From Thermanaeromonas sp. C210 (GTDB taxonomy: Bacteria; Bacillota; DSM-521; Neomoorellales; Neomoorellaceae), in assembly GCF_013167955.1 (NCBI RefSeq), contig NZ_BLWF01000002.1, forward strand, positions 351,185-415,184: a DNA stretch of 64,000 bases, in the 5' to 3' direction. A model generated the notes under the pieces. The model saw only the letters and a program-made list of their open reading frames with translations, was not told where the DNA came from and did not search any database. Positions 1-64,000 of this stretch are shown in pieces. The position numbers and the translations under genes are program-made. Within the stretch, counting starts at the first letter, position 1; the number at the start of each line of letters is the position of its first letter.

Positions 1-242
1 TCCTGGGTATCGATAACACGCGCGTGGCGCAACTTCTTCTCTAAAGCAAGAATGCGGCCTTCTAAAAAGGCCTGCTCGTTTTTGGCGTCCTCGTACTCCG
101 AGTTTTCACTGATATCCCCGAACTCGATGGCCTGCTTTATACGTTCGGCCACTTCCCGCCGTTTAACGGACTTAAGATACTCCAGCTCTTCCTCCAACTT
201 CTTTAATCCGTCGACGGTCAGGAGGACTTCTTTTTCGGCCAT
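1..242 (-). CDS. greA: Transcription elongation factor GreA, N-terminal part (runs off window)
   Basis: The first 80 codons on the minus strand, from the ATG at 240-242, read as the GreA coiled-coil domain. They begin [20 protein letters not shown] and include the family motif [20 protein letters not shown] near residues 43-62. GreA enters the RNA polymerase secondary channel and stimulates cleavage of backtracked transcripts. The C-terminal FKBP-like domain lies outside the window. A near-consensus promoter and a hairpin precede the gene, so it starts its own transcription unit. Confidence 0.95.
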
Positions 243-324
243 TTACATTCGCTCCTTACTCTTTCTTTCTTCCTGCGCCGATTCGGTAACTCAATATATG
301 AAGTTTATTGGCTCTTTATGCGCT

Positions 325-352
325 CAAAAGCACTGGAGCAACGCCCAGTGCT
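325..352 (-). promoter_or_regulatory. Hairpin with short U-run in the greA leader
   Basis: A perfect 8-bp inverted repeat (AGCACTGG / CCAGTGCT, 8-nt loop) sits about 20 nt after the predicted greA start site and is followed by four T residues on the minus strand. It resembles a weak intrinsic terminator inside the 5' leader, so premature termination is possible. The structure is seen; the function is inferred. Confidence 0.5.
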
Positions 353-376
353 TCCGGCCTCCTGCCTTTTATAGGT

Positions 377-405
377 ATTATAGGTACGGCTACCAACCAT
401 GTCAA
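377..405 (-). promoter_or_regulatory. Sigma-A promoter of greA
   Basis: The minus strand has TTGACA (400-405), a 17-nt spacer and TATAAT (377-382), both hexamers perfect. Transcription should start near 370, leaving a leader of about 128 nt before the greA ATG. Confidence 0.9.
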
Positions 406-550
406 GGAAAAAAGCCGTTAAGGAATCAATAAAGGGGAACCCCATCCGAGAACAATCCTAGAGGAACCCCTTGTGAAAAGCAACGGTGCTTGCCTCCTTA
501 AGACCAGTAGGAAAAAGGGAGAGCACCTTAAAAAATAAGTTGACAACCAA

Positions 551-1495
551 TCACGTCTTCGCGAGAGGGGTAGAGAGACCTGCCCGCTGCATGACTTCCT
601 GGTAAATTATATCTAGCCCAGGTTCCTCTACCTCAAAGTCGGCAATATGAACCCCCTGGGCCAGTAGCTGCTCTATTATTTTACCCTTCTCTCCCACATT
701 ACAGGTAACTGTCAACTGGTTCTCTCCCATTTCCATAAACCCCAGTCCCTTGTCAGCCAGTTGCATCAACCAGGGAAAGGGATATTGACCGGCCAACCTG
801 ATTTTCATCTTGACCTTCAAGTTTAGTTGTGCCTGCAGTTGGGCAATGGTACCCAGAGCCACCATCTCTCCCCGGCACAAAATGGCTACCCGGTGGGCTA
901 GCTCCTGCACATCGGCCAAATTGTGGGAGGAGAAGAAAACGGTGGTACCTTCTTCATTCCAGGTGCGAATCATTTGTTTTAGCCAGCAGACCCCCAAGGG
1001 GTCCAGGCCCGTGGTAGGTTCATCCAAGATCAGCAACTGGGGCCGGTGGATAATGGCCTGGGCCAGGCCTAGGCGCTGCTGCATACCCTTAGAAAAAGTT
1101 CCCACCCGTTTATGCATGACTTCCTTTAAGCCCACCTGCTCCAGGACTTCCGCACACCTTTCCGCAGGTTGCCCCTTTAACTTGGCGTAAAAGCGGATGG
1201 TTTCCCATGCGGTTAGATTATCATAGAAGCTCATCTTCTCGGGTAAATAGCCTATGTTCATTTTAGTCTCCTGGGGTTTCCGCTGGTGGGTATGACCCTC
1301 GATTATGATCTGGCCGCTGCTGGGGTTCACCAGACCTACGATCATCTTAATCAAGGTAGTTTTACCCGCCCCGTTATGGCCCAGGAGGGCAAAAACCTTT
1401 CCCCGGGCAACCTGAAAAGAAATATTTTTAACGGCAGCGAATCCTCCGTAATACTTATATAAAGCCTTTACTTGCAGGACATAGTCTCTATTCAT
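551..1495 (-). CDS. nosF: NosF: ABC transporter ATP-binding protein of nitrous oxide reductase maturation
   Basis: A 314-residue ABC ATPase with Walker A GHNGAGKTT near residue 40, signature FSKGMQQRLGLAQ and Walker B LLILDEPTTGLDP. It pairs with the NosY permease just upstream. NosD-NosF-NosY form the export/maturation machine that supports assembly of the copper-sulfide (CuZ) centre of N2O reductase outside the membrane. It is the last gene of the nos operon. Identification as NosF rests on position after nosD-nosL-nosY as well as on the family; the ATPase call itself is certain. Confidence 0.93.
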   Translation of the reverse strand: MNRDYVLQVKALYKYYGGFAAVKNISFQVARGKVFALLGHNGAGKTTLIKMIVGLVNPSSGQIIIEGHTHQRKPQETKMNIGYLPEKMSFYDNLTAWETIRFYAKLKGQPAERCAEVLEQVGLKEVMHKRVGTFSKGMQQRLGLAQAIIHRPQLLILDEPTTGLDPLGVCWLKQMIRTWNEEGTTVFFSSHNLADVQELAHRVAILCRGEMVALGTIAQLQAQLNLKVKMKIRLAGQYPFPWLMQLADKGLGFMEMGENQLTVTCNVGEKGKIIEQLLAQGVHIADFEVEEPGLDIIYQEVMQRAGLSTPLAKT

Positions 1496-1524
1496 GCTCT
1501 TCCGCCTTCCTATTCTCCTCCTCG

Positions 1525-2361
1525 CTAATAGTCCTGCCTCCTGCTAAACCACAAGGCGGCCACGGCCAGAGGCAAAATCATCCATAAGGCCAGAACCACT
1601 AAAAGTAATGCTTCCCCCGAGCCCGCGGATAGCACCCGGGTTAAAGCCGCCAGGGTAGGGCCGAAAGTGGCCTCACCCCCTAACTGAAGAATAACTAGCA
1701 CCCGCACCATATCGGCCGGGTTCAATAGTAATAAAGCTAATAACAGGGGTACTACCAGGGTGACTTGCTGGAGGGCAGCCACTCCGATGGCTAAGAAATC
1801 GTAGACTAAGATAATCACAAACCAGACAAAAATAGCCAGCCCTAATGCTTGAGCTCGCCTGGTTGAGATCACCGAGATCAGGATGGCCAAGCTTAAAAAG
1901 ATCAGGGCCAAACCCACGGAAAGGCCCACAAAAACCAAATAGTCCCCTAGGTATAAGACCCCCGTCTTCCAGGCCATGACCACTCCCGCGCCACCAAAGC
2001 CGCTAAAGATAGCGGCCACCAAGGCCAGGGCTACGCCCAGGAACTTGCCCATAATTACCTCGCCAGGGTGAACAGGATGGGTAAGTAGGACATGGAGGGA
2101 GCCGCTCTCCCTTTCCCCGGCCACACTGTAAGCCCCCATTACCAGGGCAATGAGGGGCAACAGGTACAACACCAGGTTCAGCAAGCTGGCCGTCACCCGG
2201 TTAAACCCCTGGTAGCCTCGCAGCCCTAACGCCGACAGGCCAAAAAAGGAGATTAAAAGGGCCAAAAGACCGAATACCACGGCAAAGGTGGTAAGCCATC
2301 GGTTGCGGATGGATTCCAACATCTCTTTTTCTGCCACCGTCAGGATATTCCCCAGGCTCAT
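1525..2361 (-). CDS. nosY: NosY: ABC-2 type permease of the nos operon
   Basis: About 278 residues with six hydrophobic segments and the ABC-2 permease motif GERESGSLHVLLTHPV in the first cytoplasmic loop region. As NosY it would be the membrane partner of NosF and of the extracytoplasmic protein NosD. An ATG at 2361 is preferred over one six bases upstream because GGGAGG lies six bases before it. It is followed by nosF after a 29-nt gap. Confidence 0.92.
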   Translation of the reverse strand: MSLGNILTVAEKEMLESIRNRWLTTFAVVFGLLALLISFFGLSALGLRGYQGFNRVTASLLNLVLYLLPLIALVMGAYSVAGERESGSLHVLLTHPVHPGEVIMGKFLGVALALVAAIFSGFGGAGVVMAWKTGVLYLGDYLVFVGLSVGLALIFLSLAILISVISTRRAQALGLAIFVWFVIILVYDFLAIGVAALQQVTLVVPLLLALLLLNPADMVRVLVILQLGGEATFGPTLAALTRVLSAGSGEALLLVVLALWMILPLAVAALWFSRRQDY

Positions 2362-2417
2362 TTCCATCCTCCCTCATCTTCTACTCCACAATAACAATTC
2401 CCCCTGGGATTCTCGGT

Positions 2418-2963
2418 TTACCTTGCAGGTGGGATCCCCTCTTCCCCTCTTTCCTCAGAAGCATCCTGTTCCCCTTTGTCTTCAGCCTGCCGGGCCGGAT
2501 CAAACCCCACCGTCAATTTGGCTTCCAGTACCTCTTCCCAGGTAAGGACTTTACCCTCGGTGCGTTCGGCTAACCTTTGGGCCTCTTCCTCCTGGCTACA
2601 GGCCACGATGCCAAACCCCATGGGAGTATTGATGCGCCCCTGTACGTAATAAGCCTCCCTGGCCGGCAACCATTCCAGCATATTAAAATCCGTTACATAA
2701 AGGGCCTTTACCCCCTGGCTCCCCTCGGGCCCCAGCCTTTTAAGATAAAGGACCATACACCCTATATCGTCGAAGCTGATGGGGTTTCCCATGCTATCGA
2801 TGAGCTGGGCGGCAAAATGCATATCTACGATGCTCATTTTACATACCGGGCAAATGTCTAGGGTAGGATCAATGGCTTGGGGTTCCACATCTTCCGGACC
2901 TCCTCCGCAACCCGCCAGGGCCAGCCCTACCAATAGCAACAGGAAAAGCCGACATCTTACCAT
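2418..2963 (-). CDS. nosL: NosL: copper-binding lipoprotein
   Basis: A 181-residue protein with a signal peptide ending in the lipobox LALAGC, so it should be anchored outside the membrane. Its CPVCKMSI motif near residues 38-45 and downstream methionines fit the NosL family, a Cu(I) chaperone delivering copper to apo-NosZ. The C-terminal 25 residues are acidic and low-complexity. The start overlaps the nosD stop by a few bases, suggesting translational coupling. Confidence 0.93.
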   Translation of the reverse strand: MVRCRLFLLLLVGLALAGCGGGPEDVEPQAIDPTLDICPVCKMSIVDMHFAAQLIDSMGNPISFDDIGCMVLYLKRLGPEGSQGVKALYVTDFNMLEWLPAREAYYVQGRINTPMGFGIVACSQEEEAQRLAERTEGKVLTWEEVLEAKLTVGFDPARQAEDKGEQDASEERGEEGIPPAR

Positions 2964-4450
2964 GGACTACCTCTCCTCCCCAGGAGCCGCCACCTCTCCC
3001 TTCTCCCGGAACTCAGGCGAAAGGCACGGCTAAAAATGGCACCGGCTAAGAGCAACATGAAGAGAGAATACCATCCCAACGCCTTGCTATGAACTTGCCT
3101 CTCCTGGTCGCCAAACTCCGGTATTTCAATCTCCACGGGCTGGGCTAGAGGATAGCGGTCTTCCGCTTTAGGAACATCCACCAGGGGGAAAATTCTCTCC
3201 GAAAACTCCAGGGCTTTAGCCGCAGGGCTGTTCAGAAATAACCGCACTGCCGGATATCGGGCCATCAAGTAAGTAAAAGGGTCCCCCGTCCGGTGGGGTA
3301 TATCTCCAATGCCGTCCCGGTCCAGATCGAAACCCCAGTAATCATTCCAGTGGTTGCCTCGTCCTTCCTCATAAAAGCGGTTTCCTTCCCCCACTCGTCC
3401 CGATACCATGACAACGTCCTGGAGATTATCGATAAAGTTATTTTCCACAAAAAGGTTGTCCGAGGAACTAGATATCAGGTCCAGCCCAATATCATTAAGG
3501 GCCACCATATTGCGCCGAAAAACATTGCGCAAGGAGACGTCAAAGAAAACGCCTCTGGTATTGTCCACGATAATGTTCTCCTCGGCAAGGCTATCATCGC
3601 AAGTTGCAAAAAGTACGCCATAAGCCCTGTGCCCCCGGCTATGGGCAAAAACGTTTCTCCGAAACACAATCCGCTTAGAAAACATGGGGGCCGCCCCTGC
3701 CACATTATGAGTTAAAAGGTTGGCCTCGAAGTAATTATCATCGGAATACATGTAGTGAATGCCATATCTTACCCCCGAAATCCTGTTCCCGATTACACAG
3801 TTGTTATGGGCATAATTAAAATAAATGCCATCCCGGGTGTCTACAATTACGTTGTTCTCGATCTGGTTGTCTGAGGAGGCAAACAGGTGAATACCATCGC
3901 CTCCCTCTCCCTCAAAAGTGGGGTGATAACCGGCGTAGGGATCATTCTCGACTTGATAGGCTTCCGCCCTACCCTTTACCGGCCTGCCCCGGATAAGGTT
4001 GCGCCGGATGATATTGCCCTCCGAACGATCCAGATAGATGCCAAAATGATTGTTCACGATACGGCAGTCTTCGATGACTACCCCCCTAGCCGACTTTAAT
4101 TTGATACCTGCATCGGAATCCTCCAGTTTTTTCCCGCTACCCAGGATTTCAAAGCCCTTAATGACGACATCATCGGCCAGGATGGTTATTACATCCCCCA
4201 CCCCTCCTCCGTCGATCACCGGACATTCTAGCCCTAGCAGCGAAACGGACTTACTTATCACCAGTCTCTCCCGGTAGTGGCCCTGGTGTACACGGATAAT
4301 ATCTCCGTTATCCGCCCTATCCAGGGCCTCCTGGATAGTGCTGACCGGTCCCCCGGGCCATACCTCTATGGTGGCTGCAAGCGCCGTGCCGTTGACACCC
4401 CCTAAGATGAGGAAGGCAAAGAGGCCGAGGAGGAGGATTTTTCGTCCCAT
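2957..4450 (-). CDS. nosD: NosD: periplasmic right-handed beta-helix copper-site maturation protein
   Basis: Roughly 497 residues with a signal peptide, then many parallel beta-helix (CASH/PbH1-type) repeats marked by recurring N-x-I and D-N patterns, and a C-terminal membrane segment (WYSLFMLLLAGAIF). This is the NosD architecture, with the helix facing outside and contacting NosFY. The ATG at 4450 is chosen because GGAGG lies 9 nt upstream; a GTG 15 nt earlier is also in frame. The gene overlaps the upstream membrane gene by about 50 nt. Confidence 0.93.
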   Translation of the reverse strand: MGRKILLLGLFAFLILGGVNGTALAATIEVWPGGPVSTIQEALDRADNGDIIRVHQGHYRERLVISKSVSLLGLECPVIDGGGVGDVITILADDVVIKGFEILGSGKKLEDSDAGIKLKSARGVVIEDCRIVNNHFGIYLDRSEGNIIRRNLIRGRPVKGRAEAYQVENDPYAGYHPTFEGEGGDGIHLFASSDNQIENNVIVDTRDGIYFNYAHNNCVIGNRISGVRYGIHYMYSDDNYFEANLLTHNVAGAAPMFSKRIVFRRNVFAHSRGHRAYGVLFATCDDSLAEENIIVDNTRGVFFDVSLRNVFRRNMVALNDIGLDLISSSSDNLFVENNFIDNLQDVVMVSGRVGEGNRFYEEGRGNHWNDYWGFDLDRDGIGDIPHRTGDPFTYLMARYPAVRLFLNSPAAKALEFSERIFPLVDVPKAEDRYPLAQPVEIEIPEFGDQERQVHSKALGWYSLFMLLLAGAIFSRAFRLSSGRRERWRLLGRRGSPW

Positions 4451-5019
4451 TGCCGGAACCTCCACAGGCTTAATACCATTAGCAGTATCCCTATCCCCAG
4501 CAGATAGCCGCCCAGACCGAACCCCGTATAGGTGGTAAAATTGGCCAGTTGGTTAGTACCTATCATGGGCGGGGTAAAGGGCGGGATTTTCATTGCCGCC
4601 TGGGGATCTAACTCGGTACCGTACTTATGGAGCCAGTACCACAGGCGGTAAATCCCCAGAGCTCCTCCTGCAGAGCCCAGCCCGGCCGTTAAAAGTCCTA
4701 GCCAATTGCGGCGCAGTAAAGCCGTGAGGACGGCCAGGAAGGCCAGTAAGCTTACCCCATAGGTCATATACTTTAACTCAGGGAAGTCTTCTTCCTGAAT
4801 TTCTTTCATGCCAATGTAATGGTTGAGGTTGTTAATGATATCGATGCGGCCGCCTATCTTGTTAGCGTACACCGTCATGGGAAGCCCCTCCGGGTATTGA
4901 GGCGCTACCAGGTTCATATACCACCAGGGGAAAAACAGGGAAGCAATTAACAGGGCCGCTGACAGTAAAAATAAAACCCTCCCCGTGGTATTAAGCCGGC
5001 CATAGATCAGGTTTTTCAC
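4402..5019 (-). CDS. NosB-like integral membrane protein of clade-II nos operons
   Basis: A 205-residue protein with four predicted membrane spans: N-terminal VLFLLSAALLIASLFFPWWY, two central segments and one near the C-terminus. A large extracytoplasmic loop containing YPEGLPMTVY follows the first span. Its place between nosZ and nosD matches the position of nosB, a membrane protein of unknown function typical of clade-II (Sec-exported NosZ) clusters. The assignment is by position and topology, not by a recognised motif. Confidence 0.6.
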   Translation of the reverse strand: MKNLIYGRLNTTGRVLFLLSAALLIASLFFPWWYMNLVAPQYPEGLPMTVYANKIGGRIDIINNLNHYIGMKEIQEEDFPELKYMTYGVSLLAFLAVLTALLRRNWLGLLTAGLGSAGGALGIYRLWYWLHKYGTELDPQAAMKIPPFTPPMIGTNQLANFTTYTGFGLGGYLLGIGILLMVLSLWRFRQWDEKSSSSASLPSSS

Positions 5020-5096
5020 CCCTATCTCTCCTTTCAGGTGAGGTAAAGAGGGGGGGACCCGCGGCCGTAACCTTTAGACCCTCCCCTTCATTGAGG

Positions 5097-7001
5097 CTAT
5101 TGTTGATCCTTAGGTTTTACGATTAGGAACCCTTGCATTTCCTGGTGAAGGGCCGAACAAAAGTTGGTGCAATAGAAGGGATATACGCCGGGTTTATCGG
5201 CCACAAATTCTATCTTTTCCGTCTGGCCAGGCTGGACCTCGAAATTGATGTCATACAAACAGATGGCAAAACCGTGGGTAATGTCTTCATCGAAGTCGGT
5301 GTTTGTTAGGTACCAAGTAACGTGGTCCCCTTCGTTCACTTCCACCACGTCGGGATAGTAACGACTGCGGTAAGACATCATATAGACGTTTACCCGGTTG
5401 CCATTGCGCTCTACCCTGGCGTCCTCCTTTTTGTAGACCGCACCCTCTAATTGCTCATCCTTGGGATAGACTTCGAAAGTCTTGATTTTGTCCGCCTTGA
5501 TCATTTGAGCGTAGTGGGGTTCCGGGTCCACCGGATTGTCGAAAAGGACCTTCATTTTGGGCGAGGTGAGATCGACCAGTTGCATGGACTCGGGATGAGA
5601 CGGCCCGACGGATAGGAATTTGTCCTTGGCCAGCTTGTTTAAGGCGACCAGGTACTTGCCGTCCGGAGAAACAGTATCCCCTTCGGCAGCGCACAGGTGG
5701 CCTGGGCAATAGTGGACCTGCACCTTATCCACCACTTTGAAATCCGTCAAAGACCATTTGGCCACGGCGCTTTCCACAAATAAGCTGGTATAAGCGTAGC
5801 CCTGATCATCAAATTGGGTGTGCAAGGGCCCCAGGCCTACTTCCACTTCCGCCACCCTCACCTTGTCATAGTTGACGATGGGGAAGCCGCGCTCCTCGCC
5901 CTGGAAATCCTTATTCTCGATGCACTCCATGAATTTCTCAAAGCTGAACACCGTAACCGTGGGCGACAGCTTGCCGTTGCCTATAATGTATTTCCCGTCC
6001 GGCGAAACGTCTACACCGTGGGGGCTCTTGGCGCACGGTATTAGATAAGTAGATCCCGGAACATCGCGGGGATCGATAACCTTGGCCCCGCCGATCTCCT
6101 TGTATTTACCTTCCTGGACAGCCTTTTCTAGCATCTTCCAGTTCATAGCTACGATATAGTCCCTCTCCCGCTGGGAGGCATTAACCTCCAGCAGGGTATA
6201 CGCTTCTTCCGTGTTATAGCTGGTAAGGAACATCCAGCCATCGCTGACCAATTTTCCGGCATCCGAGAGGTCGTAAGACCAGGGCGGCAATAAAGCCTCC
6301 CAGGCCAAGCTCATGTTCCCGTTCTCGGGATCGATGGCAATGGCCGCCAGCACGCAGTAATATTCGTCCTTAAATTTTTCAATAGGGGCATACTTGCCAA
6401 AGGGGATGGGCCCGGCGAAGCGGGACGCCATCATGAAATACTCGCTATTGGGGGTAAGGAAGACGGCACCGTGGGGGCCGTAAATATTGGGGATGGGCCC
6501 CAATATCTGCTTGGTGGTAAAGGAATCCAGGTCTATACGGGCCACCCGGCTGTTGGCGTTATCGTTGACGAACAGCCAGCGACCATCGTATTCCCCGTTC
6601 GTCTCGCTTAAGGCCGGGTGATGGACGTCTCCCCAGGTAAAATTACCCAGCATTTCCTTGGTCTCTGCCGTCCAGCCGTAACCCACCGACGATTCTTTGG
6701 TGAAGACCGGAATAGTCCTGATCCTCCGCATGGAAGGTACGCCGTACACAAATACGTTTCCAGAATGCCCGCCCGAGGCAAAAAGGTAATATTCATCCAG
6801 TTTGCCGGGCGGTACATAAGTTTTTAGGGCCGCCTCCACAACTTCATCGGCTACACCCGTATTAGAGGCTGAAAAGTTGAAAGAGGCCCCTTCCTGGCTC
6901 GCCGAAGGGTTCACCCGGCCGGTAATGAATACAGCCAGTACCAAGCCTACCAGGAGGCCCGCTAGGGCTAAGACAATCTTACTAAAGGACCTCTTTTCCA
7001 T
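5097..7001 (-). CDS. nosZ: NosZ: nitrous oxide reductase, clade II (Sec-type)
   Basis: A 634-residue enzyme reducing N2O to N2 outside the membrane. The N-terminus has one hydrophobic segment (residues 9-27) and no twin-arginine motif, which marks clade II. A seven-bladed propeller carries the CuZ ligands, for example GDVHH (H127, H128), GPHG and SPHG. The C-terminal cupredoxin domain carries CuA ligands H576, C611, C615, H619 and M622 in YCTNFCSALHQEM. All key residues are present, so the enzyme should be active. In a Gram-positive cell the N-terminal segment may remain as a membrane anchor. Confidence 0.98.
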   Translation of the reverse strand: MEKRSFSKIVLALAGLLVGLVLAVFITGRVNPSASQEGASFNFSASNTGVADEVVEAALKTYVPPGKLDEYYLFASGGHSGNVFVYGVPSMRRIRTIPVFTKESSVGYGWTAETKEMLGNFTWGDVHHPALSETNGEYDGRWLFVNDNANSRVARIDLDSFTTKQILGPIPNIYGPHGAVFLTPNSEYFMMASRFAGPIPFGKYAPIEKFKDEYYCVLAAIAIDPENGNMSLAWEALLPPWSYDLSDAGKLVSDGWMFLTSYNTEEAYTLLEVNASQRERDYIVAMNWKMLEKAVQEGKYKEIGGAKVIDPRDVPGSTYLIPCAKSPHGVDVSPDGKYIIGNGKLSPTVTVFSFEKFMECIENKDFQGEERGFPIVNYDKVRVAEVEVGLGPLHTQFDDQGYAYTSLFVESAVAKWSLTDFKVVDKVQVHYCPGHLCAAEGDTVSPDGKYLVALNKLAKDKFLSVGPSHPESMQLVDLTSPKMKVLFDNPVDPEPHYAQMIKADKIKTFEVYPKDEQLEGAVYKKEDARVERNGNRVNVYMMSYRSRYYPDVVEVNEGDHVTWYLTNTDFDEDITHGFAICLYDINFEVQPGQTEKIEFVADKPGVYPFYCTNFCSALHQEMQGFLIVKPKDQQ

Positions 7002-7039
7002 ATGCTTACTATCCTCCTTCCGTCACCCGCTACCTAGAA

Positions 7040-7579
7040 TCACGGGTTCGTTTCTTGCTCCTGAGTCGGGGCTGGCGCGCCCTCGTCTGGCCCTCCCTCG
7101 GCTACCCTAGTCAGCAGCTCCAGGATTATCGTCTTTTCTTCATCGGTAATCTCCCTCCCTCGTAAAATTTCGGCCATAGTACCCTCGGGGTTCCACAGGA
7201 ACTCTTCCAGGGTCTTACCATAGCGAGCCGGGACATTGTGATAGGCGTTGGAAAGGTCGGGTCCCGTCTCGCCGCCCTTCACGTTATAAGCACTCACTTT
7301 GTGGCACTGGATGCAGCCCAGGGTGGTGAAAATTTCCGCTTCCTTTTGCTCACCGGTAGCGGCTGTGCTCTCCCCGGCCTCGCTTTCGGGGGTTCCCTTA
7401 TCTCCTGATGCAGCTTGCTCCTCTACATTTAAGCCAGCATTATAAACCGTAGATGCTGTTTGGGCCACCTCCGGGAAATACCTGGGCGCCGCCGCCACAC
7501 TGGCGGTAAGGCCCCCTAGGAAACCTATTCCCGCCCACATCAAGAACAGCAGGATCCCCCCCTTACCCTTTGCCTCCAC
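7040..7579 (-). CDS. Membrane-anchored monohaem cytochrome c of the nos operon
   Basis: About 179 residues with an N-terminal membrane anchor, a low-complexity acidic linker and a single CIQCH haem-binding motif near residue 91. A methionine in GTMAEIL is a possible distal ligand. It lies between the cytochrome b/Rieske genes and nosZ, so the natural inference is electron transfer from the quinol-oxidising complex to the CuA site of NosZ, like NosC-type cytochromes. Confidence 0.85.
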   Translation of the reverse strand: MEAKGKGGILLFLMWAGIGFLGGLTASVAAAPRYFPEVAQTASTVYNAGLNVEEQAASGDKGTPESEAGESTAATGEQKEAEIFTTLGCIQCHKVSAYNVKGGETGPDLSNAYHNVPARYGKTLEEFLWNPEGTMAEILRGREITDEEKTIILELLTRVAEGGPDEGAPAPTQEQETNP

Positions 7580-7620
7580 GGGGATATACCTCCTTTGTTC
7601 GAGTGCTGGCCATCACCCTG

Positions 7621-8016
7621 CTATCTGAGCCCCACATAGGTTAGGACCACCAGGCCGATGAGGACTAGCAGGGTACCTATGATGACTTTAGGCCTTTCTT
7701 CCGGTCGCCGGTGAGGGCTCCTGTCCAGCCAGGGCAGCAGGAACAGGGCCAGGAATACCAGGGCGGAGATCGCCAGTCCTAAAAGCTGCGGGACAACTTT
7801 GAGAAGGCCGTATACCCATAAAAAGTACCACTCGGGCTTGATATGGGCAGGCGTCATTATAGGATTGGCCGGGGGCCTCAGTTCACGGGGCGCTATACCG
7901 GCCAGGAACAAAACTAGACCGATAAAACCCAGGGCTAAGGCGAGTTCTGCCATAAAATGGTGTGGGTAGAAAGGGATACTCCCCTTGGGGGCTCGCTGTT
8001 CCATTTGTTGTTCCAT
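7621..8016 (-). CDS. Cytochrome b subunit IV-like protein (PetD/QcrC-type)
   Basis: A 131-residue membrane protein with three spans and the quinol-site motif PEWYF in KPEWYFLWVYGLL. It is the C-terminal half of a split cytochrome b, as in b6f and Firmicute b6c complexes. Together with the cytochrome b6 gene 12 nt upstream and the Rieske gene it forms a menaquinol:cytochrome c reductase. Confidence 0.92.
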   Translation of the reverse strand: MEQQMEQRAPKGSIPFYPHHFMAELALALGFIGLVLFLAGIAPRELRPPANPIMTPAHIKPEWYFLWVYGLLKVVPQLLGLAISALVFLALFLLPWLDRSPHRRPEERPKVIIGTLLVLIGLVVLTYVGLR

Positions 8017-8028
8017 CCCTTACCCCCC

Positions 8029-8667
8029 TTATAAACCACCGGATATGCCCTGCTTGCGCACCAGGAAAAAATGGATACCCATCAGAATAAGGGTCAGTAT
8101 GGGCAGCACCACCACATGCAAAGCGTAAAACCTCGTCAACGTGTAACCGGTCACCTTCGTACCACCTTGGGTGAGCACCAGCAATTTGTCTCCTAATAGA
8201 GGAATGGACCCCATAATCTTGGTACCGATAATGGCAGCCCAGTAACCTACCTGATCCCACACCAGGAGGTAGCCCGTGAAGCAGAAAGTTAAGACCAGCA
8301 GTAACAGCGAAACCCCGACTACCCAGTTGAACTGCCGGGGAGGTTTATAGGAACCCGTGTAGATCACCCGCAACATATGGATGACTACGAGAATCACCAT
8401 AAGATTGGCGCCAATATTGTGCACAGAGCGTATAACGCTACCCATGGGCACTTCTTCCATGATAAATTTGACACTTTGATAAGCCATTTCCGGTGTAGGC
8501 CGGTAGTAAATAGCGAGTATTATGCCGGTGACCGTCTGCACTAGGAAGGTTAGAAAAGTAAGCCCTCCAAAACAGTAAAGAAAACTACGGGCATGAAAAG
8601 GCACCGGGTGATCGGCAACCTCTCGCCATATGGACTTCAAATCTGGTTCCTTCAGCTGGGAAGCCAT
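8029..8667 (-). CDS. Cytochrome b6 (PetB/QcrB-type)
   Basis: A 212-residue protein with four membrane helices and two histidine pairs spaced HX13H and HX14H for two b haems. A cysteine in FLYCFGG aligns with Cys35 of cytochrome b6 and Cys43 of Bacillus QcrB, which bind the extra haem ci covalently, so this complex probably carries that haem. The gene lies directly after the Rieske gene and is translated just before subunit IV. Confidence 0.95.
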   Translation of the reverse strand: MASQLKEPDLKSIWREVADHPVPFHARSFLYCFGGLTFLTFLVQTVTGIILAIYYRPTPEMAYQSVKFIMEEVPMGSVIRSVHNIGANLMVILVVIHMLRVIYTGSYKPPRQFNWVVGVSLLLLVLTFCFTGYLLVWDQVGYWAAIIGTKIMGSIPLLGDKLLVLTQGGTKVTGYTLTRFYALHVVVLPILTLILMGIHFFLVRKQGISGGL

Positions 8668-8672
8668 TACTT

Positions 8673-9128
8673 TTACCCCACCTCCTTTTCCACCATTACC
8701 AAGCCGTTTTCTACCCAGACTGCCAGGCGGTGCAAAGGTTCAGGGGGCGGCCCCTTCACTACTTTGCCTTCGGCGTCAAATACGCCGCCATGGCAAGGGC
8801 ATTCAAAAACCTGCTCCTCTTCCTTCCAGGCCACAATACAGCCCAAATGGGTACATACCCGAGAAAAGGCTTTGTATTCCCCATCCTTCTTGAAGAGAAT
8901 GGCAGGGTAGCCGTCATAGATGAATTCCACCGGTTTTTCCCCAACTTCCTCTTCTTTGGCCACGGCCATGCGCGGCGGAAGGGGCCTTAAAGAGCGGGGC
9001 GGCGACAGCGCTCCGGCGGTAAGCACCAGAGGTGTAGTCACACCTAGTACCACCGGGACTTCCATGAGGAGGGTTAAAAACTGCCGGCGCGAAAGTCCTC
9101 GAATTCTATCAGCTGGCACCCTCTTCAC
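8673..9128 (-). CDS. Rieske iron-sulfur protein
   Basis: A 151-residue protein with an N-terminal twin-arginine-type signal/anchor (SRRQFLTLL) and the [2Fe-2S] ligand boxes CTHLGC and CPCHGGVF. It accepts an electron from menaquinol at the Qo site and passes it to cytochrome c. It starts at a GTG overlapping the upstream small membrane gene by 20 nt, which suggests coupled translation. Confidence 0.96.
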   Translation of the reverse strand: MKRVPADRIRGLSRRQFLTLLMEVPVVLGVTTPLVLTAGALSPPRSLRPLPPRMAVAKEEEVGEKPVEFIYDGYPAILFKKDGEYKAFSRVCTHLGCIVAWKEEEQVFECPCHGGVFDAEGKVVKGPPPEPLHRLAVWVENGLVMVEKEVG

Positions 9129-9354
9129 CCCTTTCTCCCTCTCCGTTCAAGACCAGCCGCCTCCAGGCGCTGGTCCCCAGAGAGGCGCTGCAACATATCA
9201 AGCCGCTTAAGATGGCCACCCAGTTCCAATTGCCAGCCGTCCAACTCCTGACCAGCATGAGTAACAGGGTGATGGAAGCCCAAGCGCTCAGCCCTAAAAC
9301 CACTAAGCCTTCGATGTCTTTCTCCCCCCATTTCTCCTCTGGGAAAAACGCCAC
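9109..9354 (-). CDS. Small two-span membrane protein of the nos/cytochrome b operon
   Basis: An 81-residue protein with two hydrophobic segments (about residues 16-35 and 43-60). It is not recognised as a named family. The tight spacing (22 nt from the upstream cytochrome, 20-nt overlap with the Rieske gene) supports a role in the quinol oxidase branch, perhaps as an accessory subunit. Confidence 0.7.
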   Translation of the reverse strand: MAFFPEEKWGEKDIEGLVVLGLSAWASITLLLMLVRSWTAGNWNWVAILSGLICCSASLGTSAWRRLVLNGEGERGEEGAS

Positions 9355-9376
9355 CCTTCTCCCCCCTCCTTAACCT

Positions 9377-9685
9377 TTATCTGGGATAAGTGCTTTCTAA
9401 ATATTGCTGGATCTCCTTGGCTTCTTCCTCTGTTATAAAGGCCCCAAAATCGCGCATAAGCTGAATGATCTCCTCCCAGCTCTGATTCCCCTGGTAATTC
9501 TCTACCCGGTCCACGCCGTGGCATGTCGTACAGGCTCCTTGAAAGGCAAGGGCGCCGGCGGTATCCGCTTCCGCCTCACTGGGAACCTGTTGGGGAATGG
9601 CATACGGAGAAAAGAACAAGAATCCTATCACCATACCTACCAGGACCATAGTTCCCGTGAACGTGACTCTCACAAGTGCGGTCAC
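9377..9685 (-). CDS. Membrane-anchored monohaem cytochrome c, first gene of the nos operon
   Basis: About 102 residues with an N-terminal span (GTMVLVGMVIGFLFF) and one haem site CTTCHGVD. A GTG at 9685 is chosen because a GAGGAGAGGGAG ribosome site precedes it; a TTG 60 nt further out has none. The sigma-54 promoter lies about 115 nt upstream. Likely carries electrons between the cytochrome b/Rieske complex and NosZ. Confidence 0.85.
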   Translation of the reverse strand: MTALVRVTFTGTMVLVGMVIGFLFFSPYAIPQQVPSEAEADTAGALAFQGACTTCHGVDRVENYQGNQSWEEIIQLMRDFGAFITEEEAKEIQQYLESTYPR

Positions 9686-9706
9686 CTCCCTCTCCTCTTC
9701 CAAGCT

Positions 9707-9716
9707 GTTTGTGAAA
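9707..9716. repeat. Shared 10-bp motif GTTTGTGAAA in the nos leader
   Basis: An exact copy of GTTTGTGAAA (TTTCACAAAC in the transcript sense) about 22 nt upstream of the first nos start codon. Two more exact copies lie in the leader of the neighbouring sigma-54 operon. Confidence 0.5.
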
Positions 9717-9800
9717 GGTTTCGCGAAGAAGTGCTGCTCCGGCAAGGAAAACTAAGGGGGTCTTTTTATGAGAAACCTTTCACTTTTACTGAACAACTTT

Positions 9801-9816
9801 AGCAAATTCTATGCCA
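9801..9816 (-). promoter_or_regulatory. Sigma-54 promoter of the nos operon
   Basis: The minus strand reads TGGCATAGAATTTGCT, matching the -24/-12 consensus TGGCAC-N5-TTGCW with one difference. The GG and GC cores are exactly ten bases apart. It is correctly placed to drive the cytochrome c to nosF operon, with a leader of about 100 nt. Confidence 0.8.
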
Positions 9817-9880
9817 GGACGGCCGGTCTAAGCGAGGGCCTTCTCCCAGAAACCCTTACGTCAGGTTACCCCCTAAAGGA

Positions 9881-9908
9881 TGGGACAAAATTGCCTCACC
9901 AAGGGACA
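9881..9908. promoter_or_regulatory. Putative activator sites (paired GGGACA) upstream of the nos promoter
   Basis: ATGGGACA (9880-9887) and AAGGGACA (9901-9908) lie in the same orientation 21 bp apart, two helical turns, 65-105 bp upstream of the -24/-12 element. The same word recurs upstream of the other two sigma-54 promoters here, so these are candidate enhancer sites for the adjacent NtrC-type regulator. Confidence 0.5.
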
Positions 9909-9937
9909 TAAATGCCCCTATAGGACCCGGTCACAAC

Positions 9938-9969
9938 AAAAAAGGCTTCCCGGTCTAGGCCGGGAAGCC
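9938..9969 (-). terminator. Intrinsic terminator of the permease/ATPase/DUF4418 operon
   Basis: A perfect 10-bp stem (GGCTTCCCGG / CCGGGAAGCC, 6-nt loop) followed on the minus strand by six T residues. It separates the upstream operon from the nos promoter. Confidence 0.92.
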
Positions 9970-10023
9970 AAAGCTAGGGCTTAATCAGGGGGATAAGTGA
10001 AGGGGACCGTCGGGTATAGCCTA

Positions 10024-10485
10024 TTAGGGTGCCGAGCTAAGGTGCGCCCGCCTTTCTCCTGAAGTGGCATCTGCCGCCCTGTCTTTTTCCAAGTGAACGG
10101 CCAGCCCATTTGCCACTACTAATCCGCCCAGCACATACAATACTATGCGCGTAGTCCAGCATTCCATGGGGCTAAGACAAACACCGATACCGTACTTTGT
10201 GGGAAGGAGGAGAACTAGCAGCCCTAAAACCGCCCATACTTTCCCCAGGGCTTTCCTGGCCCCGCTTCCCTGGGCCAGCAAGAAAAATAGGGACGTCAAA
10301 AGGACAGCGATACCCAGGTAAACTTCAGCCTGTCCCGTATAATGGCAGCGCATATGGACGAGCCTCCCGGTTTTCAGCTCCAGGAGCCTCTGGCATACCG
10401 GAGCCAGGTGGAAGGGAGTCAAAATGATCAGCCCTCCCAGCAGTAAACCTATGGTCCCGGTGACTTTCTGCAGTTTAGTTTTCAA
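10024..10485 (-). CDS. DUF4418 family membrane protein
   Basis: About 154 residues with four membrane spans and the family-type motifs MRCHYTGQAE and CLSPMECW. A TTG at 10485 preceded by GAGGAGGG is preferred, although the frame stays open to 10581. The function of the family is unknown; it often accompanies MacB-like ABC transporters, as here, where it ends the operon. Confidence 0.75.
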   Translation of the reverse strand: MKTKLQKVTGTIGLLLGGLIILTPFHLAPVCQRLLELKTGRLVHMRCHYTGQAEVYLGIAVLLTSLFFLLAQGSGARKALGKVWAVLGLLVLLLPTKYGIGVCLSPMECWTTRIVLYVLGGLVVANGLAVHLEKDRAADATSGERRAHLSSAP

Positions 10486-10631
10486 CGTCCATCCCTCCTC
10501 GGGTTGTTCGGTCTGAACTGTTCGTGGTAAAAAAAGGGCCGACCAATCCTTCCCCCACTGTGCCGCCTTCCTTACCCCCAATAGCAGCAGGCTAAAAAGA
10601 GGTGGTGGGTCGGCCCCTCGTTATGGCTCCT

Positions 10632-11330
10632 TTATACAGCCAGGCTATTCTTATTCTGCAAGTACAGCTTCCCATTTTTTAAAGCGAAGATGTGCCGGGC
10701 CTGGGAAGCCAACCAGGTATCATGGGTAGCCACCACTACAGTTTTACCCTGGCGCCTGGTGGTCAGTAGCCACTCCGCCACCTTTTGACGTTGAGCCTCA
10801 TCCATTTCAGCCGTGGGCTCATCGGCCAGGATTATTTCCGGATCGTAAAGCAGGGCCCTGGCCAGAGCCACCCGACGGCGCTGCCCTCCGCTCAGCTGGT
10901 GGGGTAAAAACCCGGCTCTTTCCTTAAGGCCGAACTGTTCCAATAATTCCTCTATCCTGGTGGCCAATTTTCTCTTCGGTATTTCCTTCTTCAGTACCCA
11001 AGCAGGTAAGGCCAGGTTTTCCCAGACAGTCAAGGTAGGTATCAGATAACAACGTTGAAAAACAAATCCTATCCTTTGGCCCCTCAGCTCGCTCAGCTGG
11101 TCTTCGCTCAAGTGGTACACGTTCCGCCCGTCCATTATCACCTCCCCCTCGGTAGGGCGGAGCAGGCAGCCCAGGATAAAAAGTAATGTCGTCTTGCCGC
11201 TTCCCGAGGGGCCCAGGAGGGCATAGGTCTCCCCCCCTTGCAAGGTCCAATCGATTTCCCGTAAGGGGGTCACCTTTCCGCCGTAGCCGTCGTCAAAGCA
11301 ATGCGAAACTTTTAGCAACCTGATCTCCAT
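10632..11330 (-). CDS. ABC transporter ATP-binding protein (LolD/MacB type)
   Basis: A 232-residue ATPase with Walker A GPSGSGKTT, Q-loop FQRCYLIPTLT, signature LSGGQRRRVALARAL and Walker B IILADEPTAEMD. This is the LolD/MacB family that powers mechanotransmission permeases. It lies 15 nt after the FtsX/MacB-like permease with which it must work. Confidence 0.95.
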   Translation of the reverse strand: MEIRLLKVSHCFDDGYGGKVTPLREIDWTLQGGETYALLGPSGSGKTTLLFILGCLLRPTEGEVIMDGRNVYHLSEDQLSELRGQRIGFVFQRCYLIPTLTVWENLALPAWVLKKEIPKRKLATRIEELLEQFGLKERAGFLPHQLSGGQRRRVALARALLYDPEIILADEPTAEMDEAQRQKVAEWLLTTRRQGKTVVVATHDTWLASQARHIFALKNGKLYLQNKNSLAV

Positions 11331-11345
11331 TCCCCTACTCCCTCC

Positions 11346-12548
11346 TTACTTGAGCTCCCCTTCGGTCAGCGCAGTTACCGGGTCCAAGCAGGAGCAGGTT
11401 CTAGCCGGCCAGGCGGCCGCTAGAGCGCTCAGGATTAAGATGACCAGAAGTATACCTCCCAGCAGCAGGGCCACCTCAGCCGTCGGAGGCAGCAGAAAAG
11501 GAAAGGAACCGGATTTCTGCACCAACCCCTTCAGAATGAGCGTTATCCCCCAGCCGCCCAGGAGGCCCAACAGGCCGGCCCCCAAGCCGGTCCAAAGGGT
11601 TTCTAGCATCACCATGGAGAAAATGTGCCCCTTCCTAGCCCCCAGGGCCCGCAGCAGGCCTATTTCCCCCTGGCGTTCTATCACTAAGGAGGTATAGCGG
11701 GATAAGAGGGAGGCCACAATGACCCCTCCAAGGGCCACTACCAGCAACCAACTAACACCCACCAATACCAACAGCTGCTTTTTTAAGTCCAGGAACAGCT
11801 TTCCTGCCGTTACCGCCCTTACACCCCCTAGGCTGTTAATGGACCTAGCCACCACTTCAGGGGCCGCCCCCTCCTGCACCCGGACCAGTATGGCTGAAAC
11901 AAGGTGGGCGGGGTCCCCCGCTTCCTTCCACAGGTGTTGCAAGTAAGGACTTTCGGCTGAGATCTGGCGCGCATTGGAAATGTGAATAAAGATAGTTTTA
12001 TCCACCCCGCCTCCCAGAGGGCGTAAGTAACCCGCCACTTCATAGGGATGACCCAATATCAGCACTCGATCCCCTAAAAAGGCCGGTACCTCGCCACCTA
12101 CTATCACTTCATTGGGATTTAAATCCCGTCCAACCGACTTGTCCAACAGCCTTTTCACCACAAAATCCGTTTGGGGATCGTAGCCAACTAATCTGTATTC
12201 CTCGGGGAGGCTACAGCAGCTCTGATTTAAGGTCTGGCTAAAGAACTGGGCGGTAGCTTCGGCGACTCCTGCAACGGACTTAACCTTTTCTAGCATTTGG
12301 GCCGGCATATAGACATTCACCGGGATACCGGTAAACAACACCTGGTCGGGGTCATATTCCACTCCAGGGGGCAAAACCAAGATATCTGCTCCCAGGTTAT
12401 CTACGGCTCCTCGCGTGCCCACCTCAATGCCTTTTACCAGCAGCAGACAAGCCACCAGTGAAGCCGTACAAGTAGCCACTACCATTAAGGTTAAGCCGGT
12501 TTGCCAGGGCCTGCGCTGAAGGTTTCTTAAGCTTAACCTCCATAACAC
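11346..12548 (-). CDS. MacB/FtsX-type ABC transporter permease
   Basis: About 400 residues: one N-terminal span, an extracytoplasmic domain of about 220 residues, then three C-terminal spans (FtsX domain with EIGLLRALGARKGHIFSMVM). The GTG at 12548 has AGGAGG eight bases upstream; a GTG at 12557 is in frame but abuts the ribosome site. It is controlled by the sigma-54 promoter at 12764-12779 shared in style with nos. The substrate is unknown; a role in envelope export related to N-oxide respiration is only an inference. Confidence 0.9.
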   Translation of the reverse strand: MLWRLSLRNLQRRPWQTGLTLMVVATCTASLVACLLLVKGIEVGTRGAVDNLGADILVLPPGVEYDPDQVLFTGIPVNVYMPAQMLEKVKSVAGVAEATAQFFSQTLNQSCCSLPEEYRLVGYDPQTDFVVKRLLDKSVGRDLNPNEVIVGGEVPAFLGDRVLILGHPYEVAGYLRPLGGGVDKTIFIHISNARQISAESPYLQHLWKEAGDPAHLVSAILVRVQEGAAPEVVARSINSLGGVRAVTAGKLFLDLKKQLLVLVGVSWLLVVALGGVIVASLLSRYTSLVIERQGEIGLLRALGARKGHIFSMVMLETLWTGLGAGLLGLLGGWGITLILKGLVQKSGSFPFLLPPTAEVALLLGGILLVILILSALAAAWPARTCSCLDPVTALTEGELK

Positions 12549-12610
12549 CTTTGCCACCTCCTTTTGAGCGACTAAACCGGGGCACTGGGTTGGTAACCGG
12601 GTAGGTAGAA

Positions 12611-12740
12611 GTTTGTGAAATCCGTCTCAATTCCACCTTGCTGCCTATCCCTTTGTTTTTGCCGCTTCCCGTTAGTTTCCCGTTGCCTAGGTCGATGCCG
12701 CTTGTCTATTTATTCACAGCTAGCACTGAGGTTTGTGAAA
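12611..12740. repeat. Two copies of GTTTGTGAAA in the permease operon leader
   Basis: Exact copies at 12611-12620 and 12731-12740, in the same orientation as the copy in the nos leader. The first is followed at CRP-like spacing by TCTCA (TGTGA-N6-TCTCA), an imperfect CRP/FNR palindrome. Confidence 0.5.
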
Positions 12741-12763
12741 AGAGGATTCAAGGCCCTTTCCGT

Positions 12764-12779
12764 TGCAAGATCCGTGCCA
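12764..12779 (-). promoter_or_regulatory. Sigma-54 promoter of the permease/ATPase/DUF4418 operon
   Basis: The minus strand reads TGGCACGGATCTTGCA, a perfect match to the sigma-54 -24/-12 consensus. The transcript would start near 12753, giving a leader of about 200 nt. Confidence 0.88.
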
Positions 12780-12851
12780 TAAGTACAAAATACAGGCCAC
12801 AAGAACACAAGGAATAGGATGGTCGAGGGGTTCAACTAGCGAACCTAGTTC

Positions 12852-12879
12852 TAGAGACATTCCTGTCTCATTCTGTCCC
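12852..12879. promoter_or_regulatory. Putative activator sites between divergent sigma-54 promoters
   Basis: GAGACA-N4-TGTCTC is a perfect inverted repeat at 12854-12869, followed ten bases on by another half-site, TGTCCC (12874-12879). The half-site word matches the GGGACA pair upstream of nos. It lies about 75-115 bp from both flanking sigma-54 promoters, the usual distance for an enhancer-binding activator. Confidence 0.55.
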
Positions 12880-12952
12880 TTTTATGCCCCACTTAACGCG
12901 AGTTCGTTGGCATTAAAGGGCCTCCAGCATGCTTGGTTCTTTTTTTAACAGC

Positions 12953-12968
12953 TGGCATTGGTTTTGCA
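12953..12968 (+). promoter_or_regulatory. Sigma-54 promoter of the lipoprotein gene
   Basis: The plus strand reads TGGCATTGGTTTTGCA, one mismatch from the -24/-12 consensus with the ten-base GG-GC spacing. It drives the lipoprotein gene starting at 13054. Confidence 0.8.
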
Positions 12969-13053
12969 TCTCTCTTCATGGGATAAAGAAGGCGGTAAAG
13001 GGAAGTCGCCGGCTGACCCTATGGCCAGATTGCGAGTAGGAGGTTAATAAGAA

Positions 13054-13611
13054 GTGAAGCACTGGATGAAAGGCTTATTTCTAATAATGGGGCTTTGGGG
13101 GTTCTTATCCTTGCTAACGGGATGTAACAAAAGCCCGGCACCGTCTTCACCCGATTCTGATATGGCCGTGGCCAAGGTTGATCCCGGCACACCGCTCAGC
13201 AAAGTCTATAATATTGACCGCATAGTGGAGCTGGAACCGATTAAAATAAGAATCGTCAACATCGGTATCGTAAACTTCCTCAATGCCCCACAAGACAGGA
13301 GCGGCCAGGTGGCCTTGGGCCTGGAAATAGCCAATACTGGAGACCAAACTGTCTACTATTACCCGGAAGAAATGGTTTTAACAACGCCCTCCGGCCAAAA
13401 TTTTCCCCCTGACGTGACCATATCTTCGGACGTGGGGGGCTCCTACCCTCCCAGGACGATCAAAAAAGGCTTTATCCTATTCCCTGTCGCCGGAAATATG
13501 CAGGAGGAAATAAGCCGCCTGACTATTAAATTCCCGGCTCCTGAGGACTCCCATCATAATCCCCTGCGGGAGGAATTAACCATCGATATAGAATTGAAAG
13601 AGCAAAAATAA
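13054..13611 (+). CDS. Secreted lipoprotein, DUF4352-like
   Basis: A 185-residue protein with signal peptide and lipobox SLLTGC, followed by an immunoglobulin-like beta domain typical of DUF4352 or copper-chaperone-like extracellular proteins (VALGLEIANTGDQTVYYYPE). The GTG start has AGGAGG ten bases upstream. The gene is alone behind a sigma-54 promoter, divergent from the MacB-like operon, so it probably belongs to the same response as nos. Its function is not known. Confidence 0.8.
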   Translation: MKHWMKGLFLIMGLWGFLSLLTGCNKSPAPSSPDSDMAVAKVDPGTPLSKVYNIDRIVELEPIKIRIVNIGIVNFLNAPQDRSGQVALGLEIANTGDQTVYYYPEEMVLTTPSGQNFPPDVTISSDVGGSYPPRTIKKGFILFPVAGNMQEEISRLTIKFPAPEDSHHNPLREELTIDIELKEQK

Positions 13612-13691
13612 ATCCCCCGCTGCGCCGGGAGGCCAGTTTTAAACTATAAAGGACGGGGATCCGCTGTAATCTTGATGATACTGCTCAACAC

Positions 13692-15095
13692 TTACCCATC
13701 ATCAAAGGGGATTTTATGTTTTTTCAATAGGCGGTGAATCGTTTTCCGGTTTACGCCGGCTTCCCTGGCCGCCTGGGAAATATTACCGCCATTCTTCTTT
13801 AACAGTTCCAGGAGGTATCTAACCTCAAAAGTTTCGATCCACTGGGCTTTAGCCTTATGAAAAGGCAAGTCTACCCGGGGGGAGGTGTAAAAGACGTCCT
13901 CTTTTTTCTGCAACTTCTCAGGTAGATCTTCAGGCATGATAACCTTAGAGTCACAGAGGGCTACCGCTCTCTCTATCGCATTTCTTAACTCGCGGACGTT
14001 GCCCGGCCAGGAATACTGTTGGAGGAGCTCAAGGGCCTTGGGCGAGATGCCCTTCACGGGTTTGCCCATCTGGCGAGAAAAATGCTGGAGAAAATGGTTT
14101 GCCAACAGGCGAATATCCTGCCTGCGCTCCCTCAAAGGCGGTAAAGTGATAGTAATAACATTCAGGCGGTAGTAAAGATCCTCGCGAAACTCCCGCCTCT
14201 CTACCGCTTCTTCCAGATTACGATTGGTGGCTGCCAAGACACGCACGTCCACCTTAATCTCTTTCGTACCCCCTACGCGGCGGAAGGCCCGCTCCTCCAG
14301 GGCCCTCAATAACTTGGCCTGTAGCGACCAGCTCAACTCTCCAATTTCGTCCAGAAACAGGGTACCTTTATGGGCTAATTCCATTAAGCCTTCTTTGCTG
14401 GCATGGGCGCCGGTAAAAGCGCCTTTTTCATGTCCGAAGAGTTCGCTCTCCAATAACTCATCGGGCAGGGAAGCACAATTCACCGCGATGAAGGGACCCT
14501 GCCTCCGCTTGCTGTTGGCATGGATACTGCGAGCCACCAGTTCTTTACCGGTGCCGCTTTCCCCCAGGATAAGAACGTTGGCATCACAGTCGGAGGCTTT
14601 ACGGAGGATTTCTACTACCTGCTGGAGCCCACCGTTGGCTCCGATGAGGTTGGCAAAATTATATCTTTCCTCTAATTGGGAGCGCAAAATTTGGTTCTCT
14701 TCCCTTAAGGCCAGCCGTTCTACCGCCCGCTTAAGGGTTACTTCCAGTTGTTCTGCCGAAAAAGGTTTGGGTAGGTAATCAAAGGCCCCGTCTTTCATGG
14801 CTTTAACAGCCGATTCCACCGTAGCATACCCGGTAATAATGATGACCAGGGCATCCGGTAAAATGTCTTGGGTAATCCGGAGAACTTCCAGGCCATCCAG
14901 TTGCGGCATCACTAGATCCGTAAGTACTATATCCGGCTGCACTTCGGCTATAGCTTCAGCGGATCGTGTGCTATCCCTTAAGGTAGTACATTCGTAGCCC
15001 ATACGCTCCAGGAGGCGCTGGCAAGTTTCCAGCATGTCTATCTCATCGTCAATGACCAGTATACGACGCTTACCTGTCACCCGCATCACCTTCAT
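13692..15095 (-). CDS. NtrC-family sigma-54-dependent response regulator
   Basis: A 467-residue activator: receiver domain with phosphoacceptor D60 and conserved K110, AAA+ domain with Walker A GESGTGKE (178-185), the sigma-54 contact loop GAFTGA (225-230) and Walker B GTLFLDE, and a C-terminal Fis-type helix-turn-helix (NISQAAREAGVNRKTIHRLL). All motifs needed for open-complex formation are present. The start overlaps the end of the kinase gene; a GTG at 15080 is an alternative. Three sigma-54 promoters within 6 kb are its likely targets. Confidence 0.95.
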   Translation of the reverse strand: MKVMRVTGKRRILVIDDEIDMLETCQRLLERMGYECTTLRDSTRSAEAIAEVQPDIVLTDLVMPQLDGLEVLRITQDILPDALVIIITGYATVESAVKAMKDGAFDYLPKPFSAEQLEVTLKRAVERLALREENQILRSQLEERYNFANLIGANGGLQQVVEILRKASDCDANVLILGESGTGKELVARSIHANSKRRQGPFIAVNCASLPDELLESELFGHEKGAFTGAHASKEGLMELAHKGTLFLDEIGELSWSLQAKLLRALEERAFRRVGGTKEIKVDVRVLAATNRNLEEAVERREFREDLYYRLNVITITLPPLRERRQDIRLLANHFLQHFSRQMGKPVKGISPKALELLQQYSWPGNVRELRNAIERAVALCDSKVIMPEDLPEKLQKKEDVFYTSPRVDLPFHKAKAQWIETFEVRYLLELLKKNGGNISQAAREAGVNRKTIHRLLKKHKIPFDDG

Positions 15096-16374
15096 CAGGG
15101 ATTGGTAGTTTGATGGATACCGTGGTGCCCTTCCCTTCCGTACTGCTCACCTCCATTTTCCCGCCGTGCTTTTTCACAATGGCGTAGCTGATGGATAAAC
15201 CCAAGCCCGTGCCTTGGCCGGCCGTTTTAGTAGTAAAAAAGGGCTCAAAAATTTTATCTAAGTTGGACGGGGGAATGCCCACGCCGTTATCGCTGATATC
15301 CACCTGTATTTCCTTCTTGTCCCCATGGAGGGCGGTGGTAATTTTAATCTCCCCGCCGGCAGGCAAGGCATCGCGCGCGTTGGTTAAAAGGTTGACCAAA
15401 ACCTGTTGCAGCTGCTCCCGACTACCTTTAATCAGGGGCAAGTCTACGAGCTGCAGAGAAAAGCTAATACCCTGGCGGGCGAATTGTTCTTCCAGCCAAT
15501 CCACCGTCTCTTGGATAAGCTTGTTAAGCGAAACAAGCTCTACCCCTTGTAGCGTCTGGCGGGAGAAAGCCAGCAAGCCCCGGGCTATGCGGGCTATGCG
15601 GCTGACGTGCTTTTTTATCACAGCCAAATCCTTCAACACCGCTTCGGGCAGAGATAATTTTTCTGCCTCCAGTTCCAGTAGCTCTAGGCGAGTAAGAATT
15701 ATCCCCAGGGGATTGTTTATTTCGTGAGTCAGATTAGCCGCCAAACGTCCGGCCGCCGCCAGCCGTTCGGAAAGAATCAATTGACGCTGGGCCGTTTGTA
15801 ACTCGCGGATCGTCTCCTCCAGGGCCCGGTTCAAGGCCGCAATATCCCGGTTGGCCTGGGCTAGCCTTTCTTTCTCCCAGGCTAGCCGGTTGAACAGCCG
15901 GGCTCGCTGGATGGTGGCCGCCGTTTGATTGGCTATGGCCAGCAACACGTCTAACTGTGCCCGGCTAAATGCTACCGGTTGTGTACTTTTGAGGGAAAGG
16001 GCACCCAGTACTTCGGTGCCCGCAACGAGGGGAACACAGATACGGGCGAGGCACTGCCTACCGCAGGGATAACGGCAGCACCTGTGCTGTGCCTTCACCT
16101 CGTCTACGACCACAGGCAGTTGTTCCTTAACAACCTTGCAGTCCCGTATCGTCCGGCCACAGGGACCATGAAAGGTCTCGCCGTCGATATCCTTAATACC
16201 TAAATATTGGAAATTTAAAAGGAGAAAAAAGCAACGGTAAGGTGGAAAAAGCTTTTCCAGTTCCTTACCGATAACACCCAGAACCTGAGGTAAATCCAGA
16301 GGCAGGTAACCGGTAATATTATTAATTTTAATTAAGGTGGCCAATTGTTCCCCGCTTAGCCCCTTAAGTCCCAT
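15070..16374 (-). CDS. Cytoplasmic sensor histidine kinase with cysteine-rich GAF domain
   Basis: A 434-residue kinase without membrane spans. The N-terminal GAF-like domain (about 1-165) holds a cluster of cysteines (C72, C79, C99, C100, C104, C108, C113; local motif RCCRYPCGRQC) that could bind an iron-sulfur cluster or metal. Then comes a coiled coil, a HisKA domain with the phosphoacceptor motif LTHEINNPLG, and an ATPase domain (N-box NLLTNARDAL, DNGVGIPP, GQGTGLGLSIS). It pairs with the NtrC-type regulator that follows with overlapping codons. The signal is unknown; oxygen, nitric oxide or redox sensing is an inference from the cysteines. Confidence 0.92.
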   Translation of the reverse strand: MGLKGLSGEQLATLIKINNITGYLPLDLPQVLGVIGKELEKLFPPYRCFFLLLNFQYLGIKDIDGETFHGPCGRTIRDCKVVKEQLPVVVDEVKAQHRCCRYPCGRQCLARICVPLVAGTEVLGALSLKSTQPVAFSRAQLDVLLAIANQTAATIQRARLFNRLAWEKERLAQANRDIAALNRALEETIRELQTAQRQLILSERLAAAGRLAANLTHEINNPLGIILTRLELLELEAEKLSLPEAVLKDLAVIKKHVSRIARIARGLLAFSRQTLQGVELVSLNKLIQETVDWLEEQFARQGISFSLQLVDLPLIKGSREQLQQVLVNLLTNARDALPAGGEIKITTALHGDKKEIQVDISDNGVGIPPSNLDKIFEPFFTTKTAGQGTGLGLSISYAIVKKHGGKMEVSSTEGKGTTVSIKLPIPDEGDAGDR

Positions 16375-17398
16375 AATCCTCCTTCTCCTCTCGAGCCGCC
16401 ATGAGAGCCTCTAAGTTTTCCGGCCGGCTATTGAGGGGCAATTCGCACCCGGTGCCTAAAATATAGCCCCGCTGCGAAGCGGCCAGCCGCAGTAAAGTCC
16501 GCGCCTCTTCTTTTATTTCCCCGGGGTCAAGCTGTACAAAGGAGAAGGGCTTTATGTTGCCCACCACAACTGTATGGGGCAACAGGTTAAAAGCCTCTTT
16601 TAAGGGTACCTCATAGTCTACGGTCGCCAGGTCAGCCCCGGCCTGCGGATAAGAAGGCAGCAAGTCGCGACTTTGGCCGGTAATGGCCAGCCAACAAGCC
16701 AGGGCTCCGGCCGTCTTGCAGTCTCTAAAAATGCTATGAATTAAAGGAAGTTCCACCTCCCGGAATATGCTGGGAGGGATAATGCTCTGAGAGGCGACGG
16801 GGTCCATCAGCATAATGACCTGGGCTCCTGCGTCCAAGAGGGCCAAGGCAAAATTGCGGGATAAGGGGGCCAAGTAACTTAAGACTTCTTGGAGTTTCCG
16901 TGGATTATCTGCCAGCAAGAACAAGGTCTTTTCGAGGCCCAAGATCTGGGCGACAATGCTGACAGGTCCTACCACTACAGCTATTACCGGAAGCTTATCT
17001 CCCACTTCCCGGCGCAATATCCTGGCTGCCTTTAATAGTTGGGGCATCCTGCCGTGCTTGGCAGGATCGGGCAAGGGTTTCTTGAGTAAAATATCAGGGG
17101 ACGGGGGCTGGTAGCCGGGCTGGACGTAGGGATAATCGTCTGCGGGAAACTCCAGGGGGACACCTAGGCTTTCTACCTCTACCGCATTGCCCCCGTAAAC
17201 GAACACCCCGTCGTAGCCGAAACACCTCTGGGCCTGCAGCTGGGAATATACCTGGGCCTCGGCCTCTGTCACATAATCCCTAATTTTGAGCCCCGCCAGT
17301 GTAGCCGCATACCCAAAAACCATAGGCAAGCAACAGCGGCGGCCGGTGGGCTGCCACCGGAGGGCATCCTTGAACCTTTCCAGGGGGCTCCTCTCCAT
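16364..17398 (-). CDS. Uroporphyrinogen decarboxylase/MtaA-like methyltransferase family protein
   Basis: A 344-residue TIM-barrel protein of the UroD/MtaA superfamily, placed right after a corrinoid protein as for methylcobamide:CoM methyltransferase-like enzymes. The C-terminal zinc-ligand cysteine is present in GTGCELP. The usual H-x-C zinc pair appears as L-A-C (residues 233-235), so the histidine ligand is missing. This may mean altered or lost methyl transfer. Its 3' end overlaps the kinase gene start, suggesting a role in signalling rather than bulk metabolism. Confidence 0.85.
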   Translation of the reverse strand: MERSPLERFKDALRWQPTGRRCCLPMVFGYAATLAGLKIRDYVTEAEAQVYSQLQAQRCFGYDGVFVYGGNAVEVESLGVPLEFPADDYPYVQPGYQPPSPDILLKKPLPDPAKHGRMPQLLKAARILRREVGDKLPVIAVVVGPVSIVAQILGLEKTLFLLADNPRKLQEVLSYLAPLSRNFALALLDAGAQVIMLMDPVASQSIIPPSIFREVELPLIHSIFRDCKTAGALACWLAITGQSRDLLPSYPQAGADLATVDYEVPLKEAFNLLPHTVVVGNIKPFSFVQLDPGEIKEEARTLLRLAASQRGYILGTGCELPLNSRPENLEALMAAREEKEDYGT

Positions 17399-17403
17399 AG
17401 GCG

Positions 17404-18054
17404 CTATTCACCCTCTTTTTTTAAGTACTGCAACAGGTTAAAAACATTCTGGGCTACATAGTCTACATTGAGCTCCCCGGCTTCTGCCTGGCGCAAGGCC
17501 GCACCACCCGCGAGGACGCGTACTTCTTTTAACCCCTCTTGGACGGCCAGCTTCTTCACTTCCTTTACGTAATCCACGGTAGTGGTAATCAGGCTGCTCA
17601 CCCCAATATAGCGGGCCCCCTCGTGGGCGGCAGCCTCTACAAAGCGTAAAGGGTCCACATCCTTGCCCAAATCAACCACCTTGTAACCGCACACCTTTAA
17701 CATGAGACCGACGATGTTTTTGCCTAAGTCATGGACATCTCCTTTAATCGTTCCTAAAATAACAACCTCATTTCTTTTTAGGCGGCTGCTGCTCAAAGAA
17801 ATATGCCTGCAGATAACCTGCTCCATCACATCCATCATAGCCCGGCCTGCCAGTAAAATTTCTAGCAAACTGAACTGTTCGTTATTACACTTGACATCCA
17901 GGGACTCTAAGGCTTTAGTTAGCCCTTCCTCAACTACCAGCTCCACATCTAGCCCCCTGGCCAATAACTGGCGGGCCATAGCTACGGCTTCTTTATTGTC
18001 TCCGCGGGCGATGGCCAGGGCGAGATCCTTAGTAGTGGGAAATCTCTCTTTCAC
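17404..18054 (-). CDS. Corrinoid (B12-binding) protein of methyltransferase systems
   Basis: A 216-residue two-domain protein: an N-terminal four-helix cap and a Rossmann B12-binding domain with the lower-ligand motif D-x-H-x-x-G (DVHDLG, D106 and H108). Such proteins carry a methyl group on cobalt between two methyltransferases. No substrate-specific methyltransferase lies nearby; the partner is the MtaA-like protein five bases downstream, followed by the two-component system. Confidence 0.95.
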   Translation of the reverse strand: MKERFPTTKDLALAIARGDNKEAVAMARQLLARGLDVELVVEEGLTKALESLDVKCNNEQFSLLEILLAGRAMMDVMEQVICRHISLSSSRLKRNEVVILGTIKGDVHDLGKNIVGLMLKVCGYKVVDLGKDVDPLRFVEAAAHEGARYIGVSSLITTTVDYVKEVKKLAVQEGLKEVRVLAGGAALRQAEAGELNVDYVAQNVFNLLQYLKKEGE

Positions 18055-18344
18055 ACCCCTGGTCCCCCTTTCCCGTACACATTACCGAACCGGACGGGAT
18101 CCCTATTTGTCCTAACTAGAATCCACGGCTTATGGTGCTCTCAGGTGTCCCTCGAGGGGCCCTCACCTCCATTTTCCACAATTTTAGGGGCAAAGCCAAG
18201 GGGGTACCAAACCCGGCGCATTCCCGACTTTTTAGCCGGGCTTGTTTTTTTACCGGCCAGGAATGAAGTAGTCTTCTCTATATTCGGCATTTCTGATGAA
18301 GTTCGGCTATTGCCCTTTTGCTGCCAGTCCACTTTTATTTTACA
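18055..18344. other. Long leader upstream of the corrinoid/kinase operon
   Basis: This 290-bp stretch contains no recognised gene. GG and GC spaced by ten bases occur on the minus strand near 18320-18334 (TGGCAG...GGGCA), a poor sigma-54 match. Several short inverted repeats (CCCGGC/GCCGGG around 18213-18240) suggest a structured RNA. I could not match it to a cobalamin riboswitch. Confidence 0.35.
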
Positions 18345-19256
18345 CTAAAGAGCCAGCCGAAAGTGGGGGCTTGCGCGGCGGGCGGCCTGTAGAGCTTCTT
18401 TATACTCCTTAGCCGTAAGGCGCCGGGCCAGGGCCCCGTAGCGCCGCGCCTCTCCAGCCGGATAGTACTGGTCCATGAGGTTGATGTAAGAGTAGGGAGA
18501 AATCTCCCGGGCGATAAAATCCATCACTTCCTCTGTGCCGGCCAGTCCCTCGGGCAGCACTAGGTGGCGGATGATAAGGCCTCGCCGGGCAAGGCCCTTA
18601 TGGTCGATTTCCAGATCCCCGACCTGGCGGTGCATTTCCTTGAGGGCTTCCTTGGCCACCTGGGGATAATCGGGTACCCGGGAAAACCGGCGGCCCACTT
18701 CCGCATCGGTATACTTGAAATCGGGCATGTAAATATCAATCAATCCGTCGATCCTCTCCAGAGTAGCTTTCTCTTCGTACCCGCCGCAGTTGAAAACCAG
18801 GGGCAAGTGCAAGCCCTCCTCCGCGGCCAAGGCCAGGGCGGCGACAATTTGGGGGACGTAATGGGAAGGGGTGACCAGGTTGATGTTGTGGCAGCCCCGC
18901 TCTTGGAGGGCCAGCATGATGCGGGCCAACTCCTCCAGGGATACCTTCTCACCCTCCTTCCCCCGGCTGATTGCGAAGTTCTGGCAGAATACGCAGCCCA
19001 GGTTGCAATGGCTGAAGAAAATCGTACCCGAACCTCCCCAGCCCACCAGGGGCGGCTCTTCCCCGAAATGGGGACCGTAGCCCGCGATCTCCACCTCCCA
19101 CCCCGCCCGGCAAAAGCCCAGTTCTCCTTTTTGCCGGTTGACGTGGCAGTGATGGGGACAAATAGTGCAGTCTTCGAGGCGCTCCAGGAGCTCGGCGGCC
19201 AGCTCCTTCAGCCGCCCTCTGGCCAGGTAATTCCTGTAACCCGGATATAGGTCCAT
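18345..19256 (-). CDS. Radical SAM protein, pyruvate formate-lyase activase-like
   Basis: A 303-residue enzyme with the radical SAM cluster motif CNLGCVFC near residues 84-91 and an N-terminal four-cysteine region (CTICPHHCHVNR ... GFC) typical of the PflA-like family of unknown substrate. It probably generates a glycyl radical or another 5'-deoxyadenosyl reaction. It is a single gene, with no glycyl-radical enzyme nearby, so the partner is unknown. Confidence 0.88.
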   Translation of the reverse strand: MDLYPGYRNYLARGRLKELAAELLERLEDCTICPHHCHVNRQKGELGFCRAGWEVEIAGYGPHFGEEPPLVGWGGSGTIFFSHCNLGCVFCQNFAISRGKEGEKVSLEELARIMLALQERGCHNINLVTPSHYVPQIVAALALAAEEGLHLPLVFNCGGYEEKATLERIDGLIDIYMPDFKYTDAEVGRRFSRVPDYPQVAKEALKEMHRQVGDLEIDHKGLARRGLIIRHLVLPEGLAGTEEVMDFIAREISPYSYINLMDQYYPAGEARRYGALARRLTAKEYKEALQAARRASPHFRLAL

Positions 19257-19562
19257 GCCCGTCCCTCGCCCTTACCTTCCGTACAGCAACTATTATACCC
19301 GGGATATACCCAGGACCTTCCCGACGAAACCCTTTAGCTTTTATAAGGTCCTCCTATATTACTTAGAGGTGGGTTTCGAGGTAGGCCCGGGCCGTACCTC
19401 CGCCGCGGGGTGGGGTTTACGGCAGGTAGAAAAGGGCCCACTCCAACCCTTGCCAGTAGTTTAGATCAGGAATTAGGTCCGGGCAAGGCCTCCCTATAAA
19501 AAGCAAAGCCCGCCGGCGCCCAAAGGAGGCACCGGCGGGCTTTACCGTAACTCTTCTCTAAC
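19257..19562. other. Intergenic region with a terminator
   Basis: Contains the terminator of the downstream BMP gene (see 19497-19543). The rest has no supported gene and no clear promoter. Confidence 0.5.
19497..19543 (-). terminator. Intrinsic terminator of the BMP lipoprotein gene
   Basis: A long stem (AAAGCCCGCCGG / CCGGCGGGCTTT) followed on the minus strand by GCTTTTTAT, about 20 nt after the stop codon. Confidence 0.9.
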
Positions 19563-20597
19563 TTATCTGTCGGGCTTTATTCCTGCCTTGCCGCTTTTAA
19601 CATCCTCGACGACTTGATTAATTTTCTCCTTCACCTCGGCGGACAGCTTGTCTTCAAAGCCATGGAAGGGCGCCAGGTATACGGCACCTTCTTTAACGCC
19701 CATGTAGTAAATCTTGGGTTCGTACTGGCCTTCCTGCACGATCTTGCCGAAGGCCACCATGGCCTGGGCCCAGCTCTGGACCACGCTGGTCACCACGGTA
19801 TCGGGCGCCACGCCGTTCAGATCCGCGCCGTACCCTATGGCCAGGACCTTTCTCTCCTGGGCCGCCTGGATGGCTCCCAGGCTGGCCTGGTTGGCATCTC
19901 CCATAACCACATCGCAGCCTTGGTCGATGAGGCTCAAGGTCATCTCTTTCATTTTGGCCACATCGCTAAAACTCCCCGTCATGGCCGTCTTGACGTCGAT
20001 GTTGGGGTTAACGTATTTAGCCCCGTCAACAAAGCCGTCCAGGGTTTCGCGGATGGGAGGCATCTCCTCCCCGCCGATGGCGGCTACCTTGTTGCTCTTG
20101 CTCAGGATGGCGGCAACGGCCCCCTGCAGGAAACCGATCTGATAGTTATCTACTACGAGAGAGCAGACGTTATCCTTGGCAACGCTGCCGTTGTTGATGA
20201 CGAAAATGGACTCGGTAAACTGGGGCGCCACCTTTTGGGCCGCACCCTCAAACTGGAACCCGTGGGCAATTATTATGTCATATCCCTGCTCCGCATATCC
20301 CCTCATAATCTCTTCCTGATCCGATTGGCTGACGTTTTCCGTGTAGGACACTTCAGCGCCAAGTTCCTGTTCCATGGCCTTTAATCCTTCGTAGGCCGTG
20401 GCATTCCAGCCGTTATCGTTAATGGGGCCGGGAAGCACCAGGGCTACTTTTAGTTTCTCGGAGCCCTCGCCTCCTTGGGTACCCTCTTCCTGGGGAGACG
20501 GCTGCTCGGCAGCCTTCTGCTGCCCGCACCCGCCCAAAGCGAGGAGACCTAAGAGGAACACAGCGACGACGAGTAACCAGTAGGACTTCTTAAACAA
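19563..20597 (-). CDS. BMP-family substrate-binding lipoprotein
   Basis: A 344-residue lipoprotein (lipobox LALGGC) of the basic membrane protein/PnrA family, which bind nucleosides or other small ligands for ABC uptake. The conserved start of the mature domain (KVALVLPGPINDNGWNATAYEG) is clear. No permease or ATPase genes are adjacent, so it is an orphan binding protein. A sigma-H-like promoter sits 50 nt upstream. Confidence 0.93.
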   Translation of the reverse strand: MFKKSYWLLVVAVFLLGLLALGGCGQQKAAEQPSPQEEGTQGGEGSEKLKVALVLPGPINDNGWNATAYEGLKAMEQELGAEVSYTENVSQSDQEEIMRGYAEQGYDIIIAHGFQFEGAAQKVAPQFTESIFVINNGSVAKDNVCSLVVDNYQIGFLQGAVAAILSKSNKVAAIGGEEMPPIRETLDGFVDGAKYVNPNIDVKTAMTGSFSDVAKMKEMTLSLIDQGCDVVMGDANQASLGAIQAAQERKVLAIGYGADLNGVAPDTVVTSVVQSWAQAMVAFGKIVQEGQYEPKIYYMGVKEGAVYLAPFHGFEDKLSAEVKEKINQVVEDVKSGKAGIKPDR

Positions 20598-20644
20598 CCT
20601 TTCTGCCTCCCTTGTCTTCAGACGTTATTAGGTCTGATTAATAA

Positions 20645-20672
20645 ATTCGCCGGCAACCGCCTTTTCTCCTGC
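20645..20672 (-). promoter_or_regulatory. Sigma-H-like promoter upstream of the BMP gene
   Basis: GCAGGA and CGAAT are separated so that AGGA and GAAT start 22 bp apart, close to the sigma-H (Spo0H) pattern. A similar arrangement precedes the agr-like operon and an HD-GYP gene. Confidence 0.4.
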
Positions 20673-20867
20673 TTGCAGGGAAGGTAAAATACAAAAATTA
20701 AACCCTACTATCAAACCAACTACTTTTCTCCCGGATCACCCGATAAGGCTACACCACGCCAGGCCCTAGGCCGGGAGGAGCCCGGGGGAGCCGTCGATCT
20801 CTCCCTTGCGCAACGGGTTAAGAGGCCGTATGCTGTTGGTAACGGTCTTTAACAGGAGGTCTTTCCC

Positions 20868-21707
20868 GTGCTGCCCCTGGATACCACTATGGCCGTTTTT
20901 TTGGTCTCCGTGGTCGCCGGTACCATCGGGGCCCTGCTGGGGCTGGGAGGAGGCATTATCCTCATTCCCGTCCTTACTCTGGGCTTCGGTATCGATATTC
21001 GCTATGCCGCCGGCGCCAGCCTGATTTCTGTAATAGCCACCTCCAGCGGGGCGGCGGCCGCCTATGTACGGGACCGCCTTACCAACATCCGCATCGGCCT
21101 TTTCCTGGAGATGGCCACCACCTCCGGAGCCATCACCGGAGCCTATTTGGCCGGGGTAATCAGCCCGCGCTTCTTATATATCATTTTTGCCCTCATGCTG
21201 GGTTATTCTACCCTGGCCATGTTCCGGCGCCGCCACGTGGAGTTGCCCGAGGGAGTTGTGCTCCACCCCCTGGCCCGCAAGCTGCGCTTGGAAGGAAGCT
21301 ACTACGATCCAGCCTTAGCCAGACAGGTTGATTATACTTCCTCCGGGGTTTACGAAAGTTTTGCCCTTATGTACGTGGCCGGGATTATCTCGGGCCTTTT
21401 GGGGATCGGCAGCGGGCTTTTCAAGGTCATGGCCATGGATGTGTTCATGAAGCTGCCCATGAAGGTTTCCACCGCCACCAGCAACTTCATGATCGGGGTC
21501 ACCGCTGCGGCCAGCGCGGGCATCTATTTTGCCCGGGGCAATATCAACCCGGCCCTTGCCGCGCCGGTTGCCCTGGGAGTAATGGTGGGTGCCACCCTGG
21601 GCACCCGCCTTATGGTCCGGCTCCGCAATGTTACATTGCGCAAGATCTTTGTCCCTGTACTGCTCTATGTATCCTTGGAAATGCTCCTTAAGGGTTTGAA
21701 GGGGTGA
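20868..21707 (+). CDS. TauE/SafE family anion exporter/permease
   Basis: A 279-residue protein with about eight membrane spans and the duplicated TauE/SafE motifs GALLGLGGGIILIPVL (near residues 22-37) and SGLLGIGSGLFKV. The family moves sulfite, sulfoacetate or related organic anions. It begins at a GTG with AGGAGG ten bases upstream. It overlaps a DUF1634 gene, a common pairing. Confidence 0.92.
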   Translation: MLPLDTTMAVFLVSVVAGTIGALLGLGGGIILIPVLTLGFGIDIRYAAGASLISVIATSSGAAAAYVRDRLTNIRIGLFLEMATTSGAITGAYLAGVISPRFLYIIFALMLGYSTLAMFRRRHVELPEGVVLHPLARKLRLEGSYYDPALARQVDYTSSGVYESFALMYVAGIISGLLGIGSGLFKVMAMDVFMKLPMKVSTATSNFMIGVTAAASAGIYFARGNINPALAAPVALGVMVGATLGTRLMVRLRNVTLRKIFVPVLLYVSLEMLLKGLKG

Positions 21708-21712
21708 GGCTT

Positions 21713-22099
21713 ATGGCCACCGGTTCGCCCCAGGGGTCTCCTGGGGGTCTCCGGGCCGCTGCAGTGGAGGGTATTATCAGCCGTTCCCTGCGGTGGGGCG
21801 TGGTGATAAGTGCGGGGTTCATTGCCCTGGGTCTCGCCTGGATCCTGATTACGGGGAGCACCGGCTATCCACCGGGCTACTATCCCACAACCCTCTCTCA
21901 GGTGCTCCGGGGAGCCCTCGGGGCCAAACCCTTGGCCGTCATTGATGTAGGACTCCTCATCCTTATCGCTACCCCCATCTTCCGGGTAGCAGCTTCCCTG
22001 GTAGCCTTTTTGGCCGGCAGGGACCTGCCCTATGTGTTAATAAGTGCTTATGTGTTGGCCATGCTGCTCCTCAGTTTGCTGCTGGGAAAGGCCGTCTAG
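21713..22099 (+). CDS. DUF1634 membrane protein
   Basis: About 128 residues with three membrane spans, matching the DUF1634 partner usually found after TauE/SafE permeases. The ATG at 21713 is preferred; a GTG at 21704 overlaps the TauE stop. It probably acts as an accessory subunit of that transporter. It converges with the next minus-strand operon, overlapping its end by four bases. Confidence 0.85.
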   Translation: MATGSPQGSPGGLRAAAVEGIISRSLRWGVVISAGFIALGLAWILITGSTGYPPGYYPTTLSQVLRGALGAKPLAVIDVGLLILIATPIFRVAASLVAFLAGRDLPYVLISAYVLAMLLLSLLLGKAV

Positions 22100-23175
22100 T
22101 TGCAGGCGGCCTTCTCCTCGGCCCGCCGGCGGATGGCCTCTATCTTCTCCTCCGGCATGGGCCGCTCAAAGCTGCGCAGTCCGGCCAGGCGAAAGCCGTG
22201 TTTGCGGGCCAGGCGGCTGATTTCGTCCACCTGCTCCACCGTCAGCTCGCGCCCCAGGGTAAAGTTTTCCAGGCGGCCCTCCAGGGCCAGGATCATGGTT
22301 TCGGCCATGCACGCATAGGCCAGCCCGGGGGGATAGCCGAAATTGAAGTGAAAGTCTACTTCCCCGGGGACCTCCACCACGCCGCCCTCGATGACCAGGA
22401 CATCATCCCTTTCTTCCGCCACTCTGCGGGATACATCCCGCGGCCGGGCCACGTCGCATACTACGGCACCCGGTTTGAGGTCCTCCGGCTCGATCACCGC
22501 TTCCGCCGCGGAAGTAACGGTAAGGACTACGTCCGCCCGGCGCAGGGCCTCTTTGAGATTCCGGCTTACCCGGACATCTGCCCCCGTATCCTTAACGATG
22601 CGCCGGGCCAGGTTCTCGAGCCTTTGTTCATTCCTGGCCACCAAGGTCAGCGAGGGGCATTCCCTGGCCAGGATGCGGGCGCAGACGGCGCCTATGGCCC
22701 CGGTGGCCCCCACCACCAGGGTTTGCGCCCGTGTAAGATCGATACCCATGAGCTCCGCCGCCTTCCGGGTTCCCTCCAGGGCCGTGGCCACCGTATAGCT
22801 GTTGCCGGTTGTTACCGGAATGTTTAAATGGCGGGCTATAGTGATACCGGCATCTCCCACCACCGAGGTCATGGCCCCCAGGCCGACAATCTCGGCTCCC
22901 AGTTTTTCCGCCAGGCGCCCCGCCCGGATTATGTGGTCCAGCACCAATTCTTCCGGCAGGGAAACCATTTGGCGGCTGGTCAGGGGGCAAGAAATGAACC
23001 ATCCTTCGGTCTCGGCATGGGGGGAACGCACGCCCGTGATATAAGAAGTTTTGAGGGGCGGCAGCCACAAGAGGAGCTTCTCCACCAGGGAGGCGGGCAG
23101 GTACTTGGCCACTGGGAATTTGCGGGCTACATAACTGGCATCCAGGGGATGAATGATAAAGGCGAATTTATGCAA
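22096..23175 (-). CDS. Homologue of long-chain acyl-ACP reductase (AAR-like dehydrogenase)
   Basis: A 359-residue NAD(P)-dependent enzyme resembling cyanobacterial acyl-ACP reductase. Shared segments are GLGAMTSVV (98-106), TTGNSYTVA (122-130), the Rossmann loop VVGATGAIG (154-162) and AYACMAETM (286-294), where C289 aligns with the catalytic Cys294 of the Synechococcus enzyme. That enzyme reduces fatty acyl-ACP to aldehyde. No aldehyde-deformylating oxygenase is present and the cell is probably anaerobic, so the product may be an aldehyde or alcohol for lipids. It is the last gene of a three-gene operon. The homology is judged by eye from remembered sequence. Confidence 0.75.
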   Translation of the reverse strand: MHKFAFIIHPLDASYVARKFPVAKYLPASLVEKLLLWLPPLKTSYITGVRSPHAETEGWFISCPLTSRQMVSLPEELVLDHIIRAGRLAEKLGAEIVGLGAMTSVVGDAGITIARHLNIPVTTGNSYTVATALEGTRKAAELMGIDLTRAQTLVVGATGAIGAVCARILARECPSLTLVARNEQRLENLARRIVKDTGADVRVSRNLKEALRRADVVLTVTSAAEAVIEPEDLKPGAVVCDVARPRDVSRRVAEERDDVLVIEGGVVEVPGEVDFHFNFGYPPGLAYACMAETMILALEGRLENFTLGRELTVEQVDEISRLARKHGFRLAGLRSFERPMPEEKIEAIRRRAEEKAACN

Positions 23176-23203
23176 TTCCTTCAGCCTCCCGTTTTCCCTT
23201 GCC

Positions 23204-24127
23204 TCAATTTCCCGCCCCCAGGGCCCCTTCCGTAAAACGGAGAATGCGGGGCCGGAGGCCGAGGCGGTCTAAAAGGGCGTTATAATCCTCCGACCTCACT
23301 TCTTCCGGTCGTTTACCGCTCAGCACCAGAAGAACCCCTTCCAATACGTTGGTACCGAAGGACCGGCCGCCAATCTCAGGAGTGGTGGTAACGAGGGCCG
23401 CCACCCCCCGCGCCTTGAGCTCTTCGATATCGGCCTGGGTAACGGTATTGGTGATAATAATCTTTCCGGCCATGTCTTCGGGCATATATCGACGGATGAA
23501 GTGGAAATCTCCGGCGACGATCTCGGCTTCTTGGTAAAACCTGTTGTAGCGGGGCTCTATCCTATCCTGGTCACGGCCCGTGGGGTAGAGCATTTTAAAG
23601 GGCAAAAGACGTACGAGGGGTGCGGCCAGATAAGCTACCCGGCGGAAAGTGGGCAGGGACCGTAGAGGTATGGGCAGGCCCAGGCCGAAGATCAAATCCC
23701 CGCAGGTGAGGTCGGCACCGGCTTCGGCCAGGGCTTCGGCCATACCGAAACGGTCCACCGCGCAGACCATCAGTACCTTCTTGCCGCGGAAGGAAAAGCC
23801 CTCCCGGGCCAGCTGGGCAATGACCCGGCGTTCTAAAGTATCCTTTAGACCACCGCCGTCCACTATGGGGGTCTTGCGGGCCGCCCTGACCACCCGGGCC
23901 GCATCCCGCAAAAGATATTTGCGGGAACCGACCCTCAGGTACAGGTCCATGCCCCCCAGGCCGAAGGCATCCACCTCGCCGTCCATTTCCCGGATGAGAT
24001 CTATCATTTTATCCATGTCACCGTCGGTGCCGATGCGCGATAGTTCAAAGGGAACCCCCAGGAATTCCGCCCGGGCCACGTGGTTTCGCTTGGAGGAGCC
24101 CAGGCTGATGCTTACCACCCGTTTCAC
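23204..24127 (-). CDS. Quinate/shikimate dehydrogenase-like protein of unknown function
   Basis: A 307-residue cytoplasmic protein of a conserved clostridial family often named quinate 5-dehydrogenase. A glycine-rich GLGGMDLYLRVG segment (56-67) and a Rossmann-like second half are visible, but no classical nucleotide loop. It sits between an HTH regulator (4-nt overlap) and the AAR-like gene. Its biochemical role is not established; linkage to acyl-aldehyde chemistry is an inference from the operon. Confidence 0.6.
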   Translation of the reverse strand: MKRVVSISLGSSKRNHVARAEFLGVPFELSRIGTDGDMDKMIDLIREMDGEVDAFGLGGMDLYLRVGSRKYLLRDAARVVRAARKTPIVDGGGLKDTLERRVIAQLAREGFSFRGKKVLMVCAVDRFGMAEALAEAGADLTCGDLIFGLGLPIPLRSLPTFRRVAYLAAPLVRLLPFKMLYPTGRDQDRIEPRYNRFYQEAEIVAGDFHFIRRYMPEDMAGKIIITNTVTQADIEELKARGVAALVTTTPEIGGRSFGTNVLEGVLLVLSGKRPEEVRSEDYNALLDRLGLRPRILRFTEGALGAGN

Positions 24128-24672
24128 CTTTTCCTTCTCTCCTTTGCCGGCAACAATACTTGCCGCACCAGATGGCGCAGTTTTTCTGCTTCCAGGGTCC
24201 TGTCCTCGCGAATAGGCGAAGTGCCGATCTCCACGCCGATAACCTCTCGCCCCAGCAAAGCCTCGCTCAGTCTAATGCGGTAGTCGGATCCGATGATTAT
24301 TACGGCGTCGAACTCCCGCAGGCGGGCGACGGTTTCCATAAGGAAATTGAAGACCTCCACGCCGCTCCTCTGCCGCAGGAATTCCCACCTTTCGTCTTCC
24401 GTCAGGAGGAGGATGTACTCCACCCCTTCCTCCTCCAGCATTTTCTCCAGCTCTTCCTTATTGGCCAGGGGAAAGCCGATGACTGCCACCCTCCGGCCCC
24501 GCCGGACTTCCCCCAAACTTTCCAGCCGGGACACAAAGGACCGGTCCACCCCCAGCCGCCGGGCCGTCTCGGCCTGAGAATAGCCCCTGCAGCGCAGGGT
24601 GAGAATCTCGTCGACGGCGGCCGCGATCTTGCGCCGATCCAGCAGTTTGTCGCCTACGCGGACGAAATCCAC
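24124..24672 (-). CDS. HTH (XRE/Cro-like) transcriptional regulator with C-terminal ligand-type domain
   Basis: About 182 residues. The N-terminal helix-turn-helix is YSQAETARRLGVDRSFVSRL. The C-terminal half looks like a small alpha/beta domain (VAVIGFPLANKEELEKMLEE). A GTG at 24672 with AAAGGAG upstream is chosen over the open frame to 24705, because that stretch forms an 18-bp palindrome just after a TATAAT box and is likely an operator. It probably represses or activates its own operon. Confidence 0.75.
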   Translation of the reverse strand: MDFVRVGDKLLDRRKIAAAVDEILTLRCRGYSQAETARRLGVDRSFVSRLESLGEVRRGRRVAVIGFPLANKEELEKMLEEEGVEYILLLTEDERWEFLRQRSGVEVFNFLMETVARLREFDAVIIIGSDYRIRLSEALLGREVIGVEIGTSPIREDRTLEAEKLRHLVRQVLLPAKERRKR

Positions 24673-24687
24673 GGCGGCCTCTCCTTT

Positions 24688-24705
24688 GTGCACAGATATG
24701 TGCAC
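24688..24705. promoter_or_regulatory. Palindromic operator at the AAR-like operon
   Basis: GTGCACA-N4-TGTGCAC is a perfect palindrome between the -10 box and the start codon of the HTH regulator gene. Its position at the transcription start suggests autoregulation. Confidence 0.65.
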
Positions 24706-24710
24706 GGTAG

Positions 24711-24739
24711 ATTATAACAAAAACCCTGCGGAAAAGCAA
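24711..24739 (-). promoter_or_regulatory. Promoter of the HTH/quinate-dehydrogenase-like/AAR-like operon
   Basis: The minus strand has TATAAT (711-716 of the 24-kb segment) with TTGCTT 17 nt upstream. Confidence 0.7.
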
Positions 24740-24753
24740 GGTTCGGCGGACAC

Positions 24754-24796
24754 AAAAAAGCCCCGGAGGGCCGGGAAGAACCCGGCCCTCCGGGGC
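24754..24796 (-). terminator. Intrinsic terminator of the 2-hydroxyacyl-CoA dehydratase-like gene
   Basis: A perfect 16-bp stem with a 5-nt loop, followed on the minus strand by six T residues, about 20 nt after the stop. Confidence 0.95.
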
Positions 24797-24816
24797 CCGG
24801 AGCAAGGGGCCGCACC

Positions 24817-26091
24817 TTATTTCAACATCTCCAAGAAAGCCTCTACCCGGGTCTTAATCTGGCCCGTATCCTCTTCGCTGTAATCGCTCTCCAGCGTGAG
24901 CACCGGTATGCCCTCTTCCTTCAAAGCCCTCTCCACCCTCCTGGCCTCCAGGGCATAGGTCTGGCAGAACTGCAGGGTATAGTAAATAACGCCGTCCGCC
25001 CGCCATTCCCGGGCTAAGGTTATTATATCCTCCACCCGGCCGGTATTGGGAGTAAAGCAGGCGCAGTTGATATCCAGTACGCGGCGGGCCAGGGCTTTTA
25101 CTTGGTCCTCTAACGTCCCGCCCTCCTCTACGTGGCCGGCAAAATAACGAGTGCCGGTGCAGGTCTCTTCGGCCACTATAACCGCCCCCGCGGACTCCAC
25201 CACATGGTGGAGCTTCCAGTAGGGTATGGGCATCGGTGTGCCGGCCACCACTATACGCGGGGCCCCCTTCGGAGCCACCCCTTCTCCCCGCGCCACACGG
25301 CCCTCTAATTCCTCGCAGAGCTCCTTTAACCTGGCGGCAAAGCGCTCAGGTTCGTCGAAAAAGGCCAGCTGGGATATAAGCAGGGCATCTTTGCCGCTTA
25401 TGGGAACGGGGTCCGCCTGTCGCGCCTTATACAGCCTTTTCAAGGCCTCCCGGCGGGAGTTGGCCACCTTTATTCCCGCCGCCAGCTTGTCTTTGTCCAC
25501 CGTCCGGCCGGAGCGGCGCTCTATTTCCTCCTTTAGACGCCATATCTCCCCTTCCCACAGGGCCAGATCGGCCTCTTCTTTGCGCTGGGGTAGTTCCATA
25601 ACATAAGTGGGTACATATTCGTTGAGTATCTCCCACGTCTTCTTCTTGCCGTCGCAGGTCGTCTCTCCGATCAAGAAGTCCACCGTCTGAAAATAGGGGC
25701 AGATTCTTTCCAGCTTAAAGCCCACCAGGGACTTTATCAAGGGGCATAGGTTCCGGGGGAGGATCCGCTCCCCGGCCGGAACGGTGAATTGGGCGCCGCC
25801 GCATAACCCTACACTGACCCCGCCCACCGCAAAGATCAATTCCTCGGGGACGAAAACACAAAAGGTACCCACTACCGGCGCTCCTTCTTTTTTCCGTTCC
25901 AGGATCTCTTGAATACGCCCTCCATGGGCCTCCATGAGAAGATTATCGAAATAGCCCATCCCCTGGGGCCGGTTAGATTGGGATAGGTAAACCGTGCCGA
26001 AAGCCTCGGGTAAAACGCCCAGAAAGAGATCGTGCCGCTCTAAATCCATACCCAGCTCCTGCCACATCTGGCGATAAGCTTCCATGGTCAT
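24817..26091 (-). CDS. 2-hydroxyacyl-CoA dehydratase D-component/double-cubane cluster protein family
   Basis: About 424 residues of the HgdB/FldB/BcrC-like fold with many conserved cysteines in short motifs (TFCVFVP, NLCPLIKS, TTCDGKKK, EETCTGTRYF, NCACFTPN, LQFCQTYA). These hold a [4Fe-4S] or, in double-cubane cluster proteins, an [8Fe-9S] cluster for low-potential reductions. It is a single gene without the second subunit, which favours the double-cubane type over a classical dehydratase; its ATP-driven reductase is not adjacent. The ATG at 26091 follows GGAGGAG by eight bases. Confidence 0.8.
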   Translation of the reverse strand: MTMEAYRQMWQELGMDLERHDLFLGVLPEAFGTVYLSQSNRPQGMGYFDNLLMEAHGGRIQEILERKKEGAPVVGTFCVFVPEELIFAVGGVSVGLCGGAQFTVPAGERILPRNLCPLIKSLVGFKLERICPYFQTVDFLIGETTCDGKKKTWEILNEYVPTYVMELPQRKEEADLALWEGEIWRLKEEIERRSGRTVDKDKLAAGIKVANSRREALKRLYKARQADPVPISGKDALLISQLAFFDEPERFAARLKELCEELEGRVARGEGVAPKGAPRIVVAGTPMPIPYWKLHHVVESAGAVIVAEETCTGTRYFAGHVEEGGTLEDQVKALARRVLDINCACFTPNTGRVEDIITLAREWRADGVIYYTLQFCQTYALEARRVERALKEEGIPVLTLESDYSEEDTGQIKTRVEAFLEMLK

Positions 26092-26188
26092 TCTTACCAC
26101 TCCTCCGGTCCCTTGAAATTTATGGCCTGTCAGCCGCCCTGGGTTTTGTCCTCTCATTGTATTTCTTCACGATATCTAAACTTCCTTC

Positions 26189-26217
26189 ATTATATGTATT
26201 CCTATTAGTTATAGCAA
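26189..26217 (-). promoter_or_regulatory. Sigma-A promoter of the dehydratase-like gene
   Basis: The minus strand has TTGCTA (26212-26217), a 17-nt spacer and TATAAT (26189-26194), about 95 nt before the start codon. Confidence 0.75.
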
Positions 26218-26226
26218 CAGACATTT

Positions 26227-26256
26227 AAAAACCCGGCCCGGGTTGACGGGGCCGGG
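26227..26256 (-). terminator. Intrinsic terminator after dusB
   Basis: Stem CCCGGCCC / GGGCCGGG followed on the minus strand by TTTTTAAA, about 40 nt past the dusB stop codon. Confidence 0.85.
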
Positions 26257-26294
26257 AGCCGGCCAATCTCCGCATACCCGCCAGCAGCGGTCCC

Positions 26295-27281
26295 TCACCG
26301 GGACCGATCCGCGGAGTTTAACCGCGCCATATAATCCTCCAGGAGGGCCGTCACCCCCGCCAGGGTGCCCTCATTATTTACGGCCTGCCGAACCCGGGCC
26401 GCGCCGGGCAAGCCCTTAAGGTACCAGGCCAGGTGCTTACGCATTTCCTTGACGCCCTTTGCTTCTCCCTTACGTTCCACCGCCATGCGGAGGTGCCGGA
26501 GGGCCATACCCAGCCGTTCCCGCGGGTCTGGAGGCGGAGGCACTTCCCTTCCGTCCAGCAAAGCCCGGATTTGGCTAAAGATCCAAGGATTCCCCAGGCA
26601 GCCCCGGCCTACCATAACCCCGTCGCATCCCGTGGCTTTCATAAGGGCCAGGGCGTCCTCCGGCCGCCAAACATCCCCGTTACCGATAACTGGGACGCCC
26701 ACCGCTTCTTTCACCCGCCGGATTATCTCCCAATCGGCCCTCCCGCTGTAGAACTGGCTACGGGTGCGGCCGTGGACGGTGACGGCCCGGGCCCCGGCCT
26801 CCACCACGGCGCAGGCGGCCTCTACGGCATTGACTTCTCCCTCGTCCCATCCCTTCCGCATCTTCACGGTAACCGGAACGGGGTATATGACCTCCGCCAC
26901 GGCCGCCACAATGTCTCTGGCCCGGGGCAAGTCCCGCATGAGGGCCGCCCCTTCCCCGTTGCGGGTGATTTTGGGCGTGGGGCAGCCCATGTTGAGGTCC
27001 ACCCAGGCCGCCCCGGCCTTTACCGCTTCCCTCGCCGCCCAAGCCATTATCTCCGGCTCGCGGCCGAAAAGCTGGACCACCACCCGGCCTTCCTCTCCCT
27101 TTAGGTCCATCAGCTCCCAGGTGGCGCTATTGCGGTAATAAAGGCCCTTGGCGCTTATCATTTCCGTAAAGGTAAGGGCCGCCCCCGCCTCCCGCAGGAT
27201 ACGGCGGAAGATTTTGTCCGTCACCCCGGCCATGGGCGCCGCCACCACCGGCGCCTCTAAAACGATGGTTCCTATTTGCAC
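26295..27281 (-). CDS. dusB: tRNA-dihydrouridine synthase (DusB type)
   Basis: A 328-residue FMN enzyme that reduces uridines in tRNA. The TIM barrel starts APMAGVTDKIFRR, and the catalytic cysteine lies in LNMGCPTPKI (near residue 100), with the FMN-phosphate motif GNGDV and MVGRGCLGNPW further on. It is in an operon with coaX, 18 nt downstream of it. Confidence 0.96.
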   Translation of the reverse strand: MQIGTIVLEAPVVAAPMAGVTDKIFRRILREAGAALTFTEMISAKGLYYRNSATWELMDLKGEEGRVVVQLFGREPEIMAWAAREAVKAGAAWVDLNMGCPTPKITRNGEGAALMRDLPRARDIVAAVAEVIYPVPVTVKMRKGWDEGEVNAVEAACAVVEAGARAVTVHGRTRSQFYSGRADWEIIRRVKEAVGVPVIGNGDVWRPEDALALMKATGCDGVMVGRGCLGNPWIFSQIRALLDGREVPPPPDPRERLGMALRHLRMAVERKGEAKGVKEMRKHLAWYLKGLPGAARVRQAVNNEGTLAGVTALLEDYMARLNSADRSR

Positions 27282-27299
27282 CTGCCGGTCACCGGCCTC

Positions 27300-28064
27300 C
27301 TACTTGTTCCGTTCATAAACGATCCGCAGGCCCTCCAGGGTGAGCCAGGGGTTCAAATGGTCAATGGCCTCCGTTTCCGGAGCTATAAGCCCGGCCAGCC
27401 CGCCGGTGGCCACCACCACGGCCCCCGCTCCCAGCTCCTTCTTCATGCGGCTTACGATGCCCTCCACCTGGCCGATGAAACCGTACATGATGCCTGCCTG
27501 CATGCAGGCCACGGTATTCTTGCCGATGACCGATCGGGGTCGCACCAGCTCTACCCTGGGGAGTTTGGCCGCATGGTAGAAAAGGGCTTCCGTTGAGATG
27601 CCGATGCCTGGGGCAATGGCGCCGCCCACATATTCTCCGGCCTCCGAAATGGCATCAAAGGTAGTGGCCGTCCCGAAATCAACGACAATGGCCGGGCCGC
27701 CGTACAGCTCGTACGCCGCCACCCCGTTGAGGATGCGGTCTGCGCCTACCTCCCGGGGATTGTCAAAACGGATGGGCATACCCGTCTTTACTCCCGGGCC
27801 CACCACCAGGGGCTCTACTTTGAAAAGCTCCCTGACGGCGGCCGTCAGAATGGGCGTCAGAGGGGGAACCACCGAAGCCAGGGCCACCGCCTGCACGTCT
27901 CCCACGGGCAGCCCGTAAAACTGGCTAAAGTGATACCACATCAAGCTGTATTCCTCGGCCGTCTTTTGCCGGTCGGTGGCCGTCCTCCAATGGCACACCA
28001 GTTTCCCATCCCGGTAAACACCGTAAACGATATTTGTATTACCCACATCGATTGCCAGTAGCAT
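27300..28064 (-). CDS. coaX: Type III pantothenate kinase
   Basis: About 254 residues of the ASKHA kinase fold with the N-terminal phosphate loop [10 protein letters not shown], the motif PREVGADRI and [11 protein letters not shown]. CoaX phosphorylates pantothenate as the first step of coenzyme A synthesis and needs a monovalent cation. The ATG at 28064 has GGGGG eight bases upstream. It links functionally with panC/panD farther along the window. Confidence 0.96.
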
Positions 28065-28414
28065 ATTAGGCCCCCTTTCTGTTCCCATTATTCCACACCA
28101 AAGGCTCTTCTCCTCCCGCCCCGCCCTTTAACAGTAATGCCTCGCCCGGGACGGCTTACCACCGCTATGCCAGCATCCCTGCCGGCGCGACCATAAAAGG
28201 GGCGACCCGTGGCGGGTCGCCTTAGCCCTTTTCATATACCCTGCCCTACCGTGCAACGCTCTGTCCCGGTAGGTCTAAAAAACGCCACCATAATACTTCT
28301 CCTTCGATCTGAGTTGGGGAGGCTCACGGGGAGGGGCATGTGCGCCGCCTTCCCGGGGTAAAAAAGAAGGGTATATGCGGAATGGTCGAGCCCAAAGAAG
28401 TGGTTTTGACGTTA
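28065..28414. other. Intergenic region between coaX and fapA
   Basis: Contains the bidirectional-looking terminator at 28196-28231. No gene or clear coaX promoter is supported elsewhere in this stretch. Confidence 0.5.
28196..28231 (-). terminator. Intrinsic terminator of the partner-switch/fapA operon
   Basis: A 9-bp stem (GGCGACCCG / CGGGTCGCC) with A-rich and T-rich flanks, AAAAGGG on one side and CCCTTTT on the other, so it can work on either strand. It is about 180 nt past the fapA stop. Confidence 0.8.
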
Positions 28415-30226
28415 TTAGAGTGGAATACTACTTTTGATTATATTCCCTTCCCGGTCAAGCCTTAGCCGTACTCCCCACTCCTCCTGAACAAAATAATACC
28501 GGCGAGAACCTATACGGACGGAAGTATTCTCAAAGGCATGACCTATGGTCACGGTAGCAGCGCTCCCGGTTTCAACCCCGGTACTGGTGCCGGTACGGGA
28601 GCCCAGTTCTTTTATATAAACGTCACCCTGGGCCTGGATCTCCCCACCCCGGAACACACCACCCACGACGGTCACCGATCTCCCGGCCTGGAGCCTGGTA
28701 TGATAACAGCCGTTACCCATTACCTTAATGTTACCGGTAGCTATAACGGTGGAGTTCACAGCGTAGTTAATTATAATGTCAGCCGTATCCTGAGGCGGTG
28801 TATTAATCTCCTCGCGGCAAATCCTTATGCCTTTCATAATCGCCTCCAGCTGCTCTACACTTTTAACGGCCAAGGGGGTCCTTACCAGGCGTTCCAGATC
28901 CTTCACCAACGCCGTCAGCCCATTCATGGATATAGCAGGGAAGGTTTGTAGTTCCTTTTCTAGTATTTTCACGGCCGCAGGAAGATCGCGAAATTTCCTT
29001 TCTAAAAGCAGTAGCACCAGAGGCCCAATGCCACCTTTAAGGTCATCTTTCTTGAAGGAAGGGTGATGGAGAAGCTGAGTAATAGCGGTAGTCAAATGCT
29101 CCAACATAGCACCAATCCTGCCCAGGATTGAAAGGAATTTCTCCTGCCAGACCGTGCTGCTCCCGGCGACCAGGAGGGAAGAAAAAACATTGCCGCGTAC
29201 CTCAATGCATCCTCCGGCCCGGATCGCGGCCCCGGACACGGCGCCCGCTATATTAATGTTGCCACCGGCCTCCACACGCATCCCCTCTTCCACCTGGCCG
29301 GCAATGATTACATCGCCGCTGAAGGAAATATTTCCCGAGGTGATATCAACATTGCTGGGGTGCACGAGGGCAGGCAGCACACTGATGATGACCCGCCCCT
29401 TTAGCCTTCGGACGACGGGACGGCCGGCCATAGCAGCAATGACTTCCAGGCCATCATTGCTCAAAACAGCGCCAGACCCGGCAATCATTTGAATGTCTTT
29501 GGGCTCGGGAGGCAGGATCAGCTCACCCGTTACCGTCTGCCCCGGCTGCCCTGCCCCAGCGGGATGCTTCCGGGCCAGGACCATGCCGGCTTCTACAGCG
29601 GTAAAATGAAATCTTTCCCGGAAGTCCACCGTCTCTTCTTCTCCCACGGCCACCGGAACCTTGGGCTGGGTAGTAAAGAATATTTCTACCGAAGCGTCCT
29701 TTCCAGGGACAGGTGGTATACCCTGGGCAATGATTAAAGTGCCTTCCGTTGAGGGTTCGAGGCCCCGGCCGCAGGCCTGCCAGTCTATACCGTACCTGAT
29801 GCCCTGGCGCTCCATCTCCCTGGTCAAATCTTCCATGGTAAAGGCTTTATAGAAATCCTCCTGTTCCAGGACCTGCAGGTTCAAAAACCGCGCCGGCGGC
29901 ACATCCTGCATTTCTCTTCGGACCAGTACCCAGGGTTTCACGTGTAAAAAGGCCTTCAGTTTATCCTCACTGACCTTTACCTGCCAGTATCCTTCCCGCT
30001 GCTCATCCAGCACGATAATTTCTACCTTGTCCTTGTCACTTACAGGTGTCGGTTCCTTCCGTTCTTCCCCATTTACTACCAGGCGCAGCCCCGGGCAGGG
30101 AGCTATCACCGGATAAGGTCCTCCCGGCGGGTGTTTTATTACCAGCCGCCCGTTTATTACGGCTGCCCGGGGTGCCAGGCCTTCTTCCCCGGACCGTTCA
30201 AGGGCTCCATCCTTTAAGGGTTCCAC
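28415..30226 (-). CDS. fapA: FapA (DUF342) family polymer-forming protein
   Basis: A 603-residue protein with the FapA N-terminal region and a beta-helix core (ITSGNISFSGDVIIAGQVEE) interrupted by a helical coiled segment of about 120 residues. FapA-like proteins bind membranes or polymers and are linked to flagellar/cell-surface assembly and cell-signalling. It is the last gene of a five-gene operon with STAS proteins and a PP2C phosphatase, an unusual setting for this family. Confidence 0.85.
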   Translation of the reverse strand: MEPLKDGALERSGEEGLAPRAAVINGRLVIKHPPGGPYPVIAPCPGLRLVVNGEERKEPTPVSDKDKVEIIVLDEQREGYWQVKVSEDKLKAFLHVKPWVLVRREMQDVPPARFLNLQVLEQEDFYKAFTMEDLTREMERQGIRYGIDWQACGRGLEPSTEGTLIIAQGIPPVPGKDASVEIFFTTQPKVPVAVGEEETVDFRERFHFTAVEAGMVLARKHPAGAGQPGQTVTGELILPPEPKDIQMIAGSGAVLSNDGLEVIAAMAGRPVVRRLKGRVIISVLPALVHPSNVDITSGNISFSGDVIIAGQVEEGMRVEAGGNINIAGAVSGAAIRAGGCIEVRGNVFSSLLVAGSSTVWQEKFLSILGRIGAMLEHLTTAITQLLHHPSFKKDDLKGGIGPLVLLLLERKFRDLPAAVKILEKELQTFPAISMNGLTALVKDLERLVRTPLAVKSVEQLEAIMKGIRICREEINTPPQDTADIIINYAVNSTVIATGNIKVMGNGCYHTRLQAGRSVTVVGGVFRGGEIQAQGDVYIKELGSRTGTSTGVETGSAATVTIGHAFENTSVRIGSRRYYFVQEEWGVRLRLDREGNIIKSSIPL

Positions 30227-30232
30227 GGGCCC

Positions 30233-30565
30233 TCACTCCCCTCCCCTTTGAGGGGCGCCTTGAAGGGTTTCCAGGACGCGGAAGAAGCCGATTATTTCTA
30301 GATCATGGGAAATATTGGCGGGTATATGGGTGATCTCCAAAATACGGTTCTGGCTCCTCAACAACCTCGCCTGGTGGAGGAGCATCCCCGCACCGGAGGA
30401 ATCCATAAACTGCAGGTCTTTGAGGTTTACTTCTACCCGGGGAGCCTCCTGTCTTTCAATTTCTTCTTGCAACTGGGCAATGTTGCTGTAATCGAGTTCA
30501 CCCGCTACCACCAGGGTGGTCTTTCCCCTTTCTTTATTCACTCTGATTTGCAACATGCTGTTCAC
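30233..30565 (-). CDS. STAS-domain anti-anti-sigma factor
   Basis: A 110-residue SpoIIAA/RsbV-like protein. The phosphoacceptor serine lies in LQFMDSSGAGMLL. When unphosphorylated it should bind the ATPase anti-sigma-like protein of the same operon. It is the second STAS gene of the cluster. Confidence 0.92.
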   Translation of the reverse strand: MNSMLQIRVNKERGKTTLVVAGELDYSNIAQLQEEIERQEAPRVEVNLKDLQFMDSSGAGMLLHQARLLRSQNRILEITHIPANISHDLEIIGFFRVLETLQGAPQRGGE

Positions 30566-30569
30566 CCCG

Positions 30570-31271
30570 TCATTGGTCTCTTTTAAGGATTACCAGAGTC
30601 ACATCATCCCTTTGCTGCTTACAACCGGTAAAGGTAAATAAATCCCTTAAGATAACGTCCTGGAGATCCCCTGCATCCAGGCCGGCATTAGCCGCAACTA
30701 TTCCTGTGAGGCGATTCAAGCCATAATGTTGCCCCCCGGCATTGCGAGCTTCTATCAGACCATCGGTGTACATGACCACCACATCGCCCCGTGATAGGAT
30801 GAATTGTTCCGGCCCTGTGCCTTGGTATTCATCCAGGAAACCCAGGGCTACTCCCCTTACCCGGGGCATGTAGATATTCTGCCCTGAAAATATTACCGGG
30901 GAAGGGTGGCCGGCGCTCAGGCAGGTTATACAATTATGTTGCCGTTCGTAAGAAATTAGGCCCAGGGTGGCAAAGGAGCCGGCGCGGTACAGCCGCTTGC
31001 CTGCGGTTGCAGCCAGCTGATTCACGATTTCCAGCAGGGACAGGTCTTTTCCAGTGCAGGAATATAAGACTGTACAAAGGTCCTTCCTTTGCCCGGCAGC
31101 ACGCATACCTTTCCCCATTACGTCTCCGATGGCCACGATAAGTCCATCTTCTCCCCGGGGAATAAAAGCAAAAAAGTCGCCGCCTTCCAGGTCTGCTGGA
31201 ATACTACAGCCGGCACCCTGAATACCGGCATGTATTATTCTCCTCCCCCTGTCACCGGTATCCAGGGACAT
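30570..31271 (-). CDS. PP2C-type SpoIIE/RsbU family serine phosphatase
   Basis: About 233 residues with phosphatase motifs GGDFFAF, VAIGDVMGKGMRAA and GDVVVMYTDGLIEARN. It would dephosphorylate the STAS proteins on either side. There is no sensor domain, so its activity must be set by a partner. The ATG at 31271, two bases after the upstream STAS stop and behind GGGGGTGA, is chosen over a longer frame. Confidence 0.9.
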   Translation of the reverse strand: MSLDTGDRGRRIIHAGIQGAGCSIPADLEGGDFFAFIPRGEDGLIVAIGDVMGKGMRAAGQRKDLCTVLYSCTGKDLSLLEIVNQLAATAGKRLYRAGSFATLGLISYERQHNCITCLSAGHPSPVIFSGQNIYMPRVRGVALGFLDEYQGTGPEQFILSRGDVVVMYTDGLIEARNAGGQHYGLNRLTGIVAANAGLDAGDLQDVILRDLFTFTGCKQQRDDVTLVILKRDQ

Positions 31272-31272
31272 T

Positions 31273-31614
31273 TTAGGATTCACCCCCGGCTGCCTTGCCC
31301 TGACCACTATAATCAAGGAGTTCTTCCACACCTACCAGCCGGAAAACTTCGGCAATCTCCGGGCAAGGGTTAATAACCCGTACCTCACCTCCCTGCCTTG
31401 ACCACCGACGCCGTATTTCTAATAAACCCCTGAGGCCTGTAGAATCTATAAAGGATACCCCCGCCAGATTTATTTCCAGCTGCCTTTCGCCTTCCTGCAG
31501 TTCTGCAGCTTGCTCCAGCATGGCCAGGGTCTCCATGTCTAACTCCCCTGTAAGGTTTAAACGGCGCCCATGTTCACCTTTGGTTACAGAGATGGCCAGC
31601 ATTTTATAGCTCAT
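31273..31614 (-). CDS. STAS-domain anti-anti-sigma factor
   Basis: A 113-residue RsbV-like protein with the phosphoacceptor region VSFIDSTGLRGLLE. It precedes the phosphatase, with which it is translationally coupled. It differs from the second STAS protein enough to suggest separate targets. Confidence 0.92.
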   Translation of the reverse strand: MSYKMLAISVTKGEHGRRLNLTGELDMETLAMLEQAAELQEGERQLEINLAGVSFIDSTGLRGLLEIRRRWSRQGGEVRVINPCPEIAEVFRLVGVEELLDYSGQGKAAGGES

Positions 31615-31633
31615 CCTTTCTTCGACCTAGGAA

Positions 31634-32893
31634 CTAGGAAGCTGTACAACAGCTCTCTTCACCTGCTGAAGGGTGGAAATCCAGGACCAGGGTGGTTCCC
31701 CCGGTACCCGTAGTTAGATAAACTTTATCGGCATAATAAAGTATTAGAGTAAAACCGCACCCCAAAGAGTCCTGGGTAGAGTAATGCTGCATTAAAGCTG
31801 CTTTAGGCAAATCTTTTATCTTAATTCCCCGGCCCTGGTCTTTAATGATTATCCGGATGGCCCCCTCCTTCTGTCGGACCACCCACTCACCGCCCCCAGC
31901 ATGTTTTAAAGCGTTGGTCAAAGCCTCAGTTAAAGATAAGGCCATCCCATATCTACGGGTGCGGAAAGCTCCAGGTAACAAACTGCATAACTGGCTGCGC
32001 GCTGAAGCTATGTCGGTAGCCTTGTTAACTACCCCCTTTGCCAGTTCCCTACCTTGGGACAACAGAGCCACCATTTCTTCTGAAGGCAGCAGCTCCAGGC
32101 GCCCGTTGGTAACGGCAGCTATGGCCTCCCGGTAGGCCAGCATCTCCTGGCGGCGCATCTGCCTTTCCTTTTCAATAATTTCGGTGAGGTCAAAGGCCAG
32201 CAGGCCCCCTGCCCGGGCATCAAGGGGTATACCGTGCAGATCGAAAATCCGTTTACCGTCATCACTTACTATCACTTCCCGGCAATGGGTTCCCCGGTGT
32301 ATTGCCTGGCGCATTAGACTTTCCATTGCCGGCAGGGGCAGCTCCAGATCCTCCTGTCCCGCCAGATGGCGAAAACGACCTTTTTCGTAACGCATTACTG
32401 TGCCCAGCCGCATGGCATGGAAAATCTCTGATCTTTCCAACTCGGCAAGTAAGCGCTCTTTAACCAGCTCCTGTAAATGGGCGGGAACTAACTGCGACAC
32501 CTGCTCAATGAAGTCCCCCGTACTACCCGTCAGCAAGCGGTATTCTTCATTGCCCAGGCGGCCGGCCGTTTCCTTACCCCGGTGAACGGCTATGATATCA
32601 AAGAGATGGATGTCGCCCTTGCCCCTGGTAGGCACTCCTGCTACATCCAGGCTGAGATGGTGCTTTAAATAAATCCGGTATTGACCGGGAACGGGAGCCC
32701 GGGTTTCCAGGCCCAGTTCCATGGTGTTCAATACGAGGAGACGGCCGGCATAACGTTGCCCATCGACGGCAACCAGGCTAATATTTATAGGCACCTGTGG
32801 TTTCCGGCGCGAAGGTCCGGGACTCATGAAATGCTCGCAGTCGACACAAGAACGATGTGGGGTCCTTTGGGCACACCGGCTACACTCCTCCAC
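31634..32893 (-). CDS. RsbW-like ATPase with zinc-ribbon and PAS-like N-terminal regions
   Basis: A 419-residue protein. Residues 5-21 carry two CxxC pairs (CSRC ... CVDC), a likely zinc ribbon. A beta-rich segment (about 30-120) and a PAS-like region follow, then a GHKL ATPase domain of the RsbW/SpoIIAB kind (LSLTEALTNALKHAGGG, IIIKDQGRGI). It would phosphorylate STAS proteins or sequester a target. It starts at a GTG after a GGGGGG run and begins the partner-switch operon. The input domain is not recognised. Confidence 0.8.
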   Translation of the reverse strand: MEECSRCAQRTPHRSCVDCEHFMSPGPSRRKPQVPINISLVAVDGQRYAGRLLVLNTMELGLETRAPVPGQYRIYLKHHLSLDVAGVPTRGKGDIHLFDIIAVHRGKETAGRLGNEEYRLLTGSTGDFIEQVSQLVPAHLQELVKERLLAELERSEIFHAMRLGTVMRYEKGRFRHLAGQEDLELPLPAMESLMRQAIHRGTHCREVIVSDDGKRIFDLHGIPLDARAGGLLAFDLTEIIEKERQMRRQEMLAYREAIAAVTNGRLELLPSEEMVALLSQGRELAKGVVNKATDIASARSQLCSLLPGAFRTRRYGMALSLTEALTNALKHAGGGEWVVRQKEGAIRIIIKDQGRGIKIKDLPKAALMQHYSTQDSLGCGFTLILYYADKVYLTTGTGGTTLVLDFHPSAGEESCCTAS

Positions 32894-33211
32894 ACATGAC
32901 CCCCCTAATGTTCTGCCTTCTGGTCGGTACTAACATCTCCCTAACAGGGAGCGAACCGCATTACGGTAGGGGCGAAAGGCCGCTACGGCACCCGAGGCAC
33001 CAAGATGGCCCTTGCGGCCGCGGGGATATCTGCGGGCTCCGGTCGCGGATAACTGCAATGGGGAAGCAGAGGAATAGGGCAGGAAGGAAGGCAACAATCG
33101 AGGGAGGCAGAAACCCGATCCTTATATAAGAAGCGTAAGGAACCGGACGTAACCAGAGGGTGAGAACCGTCGGAAGGCGCTATACAGTACTTACCAGAAC
33201 CTACTTTACCT

Positions 33212-33232
33212 GGTGTATCTGGTAGATATACC
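33212..33232. repeat. Small palindrome beside the poly-C tract
   Basis: GGTGTATCT-GGT-AGATATACC forms a nine-pair stem (one G-T pair), ending at the first C residues of the homopolymer. Possible operator or short hairpin. Confidence 0.4.
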
Positions 33233-33244
33233 CCCCCCCCCCCC
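33231..33244. repeat. Homopolymer of 14 C residues
   Basis: An uninterrupted C14 run upstream of the partner-switch operon. Such runs are prone to length change by slippage. Confidence 0.9.
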
Positions 33245-33927
33245 ATTATGGTGGTTTATGTTATTTCTTACGATTATTGTCATCCCTTTCGGCTTTTCTA
33301 TCGCCACTCGCCGCACCCCTTTATAAAAAAATAGGTGACCTGGATAGACGGTCACCTCGCCATCCCCCACGGCAGCCTGGCAACCATAGCCTACCCCGGC
33401 CTTAGGCCCACGGCTTTGCGTCCCGCCCTTTCGAGCGGTTTGCCCTTTGCGTGAAGGCAATATAAGAAATTGCCCTTTTCAACCGTTGTCGGAATACAAC
33501 CTTAATCTTGATTATCCCACGACCGCCTCCCCTGTCGCAACTTCGATTATCTAGTGTATGGGAGGCCTGGCGGCTGATTTCTGCATATTTTCCAGTCCAT
33601 GCCCGGTGTATTTACCTTCTGGCGGATTTTGTCGTTTACTGTCGAACTTTCGGGGTGATTCTTACCCTTTTAATCCAGAGGTGGAGGCCCCTAGCCTTAA
33701 GCCTTGGAGGCCCACAAAAGGCATCCGGGAAGTAGAAGCTTTAACGCTTTCGCCACCACCGGCAGGGTTACTATAGAGAGCCGAAAGGAAAACATACTCC
33801 CCCATATAGCCCACCTTGGCCTGATCCTCGATTAGTCGAGGCGAGATCCATCGCTGCCACGGCCTCCACCATTGCCGCCAGCCCGAGGTAGCAGTAAACA
33901 CGCACCGCGCCCTGCCGCCGCGTCCCC

Positions 33928-34494
33928 TTAGGGGTTCTTTCGCCCGCCGGGCAAAGGCAACAGGCCGGCCTCCCCGAGGGCCCGCCGCACCCGGACGCTC
34001 ACCAGGGCAGCCAGGACCATTTTGGCCAGGTCCAGGGGCACATAGGGCAGGACCCCCAAGGCCAGGGCCTTAGACAAAGTAAGCTTCATAAGATAGGCCA
34101 GCTGGAGGGTCCCCAGGGCGTAAACCACCACCAGGCAGACGAACATGCCCCCGGCGGCCCGGAGAAAACTTAACTTGGAAGAGCCGTCGGTAACCCAGCC
34201 CAAAAAATATACGCCCAGGAGAAAGCCCCAGAGATAGCCACCTGTCGGGCCAAGAAAGCGGGCTATTCCCGCCGCGCCCCGGGCAAAGACCGGTAGGCCG
34301 ACGGCTCCCAGCAGCAAATACACCAGGACCGCCACGGTCCCTAACTTCCTCCCCAAAATGGCTCCGGCCAGGAAGACCCCCAGGATTTGTCCCGTAAGGG
34401 GTACCGGAGTAAAGGGCAGAGGGATGGATAGCTGGGCCAGCACCGCCATCAAGGCTGCAAAAAAAGCCACCCAACTCATCTCTTTGGCCTGCAT
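33928..34494 (-). CDS. bioY: BioY: biotin ECF transporter S component
   Basis: A 188-residue protein with about six membrane spans and BioY motifs (LPFTPVPLTGQILGVFLAGA; GPTGGYLWGFLLG). It captures biotin and can work with a shared EcfAT module. It follows birA by 12 nt, so uptake and the biotin sensor are in one operon. The EcfA/EcfT genes at 54.3-56.8 kb could supply the energising module. Confidence 0.95.
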   Translation of the reverse strand: MQAKEMSWVAFFAALMAVLAQLSIPLPFTPVPLTGQILGVFLAGAILGRKLGTVAVLVYLLLGAVGLPVFARGAAGIARFLGPTGGYLWGFLLGVYFLGWVTDGSSKLSFLRAAGGMFVCLVVVYALGTLQLAYLMKLTLSKALALGVLPYVPLDLAKMVLAALVSVRVRRALGEAGLLPLPGGRKNP

Positions 34495-34506
34495 AGTAAC
34501 CTCTCC

Positions 34507-35490
34507 TTAGCGCAGACTTATTTCGCCGTAATTGAATCGCCGCAAGCGCCCCGCCTCATCTTTTACCAAGAGAGCTCCTTCTTCATCGATATCTACGGCC
34601 CGGCCGGCGTAAACCTTGTCCGGGGTCACGACTCTCACCTGGCGGCCCAAGGTAACGCTGGCCCTCCTCCAGGCCTGGGCTACCGGAGCAAATCCCTCCT
34701 CCTGCCACCGCTCGTACCAGCCCTCCAGGTGGTAAAGGAGGGCCTGCAAAAGGGGTAACCGTTCTATCCTCCGCCCCAGCTCCACCTCCAGGGAAGTAGC
34801 CAGGGACTGGATATCCGGCGTAAAGTCCCCCGGCTCCAGATTAACATTAATCCCGATCCCCACGACTACGTACTGGGTAGTGTCCATCTCAGCCCGCATC
34901 TCGGTGAGGATCCCTGCTAACTTGCGGCCACGGAGGAGAAGATCGTTGGGCCACTTAATGCCCGGCCGCAATCCCGTCGTTTCCTCTAAGGCCTCGGTTG
35001 CGGCCACGGCGGCCAGAAGGCTTACCTGGGGAAGCTGCACGGGCGGCACCCGCGGCCGCAAAATAGTGGAAACCCAGATTCCCTTACCCCCGGGAGAAAA
35101 CCATGATCTCCCCAGGCGGCCGCGGCCGCTCTTCTGAGTCTCGGCCACCACCACCGTACCCTCCGGTGCCCCGGCATCGGCCAGGTCTTTAGCCACCTGG
35201 TTGGTGGAGCCCACTTCATCGTAATAGTAGAAGGGCCGCCCCAACCAGGAAGTGCGAAGGCCGGCCATAACCTCCTCCGGGTAGAAGCAATCGGGTATAT
35301 TTAGAAGGGCGTATCCCCGCCTGGTGGAGGCGCTGATCCGGTAGCCTTCCCGGCGCAAGGCCTGGATGTGCTTCCAGATGGCCGTCCGCGACAGGCCCAA
35401 TTTGCGGCTTAATTCCTCACCCGAAACGTATTCTCCTTGACGACGCCGCAATTCTGCCAGCACCTGGTGCCGGCTCCCTAACCGGTCCAT
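34507..35490 (-). CDS. birA: BirA: biotin-protein ligase and biotin operon repressor
   Basis: About 327 residues: N-terminal winged helix (LSRKLGLSRTAIWKHIQAL), catalytic domain with the GRGRLGR biotinyl-AMP loop, KWPNDLL, and a C-terminal SH3-like domain. It biotinylates acetyl-CoA carboxylase BCCP and represses biotin genes. The ATG at 35490 lies only six bases after a TATAAT box, so the message may be leaderless; a GTG at 35517 lies inside the promoter. A BirA-type operator overlaps the -35 box. Confidence 0.95.
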   Translation of the reverse strand: MDRLGSRHQVLAELRRRQGEYVSGEELSRKLGLSRTAIWKHIQALRREGYRISASTRRGYALLNIPDCFYPEEVMAGLRTSWLGRPFYYYDEVGSTNQVAKDLADAGAPEGTVVVAETQKSGRGRLGRSWFSPGGKGIWVSTILRPRVPPVQLPQVSLLAAVAATEALEETTGLRPGIKWPNDLLLRGRKLAGILTEMRAEMDTTQYVVVGIGINVNLEPGDFTPDIQSLATSLEVELGRRIERLPLLQALLYHLEGWYERWQEEGFAPVAQAWRRASVTLGRQVRVVTPDKVYAGRAVDIDEEGALLVKDEAGRLRRFNYGEISLR

Positions 35491-35496
35491 GTTTCC

Positions 35497-35525
35497 ATTA
35501 TAACCTCCTCGGCCCACAATGTCAA
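35497..35525 (-). promoter_or_regulatory. Sigma-A promoter of birA-bioY
   Basis: The minus strand has TTGACA (35520-35525), a 17-nt spacer and TATAAT (35497-35502), both perfect. The predicted start coincides with the birA ATG. Confidence 0.85.
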
Positions 35526-35550
35526 CTTATTATTTTTCGTAGGTTAACAA
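35519..35550. promoter_or_regulatory. BirA-type operator
   Basis: On the minus strand TTGTTAACC and AGTTGACAT are separated by 14 bases, an imperfect inverted repeat like known BirA boxes. It overlaps the -35 element, so biotin-bound BirA would block its own operon. Confidence 0.75.
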
Positions 35551-35596
35551 TTTATTCATGACTTAAGACCCCCGCCGGGGCCGAACAAAAGGTCCC

Positions 35597-35980
35597 CTAC
35601 GGGATAGAGGATGGTTCTTCTCCGTCCAGATACGCCTGGATCCTGTTATTCTCGTCCACCAAGATAACTTTGGGGCGCAGCCTCTGGGCTTCCTCATCGG
35701 TGAAGATGCCGTAAGAAATAATAATTACAATATCCCCCGGCTGCACCAGGCGGGCGGCCGCCCCGTTGACACAGATTACGCCGCTGCCCCTTTCACCTTC
35801 AATGGCATAGGTTTCAAAGCGAGCCCCGTTGTTATTATTAACCACTTGAACTTTCTCCTGGGGCAAGATGCCCGCAGCATCCAGGAGCTCCCTGTCAATG
35901 GTAATGCTGCCCACATAGTTCAAATTGGCTTCTGTTACCCTAGCCCGGTGGATCTTGGATTTCATCATAATCCGCCACAT
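35597..35980 (-). CDS. panD: Aspartate 1-decarboxylase
   Basis: A 127-residue pyruvoyl enzyme making beta-alanine for pantothenate. The self-cleavage site is YVGSITID (Gly-Ser). Length and the start [19 protein letters not shown] match the Bacillus enzyme. The ATG overlaps the panC stop (TAATG), indicating coupling. Confidence 0.97.
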
Positions 35981-36840
35981 TAGTCCTTCCCCCTTCTCCC
36001 TTCCACCACCAGATTATCAATGAGCCTGGTCTTCCCAATCCATACCGCTACCGCCAGCAGCACTCGACCGCTAATCTCCTTCAGGGGCTTCAGGGTCTCG
36101 GCATCGTTCACGCTAACATAATCTATTCGCGCCAGGGGATAGCGGGATATCTCCTCGACCATGGCCTGCCGCACCGCTTCCGCCCGCCTCTCACCGGAAA
36201 GGATCATCTCCTCTCCCAGCTTAAGGGCCCGGTAGAGGCAGAGGGCCTGTCGGCGTTCTTCCTCGTTTAAATACTTGTTACGGGAGCTTAAGGCCAGCCC
36301 GTCCGGCTCCCTCACCGTGGGCACGGTTATGATCTCCACCGGAATATTCAGATCCGCCGCCATGCGCCTCACGACAACCGACTGCTGGTAGTCCTTTTGG
36401 CCGAAAAAGGCCTCATCGGGCTGGACGATGTTAAGCAGTTTGGTAACCACCGTGGCCACCCCTCGAAAATGGCCGGGCCGCGAGGCGCCGCACAGTACTT
36501 CCGTTACCCCCTCCACCTCCACATAAGTGGAGTAACCCGGGGGATACATTTCCTCCACCTCCGGGGCAAAGACGGCATCCACCCCCACTTCCTCGGCCAG
36601 CCGGAGGTCCCGCTCCAGGTCCCGCGGATAGCTGGCAAAATCCTCCCGGGGACCGAACTGAGTAGGATTGACGAAAATGCTCATGATGACTGCATCACAT
36701 CTCTCCCTGGCTCGGCGTGCCAGGGCTAGGTGGCCCTCATGCAGGTATCCCATGGTGGGCACGAATCCGATGCGCTGTTTCTGCTCCCGCCTTTCCCGGG
36801 CCCACCGCCGAACTTCGGCCACCGTCTTCAGCAGCTCCAT
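35980..36840 (-). CDS. panC: Pantothenate synthetase
   Basis: About 286 residues with the HIGH-like motif [10 protein letters not shown] and [10 protein letters not shown], and [12 protein letters not shown]. It joins pantoate and beta-alanine using ATP. The ATG at 36840 has GGGGG ten bases upstream. panB is not in the window. Confidence 0.97.
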
Positions 36841-36888
36841 GTTCCGTTTCCCCCTTGTTACTAACGGTCCTTGGGAAGCATTCCCCAA

Positions 36889-37150
36889 AGTGAGGCGCTA
36901 CGCGCCGCCCTCCTTGCGGGCCGGCCGGCGATCCATACGACTCCTCCTCGCCCCTACGGCGGGGGTCCCGGCCCCAACGGCCGACGTTCCCCGGTGCCGG
37001 CTTCCGCCGGCACTCCGGGTCCCCGCCCGCAATCCCGGCCTCCGGGCTCGTCCCCGCACGCAGCGCGCAGGACTCCCCTGACGCCTTGCGCCGGCCTCGC
37101 AGAGATTTTCATATTTCCTAGCAGGCGCCCGATCACGACGGGCCAGCAGC
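36889..37150. repeat. GC-rich cluster of short inverted repeats
   Basis: About 260 bp of unusually GC-rich sequence with a series of back-to-back hairpins, for example GGTGCCGG / CCGGCACT-type, CCCGGCC / GGG pairs and GAGGCGC / GCGCC pairs. It splits the DUF2520 gene from panC. It may be a repeat element or a structured RNA. No reading frame looks real. Confidence 0.6.
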
Positions 37151-38053
37151 CTACCCCAGTCTAGCCCTCTCCCGGGCCCGCTCTTTCCTCACCGCCCCGA
37201 AAAGCCTCAAAAAAGCCTTCCCCTCGGCTTCGCCCAGGCTCCCCTTGCGCCGCGCTACCTCCACCGTGTAGCGGCCAAGGGCAGCGTATAGATCCAGCAG
37301 CTGGGGCGCCTTTTCCCGCATGGCCGCCAGGTGTCCGGCTACGGTAGCCACATCCCCCCGGCTGATGGGACCCGTCAGGGCGGCCGGTATTCCCTTCTCG
37401 CCTATGTTCTTCCAGGTCCCCGCCGCCAGCGGCTCCAGGGCCCTGGCGGCCATCTCCGGCGTCATCCCGGCCGCCACCATGAGCCGCCGGCTCAGGTCCA
37501 CCAGGGACACAAGATAATTGGAAGCCACGCAGGCCGCCGCATGGTATAAGGCCTTATCCTCGGGCCGGATATAAAAGAACTCTCCGCCCAGCTCCCGTAC
37601 CAGCCTCTCGGCAAGGGGATAGGCTTCCCGGTCACCTTCGATGCTGAAAACCGAACCGGGGATATTGGCCACAGCCCGGTCAGCATCGGCACAGGACTGC
37701 AGAGGATGGAGGGACAGGGCCCGGGCTCCCCGCCGGCGGGCGGGATTCAGCACGGCGGAAGTCAGCGAACCGCTCATATGGATGACCGTCTGGCCGGGCC
37801 GGAAACCACCTCCCTCGGCCACCCGGTGGGCTACCGGGGCGATGGCCTGATCGGTGGTGGTTATAAAGACCAGGTCGGAGCGCCGGGCCACCTCCTCCGG
37901 CCCCTCAAATACCGGGCAGCCCAGGCGCTCGGCCGCCCGCCGGGCCGAGGCCAGGGTCCTGCTGGCCACTCCGGCAATAAAGTAACCCCTTTCTTTAAGG
38001 AGAAGGCCCATGCCCGTGCCCACTGCACCGGCGCCGATAATCCCCACCCTCAT
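37151..38053 (-). CDS. Rossmann-like/DUF2520 dehydrogenase-family protein of the pan operon
   Basis: About 300 residues. The N-terminal nucleotide-binding loop is VGIIGAGAVGTGMG and the C-terminal region is the DUF2520 domain. The family resembles ketopantoate reductase-like and pyrroline-carboxylate reductase-like proteins and is often next to panC/panD. The ATG at 38053 is behind GGTGGGGG. Its reaction is not established; a step in pantothenate metabolism is inferred from position. Confidence 0.85.
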   Translation of the reverse strand: MRVGIIGAGAVGTGMGLLLKERGYFIAGVASRTLASARRAAERLGCPVFEGPEEVARRSDLVFITTTDQAIAPVAHRVAEGGGFRPGQTVIHMSGSLTSAVLNPARRRGARALSLHPLQSCADADRAVANIPGSVFSIEGDREAYPLAERLVRELGGEFFYIRPEDKALYHAAACVASNYLVSLVDLSRRLMVAAGMTPEMAARALEPLAAGTWKNIGEKGIPAALTGPISRGDVATVAGHLAAMREKAPQLLDLYAALGRYTVEVARRKGSLGEAEGKAFLRLFGAVRKERARERARLG

Positions 38054-38080
38054 ATTTTCCCCCACCTTTGAAGGCAAAAT

Positions 38081-38110
38081 AAAAGGCCTTCCGGACGGGT
38101 CCAGAAGGCC
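38081..38110 (-). terminator. Terminator-like hairpin in the pan operon leader
   Basis: Stem GGCCTTC / GAAGGCC with an inner GGA/TCC, followed on the minus strand by TTTTATTTT, only about 28 nt before the DUF2520 start. With a promoter 150 nt upstream it looks like an attenuator rather than the end of a gene. Confidence 0.65.
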
Positions 38111-38257
38111 GAAACACCAAACTTCTTTTCCCGTCTCGGTCCCGAAGGAGGATCCAAGCGGAGGGATGTTGGCGGGCTATAAGCCCTTGTAAAATTTCGC
38201 GCAGTGCGAACCCCCAAGGTATCGCCTGCATGGTTAGTTTACCATATTCAAGGGAGA

Positions 38258-38286
38258 ATAAACAAGTTCTTTCGTTTGCATGTCAA
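38258..38286 (-). promoter_or_regulatory. Candidate promoter of the pan operon
   Basis: The minus strand has TTGACA (38281-38286) and, 17 nt on, GTTTAT. The -10 box is weak. Confidence 0.5.
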
Positions 38287-38589
38287 GGTTAATACGTGCC
38301 TCTAGAAGAAAGCTATCCGAGGATGGTTCCCGGAGGGGTATGGCCTAAATTCAGGTCCTAGGCCTCCACCCAAAGGGAGGTGAGGGTGAGATAGAATCAG
38401 TAGCTTTTGCGGGCATGCAGGTATCCGGCGTAGATCAGCGTGTTATCAGCGCCCACGTTGCCCACTCTCATGGAGGACAAGAACTTTATAGTTTTCTGTA
38501 CCCCGCAGCTGGCACCTATCTTAGTAAACAAGGGTCTCACTCACTCCGTCTTAGGATCCCGTCCACTGCCAATTTACAGTCGAGGAATT

Positions 38590-38636
38590 AAAATTGGGCC
38601 GCCTTCCGTAACCCCAGGGGCGGGCACGGAAGGCGG
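38590..38636 (-). terminator. Intrinsic terminator after the nrfA remnant
   Basis: An 11-bp stem (CCGCCTTCCGT / ACGGAAGGCGG) followed on the minus strand by CCCAATTTTAATT, directly after the nrfA stop. Confidence 0.8.
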
Positions 38637-38647
38637 TCGCTGTCTGG

Positions 38648-39460
38648 CTACTTTTCCTTAGTTCCATCGAAGGTGAATTCCAAATTTTGTTCAGGCCGGT
38701 AGGGGACCTCCTTGCTGCCTCGTTTAGCATATTTATCCAGTGCCAGGTCAAACCGGTCGGGCACCTGCACTCCTGCCTTTGCCAGGGCTTCCCGTGCCTT
38801 CATCAGCGATTGATCGGCATAGTATAATCCATCGCCCAGGACACGCAGGGCTTCCTCCGGGTTGTGGAAACCCATGCTGTTCTCCGCGGTGACAAATATT
38901 ATTCGGTAATAAGCCTTTTCATAAAGCTTCTTCGCCTCATCGAGGAGTTTTTGATCGACGCCGCTGGTCTTGTTGGCCATCTCAATGGCTTTAGCCGCCT
39001 GGGCAGCCGCGTTGCCAGCCCTCGTGGCAAGATTGTTAACCCGGTCTTGGATGAAGATTACCTGTTCCCGCAGCCAGTCGGGAGTCAGGTTGTGACACTG
39101 GAGGCAGGCCCTCATATTGTCCTTCAGCGGGCTCTGTACGTGGTGAGAAGAGATCTTGCTGCTTCCTACCCTCTCATAGGGCATGTGGCAATCGGCGCAA
39201 GCCACGCCCGCTTTCCAGTGGGTGCTACCGTTGGAATAGAGCTCAAACTCTGGGTGGCGGATATGGCCCAGTTTAATACCGGTAAGAGCATGCGTCCACT
39301 CCCGGTTAGCCGGGTCGGAAGTCATCACTTCTTCAATCTGCTCGATGGTAATGTTACCCCACTGGGACTTCTGCCAAGGCAGGAAGAGGCCGACCGGTTT
39401 CATATCTTTGTCTCGCGGTATCACGTAGGTATTATGGCACTGGGCGCAAACCAAGGTCCT
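38648..39460 (-). pseudogene. nrfA: NrfA (ammonia-forming cytochrome c nitrite reductase), N-terminally truncated
   Basis: The frame keeps three haem sites of NrfA (LVCAQCHNTY, ACADCHMPY, ACLQCHNLT) and the C-terminal helices. The first part, including the catalytic CxxCK haem, is absent. The sequence opens in mid-protein at KRTLVCAQCH just after a stop codon that ends the NrfH remnant, so a deletion joined the two genes. It cannot encode an active nitrite reductase. Confidence 0.85.
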
Positions 39461-39463
39461 CTT

Positions 39464-39940
39464 TCAATTACGGTTTTCCATGTTAACATTCGCCATGATA
39501 GTTCCGTGGCATCGTAGGCAGTTTTCCTGGACGATGCGGCTACCGCGGTTGCTGAGAAGTATGGGATCTGGAATCTGGTTGGTATAAAACATATACAAAT
39601 CCCGCATACCGTCAGCTGCCTTTCCAGCTAATTTGGCCACCAGGTTTTGATGGGGTACATGGCAGTCTCTGCAAGTTGCCCACTCCCTGTGAGAAGAGTG
39701 GAACCAGCTTTCATAGGAATCTTCCATAACATGACAGCTAAGACAATACTCAGGGCGGTCGGTGTAGGCCATCGGCAACATGATGTCCAGAATTACCAGA
39801 TCGGGTCGGCGTTGCGCAAACAGTTCCTGAGCCGAACGCCCATCTGGAGCATATTCTATTTCGAAACCATCTCGTTCCAGGGCTTGCTCCACAATTCTCT
39901 TGATGCTAAGCTCATCGTCTACTAGGGGAATCCTAGGCAT
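39464..39940 (-). pseudogene. Chimeric remnant: response-regulator receiver start fused to NrfH
   Basis: Residues 1-57 read as the start of a receiver domain (LVDDE ... VILDIMLPM, including the phosphoacceptor Asp), then the frame passes straight into the NapC/NirT cytochrome NrfH (EYCLSCHVM, ATCRDCHVPH, ENCLRCHG) and stops where the fourth haem site should begin. The receiver end, any output domain and the NrfH membrane anchor are lost. The ATG at 39940 overlaps the kinase frame stop, as in an intact kinase-regulator pair. Internal deletion is the best explanation. Confidence 0.8.
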
Positions 39941-40597
39941 TCCCCTCACCCCTGGCCAGTTCTCCCGGTAAATGTATGGTGAAGGTACTTCTTTTGCCCG
40001 GCAAGCTGGTCACCATAATATGCCCTCCATGCAGCTCCACCAATTCCTTGGCCAAAGACAACCCCAAGCCAGACCCCGAAATCTCCGAGTGCTTGATCTA
40101 CTTACTTGATAGAATCGCTCAAAGATCTTTTCTATTTCCTCCGGCTGGATGCCGATGCCGCTGTCCTGTACGCTAATTATGACTTCCTGCCGTACTGTAT
40201 CGAACCAGGCCTTTAGTTTCACCGTCCCACCAGGGGGTGTAAACTTAATAGCGTTATCCACGAGATTTAACACAGCCCGGCGGATCTTCTCCCCATCCAC
40301 GTAGATGAGGGGCACCTCAGGTTCCACTTCCCATTGCCACGTGATCTTGTTCTCTTCCATCAGGGGGCTTAAGGCGGAGTCATAATTTATGCGGTCCTGT
40401 ACACGGGCGATGAACTCCCTGGTGGCTAGGAGCTGCTTAATAATCACCTGGGATTTTCCCTTGAGTTCATATAGCATCTGGTTCCTCTGCTCGTAATACT
40501 GAAGGCCCATGAAGACGGCGGTAATAATTATAAGGGCTATAGTGATACGGATCATGAACCTTTTGTTTAAAGTATCCTGCATAACCAGGTCACACAC
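39933..40597 (-). pseudogene. Sensor histidine kinase remnant (internal deletion plus frameshift)
   Basis: The N-terminus has one membrane span and the beginning of a DUF3365-like sensor (LLATREFIARVQDRINYDS). It then jumps to the region after HisKA and into the ATPase domain (NLVDNAIKFTPPGG, DSGIGI, FERFYQV). A frameshift near 40075 disrupts the G2 box; [18 protein letters not shown] is readable in another frame, ending at the stop at 39933. The phosphoacceptor histidine is missing. Confidence 0.8.
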
Positions 40598-40854
40598 CGC
40601 GAAGGAAGTTAATATAGGGGGGTTAATATATGTCTAAATAGCCTACCTAGTTCCCCCCAAAAACTCCGGGCTAAAACATTTAACATCCGAGAAAACCGAA
40701 TAGTATTTAAGCAAAACAAAAACAGAAGGAGTTACTTCCACTGGATCCCAGCTTGTAAGTAGAGCAAAGAAGAAAGCTCAGAAGGGCGCCCTCACAGCCG
40801 CCCTGTAACGAGATGGAGGCGGTAGTATGGTCAACAGCCTCCTACGAGAAAGAC

Positions 40855-41271
40855 CTATTCCCTCGGGATCGGGTCTACGCTAAAGCCCCCCTCAGGTGCA
40901 GCCGCCAGTATCTCTGGATCCCCCGTAACCAATTCCGCCCCCAGCTCTCCAGCCAGGGCCACCGCAAAGGCGTCGGCGTAGGAAAGGCGAAAGGCACCTT
41001 TCAGGGCCGCCGCCTGCCACACCCGGCGGTTGCTCGCCGGAAACACTCGCCACGGGAAGACACCGGCGGCTACGTCGGCCCGGAAATCCTCCGCCTCCGT
41101 TTCTCCACGGCTCCGGAAGAGACGGTAGTACACCTCGCCCAGGTTTACGGCCGAAATCGCAAGCTCTACCCTTCCTTCTTCAGCTTCGCCCATGAGCCGG
41201 TCCACATAAGAGGCACCCGGCTCGTCCTGCATCCAGCACAGGACGGCATAGGCATCAAGTACCTTCTTCAT
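40855..41271 (-). CDS. VapC-type PIN-domain toxin
   Basis: About 138 residues with the four acidic PIN residues in LDAYAVL, NLGEVYYR, SYADAFAV and VTGDPE, which coordinate metal for RNase activity. The ATG at 41271, behind GGTGGAGCGGG, lies inside the end of the antitoxin gene. It forms a toxin-antitoxin pair beside the decayed nrf locus. Confidence 0.92.
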   Translation of the reverse strand: MKKVLDAYAVLCWMQDEPGASYVDRLMGEAEEGRVELAISAVNLGEVYYRLFRSRGETEAEDFRADVAAGVFPWRVFPASNRRVWQAAALKGAFRLSYADAFAVALAGELGAELVTGDPEILAAAPEGGFSVDPIPRE

Positions 41272-41506
41272 CCCGCTCCACCTCAAGCCGGTGCTCGGCC
41301 ACGTGCTCCTCTAGCATGTCGCTCCCGGCAAACGCCCCGCGCCAGCGCCGCCAGCCCTTCCGGGCCTTCCCTTCGATGGGTTCAAGAACTATCCGGCCGC
41401 CGGAAAGCTCCACCTTGAGCCGGTCACCGGGAAAAAGACCCAGTCGCTCCCGTATTTCCTTGGGCAGCACCAGCTGGCCCTTGGTGGAAAGGGTCGTCAC
41501 CTGCAC
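41255..41506 (-). CDS. SpoVT/AbrB-type antitoxin
   Basis: About 83 residues. The N-terminal swapped-hairpin DNA-binding domain reads TTLSTKGQLVLPKEIRERLG, and the C-terminal tail binds the toxin. A GTG at 41506 is preferred by position of the domain. It overlaps the toxin start by 17 nt. Confidence 0.9.
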   Translation of the reverse strand: MQVTTLSTKGQLVLPKEIRERLGLFPGDRLKVELSGGRIVLEPIEGKARKGWRRWRGAFAGSDMLEEHVAEHRLEVERDEEGT

Positions 41507-41757
41507 GCCAGCACCATCCTTTCTTACCTCTATTGTAAGGATAAGTCGGCCAAAGGTCAAGCAAAAAGCAGGCCGTGTGCTCGGTCTGTGTTGTTGTCAG
41601 GGTAAAATAACTCGCTAGCCTGAAAATACTCCTGCTGGTGCCGCGCCAGCGGCATGCGCGTCTCAAAGTAAGTAAGGGGTGCAATTGTACTTTACTTAAT
41701 GAGCTGCTCCCCTTTACGGTTCTTCATGGTGAAGACACGCCAGGGGCAGAACATAAA

Positions 41758-42753
41758 TCACGGGGTTACGGCGTAAAGTTTCGGGCAGCTTTGGCAACGG
41801 GTGCGCAGCCTTTGGGCGGCAAAGGAGGCGCGAAAATCCGCGTAGGCCTGCTCCTCCCAAAGAACGTCCAGGGTCAAGCTGTGCACGTTGCCGAAGATCA
41901 TCTTTTCGTAAGCAAAGGAACCGGACGGGGTGTAGTATACCACGCCCTCCCGGACGGGGAGGCAGGCAAAGACGCACGGGGCTACCGATCCATCTCCCGC
42001 CACAAACACCGAGCGCAGGACGTTTTCTGTACAGAGCTGGCGGGAGCAGCTCCTATCCGCCAAATAGTAATATACCTCCAGCCCCTGCTTCCCACCCTTG
42101 CGCCGGACTTCTTCCAGACAAACCCGGGCATATTGGAGTTCATCGGGCGCGCAGAAAAGAAAGGCCTCCCGTGCCAGCTCCTCCGAGGGTACGAAATCCA
42201 AGGTGGTTATGACCACTTGCCTTAAACCGAAACCTTTGAGGAGGTCCGGGAGCCGCTTTAGCCTTTCCAGGCCGGAGCGCAGCAGCATATAGGCCACGTG
42301 CAGGAACGGCCTGTCAGTACGATACCGCCCCTTGGCCGCCTCCACCTCTTTAATGGCAGCCAGCACTTGTTCCAAGCGGGTACTTTGACGCCACCGGTCG
42401 TGGTCTTCCCCGGTGCCGGCCAGGGAAAAGGCCAACACATCCATGCCGGAAGCTACTATTTCCCTTGCCGTCGGGGGGTCTATCAGAGTGCCATTAGTAG
42501 TGGCGCCCACCAGGCAACCCGCCTTCTTGGCGCGGGCTACCATATCGAAAAAACGGGGATGCAGGAGGGGTTCACCCCATCCCTGGAGGTGAACCATGCG
42601 GGCCTGGGGGAAGGACGGTTCCAATCTTACGAAAGTTTCCCAATCCATATGGGTGTTTATCCACTCACCGCTGTAGGCCGTCCGGGGGCAGTAGCCGCAG
42701 CGGGCATTACAATAAGAAGTGACTTGTACCTGGATCCAATCGAATTTTTGCAT
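41758..42753 (-). CDS. Radical SAM/SPASM domain protein
   Basis: A 331-residue enzyme with the radical SAM motif CNARCGYC (residues 15-22) and C-terminal SPASM-like cysteines (CSRQLC, PCVFACLP, CQSC) for extra iron-sulfur clusters. It overlaps no other gene and is followed upstream by the TtcA-like gene eight bases away. The substrate is unknown; co-transcription with a thiolation-type enzyme hints at RNA or sulfur chemistry. Confidence 0.85.
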   Translation of the reverse strand: MQKFDWIQVQVTSYCNARCGYCPRTAYSGEWINTHMDWETFVRLEPSFPQARMVHLQGWGEPLLHPRFFDMVARAKKAGCLVGATTNGTLIDPPTAREIVASGMDVLAFSLAGTGEDHDRWRQSTRLEQVLAAIKEVEAAKGRYRTDRPFLHVAYMLLRSGLERLKRLPDLLKGFGLRQVVITTLDFVPSEELAREAFLFCAPDELQYARVCLEEVRRKGGKQGLEVYYYLADRSCSRQLCTENVLRSVFVAGDGSVAPCVFACLPVREGVVYYTPSGSFAYEKMIFGNVHSLTLDVLWEEQAYADFRASFAAQRLRTRCQSCPKLYAVTP

Positions 42754-42761
42754 TCACCCGG

Positions 42762-43520
42762 TCACCTTTCTTCTCCCAACCATCCGGCAGCCTCTAGGGC
42801 CGCCAGGAACCGGTGGCGGATATGGGGATGGTCCTCCGCCAGCAAGCTCACCGTCCTTTTTACTTCGTGGCGTTTTGTCCGGCCGGCAGCCGGGCAGGGA
42901 TTGGGCAGTACCGGCAAGTGTTCTACCTTGGCCACTCCGGCCACGGTGGCCTCCGGGAGGTAAATGAGGGGTCTTATAACTGTGAGCCCTTTTCTCGTCA
43001 GATAAGTTACGGGCAGAAAGGTGGCAAAGCGGCCGTTATAAAGCCAGTTGAGTAAGAAGGTTTCTAGAAGATCGTCCAGGTGGTGACCTAAGGCTACTTT
43101 GTTACACCCCAGGCGCCGGGCCGCTTCGTTCAGGGCCCCGCGGCGGAGGTGGGAGCAAAGGGCGCAGGGATTGGATTCCCTCCTGTACTGAAAAACAATG
43201 GGACCAATAGCCGTCCGCTCGACATGGAAGGGGATGTCGAGTCGGCGGCAAAATCCGACCAGGGGCCGGAAGTCGACCTCCCATCCCAGGTCTACAAAAA
43301 CGGCCTCAAAGTGGAAGTCCAGGGAGGAAAAGTTGCGCAGCAGCCATAACACATAGAGGAGAATAGAGCTATCCTTCCCGCCGGACGCCCCTACCGCAAT
43401 TCGGTCACCGGCGGTAATCATGTTGTATTTATAAACCGCCCGCTTCACGGGCGTCAGAAACCATTTGCCGTAACTGCGTTTTACTTTATGCTCGATGATG
43501 TCCCGTTCATCCACACCCAT
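42762..43520 (-). CDS. TtcA/TilS-family PP-loop ATPase, probable tRNA thiolation enzyme
   Basis: A 252-residue protein with the PP-loop SGGKDSS (residues 46-52) and the CALCSHLRRG motif that binds an iron-sulfur cluster in TtcA-like thiolases, plus LGHHLDDLLETFLLN. It probably adds sulfur to tRNA cytidine 32 or a related base. It is followed by a radical SAM gene. Confidence 0.88.
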   Translation of the reverse strand: MGVDERDIIEHKVKRSYGKWFLTPVKRAVYKYNMITAGDRIAVGASGGKDSSILLYVLWLLRNFSSLDFHFEAVFVDLGWEVDFRPLVGFCRRLDIPFHVERTAIGPIVFQYRRESNPCALCSHLRRGALNEAARRLGCNKVALGHHLDDLLETFLLNWLYNGRFATFLPVTYLTRKGLTVIRPLIYLPEATVAGVAKVEHLPVLPNPCPAAGRTKRHEVKRTVSLLAEDHPHIRHRFLAALEAAGWLGEER

Positions 43521-43586
43521 TTAACTCCCATGTCCCCAGCTGCTCTTAATCGCCCGCCCGGGTCAAGGCCTTCGCCGTGGCCGCCC

Positions 43587-44489
43587 TCAGGCCACGATTT
43601 CCTGAATAAGTATCGACGGGTGGACCAGAAGCCGGATAATCTCCCCCGACCTTTCCTCGGGCCGGAGCACTTCGACGATGGGTCTTAAGGGAACCGCCGG
43701 TTCCTGGGCCACCACCCTGGCTATTTCTCCGCTGGTCAGGCGAACAATGGTGCCCACCGGGTAGCTGGCAATTTCCTGCAGGAAGATTTTGACCAGTTCT
43801 AAATCCAAGGTGCCCCGGGTGCTCTCCACCATCAAAAGCTCCATCCCTTCATGGGGCAAAAGCTTGGGCCGGTAACACCGGTCGGTAGTCACCGCATCGT
43901 AAACATCGGCAATGGCCACACAGCGGGCCGCCAGGGTGATTTCTTCCTTTACCAGACCCCGGGGGTAACCACTCCCGTCACACCGCTCGTGGTGATCCCT
44001 CACTACTAGCCTTACTTCCTCACTTACCAGCCCCTCCAGGCGCCGGTAGCCTGCCTCCGGATGGCCCTTGACCACCTCGAACTCTTCAGGAGTGAGCCTT
44101 CCGGGCTTGCCGATAATCTCGCTGGGTATTTCTAACTTTCCGATATCGTGGAGCATAGCTCCTACGCCCAATACCATCAATTCCTCTTCGGGAAGCTTGA
44201 GACGAGAACCGAGATAGGTGGCCAGCAGAGTCACATTAAGGGAATGCCTGGCGGAATAGGGGTCCACATCCTTTAACATGGCCATCTGCAGGAAGACGTC
44301 CTGCTTCTCCCGCATGCGGCCGATGAACTCCGCCACGGCCTCCCTTACATCTTCCACCGCCAGGCGGTTGCTGCCCAAGCGGCAGCTCCGGTAGAGGTCG
44401 TGGAGGACTGCCTGGGCTTCCAGGTACACTTGCTTAGCCGGACCTTCATCCAGGAGCATGAGCTCCTCAACTTCAGGTGCCTGCCCCAT
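43587..44489 (-). CDS. HD-GYP domain protein (c-di-GMP phosphodiesterase)
   Basis: A 300-residue protein with a short N-terminal region and a full HD-GYP domain: HDIGKLEIP, HPEAGY, HHERCDGSGYPRGL. It should hydrolyse c-di-GMP. A sigma-H-like promoter lies 50 nt upstream. Confidence 0.93.
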   Translation of the reverse strand: MGQAPEVEELMLLDEGPAKQVYLEAQAVLHDLYRSCRLGSNRLAVEDVREAVAEFIGRMREKQDVFLQMAMLKDVDPYSARHSLNVTLLATYLGSRLKLPEEELMVLGVGAMLHDIGKLEIPSEIIGKPGRLTPEEFEVVKGHPEAGYRRLEGLVSEEVRLVVRDHHERCDGSGYPRGLVKEEITLAARCVAIADVYDAVTTDRCYRPKLLPHEGMELLMVESTRGTLDLELVKIFLQEIASYPVGTIVRLTSGEIARVVAQEPAVPLRPIVEVLRPEERSGEIIRLLVHPSILIQEIVA

Positions 44490-44537
44490 AACGTTCTCCC
44501 TGCCCCAAGCTTAGGCGTAGAAAGACCTGTTTCGATT

Positions 44538-44565
44538 ATTCGACAGCTTTTATAAAAATTCCTAC
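44538..44565 (-). promoter_or_regulatory. Sigma-H-like promoter of the HD-GYP gene
   Basis: GTAGGA and CGAAT occur with AGGA-to-GAAT spacing of 22 bp, about 50 nt before the start codon. Confidence 0.5.
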
Positions 44566-44661
44566 TCCCAAGGATTATTAGCCTTAAACACGTAATGCAA
44601 TTGTGGGCAGGCAAAAATCTGTTAGAATGAAGTTGAAAGAACCGCGGAAGGAGGGAGGAAC

Positions 44662-45066
44662 ATGCCGTACCTGACCGTCCAGTCCCGCCGGAGAGCGGAG
44701 CTCATCGACATCACGGACCAAGTCCGGGATCTAGTTGCCCGGCATAAAGTAACCGAGGGGGCCCTGCTCCTTTTCGTGCCCCACACCACCGCCGGCATCC
44801 TCATCAACGAAAATGCCGATCCCGACGTGGCGGAAGATATCCTGGCCACCCTGGCCGATCTCGTACCCCGGCAGGGCGCCTACCGCCACGGTGAGGGCAA
44901 CAGCGACGCCCATATCAAAACGGTCCTGACGGGCTCCTCGGTCCTCGTTCCTATTTTCCAGGGCCGTCTCGGGCTGGGCACCTGGCAGGGGATTTACCTG
45001 GCCGAATTCGACGGTCCCCGCCGGCGCCAGGTCACGGCCACTTTTCTGGCTCCCATCCCGGAGTGA
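44662..45066 (+). CDS. YjbQ/UPF0047 family protein
   Basis: A 134-residue protein with the family signature [13 protein letters not shown] and the histidines of [11 protein letters not shown]. Some members show thiamine-phosphate synthase activity in vitro. A GGAGGGAGG ribosome site precedes the ATG. It stands alone on the plus strand. Confidence 0.93.
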
Positions 45067-45126
45067 AGGGTCCGAGGGCCACGGAGGTACACGCCGGCAC
45101 CCCCTCCGGTCCGAACGGAAGCCGCC

Positions 45127-45519
45127 CTACGGGGAACCCATCACCGGGCCCTGCCCCGCAAGGGTCCGGACCAGCCGCCGGACCTCGGCGACTTCAAAGG
45201 GCTTGGCCAGGTAGTAGTCGCAGCCCGCCGCCAGGACCTTTTCCCGGTCGCCGGGCATGGCGAAGGCCGTCACTCCTACGATGGCGGTCCTCGGCCGCGC
45301 CTCCTTCATCCAGCCGGCCAGGGTGAAGCCGTCCACCGAGGGGAGCTGCATATCCAGGAACACCAGGGAAGGGTCCTCTTCCCAGAATTTATACCAGGCT
45401 TCCCACCCATCGACGGCTACGATGAGGGTTCCCATGCCTTCCAGCACCGAAAGAAGGAGCTCCAGGTTGAGGTCGTCGTCCTCGGCGATTAGAATCTTAA
45501 GGGGTTCCCCCGCGTCCAC
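45127..45519 (-). CDS. Single-domain response regulator
   Basis: About 130 residues of receiver domain only, with the acidic pocket EDDD, phosphoacceptor in LVFLDMQLPS and a conserved lysine in LAKPF. No output domain. It lies downstream of the broken PAS/HD-GYP sensor and may have been its partner. Confidence 0.93.
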   Translation of the reverse strand: MDAGEPLKILIAEDDDLNLELLLSVLEGMGTLIVAVDGWEAWYKFWEEDPSLVFLDMQLPSVDGFTLAGWMKEARPRTAIVGVTAFAMPGDREKVLAAGCDYYLAKPFEVAEVRRLVRTLAGQGPVMGSP

Positions 45520-45602
45520 AGGTTACCACCCTCCCCGTGCGCGCCGCACCGGGCCACCCGCATGTTAGCCCCCTAACTCCTGTCCCCGGCACCTCCGCCC
45601 AG

Positions 45603-45868
45603 GCTGGCGTATCCCCAGTTTGGCTTCTAGGCCTGCTTGGCTTCAGCTCGCTCCGGAAACCCTCGCAGGCCAAACTATCACTCAGCCTCAAGCTCCGGCG
45701 GACTTCCCGGCAAATTCGGCATCCTGCCTCAGTTGCCGGCCTCGGGCATCCATGCCCTCGGGTCCGCCTCCGCTTTCGGCTTCGCTAAGTTTGGCTGCCG
45801 CTCGGGTTTAGTCGCTCGCTTGAAGCCTAAGCAGGCCTTCCCAGCAAAAACTGGGGATAACTCAGCAG
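45603..45868. repeat. 270-bp element bounded by long imperfect inverted repeats
   Basis: The left end (about 45603-45660) and the right end (about 45805-45868) are inverted copies of each other, sharing TATCCCCAGTTT and AGGCCTGCTT-GGCTTCA blocks. Inner pairs such as GGCGGAC/GTCCGCC and the hairpin GGGCATCCATGCCC continue the fold. It fills the gap between the receiver gene and the HD-GYP remnant and has no open frame of its own. Confidence 0.75.
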
Positions 45869-46221
45869 CCCAGGACCTTGACAAGAAGTCTGTATGCCTC
45901 CGGGTCCCACCAGCCCTTGTCCACCTCTTCCCCTATTATGGCCAGGGCGCGTTCCCGCGGCAGGGCCGGACGGTAGGGACGGTCGCTGGTCAGGGCATCG
46001 TAGACATCCGCCACACTCAAAATCCGGGCAAAAAAGGGGATGTCCGCCGCCTTTTTTCCGGCCGGGTAACCGCTGCCGTCCAGGCGCTCGTGGTGATTGC
46101 CCACCAGGGGCACCGGCGGCTTCGTGCGGTCCATCTGGCTGAGGATGCAGGCCCCGACCTCCGGGTGCTGGCAGATGACCTGTCGTTCCTGGGGAGTGAG
46201 GGGGCCGGGCTTATTAAGGCA
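45862..46221 (-). pseudogene. HD-GYP domain remnant (C-terminal part of a broken sensor)
   Basis: The frame reads KPGPLTPQERQVICQHPEVG, then GNHHERLDGSGYPAG and ARILSVADVYDALTSDRPYR, the second half of an HD-GYP domain. The first half with the catalytic HD pair is absent. It abuts, in another frame, the PAS domain that ends at 46214, showing that a deletion joined PAS to mid-HD-GYP and shifted the frame. Confidence 0.8.
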
Positions 46222-47839
46222 CTATCTCTTTAATCCCGCCCTCTCCCACCCTGACGGGGGCCGCACTTATCCTTATGGGAAGGCGCCGGTTATCCTTGGT
46301 CCGGAGTAGAGCCTCCATCCCCTCGACGTTCTCCCCATCGAAGGCCCGGCAAAGCACGCAGTCGTGGGAGCCGCAGATGGGTTCTCCGGAAGTATAGGTA
46401 TGGCCCAGTACCTCCCTGCAGGGCCTGCCTATGGCCTCGGCCGCCGTATAGCCGGTGATGACCTCGGCCCCCCGGTTCCAGGCGGTAATCCGTCCTTCCC
46501 GGTCCACGGTGCAGATCCCGTCCAGGGAGCTCTCCAGCACCGCCTGGACATGGGCCAGCTTTTCTTCGGCGGTCCGGGCCTGGCGGCTTATTTCCTCCAG
46601 AAGCTCCTTCCTTTCCGTCTCCCGCTCGTGTTTCTCCTGCAGGAGGCTCAGGAGCCGGGAGAGCCTCGTAAACAGGCGGATTAGGTGTTCCCGGTCCCCG
46701 TCTTCCGCCGGCACGAGAACCAGCAGCACCCCCCGCAGTTCTTCCAGCCCCAGGGGCGCAGCCACCACCTTCACCCTTGTCCGCGGGGTCAAGCCGTGGC
46801 CTAAATCGAATTCCTGCCAGCCAACCATCACGCGAAGCTCCCGGGCGCACTGGCCGGCCGGGCCGTGTCCCGGAAGCACCTCGGTTTCTACTTCTGCCGG
46901 GAGGGCATACCTCACCGCCAGTTCCAGCCTCTCCCCTTCGTCATCGTACCGGTAGTAGGCGCCGCCTAAAATAATCCCGCGGTTGTAAAGGACGGCCAGG
47001 GTGTCCTGGATCAAAGCATTAAAATCAACTTCTCCGAGTTTATCCGCCCAGAGGGTGAAGATTTCATTGACCGCCTCCTCATCCCGGAAATAAACCCTGG
47101 CGGCCAGGTCTACCAGCTTCTCCAGGCGGACTATTTCCCCTTCGGCATCCCCGGGCCGCCCGGCCGGCACCTCGGCCTTCACCGCCTGCTCCACCAGGCC
47201 GAAGATGCGGGCCAGGGGCTGGGTCAGAGTGCGGGCTATGCTTCGCTGAAAGACGGCCAGAAAAATCAAGCCGGCCACGGTAAAGGCCAACCCGCCGGCC
47301 GTCACCAGCCAGTGGAAAATGCGATATCCCGCCCACATCCCTTCCAGTCTGGACGTCAGGGTCTCCTGGATCCTGGCCAGCAGGGCGTCAAGGCCGGACA
47401 CCGCAGGTAACAGTTCTTCCGTAAAGTACCGGGATGCCTCGACCCGCCCGTCCCCAGGCCGAAGCCCGGAAGCGGTGGTTTCCAGGAGGGTCAAAACATT
47501 ATGTATACTCCTGTGCTGCCTGGTGGTTTCCCATACAAGGCCTTCCAGGTGCCGGTCCCCCCGCACGGCGGAGGCCAGTCTTTCCAGATCCCGGACCACG
47601 GGACATTCTTCGAGGGCAGCCGCCACCACCGGCCTCCCGGTCAGCAACCGGCCAGCCACCTCGCGGGTGACAGCCGCGCTGTGCTGGCCTATCCTGTGGA
47701 TTTCCAGGAGGGCCTGGTTGAGGGCCACAACCGAACGGCCCACGTACCACAGTTGCACCGACATGATGACCAGGCCCAAGGTAAGAAGCCCGATCAAACC
47801 CGTAACCAGACGGTAGTAGAGCACGAGTTTCCTTTCCAT
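46214..47839 (-). pseudogene. Membrane PAS sensor, truncated by a deletion before its HD-GYP output
   Basis: A 541-residue frame: first membrane span (8-30), an extracytoplasmic helical sensor of about 150 residues, a second span, HAMP-like linker, GAF-like region and a PAS domain with a cysteine motif (PICGSHDCVLCRAF). It stops abruptly at the end of the PAS domain (GIKEIVP). The missing output is an HD-GYP domain whose tail follows in another frame. The N-terminal part may still be expressed. Confidence 0.75.
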
Positions 47840-48089
47840 ACCTGCCGGTCTCCTGCCCGCGAAAGGTAAATCCCTCGTCCGAAGGGGGGCTCCACCCCCG
47901 CCTTTCCAAGGCCTCTCCCTGTCCCCTTCTTCCCCGGTGGGGTGGCTACTCTATTTGGAATAGATTCGACACGTTACCTCTATTTTCCTTGTCCGGCGTG
48001 TGATCTCCATCATGGTAAAGGGCGAAGCCATCCGTTAAAATCTTCTGTGAGCCCACCAGCAAACACACCAAGGTTCAGGGGTGATACCC

Positions 48090-48752
48090 ATGGAAGGACG
48101 TTGTCCCGGACAGGACAGGCGCTGCTGGAAGCCGGAGGACATCTTTGAAGAGCCGTGCCCCCACTGCGGGGGCCCGATAGAATTTTGGAAGGACGACGTT
48201 ACTGTGAGATGTCCCCATTGCCGGCAGCCCGTGACCAATCCGCGCTTTGATCCCGGGTGCGCCGCATGGTGTTCCTATGCCCACAAATGTTTAGGAGAAA
48301 TAGCCCTCACCTACCAGCGCCAGCCCCGGGTCCTCCGGGATAAGCTAGAAGTAGAAGCCCGGAAGAACTACCTGAATAACAAACAACTTTTGAACGTGGC
48401 CTTGAAGTCCGCAGGCTGGGCGGAAAAACTGGCGCGGGAAGAAGGGGTGGAGCCTCTCGTGGCCATTGCGGCCTGCCTGTTCTACGACCTGGGAGGTGCC
48501 GGCGGCGGGCCCGACGCTGCCTCCCGGGCCCGCCAGATTATGGCCGCCGTCCCTGGGCTGGAACCAGCGGTCATCCAAGAGGTGGCCGCCGTGATTGCCG
48601 CCGGTGAAAAAACCCTAGACCTCCCTGCCTGGCGGGTGGTGCAGGATGCGCGCCGCCTCGCCCGCCTGACGGGGGATCCCCATGAGCGCCCTACCTTCTA
48701 CACTGCTGCGTCCCAGGGCCTAGCCGCGGAACTCACCGGCCGGTCTGAATAA
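48090..48752 (+). CDS. Zinc-ribbon plus degenerate HD-type domain protein
   Basis: About 220 residues. The N-terminal third has several cysteines (EEPCPHCGGP, VRCPHCRQP, GCAAWCSYAHKC), likely a zinc ribbon with extra metal ligands. The helical remainder resembles an HD hydrolase, but the HD pair appears as YD in LFYDLGG, so catalysis is doubtful. The ATG at 48090 follows AGGGGTG. Function unknown. Confidence 0.65.
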   Translation: MEGRCPGQDRRCWKPEDIFEEPCPHCGGPIEFWKDDVTVRCPHCRQPVTNPRFDPGCAAWCSYAHKCLGEIALTYQRQPRVLRDKLEVEARKNYLNNKQLLNVALKSAGWAEKLAREEGVEPLVAIAACLFYDLGGAGGGPDAASRARQIMAAVPGLEPAVIQEVAAVIAAGEKTLDLPAWRVVQDARRLARLTGDPHERPTFYTAASQGLAAELTGRSE

Positions 48753-48784
48753 AGGGCATCCTGCCGGGCCCGCCATGCGGAACC

Positions 48785-49729
48785 CTAAAGGAATTCGGCC
48801 CCCACCCGCCGGTAGCGTTCCCGGCGGGCCCGGACCAGCTCTTCCCCTTTCAGCCGCGACAATTCCTCAAGGTGAAAAATAAGCCTCTCCTTGATCCGGG
48901 CGGCCACGCCCCCTTTATCCCGGTGGGCGCCACCCAGGGGCTCGGGGATGATCTCGTCGATTATTTTTAGGCGGTAGAGGTCCTGGGCCGTAAGTTTTAG
49001 GGCCTCGGCCGCCTCCCAGGCCCGGCCTGCGTCCTTAAAGAGTATGCTGGCGCACCCCTCCGGGGAAATAACGCTGAAAAAAGCATTCTCCAGCATGAGG
49101 AGCCGGTCGGCCACGGCCAGGGCCAGGGCGCCTCCGCTGCCTCCCTGGCCGATGATCACCGTAACAATAGGCACTCTAAGGGTGCTCATCATCGCCAGGT
49201 TCCGGGCGATGGCCTCTCCCTGTCCCCTTTCTTCCGCTCCGGTGCCCGGGTAGGCCCCCGGCGTATCCACCAGGGTAATAACAGGACGGCCGAACTTTTC
49301 GGCCTGCTGCATGAGGCGGCGTGCTTTACGGTAGCCCTCAGGGTGGGCCATGCCGAAGTTGTACTGCAAGTTTTCTTTGGCATCCCTACCCTTGCGGTTG
49401 CCGATAACGGTAACGGGCCTTCCCTCTAAGGTAGCCAGCCCCCCTACAATGCTCGGGTCATCCCCGAAACAGCGGTCCCCATGGAGTTCCAGGAAGTCGG
49501 GGAAGATGGCCTGGATGTAATCCACGGCCCCCGGCCTTTCCGGCAGGCGGGCCAGATAAACCCGCTCCCATGCTTTAAGGTTGCTGTATAGTTCCCGTTC
49601 AAGCATTTCCACCCTCGCTTTGAGCATCCCGATCTCGGAACTCAAATCAAAAGAGTGCTCCCGGGAAAATTCCTCCAACTCCTCTATCTTGCTCCGCAGC
49701 CGGGCCAAATTCCGTTCACAGAGCAGCAT
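48785..49729 (-). CDS. accA: Acetyl-CoA carboxylase carboxyltransferase alpha subunit
   Basis: A 314-residue crotonase-fold subunit with GDRCFGDDPSIVGGLA and the acyl-CoA oxyanion-hole region GQGGSGGALALA. With AccD it transfers CO2 from carboxybiotin to acetyl-CoA to give malonyl-CoA. It overlaps the accD stop by 14 nt. accB and accC are elsewhere. Confidence 0.97.
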   Translation of the reverse strand: MLLCERNLARLRSKIEELEEFSREHSFDLSSEIGMLKARVEMLERELYSNLKAWERVYLARLPERPGAVDYIQAIFPDFLELHGDRCFGDDPSIVGGLATLEGRPVTVIGNRKGRDAKENLQYNFGMAHPEGYRKARRLMQQAEKFGRPVITLVDTPGAYPGTGAEERGQGEAIARNLAMMSTLRVPIVTVIIGQGGSGGALALAVADRLLMLENAFFSVISPEGCASILFKDAGRAWEAAEALKLTAQDLYRLKIIDEIIPEPLGGAHRDKGGVAARIKERLIFHLEELSRLKGEELVRARRERYRRVGAEFL

Positions 49730-50567
49730 TCCTATCCCCTCGCGGGTGCATCCTCAGAATCCTGGCCAGGGTGGCCTTCATGTTCTTGCGGGGGACGATC
49801 AGGTCAACAAACCCCTTGGCCAGCATAAACTCTGCGCGCTGGAAACCCTCCGGCAGCTTTTGCCCTATGGTTTGCTCGATGACCCGGGGCCCGGTAAAGC
49901 AGATGAGGGCCCGGGGTTCGGCGATGATGATGTCCCCCAGGGAGGCAAAACTGGCCGTGACGCCGCCGGTGGTGGGATCCGTCAAAACGCTGATGTAAAG
50001 GAGGCCCGCCCGGCCGAATTCCTGCAGCAGGCCTGCTATTTTGGCCATCTGCAGCAGCGACAGGGTCCCTTCTTGCATGCGGGCCCCGCCGGAAGCGCAG
50101 AAAGCCACGAAGGGCAGCCCTTCCCGGAGGGCGGCCTCCACGGCCCGGGCGATCTTTTCCCCCACCACCAAACCCATGCTGCCCATCATAAAGTGACTGT
50201 CCATTACGGCCAGGAGGCAGGGCTCCCCCTCTATCTCACCGTAACCGGTGACTACCGCTTCCTGCAGTCCGGTAACCTCACGGGCTTCCTTCAGTTTTTC
50301 CCCATAGCCCGGAAAGGAGAGGGGATCCCTGGAGGTGAGCTCCGCGTCCAATTCCCTGAAGGTGCCCTCATCCACGGTTTGTTGCAGCCGCTCGGCGGCC
50401 GTGAGGCGGAAATGGTATCCGCAGTGGGGGCATACCTTAAGGTTGTCTTCCAGCTGCTTCTGTATTAAGATCTCCCGGCACTCCGGGCATTTTCCCAGGG
50501 GATTTTCGCGGGCATACGCGGAAGCATGCACCTCTATGTAGCGCGTCCTCTTAAGCCCGGGAAACAT
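49716..50567 (-). CDS. accD: Acetyl-CoA carboxylase carboxyltransferase beta subunit
   Basis: A 283-residue subunit with the N-terminal zinc ribbon (CPEC ... CPHC, near residues 23-47) and the carboxyltransferase core (FVAFCASGGARMQEGTLSLLQM). The leader contains a FapR-like operator just after an extended -10 promoter, so fatty acid synthesis may be controlled by malonyl-CoA. Confidence 0.97.
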   Translation of the reverse strand: MFPGLKRTRYIEVHASAYARENPLGKCPECREILIQKQLEDNLKVCPHCGYHFRLTAAERLQQTVDEGTFRELDAELTSRDPLSFPGYGEKLKEAREVTGLQEAVVTGYGEIEGEPCLLAVMDSHFMMGSMGLVVGEKIARAVEAALREGLPFVAFCASGGARMQEGTLSLLQMAKIAGLLQEFGRAGLLYISVLTDPTTGGVTASFASLGDIIIAEPRALICFTGPRVIEQTIGQKLPEGFQRAEFMLAKGFVDLIVPRKNMKATLARILRMHPRGDRNAAL

Positions 50568-50601
50568 CTAAGAGTTTATCGCCTCCTGCTAGTAGTTGAT
50601 T

Positions 50602-50618
50602 TTATTACCTGATGTTAA
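50602..50618. promoter_or_regulatory. FapR-like operator at accDA
   Basis: TTATTACCTGATGTTAA on the plus strand matches 14 of 17 positions of the FapR box as I recall it (TTAGTACCTGATACTAA). It lies immediately downstream of the -10 box, where a bound repressor would block the polymerase. Confidence 0.6.
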
Positions 50619-50627
50619 ATTATAACA
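50619..50627 (-). promoter_or_regulatory. Extended -10 promoter of accDA
   Basis: The minus strand has TGTTATAAT, an extended -10 (TGn-TATAAT); no good -35 hexamer is visible. Confidence 0.65.
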
Positions 50628-50667
50628 CATTCCCCGGCCGGCGGCCAGCAAAAAGTTCCCTTCCAGG

Positions 50668-50683
50668 TGTGAGGTAAATCACA
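50668..50683. promoter_or_regulatory. CRP/FNR-family site upstream of hcp
   Basis: TGTGA-N6-TCACA is a perfect palindrome (50668-50683). A -10 box TAATAT lies at 50705-50710; the start predicted from it, near 50717, puts the site centre at -41.5, the class II activator position. An NO- or redox-responsive CRP/FNR relative is likely. Confidence 0.7.
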
Positions 50684-50869
50684 GTTTTCTACTGGATTTT
50701 CCCTTAATATGATCGCCGGAGGACATAAACCGGCAAAACCTCTGCCATGCAAATTGAAGAGGTGCTTCCGCAGCAACTATGAAAGGGCCGGGTAGGCAGG
50801 AGATCCTAAAAAGTCCCGGCCCCGGGGATCGCTACGGAAGCACCCGGAAAAGAGGGGAGGAGATACTTA

Positions 50870-52152
50870 TGTTCTGTTATCAATGTGAACAGACGGCCGG
50901 GGGAACCGGCTGTACGAGGGTGGGCGTCTGCGGCAAGAATGAGGATATAGCCAGCCTGCAGGACACCCTTGTCTTCGGCCTGAAGGGGGTGGCGGCCTAC
51001 GCTTACCACGCCCGGGAGCTGGGGGCCCGCGATGAAGAAATCGATGCCTTCATGCACGAGGCCCTTTTCTCTACCCTGACCAACGTGGACTTTGATGCCG
51101 AGCGCTTCCTGGAACTCCTCTTAAGGTGCGGCGCCGTTAACCTTAAGGTTATGGAACTGCTGGACCGGGCCCATGTGGAGCGCTTCGGTGCCCCGGTGCC
51201 CACGGAGGTGTCCACCGGCACCAAGGCCGGCCCGGGCATTCTGGTTACCGGCCACGACCTGCTGGACCTTTATGAGCTCCTTAAACAGACGGAAGGAACC
51301 GGCATTAACGTATACACCCATGGAGAAATGCTCCCGGCCCATGCCTATCCGGAGCTGAAGAAGTTCCCCCACCTGGCAGGCAACTACGGTTCGGCCTGGC
51401 AGAATCAGCGGCGGGAATTCGAAGAATTCCCGGGGGCCATCGTGGCCACCACCAACTGCGTTCTGCTTCCCAAGGAATCCTATAAAGACCGGATGTTCAC
51501 CTGCGGCATAGCCGGCCTGCCGGAGGTCACCCACATCAAGAACCGGGACTTCCGGCCGGTCATCGAAAAGGCCAAGTGCCTGCCGCCTCTGCCGGCCAGG
51601 GAGGGAGGTAAGGTGGTTACCGGCTTTCATCACCAAGCCGTCCTAGGCCTGGCCGATAAGATCGTGGCCGCGGTCAAGGAGGGTAAAATCCGGCACTTCT
51701 TCCTAGTCGGAGGTTGTGACGGAGCCAAGCCGGGCCGGAGTTACTACACCGAACTGGTCAGCAAAATACCCCAGGATTGTGTGGTCATCACCCTTGGCTG
51801 TGGCAAGTACCGCTTCAATTATATGGACCTGGGGGAAATAGACGGCATTCCGCGCCTGTTGGACATGGGTCAATGCAACAACGCCTATTCTGCCATCCGG
51901 GTGGCCCTGGCCCTGGCTGAGGCCTTTAACTGCAGCGTTAACGAGCTGCCCTTAAGCCTCATCCTGTCCTGGTTCGAGCAGAAGGCCGTGGCCATCCTCC
52001 TTACCCTGCTCCACCTGGGGGTCAAGGACATCCGCATCGGCCCTTCGGCGCCGGCCTTTATCTCTCCCAATATCCTGAAAATCCTCCAGGAGAAGTTCGG
52101 CCTAAAGCTCATTACCACTCCAGAAGAGGATCTCAAGGCCATCCTGGGGTAG
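50870..52152 (+). CDS. hcp: Hybrid cluster protein (hydroxylamine/NO reductase), class III-like
   Basis: A 427-residue protein starting at ATG 50870, with the N-terminal cluster motif C3-X2-C6-X8-C15-X5-C21 and C-terminal hybrid-cluster motifs (GGCDGAKPGRSYY, TLGCGKYRFN, DMGQCNNAYSAI). The short length fits class III Hcp, which lacks one helical bundle. Hcp reduces hydroxylamine or NO and guards against nitrosative stress. An in-frame extension to 50779 has no good ribosome site. A CRP/FNR-like site lies about 200 nt upstream, in keeping with NO control. Confidence 0.95.
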
Positions 52153-52154
52153 AG

Positions 52155-52212
52155 CAAAAAAGAGCCGGGCAGCCCTCTCAAGGGGGGTGTCCGGCTCTTC
52201 CTTTTCTTTTAC
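52155..52212. terminator. Bidirectional terminator between hcp and the DUF763 gene
   Basis: A stem with AAGAGCCGG / CCGGCTCTT arms. T-rich on the plus side (CCTTTTCTTTT) and A-rich on the other, so it can end both convergent genes. Confidence 0.88.
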
Positions 52213-52217
52213 CGTTT

Positions 52218-53312
52218 TCAGGCCCCGTACAGGGCGGCCAACCGCTTGAGGGCCTGCATCTTTTCGCTGCGGCCAATCTTGGCCTCGGCCAGGGCCTTTT
52301 CCAGCACGGCGATGGAGCGGTCGTAAACCCGTCGGTCCACCGGGTAGGGATGGCCGTCCTTGCCGCCGTGGCCAAAACTGTATTTCACCGGGTCGCGGAA
52401 ACTGGCGGGAGCACCGTAGGCTACCTCGGCCACCATGGCCAGGGCGCGCAGAGTCTTGGGGCCGACACCCTCCGTGCCCAGCAGCCCGGCGAAGTCGGAG
52501 GGCGGGGAAGCATAGACTTTCAACAAGGTCCTGTTTAGATAATCGGCCCGAGGAATATCGTGGCGCCAGGGGAGCCGGAGGTTGGCCAGGCCGGAAGAGC
52601 TCCTTTCCAGTATCCGGCGAAACTCCCGTACTATCTTTTCCGGTTTTTCCCGGGCCAGTTCGGTTACCACCCGGCGGGAGGCCTCGCCTTCTTCTGCCAC
52701 CATGTTGAGGACCTCGCCGCGGCGGTCGCAGCACACTGCCGCATGGGGCTCGCAAACAAAACTCCCGACCTGCTCCCCCAGCCAGTGGTAGCGCCGGGCC
52801 AGGCGGGTATGTTCGTTCATGCCCTGCTGGACCACGGCCCATTGGCCGTCGAAGGTAAAGATAAAAACGTGGTGGTAGAGCTGGTATCCATCCTGCACGG
52901 CGGTGTTATCCACCTTGGCCGCCATGCGGCTGGCATAGATGAGCTGCTCCGGCTCCAGGGCCAGGGGGTAACGCTCGGCAGCCCTCAGGATTTCCTGGGG
53001 GGTCTGCCGGGAAGTCCGCCCTTTACCCCCGGCAATGACCAGTCCCAGGTCCCACTCCCGGTCCCTTATCCCTTCCTTCAGGGCTCCGCAAAGGGTGGTG
53101 GTCAGGCCAGAGGAATGCCAGTCAAACCCCAGGACGCACCCCAGGGCCTGGAACCAATGGGGATCGCTCAGCCGCCGCAAAACTTCTCCGGGTCCGAATT
53201 CCCGCACGATCACTTCTATAATGGCCCCGGATAACCGGCGCATGCGCTCAAATAACCACGGCGGGCAGTGGCCGCTGTGGAGGGGCAAACTGGCCGTTCC
53301 CGTCCGCAACAT
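52218..53312 (-). CDS. DUF763 family protein
   Basis: A 364-residue conserved protein of unknown function. Visible features are an N-terminal segment TGTASLPLHSGHCPPWLF typical of the family and a helix-hairpin-helix (LLGTEGVGPKTLRALAMVAE), suggesting nucleic-acid binding. It has its own TTGACT/TATAAT promoter and a leader of about 180 nt. It is divergent from the tryptophan transporter operon. Confidence 0.9.
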   Translation of the reverse strand: MLRTGTASLPLHSGHCPPWLFERMRRLSGAIIEVIVREFGPGEVLRRLSDPHWFQALGCVLGFDWHSSGLTTTLCGALKEGIRDREWDLGLVIAGGKGRTSRQTPQEILRAAERYPLALEPEQLIYASRMAAKVDNTAVQDGYQLYHHVFIFTFDGQWAVVQQGMNEHTRLARRYHWLGEQVGSFVCEPHAAVCCDRRGEVLNMVAEEGEASRRVVTELAREKPEKIVREFRRILERSSSGLANLRLPWRHDIPRADYLNRTLLKVYASPPSDFAGLLGTEGVGPKTLRALAMVAEVAYGAPASFRDPVKYSFGHGGKDGHPYPVDRRVYDRSIAVLEKALAEAKIGRSEKMQALKRLAALYGA

Positions 53313-53333
53313 TTTCCCTTCTCCCTTTCACGG

Positions 53334-53354
53334 GAAGAGCCCTGCTCTTCCCTT
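53334..53354. repeat. Hairpin in the DUF763 leader
   Basis: GGGAAGAG-N5-CTCTTCCC, a perfect 8-bp stem, lies about 20 nt before the start codon on the minus-strand message. Confidence 0.4.
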
Positions 53355-53498
53355 CTAACCGGGCGGTTGAGGAGGGCCGCGCCGGTAATGGATCGGCGTA
53401 AGGGGCGAGACGAATTCCTCCCGTCCTTTAGGGGCCAGCGTGCCCCGGCCCGGGGGCTCCGCCAGCAGCGCCTTACTCCCCGGTCGAAGGCCGTCCCC

Positions 53499-53528
53499 AT
53501 TATAGCGCCGGGTCCGGGACAAAGTCAA
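53499..53528 (-). promoter_or_regulatory. Promoter of the DUF763 gene
   Basis: The minus strand has TTGACT (53523-53528), an 18-nt spacer and TATAAT (53499-53504). Confidence 0.75.
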
Positions 53529-53539
53529 TAAAATTATCC

Positions 53540-53569
53540 TTGACAAGGGACGGCGTGCTCTAGTATGCT
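53540..53569 (+). promoter_or_regulatory. Promoter of the trpP-ECF operon
   Basis: TTGACA (53540-53545), 18-nt spacer, TATGCT (53564-53569). The predicted start near 53576 lies just before the GAG-repeat region. Confidence 0.75.
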
Positions 53570-53590
53570 GGAAGCAAACTAAAAATGGTA

Positions 53591-53642
53591 TAGCCTAGGA
53601 GCCGAGACAGAGATCAGGGGAGACGAGTTGAGGGGAGACGAG
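53591..53642 (+). promoter_or_regulatory. TRAP-like binding region: regularly spaced NAG triplets
   Basis: Triplets TAG591, TAG596, GAG599, GAG604, GAG610, CAG615, GAG620, GAG625, GAG630, GAG635 and GAG640 (last three digits of position) are found, the final six exactly five bases apart. The trp RNA-binding attenuation protein binds about eleven GAG/UAG triplets spaced by two to three bases. A terminator follows, and the gene downstream is a tryptophan transporter, so a TRAP-type attenuator is the natural reading. Confidence 0.7.
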
Positions 53643-53662
53643 ACTTGCCGGTGGAGGAAGAG

Positions 53663-53699
53663 CAGCCTGGCGGTTTTCGTCGGGCTGTTTTTATTTTTA
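53663..53699 (+). terminator. Attenuator terminator before trpP
   Basis: A 10-pair stem (53663-53672 with 53678-53687, two G-T pairs, 5-nt loop) followed by TTTTTATTTTT. It lies between the promoter and the trpP start codon. A competing pairing of GCCGG (53647-53651) with CCTGGC inside the stem could form an antiterminator. Confidence 0.85.
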
Positions 53700-53732
53700 T
53701 GAAACCCAATCGGGGTAAAGGAGGTTGCAATT

Positions 53733-54302
53733 ATGAAGGAACCGTCCGTGGAGGAGGTAAGACTGCGGGAAGTCTCCCGAAGGGGTCTGCAGGCCGTAGA
53801 TGTGGTCCTGGTAGCCGTACTGCTGGCGGCGGGAGCCGTCCTGCGCATGATAACCCCGCCCTTTTTCGGCATCACCCCTAACCTGGTCATCGGTATGTAC
53901 GTCCTGAGCATCATGCTCCTTAAGCCCCGCTTAGGCCAGGTCCTGGGCATAGGACTGGTGGCCGCGGCTGTATGCCACTTTACTACCAAATCCCTGCTGC
54001 CTTACTTGAATTTCATCAGCGAGCCCGTAGGAGCATTAGTCACCGGCCTGTTGCTTTATCTTCCCTTTGATAAGAACCGCCTCCTGGCGGCCGTCAAACC
54101 TCTGGTGGTAACCTTTCTGGGCACCCTGGCCAGCGGCTTCACCTACATCACTATTTTTAAGGCCGCCACCCTTTTTGCAGCGCTGCCGAATAACCCGGCC
54201 TACACCTACCTTTTGATGGTGGTTCTCGTGACCGGGGCAGTAAATGCCGTCCTGGCCCAGGTCCTTTATTTCCCGTTAAAGGAACTTATCAAGAATATTT
54301 GA
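53733..54302 (+). CDS. trpP: TrpP-like tryptophan transporter, ECF S component
   Basis: A 189-residue protein with about five membrane spans that resembles Bacillus TrpP (YhaG): the segment ITPPFFGITPNLVIGMYVLS and, later, ISEPVGALVTGLLL line up with it. It is followed by two EcfA ATPases and an EcfT, so it is the substrate-specificity subunit of an ECF transporter. AAAGGAGG lies eight bases before the ATG. Regulation by the TRAP-like leader supports tryptophan as substrate. Confidence 0.85.
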   Translation: MKEPSVEEVRLREVSRRGLQAVDVVLVAVLLAAGAVLRMITPPFFGITPNLVIGMYVLSIMLLKPRLGQVLGIGLVAAAVCHFTTKSLLPYLNFISEPVGALVTGLLLYLPFDKNRLLAAVKPLVVTFLGTLASGFTYITIFKAATLFAALPNNPAYTYLLMVVLVTGAVNAVLAQVLYFPLKELIKNI

Positions 54303-54335
54303 GGGCAACCTCCACCACCACGGGGAGGGCTAAAG

Positions 54336-55199
54336 ATGGACCCTGTAATTGAGGTACAAGACTTTACGTTTTATTACGGTGAAAGCCAAGTACCGGCCCT
54401 GGCGGGCCTCAACCTGGTAGTCCGGCAGGGAGAATTTCTGGGCGTTACCGGCCCCACCGGGGCGGGCAAAACCACCCTGGCCCTGGCTTTAAACGGCGTG
54501 ATCCCCCACTTCCAGGGGGGCCGTTGGTCCGGCCGGGTTGTGGTGGCCGGGCTGGACACCTCGGAAACGCCCTGTTCCCGCCTGGCCCGGGTAATCGGCA
54601 GCGTCTTTCAAGACCCGGAGGCCCAGCTGGTGGCTACGGAGGTAGAAGAAGAACTGGCCTTTGGCCTGGAAAATCAGGGCCTTCCCCGGGAGGAAATGCT
54701 CCGGCGAATCGATGAAGCTTTAACCATGGTGGGCATCCGCGAGCTGCGCCGCCGCAGCCTCAAGGAGCTATCCGGAGGCCAGAAGCAAAGGGTGGCCATT
54801 GCCGCCGCCGTAGCCATGCGGCCCGCCGTGCTGGTCCTTGACGAGCCCACTTCCGAGCTCGACCCCCAGGGTACTCTGGAAGTCATGGAAGTTCTGCGCC
54901 TCCTCAACCGGGACCACCGCCTCACCATCGTCCTCCTTGAACAAAAGCTGGCCGCCATGGCTCCCTATATCTCCCGGCTGGTTTGCCTCCATAAGGGCCG
55001 CATAGTGGCCGACGCCCCGCCGCGCGAGATCCTGCGCCGGGAGAAACTCCTCCAGGAACTGGGGTTGGAGGAGCCGCCGGTCGCCGCTTTTTTCAGGCTG
55101 CTGCGACGGGCGGGCCTCTATACCCAGGACTTACCCCTGACGGTGGAGGAAGGCCGGGAGGAACTGGGTCGACTCCTCGGTAAGGAGGGGATACCGTGA
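54336..55199 (+). CDS. EcfA: energy-coupling factor ATPase (first)
   Basis: A 287-residue ATPase with Walker A GPTGAGKTT, signature LSGGQKQRVAIAAAVAM and Walker B VLVLDEPTSELDP. It forms a heterodimer with the second EcfA, whose start overlaps its stop by four bases, and drives uptake through EcfT. Confidence 0.95.
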   Translation: MDPVIEVQDFTFYYGESQVPALAGLNLVVRQGEFLGVTGPTGAGKTTLALALNGVIPHFQGGRWSGRVVVAGLDTSETPCSRLARVIGSVFQDPEAQLVATEVEEELAFGLENQGLPREEMLRRIDEALTMVGIRELRRRSLKELSGGQKQRVAIAAAVAMRPAVLVLDEPTSELDPQGTLEVMEVLRLLNRDHRLTIVLLEQKLAAMAPYISRLVCLHKGRIVADAPPREILRREKLLQELGLEEPPVAAFFRLLRRAGLYTQDLPLTVEEGREELGRLLGKEGIP

Positions 55200-56041
55200 T
55201 CCGGGCCGAGAACTTGAGTTTCACTTATCCTAACGGCCTGCAAGCCCTAAAGGATGTTTCTTTTTATATAAAGAAGGGGGAGTTCGTAGCCTTAATTGGC
55301 CGCAACGGCTCCGGGAAAACCACCTTGCTGAAGCACCTTAACGGCCTCCTCAAGCCCACAGGAGGCCGCCTCTTCATCGCCGGTCTGGACACCGCCCGGG
55401 CCAGAACGTCCGAGCTGGCCCGCAAAGTAGGTTTTTTGTTCCAGAATCCCGACCACCAGATTTTCCTGCCCACGGTAGCCCAGGAAATTGCCTTTGGTCC
55501 CAGGAATTTGGGCCTTAAGGGCCGGGAGATTGAGGAGCGGGTGGCCGAGGCCGCTGCCCAGGTGGGTTTAACGGACTACCTGGGCGCCAACCCCTGGAGG
55601 CTCGGTAAGGGGCTGCGCCAGAGGGTGGCCCTGGCCTCCGTCCTGGCCATGCGGCCCGAGATCCTGGTCTTGGACGAACCCACCACGGGTCAAGATTACC
55701 GCCAGGCTCGGGAAATAATGGCCATAATAAAGGAGTTGCACCGGAGAGGGCATACCATAATACTGGTAACCCACGACATGGAGATGGTAGTACGATATGC
55801 CGAAAAGGCCTTCGTCCTGGGCGAGGGAAGGCTGTTACTGGAGGGGTCCTTGACCGAGGTCTTCTCCCGGGATGACATCCTGGCCGCGGCCGGCCTTCTC
55901 CCCCCTGCTATAGTAAGACTGATCAGCCCTTACCGGACAGCCGGGCTGTTCCCCAACGTGCTCACACCGGAGGATCTCTTCCGGGAAGTCTGTCTTATGT
56001 TAAGGGGTGAGGACCATGCCGTCCGCATCCTTCCTGCATGA
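55196..56041 (+). CDS. EcfA: energy-coupling factor ATPase (second)
   Basis: A 281-residue ATPase with Walker A GRNGSGKTT and Walker B ILVLDEPTTGQD. The signature is LGKGLRQRVALASVLAM, with LGKG in place of LSGG, so one of the two composite ATP sites may be degenerate. It overlaps the EcfT start. Confidence 0.95.
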   Translation: MIRAENLSFTYPNGLQALKDVSFYIKKGEFVALIGRNGSGKTTLLKHLNGLLKPTGGRLFIAGLDTARARTSELARKVGFLFQNPDHQIFLPTVAQEIAFGPRNLGLKGREIEERVAEAAAQVGLTDYLGANPWRLGKGLRQRVALASVLAMRPEILVLDEPTTGQDYRQAREIMAIIKELHRRGHTIILVTHDMEMVVRYAEKAFVLGEGRLLLEGSLTEVFSRDDILAAAGLLPPAIVRLISPYRTAGLFPNVLTPEDLFREVCLMLRGEDHAVRILPA

Positions 56042-56762
56042 TCTCCATCCTCTAACCAAGGTGGTCTGGTCCCTGGCCGTGGTGACTGCCGCCTTCTTTC
56101 TCCGGGGGCCCCTCCCCCTGCTCCTTCTGTTAGCCTCGGTCCTGGCCGTGGCCGGGGCCGGGAAGGTGCTCCGGCAGGTATGGCCGGCCCTCAAGGGGCT
56201 GGCCTTCCTGGCCGCCCTTTTCTTCCTCTTCCAGGTCTTCTTAATTCAAGAAGGCAACACGGTCCTCACCCTCTTCCCCGGCAGAGGGTTCGGCCGGGTG
56301 ACCGATGTGGGCCTTTACGCATGCACCGTGCTGGCCCTTAGAATGCTGGTCATGACTTCTACCATTCCGGTGCTCCTGGCCACCACCAACCCCAAAGATA
56401 TGGTGGTGGCCTTTGTAGAAAAGTTGAAGGTGCCGTATCTTTACGCCTTCATGCTGGTTACTTCTTTGCGCTTCATCCCGGTCCTTCAGGAGCAACTGGA
56501 TCTCGTCCTCCAAGCCCAGCGGGCCCGGGGCCGCGACCTGGAGGGGCGCAATTTTATCAAGAGGCTCAAAGCCGTAGTCCCCGTGGCCCTTCCCCTGCTC
56601 CTCGTCTCCATCCGGCGGTCCCGAACCCTGGCCATCTCCCTGGAAACCCGGGGCTTCGGTACCGGACCGCGCACTCACCTGCGTTCCATGGCCTTCCGGC
56701 CGGCCGATATAGCGGTTATGGCCTCCTGCACCTTGCTCACCTTCCTTGTGATTGTCCTGTAA
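56016..56762 (+). CDS. EcfT: energy-coupling factor transmembrane protein
   Basis: About 248 residues with five to six membrane spans and the EcfT coupling motifs with the A-R-G pattern (RARGRDLEGRN, SLETRGFG). It joins the ATPases to the S component. The ATG at 56016 is preferred over a GTG nine bases upstream. It closes the operon before a terminator. Confidence 0.94.
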   Translation: MPSASFLHDLHPLTKVVWSLAVVTAAFFLRGPLPLLLLLASVLAVAGAGKVLRQVWPALKGLAFLAALFFLFQVFLIQEGNTVLTLFPGRGFGRVTDVGLYACTVLALRMLVMTSTIPVLLATTNPKDMVVAFVEKLKVPYLYAFMLVTSLRFIPVLQEQLDLVLQAQRARGRDLEGRNFIKRLKAVVPVALPLLLVSIRRSRTLAISLETRGFGTGPRTHLRSMAFRPADIAVMASCTLLTFLVIVL

Positions 56763-56770
56763 GCTCTTTA

Positions 56771-56805
56771 GGACGCCGTCGACCTGACGGCGTCCGGTAT
56801 TTTCA
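56771..56805 (+). terminator. Terminator of the trpP-ECF operon
   Basis: A perfect 10-bp stem GGACGCCGTC / GACGGCGTCC (5-nt loop), then GGTATTTTC; the U-tract is short. Confidence 0.7.
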
Positions 56806-56861
56806 GCCTGCTACGGGACCGTTTCCAGGCCTATATTGGTTGGTTTTCTTTGCATCATTTG

Positions 56862-56889
56862 GCAGGAGAAAACCTGTCTGCGTCGAATT
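56862..56889 (+). promoter_or_regulatory. Sigma-H-like promoter of the agr-like operon
   Basis: GCAGGA and CGAAT with AGGA-to-GAAT spacing of 21 bp, about 60 nt before the first gene, suggests expression in the stationary/sporulation transition. Confidence 0.55.
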
Positions 56890-56948
56890 GAACTTCTAAG
56901 TAAGTAAGAAAACAGCAGAAATAACCAGCAATCCAGGTAACTATCTAA

Positions 56949-57419
56949 ATGGTTCGGGAAACCTTCCCCGGTCTTTTGTATGCCCTGCTCCTCCAAGACT
57001 TGCCCGAAAGCATGCTCATGGCTATGGTGGTGTTCAGCCTCCTAAATTTACGTATCTGGGACAGGAGGGTCGTGTTGGTCGGCCTCCTGCAGACCCTTAC
57101 CAATCTGGTGCGCCTTCTACCCATTGCCTTCGGCATGCACTCGGTCATTCTCATTATTTCTATATCTATCTATACTCGGCTCTTCACCCGGGCCCAGTTG
57201 AGCAAGACCTTCCTCTCCGCTTTAGTTTGTTTCGCCCTGCTCGGTGTCACTGAGCTGATATATGTCAGGCCTCTTTTGAGCTTTACGGGACTGCAGTATG
57301 AAGAGGTATTTGCCGATCCTTTCTTAAGGGCGGCCTTCGCCCTTCCGGACATGATGGTCCTCCTGGCCGTGGCCCTGGGCAAGGACTATTACAACCGCAA
57401 GAGGGGATTGGTATGCTGA
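56949..57419 (+). CDS. Integral membrane protein of the agr-like operon
   Basis: A 156-residue protein with about five membrane spans and no kinase domain. It resembles the membrane sensor half of an AgrC receptor in topology, but that is a topology-level comparison only. It overlaps the agrB start by seven bases, so expression is coupled. It may bind or export the peptide. Confidence 0.7.
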   Translation: MVRETFPGLLYALLLQDLPESMLMAMVVFSLLNLRIWDRRVVLVGLLQTLTNLVRLLPIAFGMHSVILIISISIYTRLFTRAQLSKTFLSALVCFALLGVTELIYVRPLLSFTGLQYEEVFADPFLRAAFALPDMMVLLAVALGKDYYNRKRGLVC

Positions 57420-58024
57420 AGTTAAACATTGCGCGGCCGGCCGCAGCTTATCTCAGAGAAAAGCTCCAGCTAACCCCGGAGCAAGAGGAAATCGCCCTTT
57501 ACGGCCTGCAAACCATCCTTTATCCCCTTACCGGCCTCCTGGCTATCGTGCTGGTGGGCCGCCTCCTGGGCTGCTTACCGGCCACCCTGGCGGCCACCTT
57601 CAGCGCCGGTTTTCTGCGGCTGTGGTCCGGCGGTGCCCACACCCGCTCCCCCCTCACCTGTACCCTGGTAGGTATGGCCCTTTTCCCCCTCCTAGGTAAA
57701 ATAGCCGACGCGGCGGCGCCCGGCATGGGGGCCTCCGGCCTGCTTCTCGTCCTGGCGGCTGTTTCGGCAGTGTGCCTGCCCACCGTTGTCCGGATGGCGC
57801 CGGTGGATTCCCCGGCCAAACCCATCCTCTCGGCGGATTACCGCCGCAACCTGCGCCGCCTGTCGGTAGCAGCCGTCATCCTTATCACCGCTGCTCAGGT
57901 TGCCCTCTTAAAAGCCGGCGCTTACAACCTGGTGCTGGCCCTGAGTCTGGGTCTAGGGTGGCAAACCTTTTCGTTGACAAGGGCGGGTCACAGGTTTGCC
58001 GCTTTCGTAGACAAACTGAGTTAA
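57413..58024 (+). CDS. agrB: AgrB-family peptide-processing membrane protease
   Basis: A 203-residue membrane protein with the catalytic pair of AgrB in GGAHTRSPLTC (His near 75, Cys near 82). AgrB cuts the AgrD precursor and forms the thiolactone of the autoinducing peptide. It is followed 20 nt later by agrD. Confidence 0.93.
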   Translation: MLKLNIARPAAAYLREKLQLTPEQEEIALYGLQTILYPLTGLLAIVLVGRLLGCLPATLAATFSAGFLRLWSGGAHTRSPLTCTLVGMALFPLLGKIADAAAPGMGASGLLLVLAAVSAVCLPTVVRMAPVDSPAKPILSADYRRNLRRLSVAAVILITAAQVALLKAGAYNLVLALSLGLGWQTFSLTRAGHRFAAFVDKLS

Positions 58025-58044
58025 TCATCAGGGAGGTAGAGAGG

Positions 58045-58176
58045 ATGAAGAAGTTATTCTATCGCCTGCTGCCGGTTGCCTTCAGCTTGCTGGCCTTTGC
58101 CGCAGCCGTCGGGGTCAAGCCAACCTGTGCTTTGCTCTGGCACCAACCCGAAGTACCCAAGTCCCTGCTCAAGTAA
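58045..58176 (+). CDS. agrD: AgrD-like cyclic peptide autoinducer precursor (43 aa)
   Basis: A short gene with a GGGAGG/GAGGAG ribosome site. The N-terminal amphipathic helix (1-23) anchors it to the membrane; the core is PTCALLW and the tail HQPEVPKSLLK is the AgrB recognition motif of clostridial AgrD proteins. The predicted thiolactone ring is Cys28 to Trp32, five residues. The mature peptide start is uncertain. It was missed by simple length cut-offs because it lies inside a longer frame. Confidence 0.9.
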   Translation: MKKLFYRLLPVAFSLLAFAAAVGVKPTCALLWHQPEVPKSLLK

Positions 58177-58185
58177 CGCCCCGGT

Positions 58186-58216
58186 GGGCGCGGGGAACCC
58201 GCCCTTCCCCGCGCCC
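58186..58216 (+). promoter_or_regulatory. Strong hairpin between agrD and the GGDEF/HD-GYP gene
   Basis: A perfect 10-bp stem GGGCGCGGGG / CCCCGCGCCC without a U-tract, directly after the agrD stop. It may protect the agrD message or reduce readthrough into the next gene. Confidence 0.5.
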
Positions 58217-58284
58217 CGGTGAAGCGCGAACGGTCAGAGGAGGAGAAATTGAGGCCTCCATTTCGAGGGACGGGAGAACTCTAG

Positions 58285-59946
58285 ATGCGCAAATGGGAAG
58301 AGAAAAGAGCTGAAGAAATATCCGAGTACATTTTGGTCACCCATATTGTAAGCCTCTTGCTTGTCTTGATGATTATTTTTAGCTTTTATAACCTGCCTCT
58401 AGGCCTGCATTTCTCCGTTTACGCGGTCGCCGTGTTTAGCGCCTCCGTGATAGGTATAATTGTATATGTCTCGCGCAAGCTCCTCCCCAGAGTATCCTTC
58501 CTAGGCCACCCCCATAGGGACGAAATCTTACTCCTCACCATCATTTTCCCTGTAACCTTTGCCTTCCTTTGGTACAGCCGCAATTTCTTCGGCGCCAAGG
58601 TCCTGGTCCTCGTCCCTATCGTTATCACTGCCACCAGCTTCGGAAAGGTTGCCGGCACGGCAGCAGCTGCCGTGGCCTCCGCCCTCCTCTTTTTCCTGGA
58701 TTACCGAGTTTACGGCTCCTTGCCCGCCGCAGTCTTCCAAGCTGACAGTATTTTGACCGGGGTGGTAGTTCTCCTGGCCTGGCTGGTGGGCGGCTTGATG
58801 GAAGTGGAGAGGCAAACTCAGCAAGAGCTGCTGCGCCTGGCCGACTACGATCAACTCACCGGACTGTACAACCACCGCTATCTACAGGAAAATCTGGGCG
58901 GGAAGATACGGGAAGCGGCCAGCAGTAACCTTCCTCTCTCGTTAATATTGCTGGACATCGACCAGTTCAAGTATTTCAACACCGTTTACGGCTATCCCAA
59001 GGGAGACCAGCTCCTGGCCGCCCTGGGCCGGCTGCTGCAGGAAGAGGTAAAGGAGCCATCCTGTGCTGCCCGCTACGGCAGCGACGAATTCGCCCTGGTC
59101 CTGCCCGGCAGAGGCAAGGGCCAGGCGGCGGAGACCGCCTGCCGCCTAAAGGTAAGACTCATGGAGGAGGCTACCAGAACCCTGGCGGGCGGGGAGGGGA
59201 AGCCGCCCTTTAAACCCTTTACCCTCTCGGTCGGTTTGGCCACTTACCCTGCCGACGGTAACGATGCCCTGTCCCTCATCCGGGCGGCGGAAAACGACCT
59301 GTTCAGGGCCAAGTACTCCCGGGACAAAAACTACCTGTACCATTCTATTATCAGCGAGATCAGTGCCATGAAAGTGAAAGAAGCCTTCCCTACCTTGCAG
59401 GTCCTGGTGGCCCTGATTAATATTAAAGACCGCTACACCTTTGGCCACTCGGAAAGGGTTATGTCCTACGCCCTGGCTGTGGCGGAAAAGTTGCCCCTTT
59501 CCGGGGAGGAAAAGGAGACCCTGCGTTACGGTGCTTACTTACACGACCTGGGCAAAATTGAAGTGGACAGCGCCATCCTCACCAAGAAGGGCCCCCTGAG
59601 CCCGGAAGAACGGGAGGCCATGCAAAACCACACCGTATGGGGAGCAGAAATGGTGAAACCTTTAGTATTTTTCCAGGAAATATCACAGATCTTGCGTTTC
59701 CACCATGAGAACTACGACGGCTCCGGCTATCCCGATGGTTTGCGGGGAGAAGAAATCCCCCTTCTGGCCCGCATTGTGCGCCTGGCCGACAGCTTCGATG
59801 CTATGACCACCGACCGGCCCTACCGCCAAGCCCTGTCCCTGGAAGAAGCCAGCCGGGAATTGCTGAGGCACAGCGGAACTTACTACGATCCCGCGCTAAT
59901 TCCCCCCTTTCTGGAAGCAGTAAAAGAAGTGTACGGCGAGGGGTAG
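58285..59946 (+). CDS. Membrane GGDEF plus HD-GYP c-di-GMP turnover protein
   Basis: A 553-residue protein with about five membrane spans (20-175), a GGDEF domain (YDQLTGLYNHRY; active-site loop YGSDEF, a GSDEF variant, residues about 264-268) and a complete HD-GYP domain (LHDLGKIEV near 420; HHENYDGSGYPDG). No RxxD inhibitory site is visible before the active loop. It could make or break c-di-GMP. Its place right after agrD makes it a candidate receptor or target of the peptide. Confidence 0.92.
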   Translation: MRKWEEKRAEEISEYILVTHIVSLLLVLMIIFSFYNLPLGLHFSVYAVAVFSASVIGIIVYVSRKLLPRVSFLGHPHRDEILLLTIIFPVTFAFLWYSRNFFGAKVLVLVPIVITATSFGKVAGTAAAAVASALLFFLDYRVYGSLPAAVFQADSILTGVVVLLAWLVGGLMEVERQTQQELLRLADYDQLTGLYNHRYLQENLGGKIREAASSNLPLSLILLDIDQFKYFNTVYGYPKGDQLLAALGRLLQEEVKEPSCAARYGSDEFALVLPGRGKGQAAETACRLKVRLMEEATRTLAGGEGKPPFKPFTLSVGLATYPADGNDALSLIRAAENDLFRAKYSRDKNYLYHSIISEISAMKVKEAFPTLQVLVALINIKDRYTFGHSERVMSYALAVAEKLPLSGEEKETLRYGAYLHDLGKIEVDSAILTKKGPLSPEEREAMQNHTVWGAEMVKPLVFFQEISQILRFHHENYDGSGYPDGLRGEEIPLLARIVRLADSFDAMTTDRPYRQALSLEEASRELLRHSGTYYDPALIPPFLEAVKEVYGEG

Positions 59947-59986
59947 GATAATCCGGATGACCCACCCCTAATCCGGTTTACAACAG

Positions 59987-60769
59987 TTAATCTGCTCCGC
60001 CTTTTGAAAGGCGGGCGAAGGTCAAGAAGCCCGTGTGACCCACCATGCGATGCTGGGGCCTTATGGCCCGGCCTTCTATATGCCACCCCCGCATCATGAC
60101 CTCCAAGGTTTCTATCAGGGCAAAAGACTCCGTTCTCCGCAAAAGGTTCTCAAACCGGGCCACCTGGAGGATAGAGGGCAGGTAGGAACACAGGATGCCG
60201 CCCGGCAGGAGAACCCGGCAAACCGTCTCCAGCGCCCGCCAGGGCTCCGGCACGTCCAGGAGAACCCGATCGAAGTCCTCCTCCAGGTCTTCCGGTGCGT
60301 AAATGTCCCCCAGCCTGAGTTCCAAGTAGGGGGGGAGGTCCCCGAAGTAGCCCTTTACGTTTTCCGCCGCCCGGTCTAACATATCCTGGCGCACATCATA
60401 AGCCACCACCCTCCCCTTTTCCCCCACCTGCCGCAGGACGGCCAGCAGGAGACCGCCGCTCCCCACCCCGCCTACCAGTACCCTGGACCCCGGAAAGACG
60501 TCTGCCCACAGTAAGATAATGCCGGTATCCTTGGGGTAGATAATACCGCTTTTGCGGGGCATGTGCATAACATAATCGGCCAGGGTGGGAGCAAATACAT
60601 AGAGCTTCTTGCCCCGTGAAGTTTCCACTATGCTGCCCGGCTCCCGGCCCAGCACGTCATCGTGTTCAATGTAACCCCAGTGGGTATGCAGGCGGCGGTG
60701 AGAAGTCAGCCGCTCCACCATACAGACACGATTATCCGTAAAAATAACCCAATCTCCTTCGCGGAACAT
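59987..60769 (-). CDS. trmI: tRNA (adenine-N1)-methyltransferase TrmI
   Basis: About 260 residues: N-terminal beta domain with IIYPKDTGIILLWADVFPGS and a Rossmann SAM site GGVGSGGLLLAVLRQVGEKG. The enzyme methylates adenine 58 in the T-loop, important for tRNA stability at high temperature. The ATG at 60769 follows GAGGGG by five bases. Confidence 0.95.
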   Translation of the reverse strand: MFREGDWVIFTDNRVCMVERLTSHRRLHTHWGYIEHDDVLGREPGSIVETSRGKKLYVFAPTLADYVMHMPRKSGIIYPKDTGIILLWADVFPGSRVLVGGVGSGGLLLAVLRQVGEKGRVVAYDVRQDMLDRAAENVKGYFGDLPPYLELRLGDIYAPEDLEEDFDRVLLDVPEPWRALETVCRVLLPGGILCSYLPSILQVARFENLLRRTESFALIETLEVMMRGWHIEGRAIRPQHRMVGHTGFLTFARLSKGGAD

Positions 60770-61104
60770 AAAGCCCCTCACCTCCCGGTATTGACAAGGA
60801 TTTACTTTCCAACTGTCTCAGGTAGCCTCTCTTTATGGTAGCATAAGTAGGAGGCTCCAGGGCAAGCGCGAAACCCGTCAGCCCCGGCGGGAGCATACTT
60901 CTGCCTCCCCCGGGCGGCCGCACCGTGGTATTTTTTCTCGCGAAATAAAAAGGGTCTCCCAGAAAATAAGACGGGCCTCCAAGAAAAAATTAGCTGGACT
61001 TTGGGGCAGCCCTCCTTTAAAATTAATAGTAGTTGTTCTAGATCCTAAAAGTAGAATACCAAGGGCCGGCTCCGACCTGGCCCGGAAAGGAGTTGTCTTA
61101 TTCC
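60770..61104. other. Intergenic region between trmI and rubrerythrin
   Basis: AT-rich stretches lie upstream of the rubrerythrin gene, but no PerR- or Fur-type palindrome or convincing -10/-35 pair was found. No gene is supported. Confidence 0.4.
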
Positions 61105-61680
61105 ATGCCCAGCCTCAAGGGAACCCAGACCGAAAAGAACCTGCTGGTGGCCTTTGCCGGGGAATCCCAGGCGCGTAACAGGTATACCTTTTACGCCAGC
61201 CAGGCCAAGAAGGAAGGTTACGAGCAAATAGCCGCTATCTTTCTGGATACGGCCGAAAACGAAAAGGAGCATGCTAAGCGTTTGTTTAAGTTTCTAGAAG
61301 GAGGCGAAGTGGAAATCACGGCCGCCTTCCCCGCCGGCGTTATCGGGACTACGGCTGAGAACCTGGCCGCCGCCGCTGGAGGGGAAAACTATGAGTATAC
61401 CCAAATGTATCCCTCCTTTGCCGAAACTGCCGAGAAGGAAGGCTTCCCGGAAATTGCGGCCGTATTGCGGGCTATCGCGGTAGCCGAGAAGGGGCACGAG
61501 GAGCGCTACCTCACCCTCCTGGATAGCCTCCGCAAGGGACGTGTTTTCGAGCGGGAAGAAAAAGTAACGTGGCGCTGCCGTAACTGCGGTTACATCCATG
61601 AGGGTCAGGCGGCGCCCCAGGCTTGCCCCGCCTGCAATCACCCGCGCGCCTTCTTCGAAGTCCTGGTTAAGGTGCAGTAA
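61105..61680 (+). CDS. rbr: Rubrerythrin
   Basis: A 191-residue protein: ferritin-like diiron domain with repeated glutamate/histidine helices ([31 protein letters not shown]) and a C-terminal rubredoxin domain ([12 protein letters not shown] ... CPACNHP). It reduces hydrogen peroxide in anaerobes. The ATG at 61105 has AAAGGAG 12 bases upstream; a TTG at 61093 abuts that site. Confidence 0.96.
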
Positions 61681-61726
61681 ACAACCGGACACTACCTCGG
61701 GGATTTCTTTCTCCCCACCAGTACGC

Positions 61727-61752
61727 GGCCCCTCCCAAGGGGGCTTTTTTTG
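61727..61752 (+). terminator. Terminator of the rubrerythrin gene
   Basis: Stem GGCCCCTCCCAAGGGGGC with TTTTTTT following. Confidence 0.85.
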
Positions 61753-61839
61753 TCCCCCGTCACGCCCGGAGGTTAGGAGCCCCTTACAGGAAAAGGCCCT
61801 GGCATGTTATCTGGAAACATGATAAAATGGTCTTAAAGG

Positions 61840-63177
61840 ATGATGGGAATGATGAAGGGCTTTTTTACCAGGAGTTTTGGCTTTTTTCTGTTGTTTTTGG
61901 TTTTATCCCAGACCCTTTTCCCCCCTCCGGCGGTCGGGTCCTCCGGGCCAGGGAGCGGTACACCTGCTGTCTATGTCTTGCGGGTGGAAGGCCCCATTGT
62001 CCCCGTGGTAGCTGACTATATCCAGGACGGGATCCAGCGGGCCTACCAAGAAAACGGTGCTTGCGTCATCCTTGAGCTTAGCACGCCCGGCGGCCTTTAC
62101 GCGACAACCCAGAAAATTGTAGAAAGCATATTGAACTCCCGGGTGCCCGTAGTGGTATATGTGTCCCCCGCAGGGGCCTGGGCGGGTTCCGCCGGCACTT
62201 TTATTACCATAGCCGCCCATGTGGCCGCCATGGCGCCCGGCAGCCGTATCGGCGCCGCCCATCCGGTGGCCATGGACAACGACAGCGGGCTCTCGGATAC
62301 CCAAAAGCAGAAAATGGCCCAGGATGCCGCCGCCTGGGTACGGAGTATTGCCCAATGGAGGGGGCGGGACCCCTCCCAGGCTGAACTGGCCGTTCTGGAA
62401 AGCAAATCCTTTACCGACGGCGAGGCCATCCAGGCCAAGCTGGTGGACCTCCGGGCCTCCGACCGGGCCGAACTTTTGGCCCAGCTCCAGGGGCGGAAGG
62501 TTAGCATGGTGGACGGCCGCGAGGTTGACCTGAATGTGGCCGGCCTCCCCGTGCGGGAAATACCAATGAGTTCAGTTCAACGGCTGCTGTTCGGGATAAG
62601 CGACCCCAATATCGCTTACATCCTCATGAGCATCGGCACTATCGGGCTCTTGGCCGAACTATACAACCCCGGCGCCGTATTTCCGGGAGTTGCAGGCGGG
62701 ATCAGCCTGGTTCTCGGCCTTTACGCCCTGGGCACCCTCAATGCCCAGTTGAGCGGTCTGGTCCTGCTCCTTCTGGGTCTGGGGCTCCTGGCAGCTGAAG
62801 TTTTTGTGGTCAGCCACGGCCTCTTGGCGGCCGGAGGGCTGGTATCCTTCATATTGGGCTCCCTCATGCTTTTCAGCGGAGGACCCCCTGCCTTCCGCGT
62901 GAGCCTGAGCCTCATACTTCTTACTGCCCTGACTATGGTAGGATTTGTGACCTTTCTTTTAGGTGCCGTAGTCAAAGCCCAGCGTCGCCCGGCGGTAACC
63001 GGAAAGGAAAGCCTGGCCGGTACGATAGGCGTGGCCTTGACGGATTTGAAACCCGAGGGCTTCCTGCTGGTAGAAGGAGAACGGTGGAAGGCCGAAAGTG
63101 AAGAGCCGATAGAAGCCGGCGAGAAGGTGAAGATTATCGGCGTAGAGGGGTTAAAACTAAAGGTAAAAAAGCTTTAA
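61840..63177 (+). CDS. NfeD-type membrane serine protease
   Basis: A 445-residue protein: signal/anchor, a ClpP-like protease domain ([19 protein letters not shown], catalytic serine in WAGSAGTF), four C-terminal spans and a soluble OB-fold domain (ALTDLKPEG). The family cleaves stomatin-type proteins; the gene is followed by a slipin, which fits. An ATG nine bases downstream is an alternative start. Confidence 0.93.
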
Positions 63178-63199
63178 CGAAAGGAGAGGTGTCACCAGC

Positions 63200-63952
63200 G
63201 TGGAGAATCTCATCACCCTTATAGCCCTGGTAGTAGTAATTGCCAGCATCCTTTCCTCGGCTATACGGGTCGTCCAGGAGTACGAGCGCGGCGTGATCTT
63301 CCGCCTCGGGCGCTATGTAGGAGTAAGGGGACCCGGCCTGTTTTTCCTGATACCCTTCATCGAGCGCATGCAGAAGGTCGACCTGCGGGTAGTAACCATG
63401 GACGTTCCCACCCAGGAGGCCATTACCAAGGATAATGTTACCGTAAAGGTTAATGCCGTGGTTTACTTCCGGGTCGTAGACCCTGCCAACGCGGTCATTA
63501 GAGTTGTAAACCACATAACGGCCACTTCCCAGCTGGCCCAGACCACCCTGCGCAGCGTCCTCGGTCAGTCGGATCTCGATGAGCTCCTCTCCCAACGGGA
63601 ACAGATCAACCAGCGGCTCCAGCAGATTATTGATGAGGGCACCGAGCCCTGGGGAGTTAAGGTGACCCAGGTGGAAATCAGGGATGTGGAGCTGCCCCAG
63701 ACCATGCAGAGGGCTATGGCCGCCCAGGCCGAAGCCGAGCGCGATCGGCGGGCCAAGATCATCCATGCCGACGGTGAATATCAGGCGGCCGAAAAGCTCG
63801 CCCAAGCGGCCCGGATCATCTCTTCCGAGCCCGCTTCCCTCCAGCTGCGCTACCTGCAAACCCTCACCGAAATTGCCTCGGACAAGAGCAATATTATAGT
63901 GTTTCCCGTTCCCGTGGAGTTCTTCCAGCAACTATGGAACCGAGATAAATGA
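63200..63952 (+). CDS. Slipin (SPFH/stomatin family protein)
   Basis: A 250-residue protein with an N-terminal span ([19 protein letters not shown]) and an SPFH domain ([20 protein letters not shown]). It forms membrane scaffolds and is the usual partner of the NfeD protease just upstream. It starts with a GTG. Confidence 0.95.
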
Positions 63953-63969
63953 AGGGCCCCTCAACCCCC

Positions 63970-64000
63970 GCCCCCGGCCACAGGCCGGGGGCTTTGTCTT
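63970..64000 (+). terminator. Terminator of the nfeD-slipin operon
   Basis: A 10-bp stem GCCCCCGGCC / GGCCGGGGGC with a 3-nt loop, then TTTGTCTT at the window end. Confidence 0.8.

Follow-up and report, generated by a model that had tools for sequence, protein, structure and literature searches.

Typically, cyclic-peptide quorum sensing in Gram-positive bacteria runs through a two-component relay. The locus described here resembles the agr systems of Staphylococcus and the Clostridia in its AgrB with a His-x6-Cys pair, its AgrD with a Cys ring and a conserved tail, and its membrane sensor module, which matches the N-terminal region of AgrC-like kinases by homology. It differs from them in having neither a kinase nor a LytTR regulator, the presumed sensor being a separate small protein and the output gene encoding a membrane GGDEF/HD-GYP enzyme. 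We are fairly confident that this is an agr-type peptide quorum-sensing operon in which a c-di-GMP enzyme serves as output in place of the AgrC kinase and the AgrA regulator.

Two described cases come close. In C. difficile, agr influences c-di-GMP turnover at the transcriptional level by way of AgrA, and the several phosphodiesterase genes involved are unlinked (PMC3754575); both systems tie agr to c-di-GMP, but here the enzyme sits in the agr operon itself and no regulator is present. In the CqsS-adenylate cyclase chimera, an engineered fusion, a cyclic-nucleotide enzyme receives a quorum signal by way of a six-helix membrane domain (PMC4821796). The proposed working of the present enzyme is analogous, but the signal is another one, and the six-helix N-terminal membrane domain of our enzyme (designated GHN) has a separate sensor partner and bears no significant sequence or structural relation to the six-helix cyclase receptors. 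The earlier note on this DNA knew of no described system of the kind, and no agrBD-GGDEF/HD-GYP operon was found in the literature either, with the reservation that only open-licence publications were searched and an earlier description may be missed.

The operon spans positions 56862-59946 of the window, i.e. the whole 64,000-nucleotide stretch that was analysed, and comprises a sigma-H-like promoter, a five-helix membrane protein (5-span), AgrB, AgrD and the six-helix GGDEF/HD-GYP protein, all on the + strand. A terminator-like hairpin on the same strand (56771..56795; 11-bp stem followed by TATTTT) closes the upstream ecfT operon and separates ecfT (56007-56762) from the agr operon. The promoter, GCAGGAGAA-N11-GTCGAATTG at 56862..56890, is the sole match with zero or one mismatch within the window. 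Of nine orthologous operons tested, most carry the box at -54 to -74, with differing spacers; in operon L051 the sole candidate is a weaker one at -194, and none was found in operon L069. Paralogous-type operons carry the box at about -50 in 4/4 cases, again with differing spacers, and SigH is encoded by the same genome. The promoter and the gene order asserted in the earlier note are both borne out, as is its remark on the missing AgrC and AgrA, neither of which adjoins the operon; no kinase domain is found inside it.

AgrB (57413..58024; PF04647, E 1.5e-30) carries the pair His76-x6-Cys83, a pattern met in 143/145 of the AgrB proteins gathered. The AgrD pro-peptide of 43 aa (58045..58176) scores 38.5 bits with TIGR04223 against a cut-off of 19, and its match to PF05931 is under that model's cut-off. 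Its predicted thiolactone ring, Cys28-Ala-Leu-Leu-Trp32, has the residues and the length that had been proposed for it. Among AgrD relatives the ring Cys and a [YH]QPEVP tail are conserved and the other ring residues vary. The ring residue was called as Cys in 56 AgrD proteins of c-di-GMP-type loci and as Ser in one, with eight not called; at other loci it is mostly Ser (37/53 called). Four close Moorella operons, compared in order to read specificity, differ in their ring letters (CSVCF, CNFFF, CVFFF), and no protein of these four operons stands out as co-varying with them.

The GGDEF/HD-GYP protein (58285-59946, 553 aa) begins with GHN (58285..58839), which corresponds to no known Pfam domain: residues 1-185 gave no Pfam match at E up to 1, and its identification as MASE or another named sensor domain was not upheld. 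Foldseek likewise returned no significant match for GHN, the best being ImcA (E 0.15) and AC9 (E 0.58). The GGDEF domain (58840..59330; PF00990, E 5.9e-32) has the motif GSDEF at residue 265, and the HD-GYP domain (59401..59946; PF13487, E 6.6e-40) has intact catalytic motifs, HDLGK at 420 and HHENYDGSGYPDG at 473. The motif of the former reads GSDEF, ANDEF, GGDEF or GGARF across orthologs and GGEEF in the paralogous type. Such degeneracy in several orthologs could be taken to mean that the protein is mainly a protein-contact scaffold that leaves c-di-GMP unchanged, an idea that can hardly be maintained when HDxGK and HHE..GxGYP are intact in 63/63 full-length relatives, GGDEF or GGEEF is kept by many relatives and the genome is rich in c-di-GMP riboswitches, with seven of the c-di-GMP-I class.

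The 5-span protein (56949..57419; 156 aa, AF2 pLDDT 94) belongs to a conserved family in which E20, R55 and H64 are near-invariant and G62 is invariant. No Pfam or NCBIfam family matched it, and structural searches gave no significant match and no solved relative; a rhodopsin match (E 0.02) was taken as chance. By homology, 5-span corresponds to the sensor region at the N-terminus of AgrC-like kinases. In other genomes it occurs fused to SPOB/GHKL kinases beside AgrB-AgrD and a regulator identified as LytTR by Pfam (examples L236-L255, e.g. a 461-aa protein with 5-span at 15-162 and the kinase at 177-458). The fused proteins align along most of their sequence, one of them nearly end to end, with NF046015, the NCBIfam model of staphylococcal AgrC, at 54-72 bits, which is below its cut-off of 500. 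Phage matches to the fused kinase lie mostly over the kinase part. Fusions of 5-span to GHN or to GGDEF were searched for and none was found. In the family tree, 5-span proteins segregate by type of partner, with 3 changes against 43.5 in shuffles. The suggestion that this small protein may be the sensor, which the earlier note had offered beside the enzyme itself, gains support from the kinase homology and the partner-sorted tree, and the best reading of these sequence relationships is that 5-span would be a detached AgrC-type sensor, with peptide binding inferred.

That 5-span accompanies AgrBD in most locus classes could also indicate a helper in AgrD export or processing, for instance a leader-trimming peptidase with E20, R55 and H64 as possible catalytic residues, GHN alone then being the peptide receptor. 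For GHN such a role is not without precedent in form, its six-helix shape resembling cyclase membrane receptors and the design of the Vibrio quorum receptor (PMC4821796), and the membrane domain of an adenylyl cyclase matching it weakly. We nevertheless regard this arrangement as unlikely. In AgrC-like kinases, 5-span occurs as a fused N-terminal domain; it adjoins GHN-kinases even without AgrB (13/20 versus 6/20); its tree splits by partner in a non-random manner; and five kinase loci of the census retain AgrB and AgrD without any 5-span. The peptidase candidate itself, prompted by the near-invariant E, R and H, is disfavoured by the kinase fusions, by the retention without AgrB and by the lack of any structural match to known membrane peptidases.

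Linkage across genomes supports a detached sensor that works with the enzyme. In a census of 101 related genomes with 88 AgrB hits, a GHN-GGDEF-HD-GYP gene on the same strand and at most 3 kb from AgrB was encountered at 28/88 hits, from 25 genomes, and the 5-span gene was also present at 27/28 of these loci. A LytTR regulator lay nearby at 1/28 of them, against 17/44 loci with 5-span and a simple kinase. GHN occurs in 75/398 genomes and, where joined to GGDEF/HD-GYP, agr genes nearly always adjoin. In the reverse census, a phylum-wide sample was searched for GHN irrespective of agr and yielded, outside the home family, 41 GHN-GGDEF-HD-GYP genes from 25 families and 36 genomes. An agrB lay within 2 kb of 37/41; three of the remaining four stand at contig edges and one has AgrD and 5-span, so that agrB or agrD adjoins all 38 genes (38/38) not at a contig edge. 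The gene order of the operon is far beyond chance expectation, and the conserved GGDEF/HD-GYP-agrBD link on which the earlier note had made its proposal depend is met in dozens of genomes and in 25 families beyond the home family. Co-divergence is strongest for the 5-span/GHN pair (rho 0.64; partial 0.51 after HD-GYP), GHN divergence following 5-span more closely than the HD-GYP domain of its own enzyme; these figures are inflated by common descent of whole cassettes.

The same genome has a second agr locus, to which the earlier note makes no reference, composed of a SPOB/GHKL kinase, a 5-span paralog, AgrB and a Ser-type AgrD, in which 5-span is a separate gene next to a two-helix kinase. This kinase could in principle answer the peptide of the present operon, and sequence cannot exclude receptors elsewhere; the enzyme would then be merely co-expressed and sense something else. 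Such an explanation appears very improbable in view of linkage across 25 families via a domain almost confined to such loci, the second locus's own Ser-ring AgrD and the occurrence of a LytTR regulator near only 1/28 loci with the c-di-GMP gene. The only LytTR gene of the genome (C1:363681-363974) adjoins a kinase-like ORF and has no agr gene within the surrounding 3.3 kb. An agrC/agrA pair elsewhere that responds to this peptide would have refuted the earlier proposal; the one further AgrC-like locus comes with a separate AgrD whose Ser ring makes it chemically different, and the sole LytTR gene is unlinked to agr, yet a pair answering this peptide is not fully excluded.

Joint sensing by 5-span and GHN, the preferred interpretation, draws on the homology, co-occurrence and co-divergence observed. 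To judge from the conserved promoter, sigma-H would switch the operon on at the transition to stationary phase. AgrD would be cleaved and cyclised by AgrB to a five-residue C-A-L-L-W thiolactone, as inferred from the family and the intact catalytic residues, and the exported peptide would be sensed by 5-span in complex with GHN, binding being inferred. The signal may then alter HD-GYP phosphodiesterase activity, most likely giving less c-di-GMP at high density, with the sign uncertain, and the partly degenerate GGDEF domain could be a GTP-responsive or residual synthetic module. Riboswitches read c-di-GMP, and those of the genome are possible outputs through an inferred link. Direct signalling from peptide to c-di-GMP is hence an inference, with no binding, peptide or c-di-GMP data.

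On a wider view, it seems likely that an agr class represented in 25 or more families of the phylum directly couples a thiolactone to a c-di-GMP enzyme via a split receptor (detached AgrC-type sensor and six-helix transducer) without a phosphorelay, that over evolution one and the same sensor family changes its output between a kinase and a second messenger, and that the Cys or Ser ring follows the output. If true, the direct route would be a second output mode for Gram-positive cyclic-peptide sensing and could explain how density is linked to the motile, sessile or sporulation choice in many Clostridia. The compact four-gene module would be usable as a peptide-controlled c-di-GMP switch, and the split receptor offers a handle on AgrC peptide sensing, since the sensor is available as a stand-alone 156-residue protein.

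A G+C-rich hairpin (58186..58216, + strand) in the gap between agrD and the c-di-GMP gene is a candidate attenuator. Its folding energy in the window is not below that of shuffles. A hairpin is present in this gap in nearly all of twelve loci folded, with a T-run 3' of it in several relatives, and the loop CCCGCCC is retained in most orthologs while the stem letters vary.

All five elements that the earlier note had read from the sequence alone, namely a promoter, a membrane protein, AgrB, AgrD and a GGDEF/HD-GYP protein, were found to be present where it had placed them. A terminator-like hairpin (56771-56795) closes the upstream ecfT operon; after it come a sigma-H-like box (56862-56890), a 156-aa membrane protein (hereafter 5-span; 56949-57419), AgrB (57413-58024; PF04647, E 1.5e-30), AgrD (58045-58176; TIGR04223, above cut-off) and a 553-aa GGDEF/HD-GYP protein (58285-59946; GGDEF E 5.9e-32, HD_5 E 6.6e-40), the N-terminal membrane domain of which is termed GHN. 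The AgrB carries His76-x6-Cys83, a pattern shared by 143 of the 145 AgrBs gathered and spaced like the known catalytic pair of this family. AgrC and AgrA, claimed by the same note to be lacking, were sought and the locus has neither, so the operon falls short of full membership in the AgrBDCA type.

The proposed link between the c-di-GMP enzyme and agrBD is widely conserved. Neighbourhoods of the 88 AgrB matches obtained from 101 genomes were read, counting same-strand genes within 3 kb; a separate 5-span with a SPOB/GHKL kinase was seen at 39 loci, a GHN-GGDEF-HD-GYP gene at 28 (25 genomes), a 5-span-kinase fusion at five and a GHN-kinase fusion at two, the remainder having another partner or none. 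The 5-span gene is present in 27 of the 28 c-di-GMP loci, in which the usual order is 5-span, AgrB, AgrD and enzyme, and a LytTR regulator lies near only one of them, as against 17 of 44 loci with 5-span and a simple kinase. In the reverse direction, GHN was used to search 398 genomes of the phylum irrespective of agr, and 75 genomes matched. Outside the home family (Neomoorellaceae), GHN is joined to GGDEF and HD-GYP in 41 genes from 36 genomes and 25 families; for 37 of them a same-strand agrB lies no more than 2 kb away. Of the remaining four, three begin at a contig edge, while the fourth is accompanied by AgrD and two 5-span genes, with AgrB on the opposite strand. This architecture, whose named hosts include Moorella mulderi, M. 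stamsii, M. sulfitireducens, Thermanaeromonas sp., Ammonifex sp. and Syntrophaceticus schinkii, is thus tied almost exclusively to agr, and chance adjacency is not credible since the window's own genome holds only eight HD_5 matches. Two genomes of the home family have the enzyme gene split in two pieces; one (G002, L234) retains 5-span and AgrD without AgrB and the other (G003, L235) has no agr genes, which reads as joint decay. Tandem duplicate 5-span genes precede AgrB or AgrD in several genomes (L189, L212, L227, L283). A whole cassette also occurs on a sequence labelled Klebsiella pneumoniae plasmid (L305; NZ_CP061968.1, 21735-27033), with 5-span in shifted frames, AgrB, an AgrD ring CFTWF and a GHN-GGDEF-HD-GYP-like protein; contamination of that assembly by a foreign contig is the most likely explanation.

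No match of note to 5-span was obtained in Pfam or NCBIfam. A profile built from 24 members identified relatives in 148 of 398 genomes, many of them within open frames of 440-485 aa as fusions to a SPOB/GHKL kinase, mostly adjoining AgrB and AgrD, in many cases with a LytTR response regulator as well. These fusions are AgrC-like proteins; residues 16-422 of one align to positions 5-396 of 414 in the staphylococcal AgrC model, far under the curated cut-off. The window's own genome carries a second agr locus (C4:283290-283796; L071, about 5772-7994), in which a 5-span paralog (32% identity, E 4e-14), a separate two-helix SPOB/GHKL kinase, AgrB and a Ser-ring AgrD are followed by rlmN, an order repeated in most Moorella relatives. 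Given both the fusions and the free paralog beside a separate kinase, the best reading of 5-span is a sensor domain of AgrC type, found either fused or free, and its homology to the AgrC-like sensor is shown. The AF2 model has five main helices (pLDDT 94), residues E20, R55, G62 and H64 are near-invariant, and we read the R55-H64 loop as predicted to lie outside the cell by the positive-inside rule.

Partnership between 5-span and GHN was assessed over 45 non-redundant cassettes, in which 5-span divergence tracks GHN best (rho 0.64; 0.51 with HD-GYP removed), more closely than GHN tracks the HD-GYP domain within the same chain (0.49). Placed on a 5-span tree (130 domains), the GHN-linked label changes three times versus 43.5 in shuffles, and fused and separate kinase types are more intermixed. 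As shuffles probe clustering only and whole cassettes have common ancestry, these statistics are supportive of a putative partnership and not decisive. Among GHN-carrying kinases a 5-span gene is adjacent in 13 of 20, but AgrB in just six. At L207, L210 and L231, where 5-span adjoins GHN-kinase genes and AgrB is lacking, the products could possibly be listeners that send no peptide of their own, or could together sense a different ligand.

In the enzyme, HDxGK and HHE..GxGYP are intact in all 63 full-length relatives, while the GGDEF motif, GSDEF in the window, varies among orthologs (GSDEF, ANDEF, GGDEF, GGARF) and is GGEEF in the paralogous type. The element common to all is therefore the phosphodiesterase, and the signal is expected to act on c-di-GMP breakdown, in a direction not yet known. 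Six helices are predicted for GHN (pLDDT 84); its closest matches among solved folds, ImcA and the membrane domain of human AC9, fall short of significance. An engineered Vibrio quorum receptor-adenylate cyclase fusion shows that a six-helix receptor is able to drive a cyclic-nucleotide enzyme (PMC4821796). By inference, the peptide would bind 5-span/GHN and alter c-di-GMP, and the operon would work like agr with a second-messenger output. In C. difficile, agr influences c-di-GMP genes, though via AgrA and unlinked genes (PMC3754575), and an AgrD has been reported from a thermophile with no local receptor identified for it (PMC5322536). No description of an agrBD-GGDEF/HD-GYP operon was found in the literature searched, most subscription papers and all preprints being outside its scope.

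Ring letters of AgrD differ among close Moorella species (CSVCF, CNFFF, CVFFF) despite retention of the ring Cys and the [YH]QPEVP tail. The ring is Cys in 56 of 57 called AgrDs of c-di-GMP loci (eight uncalled, some with Ser) and Ser in 37 of 53 from other loci, so the rings of two agr systems sharing a cell tend to be chemically distinct. In nearly all 12 loci folded, the gap that separates agrD from the enzyme gene has a hairpin in the same place, its loop CCCGCCC retained in most orthologs with altered stem letters, and a T-run lies 3' of it in several relatives. In the window the stretch is so rich in G+C that the hairpin energy does not fall below that of shuffles; we infer an attenuator yielding more AgrBD than enzyme.

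The promoter pattern GCAGGARAA-N11-GTCGAATWR has a single match with 0-1 mismatch across the 64 kb window, namely the box of the earlier note. The same box recurs in most of nine orthologous loci (-54 to -74) and in all four paralogous loci (about -50), with unrelated spacer letters in both sets; among the orthologous loci, L051 has just a weaker box at -194 and none was found at L069. In several Moorella genomes a sigma-H-like box is likewise found ahead of the kinase-type agr loci, and a bona fide SigH is encoded in the genome (TIGR02859, 374 bits against a 295 cut-off).

As the c-di-GMP reader in this genome we propose its seven c-di-GMP-I riboswitches, one of which lies in the window (33368-33454, minus strand, 84.7 bits) upstream of a HATPase-domain ORF, with a T-rich stretch and then a G run around 33231-33241 in between. 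Further ORFs past it are STAS-like and phosphatase-like (both by eye), plus one of 603 aa. The window also holds a pan motif RNA (RF01749; 38127-38228, minus strand, 39.8 bits) and two further minus-strand HD-GYP matches at about 43815-44288 and 45898-46215 (converted from C2:394999 and C2:397082), the latter in a short 119-aa frame.
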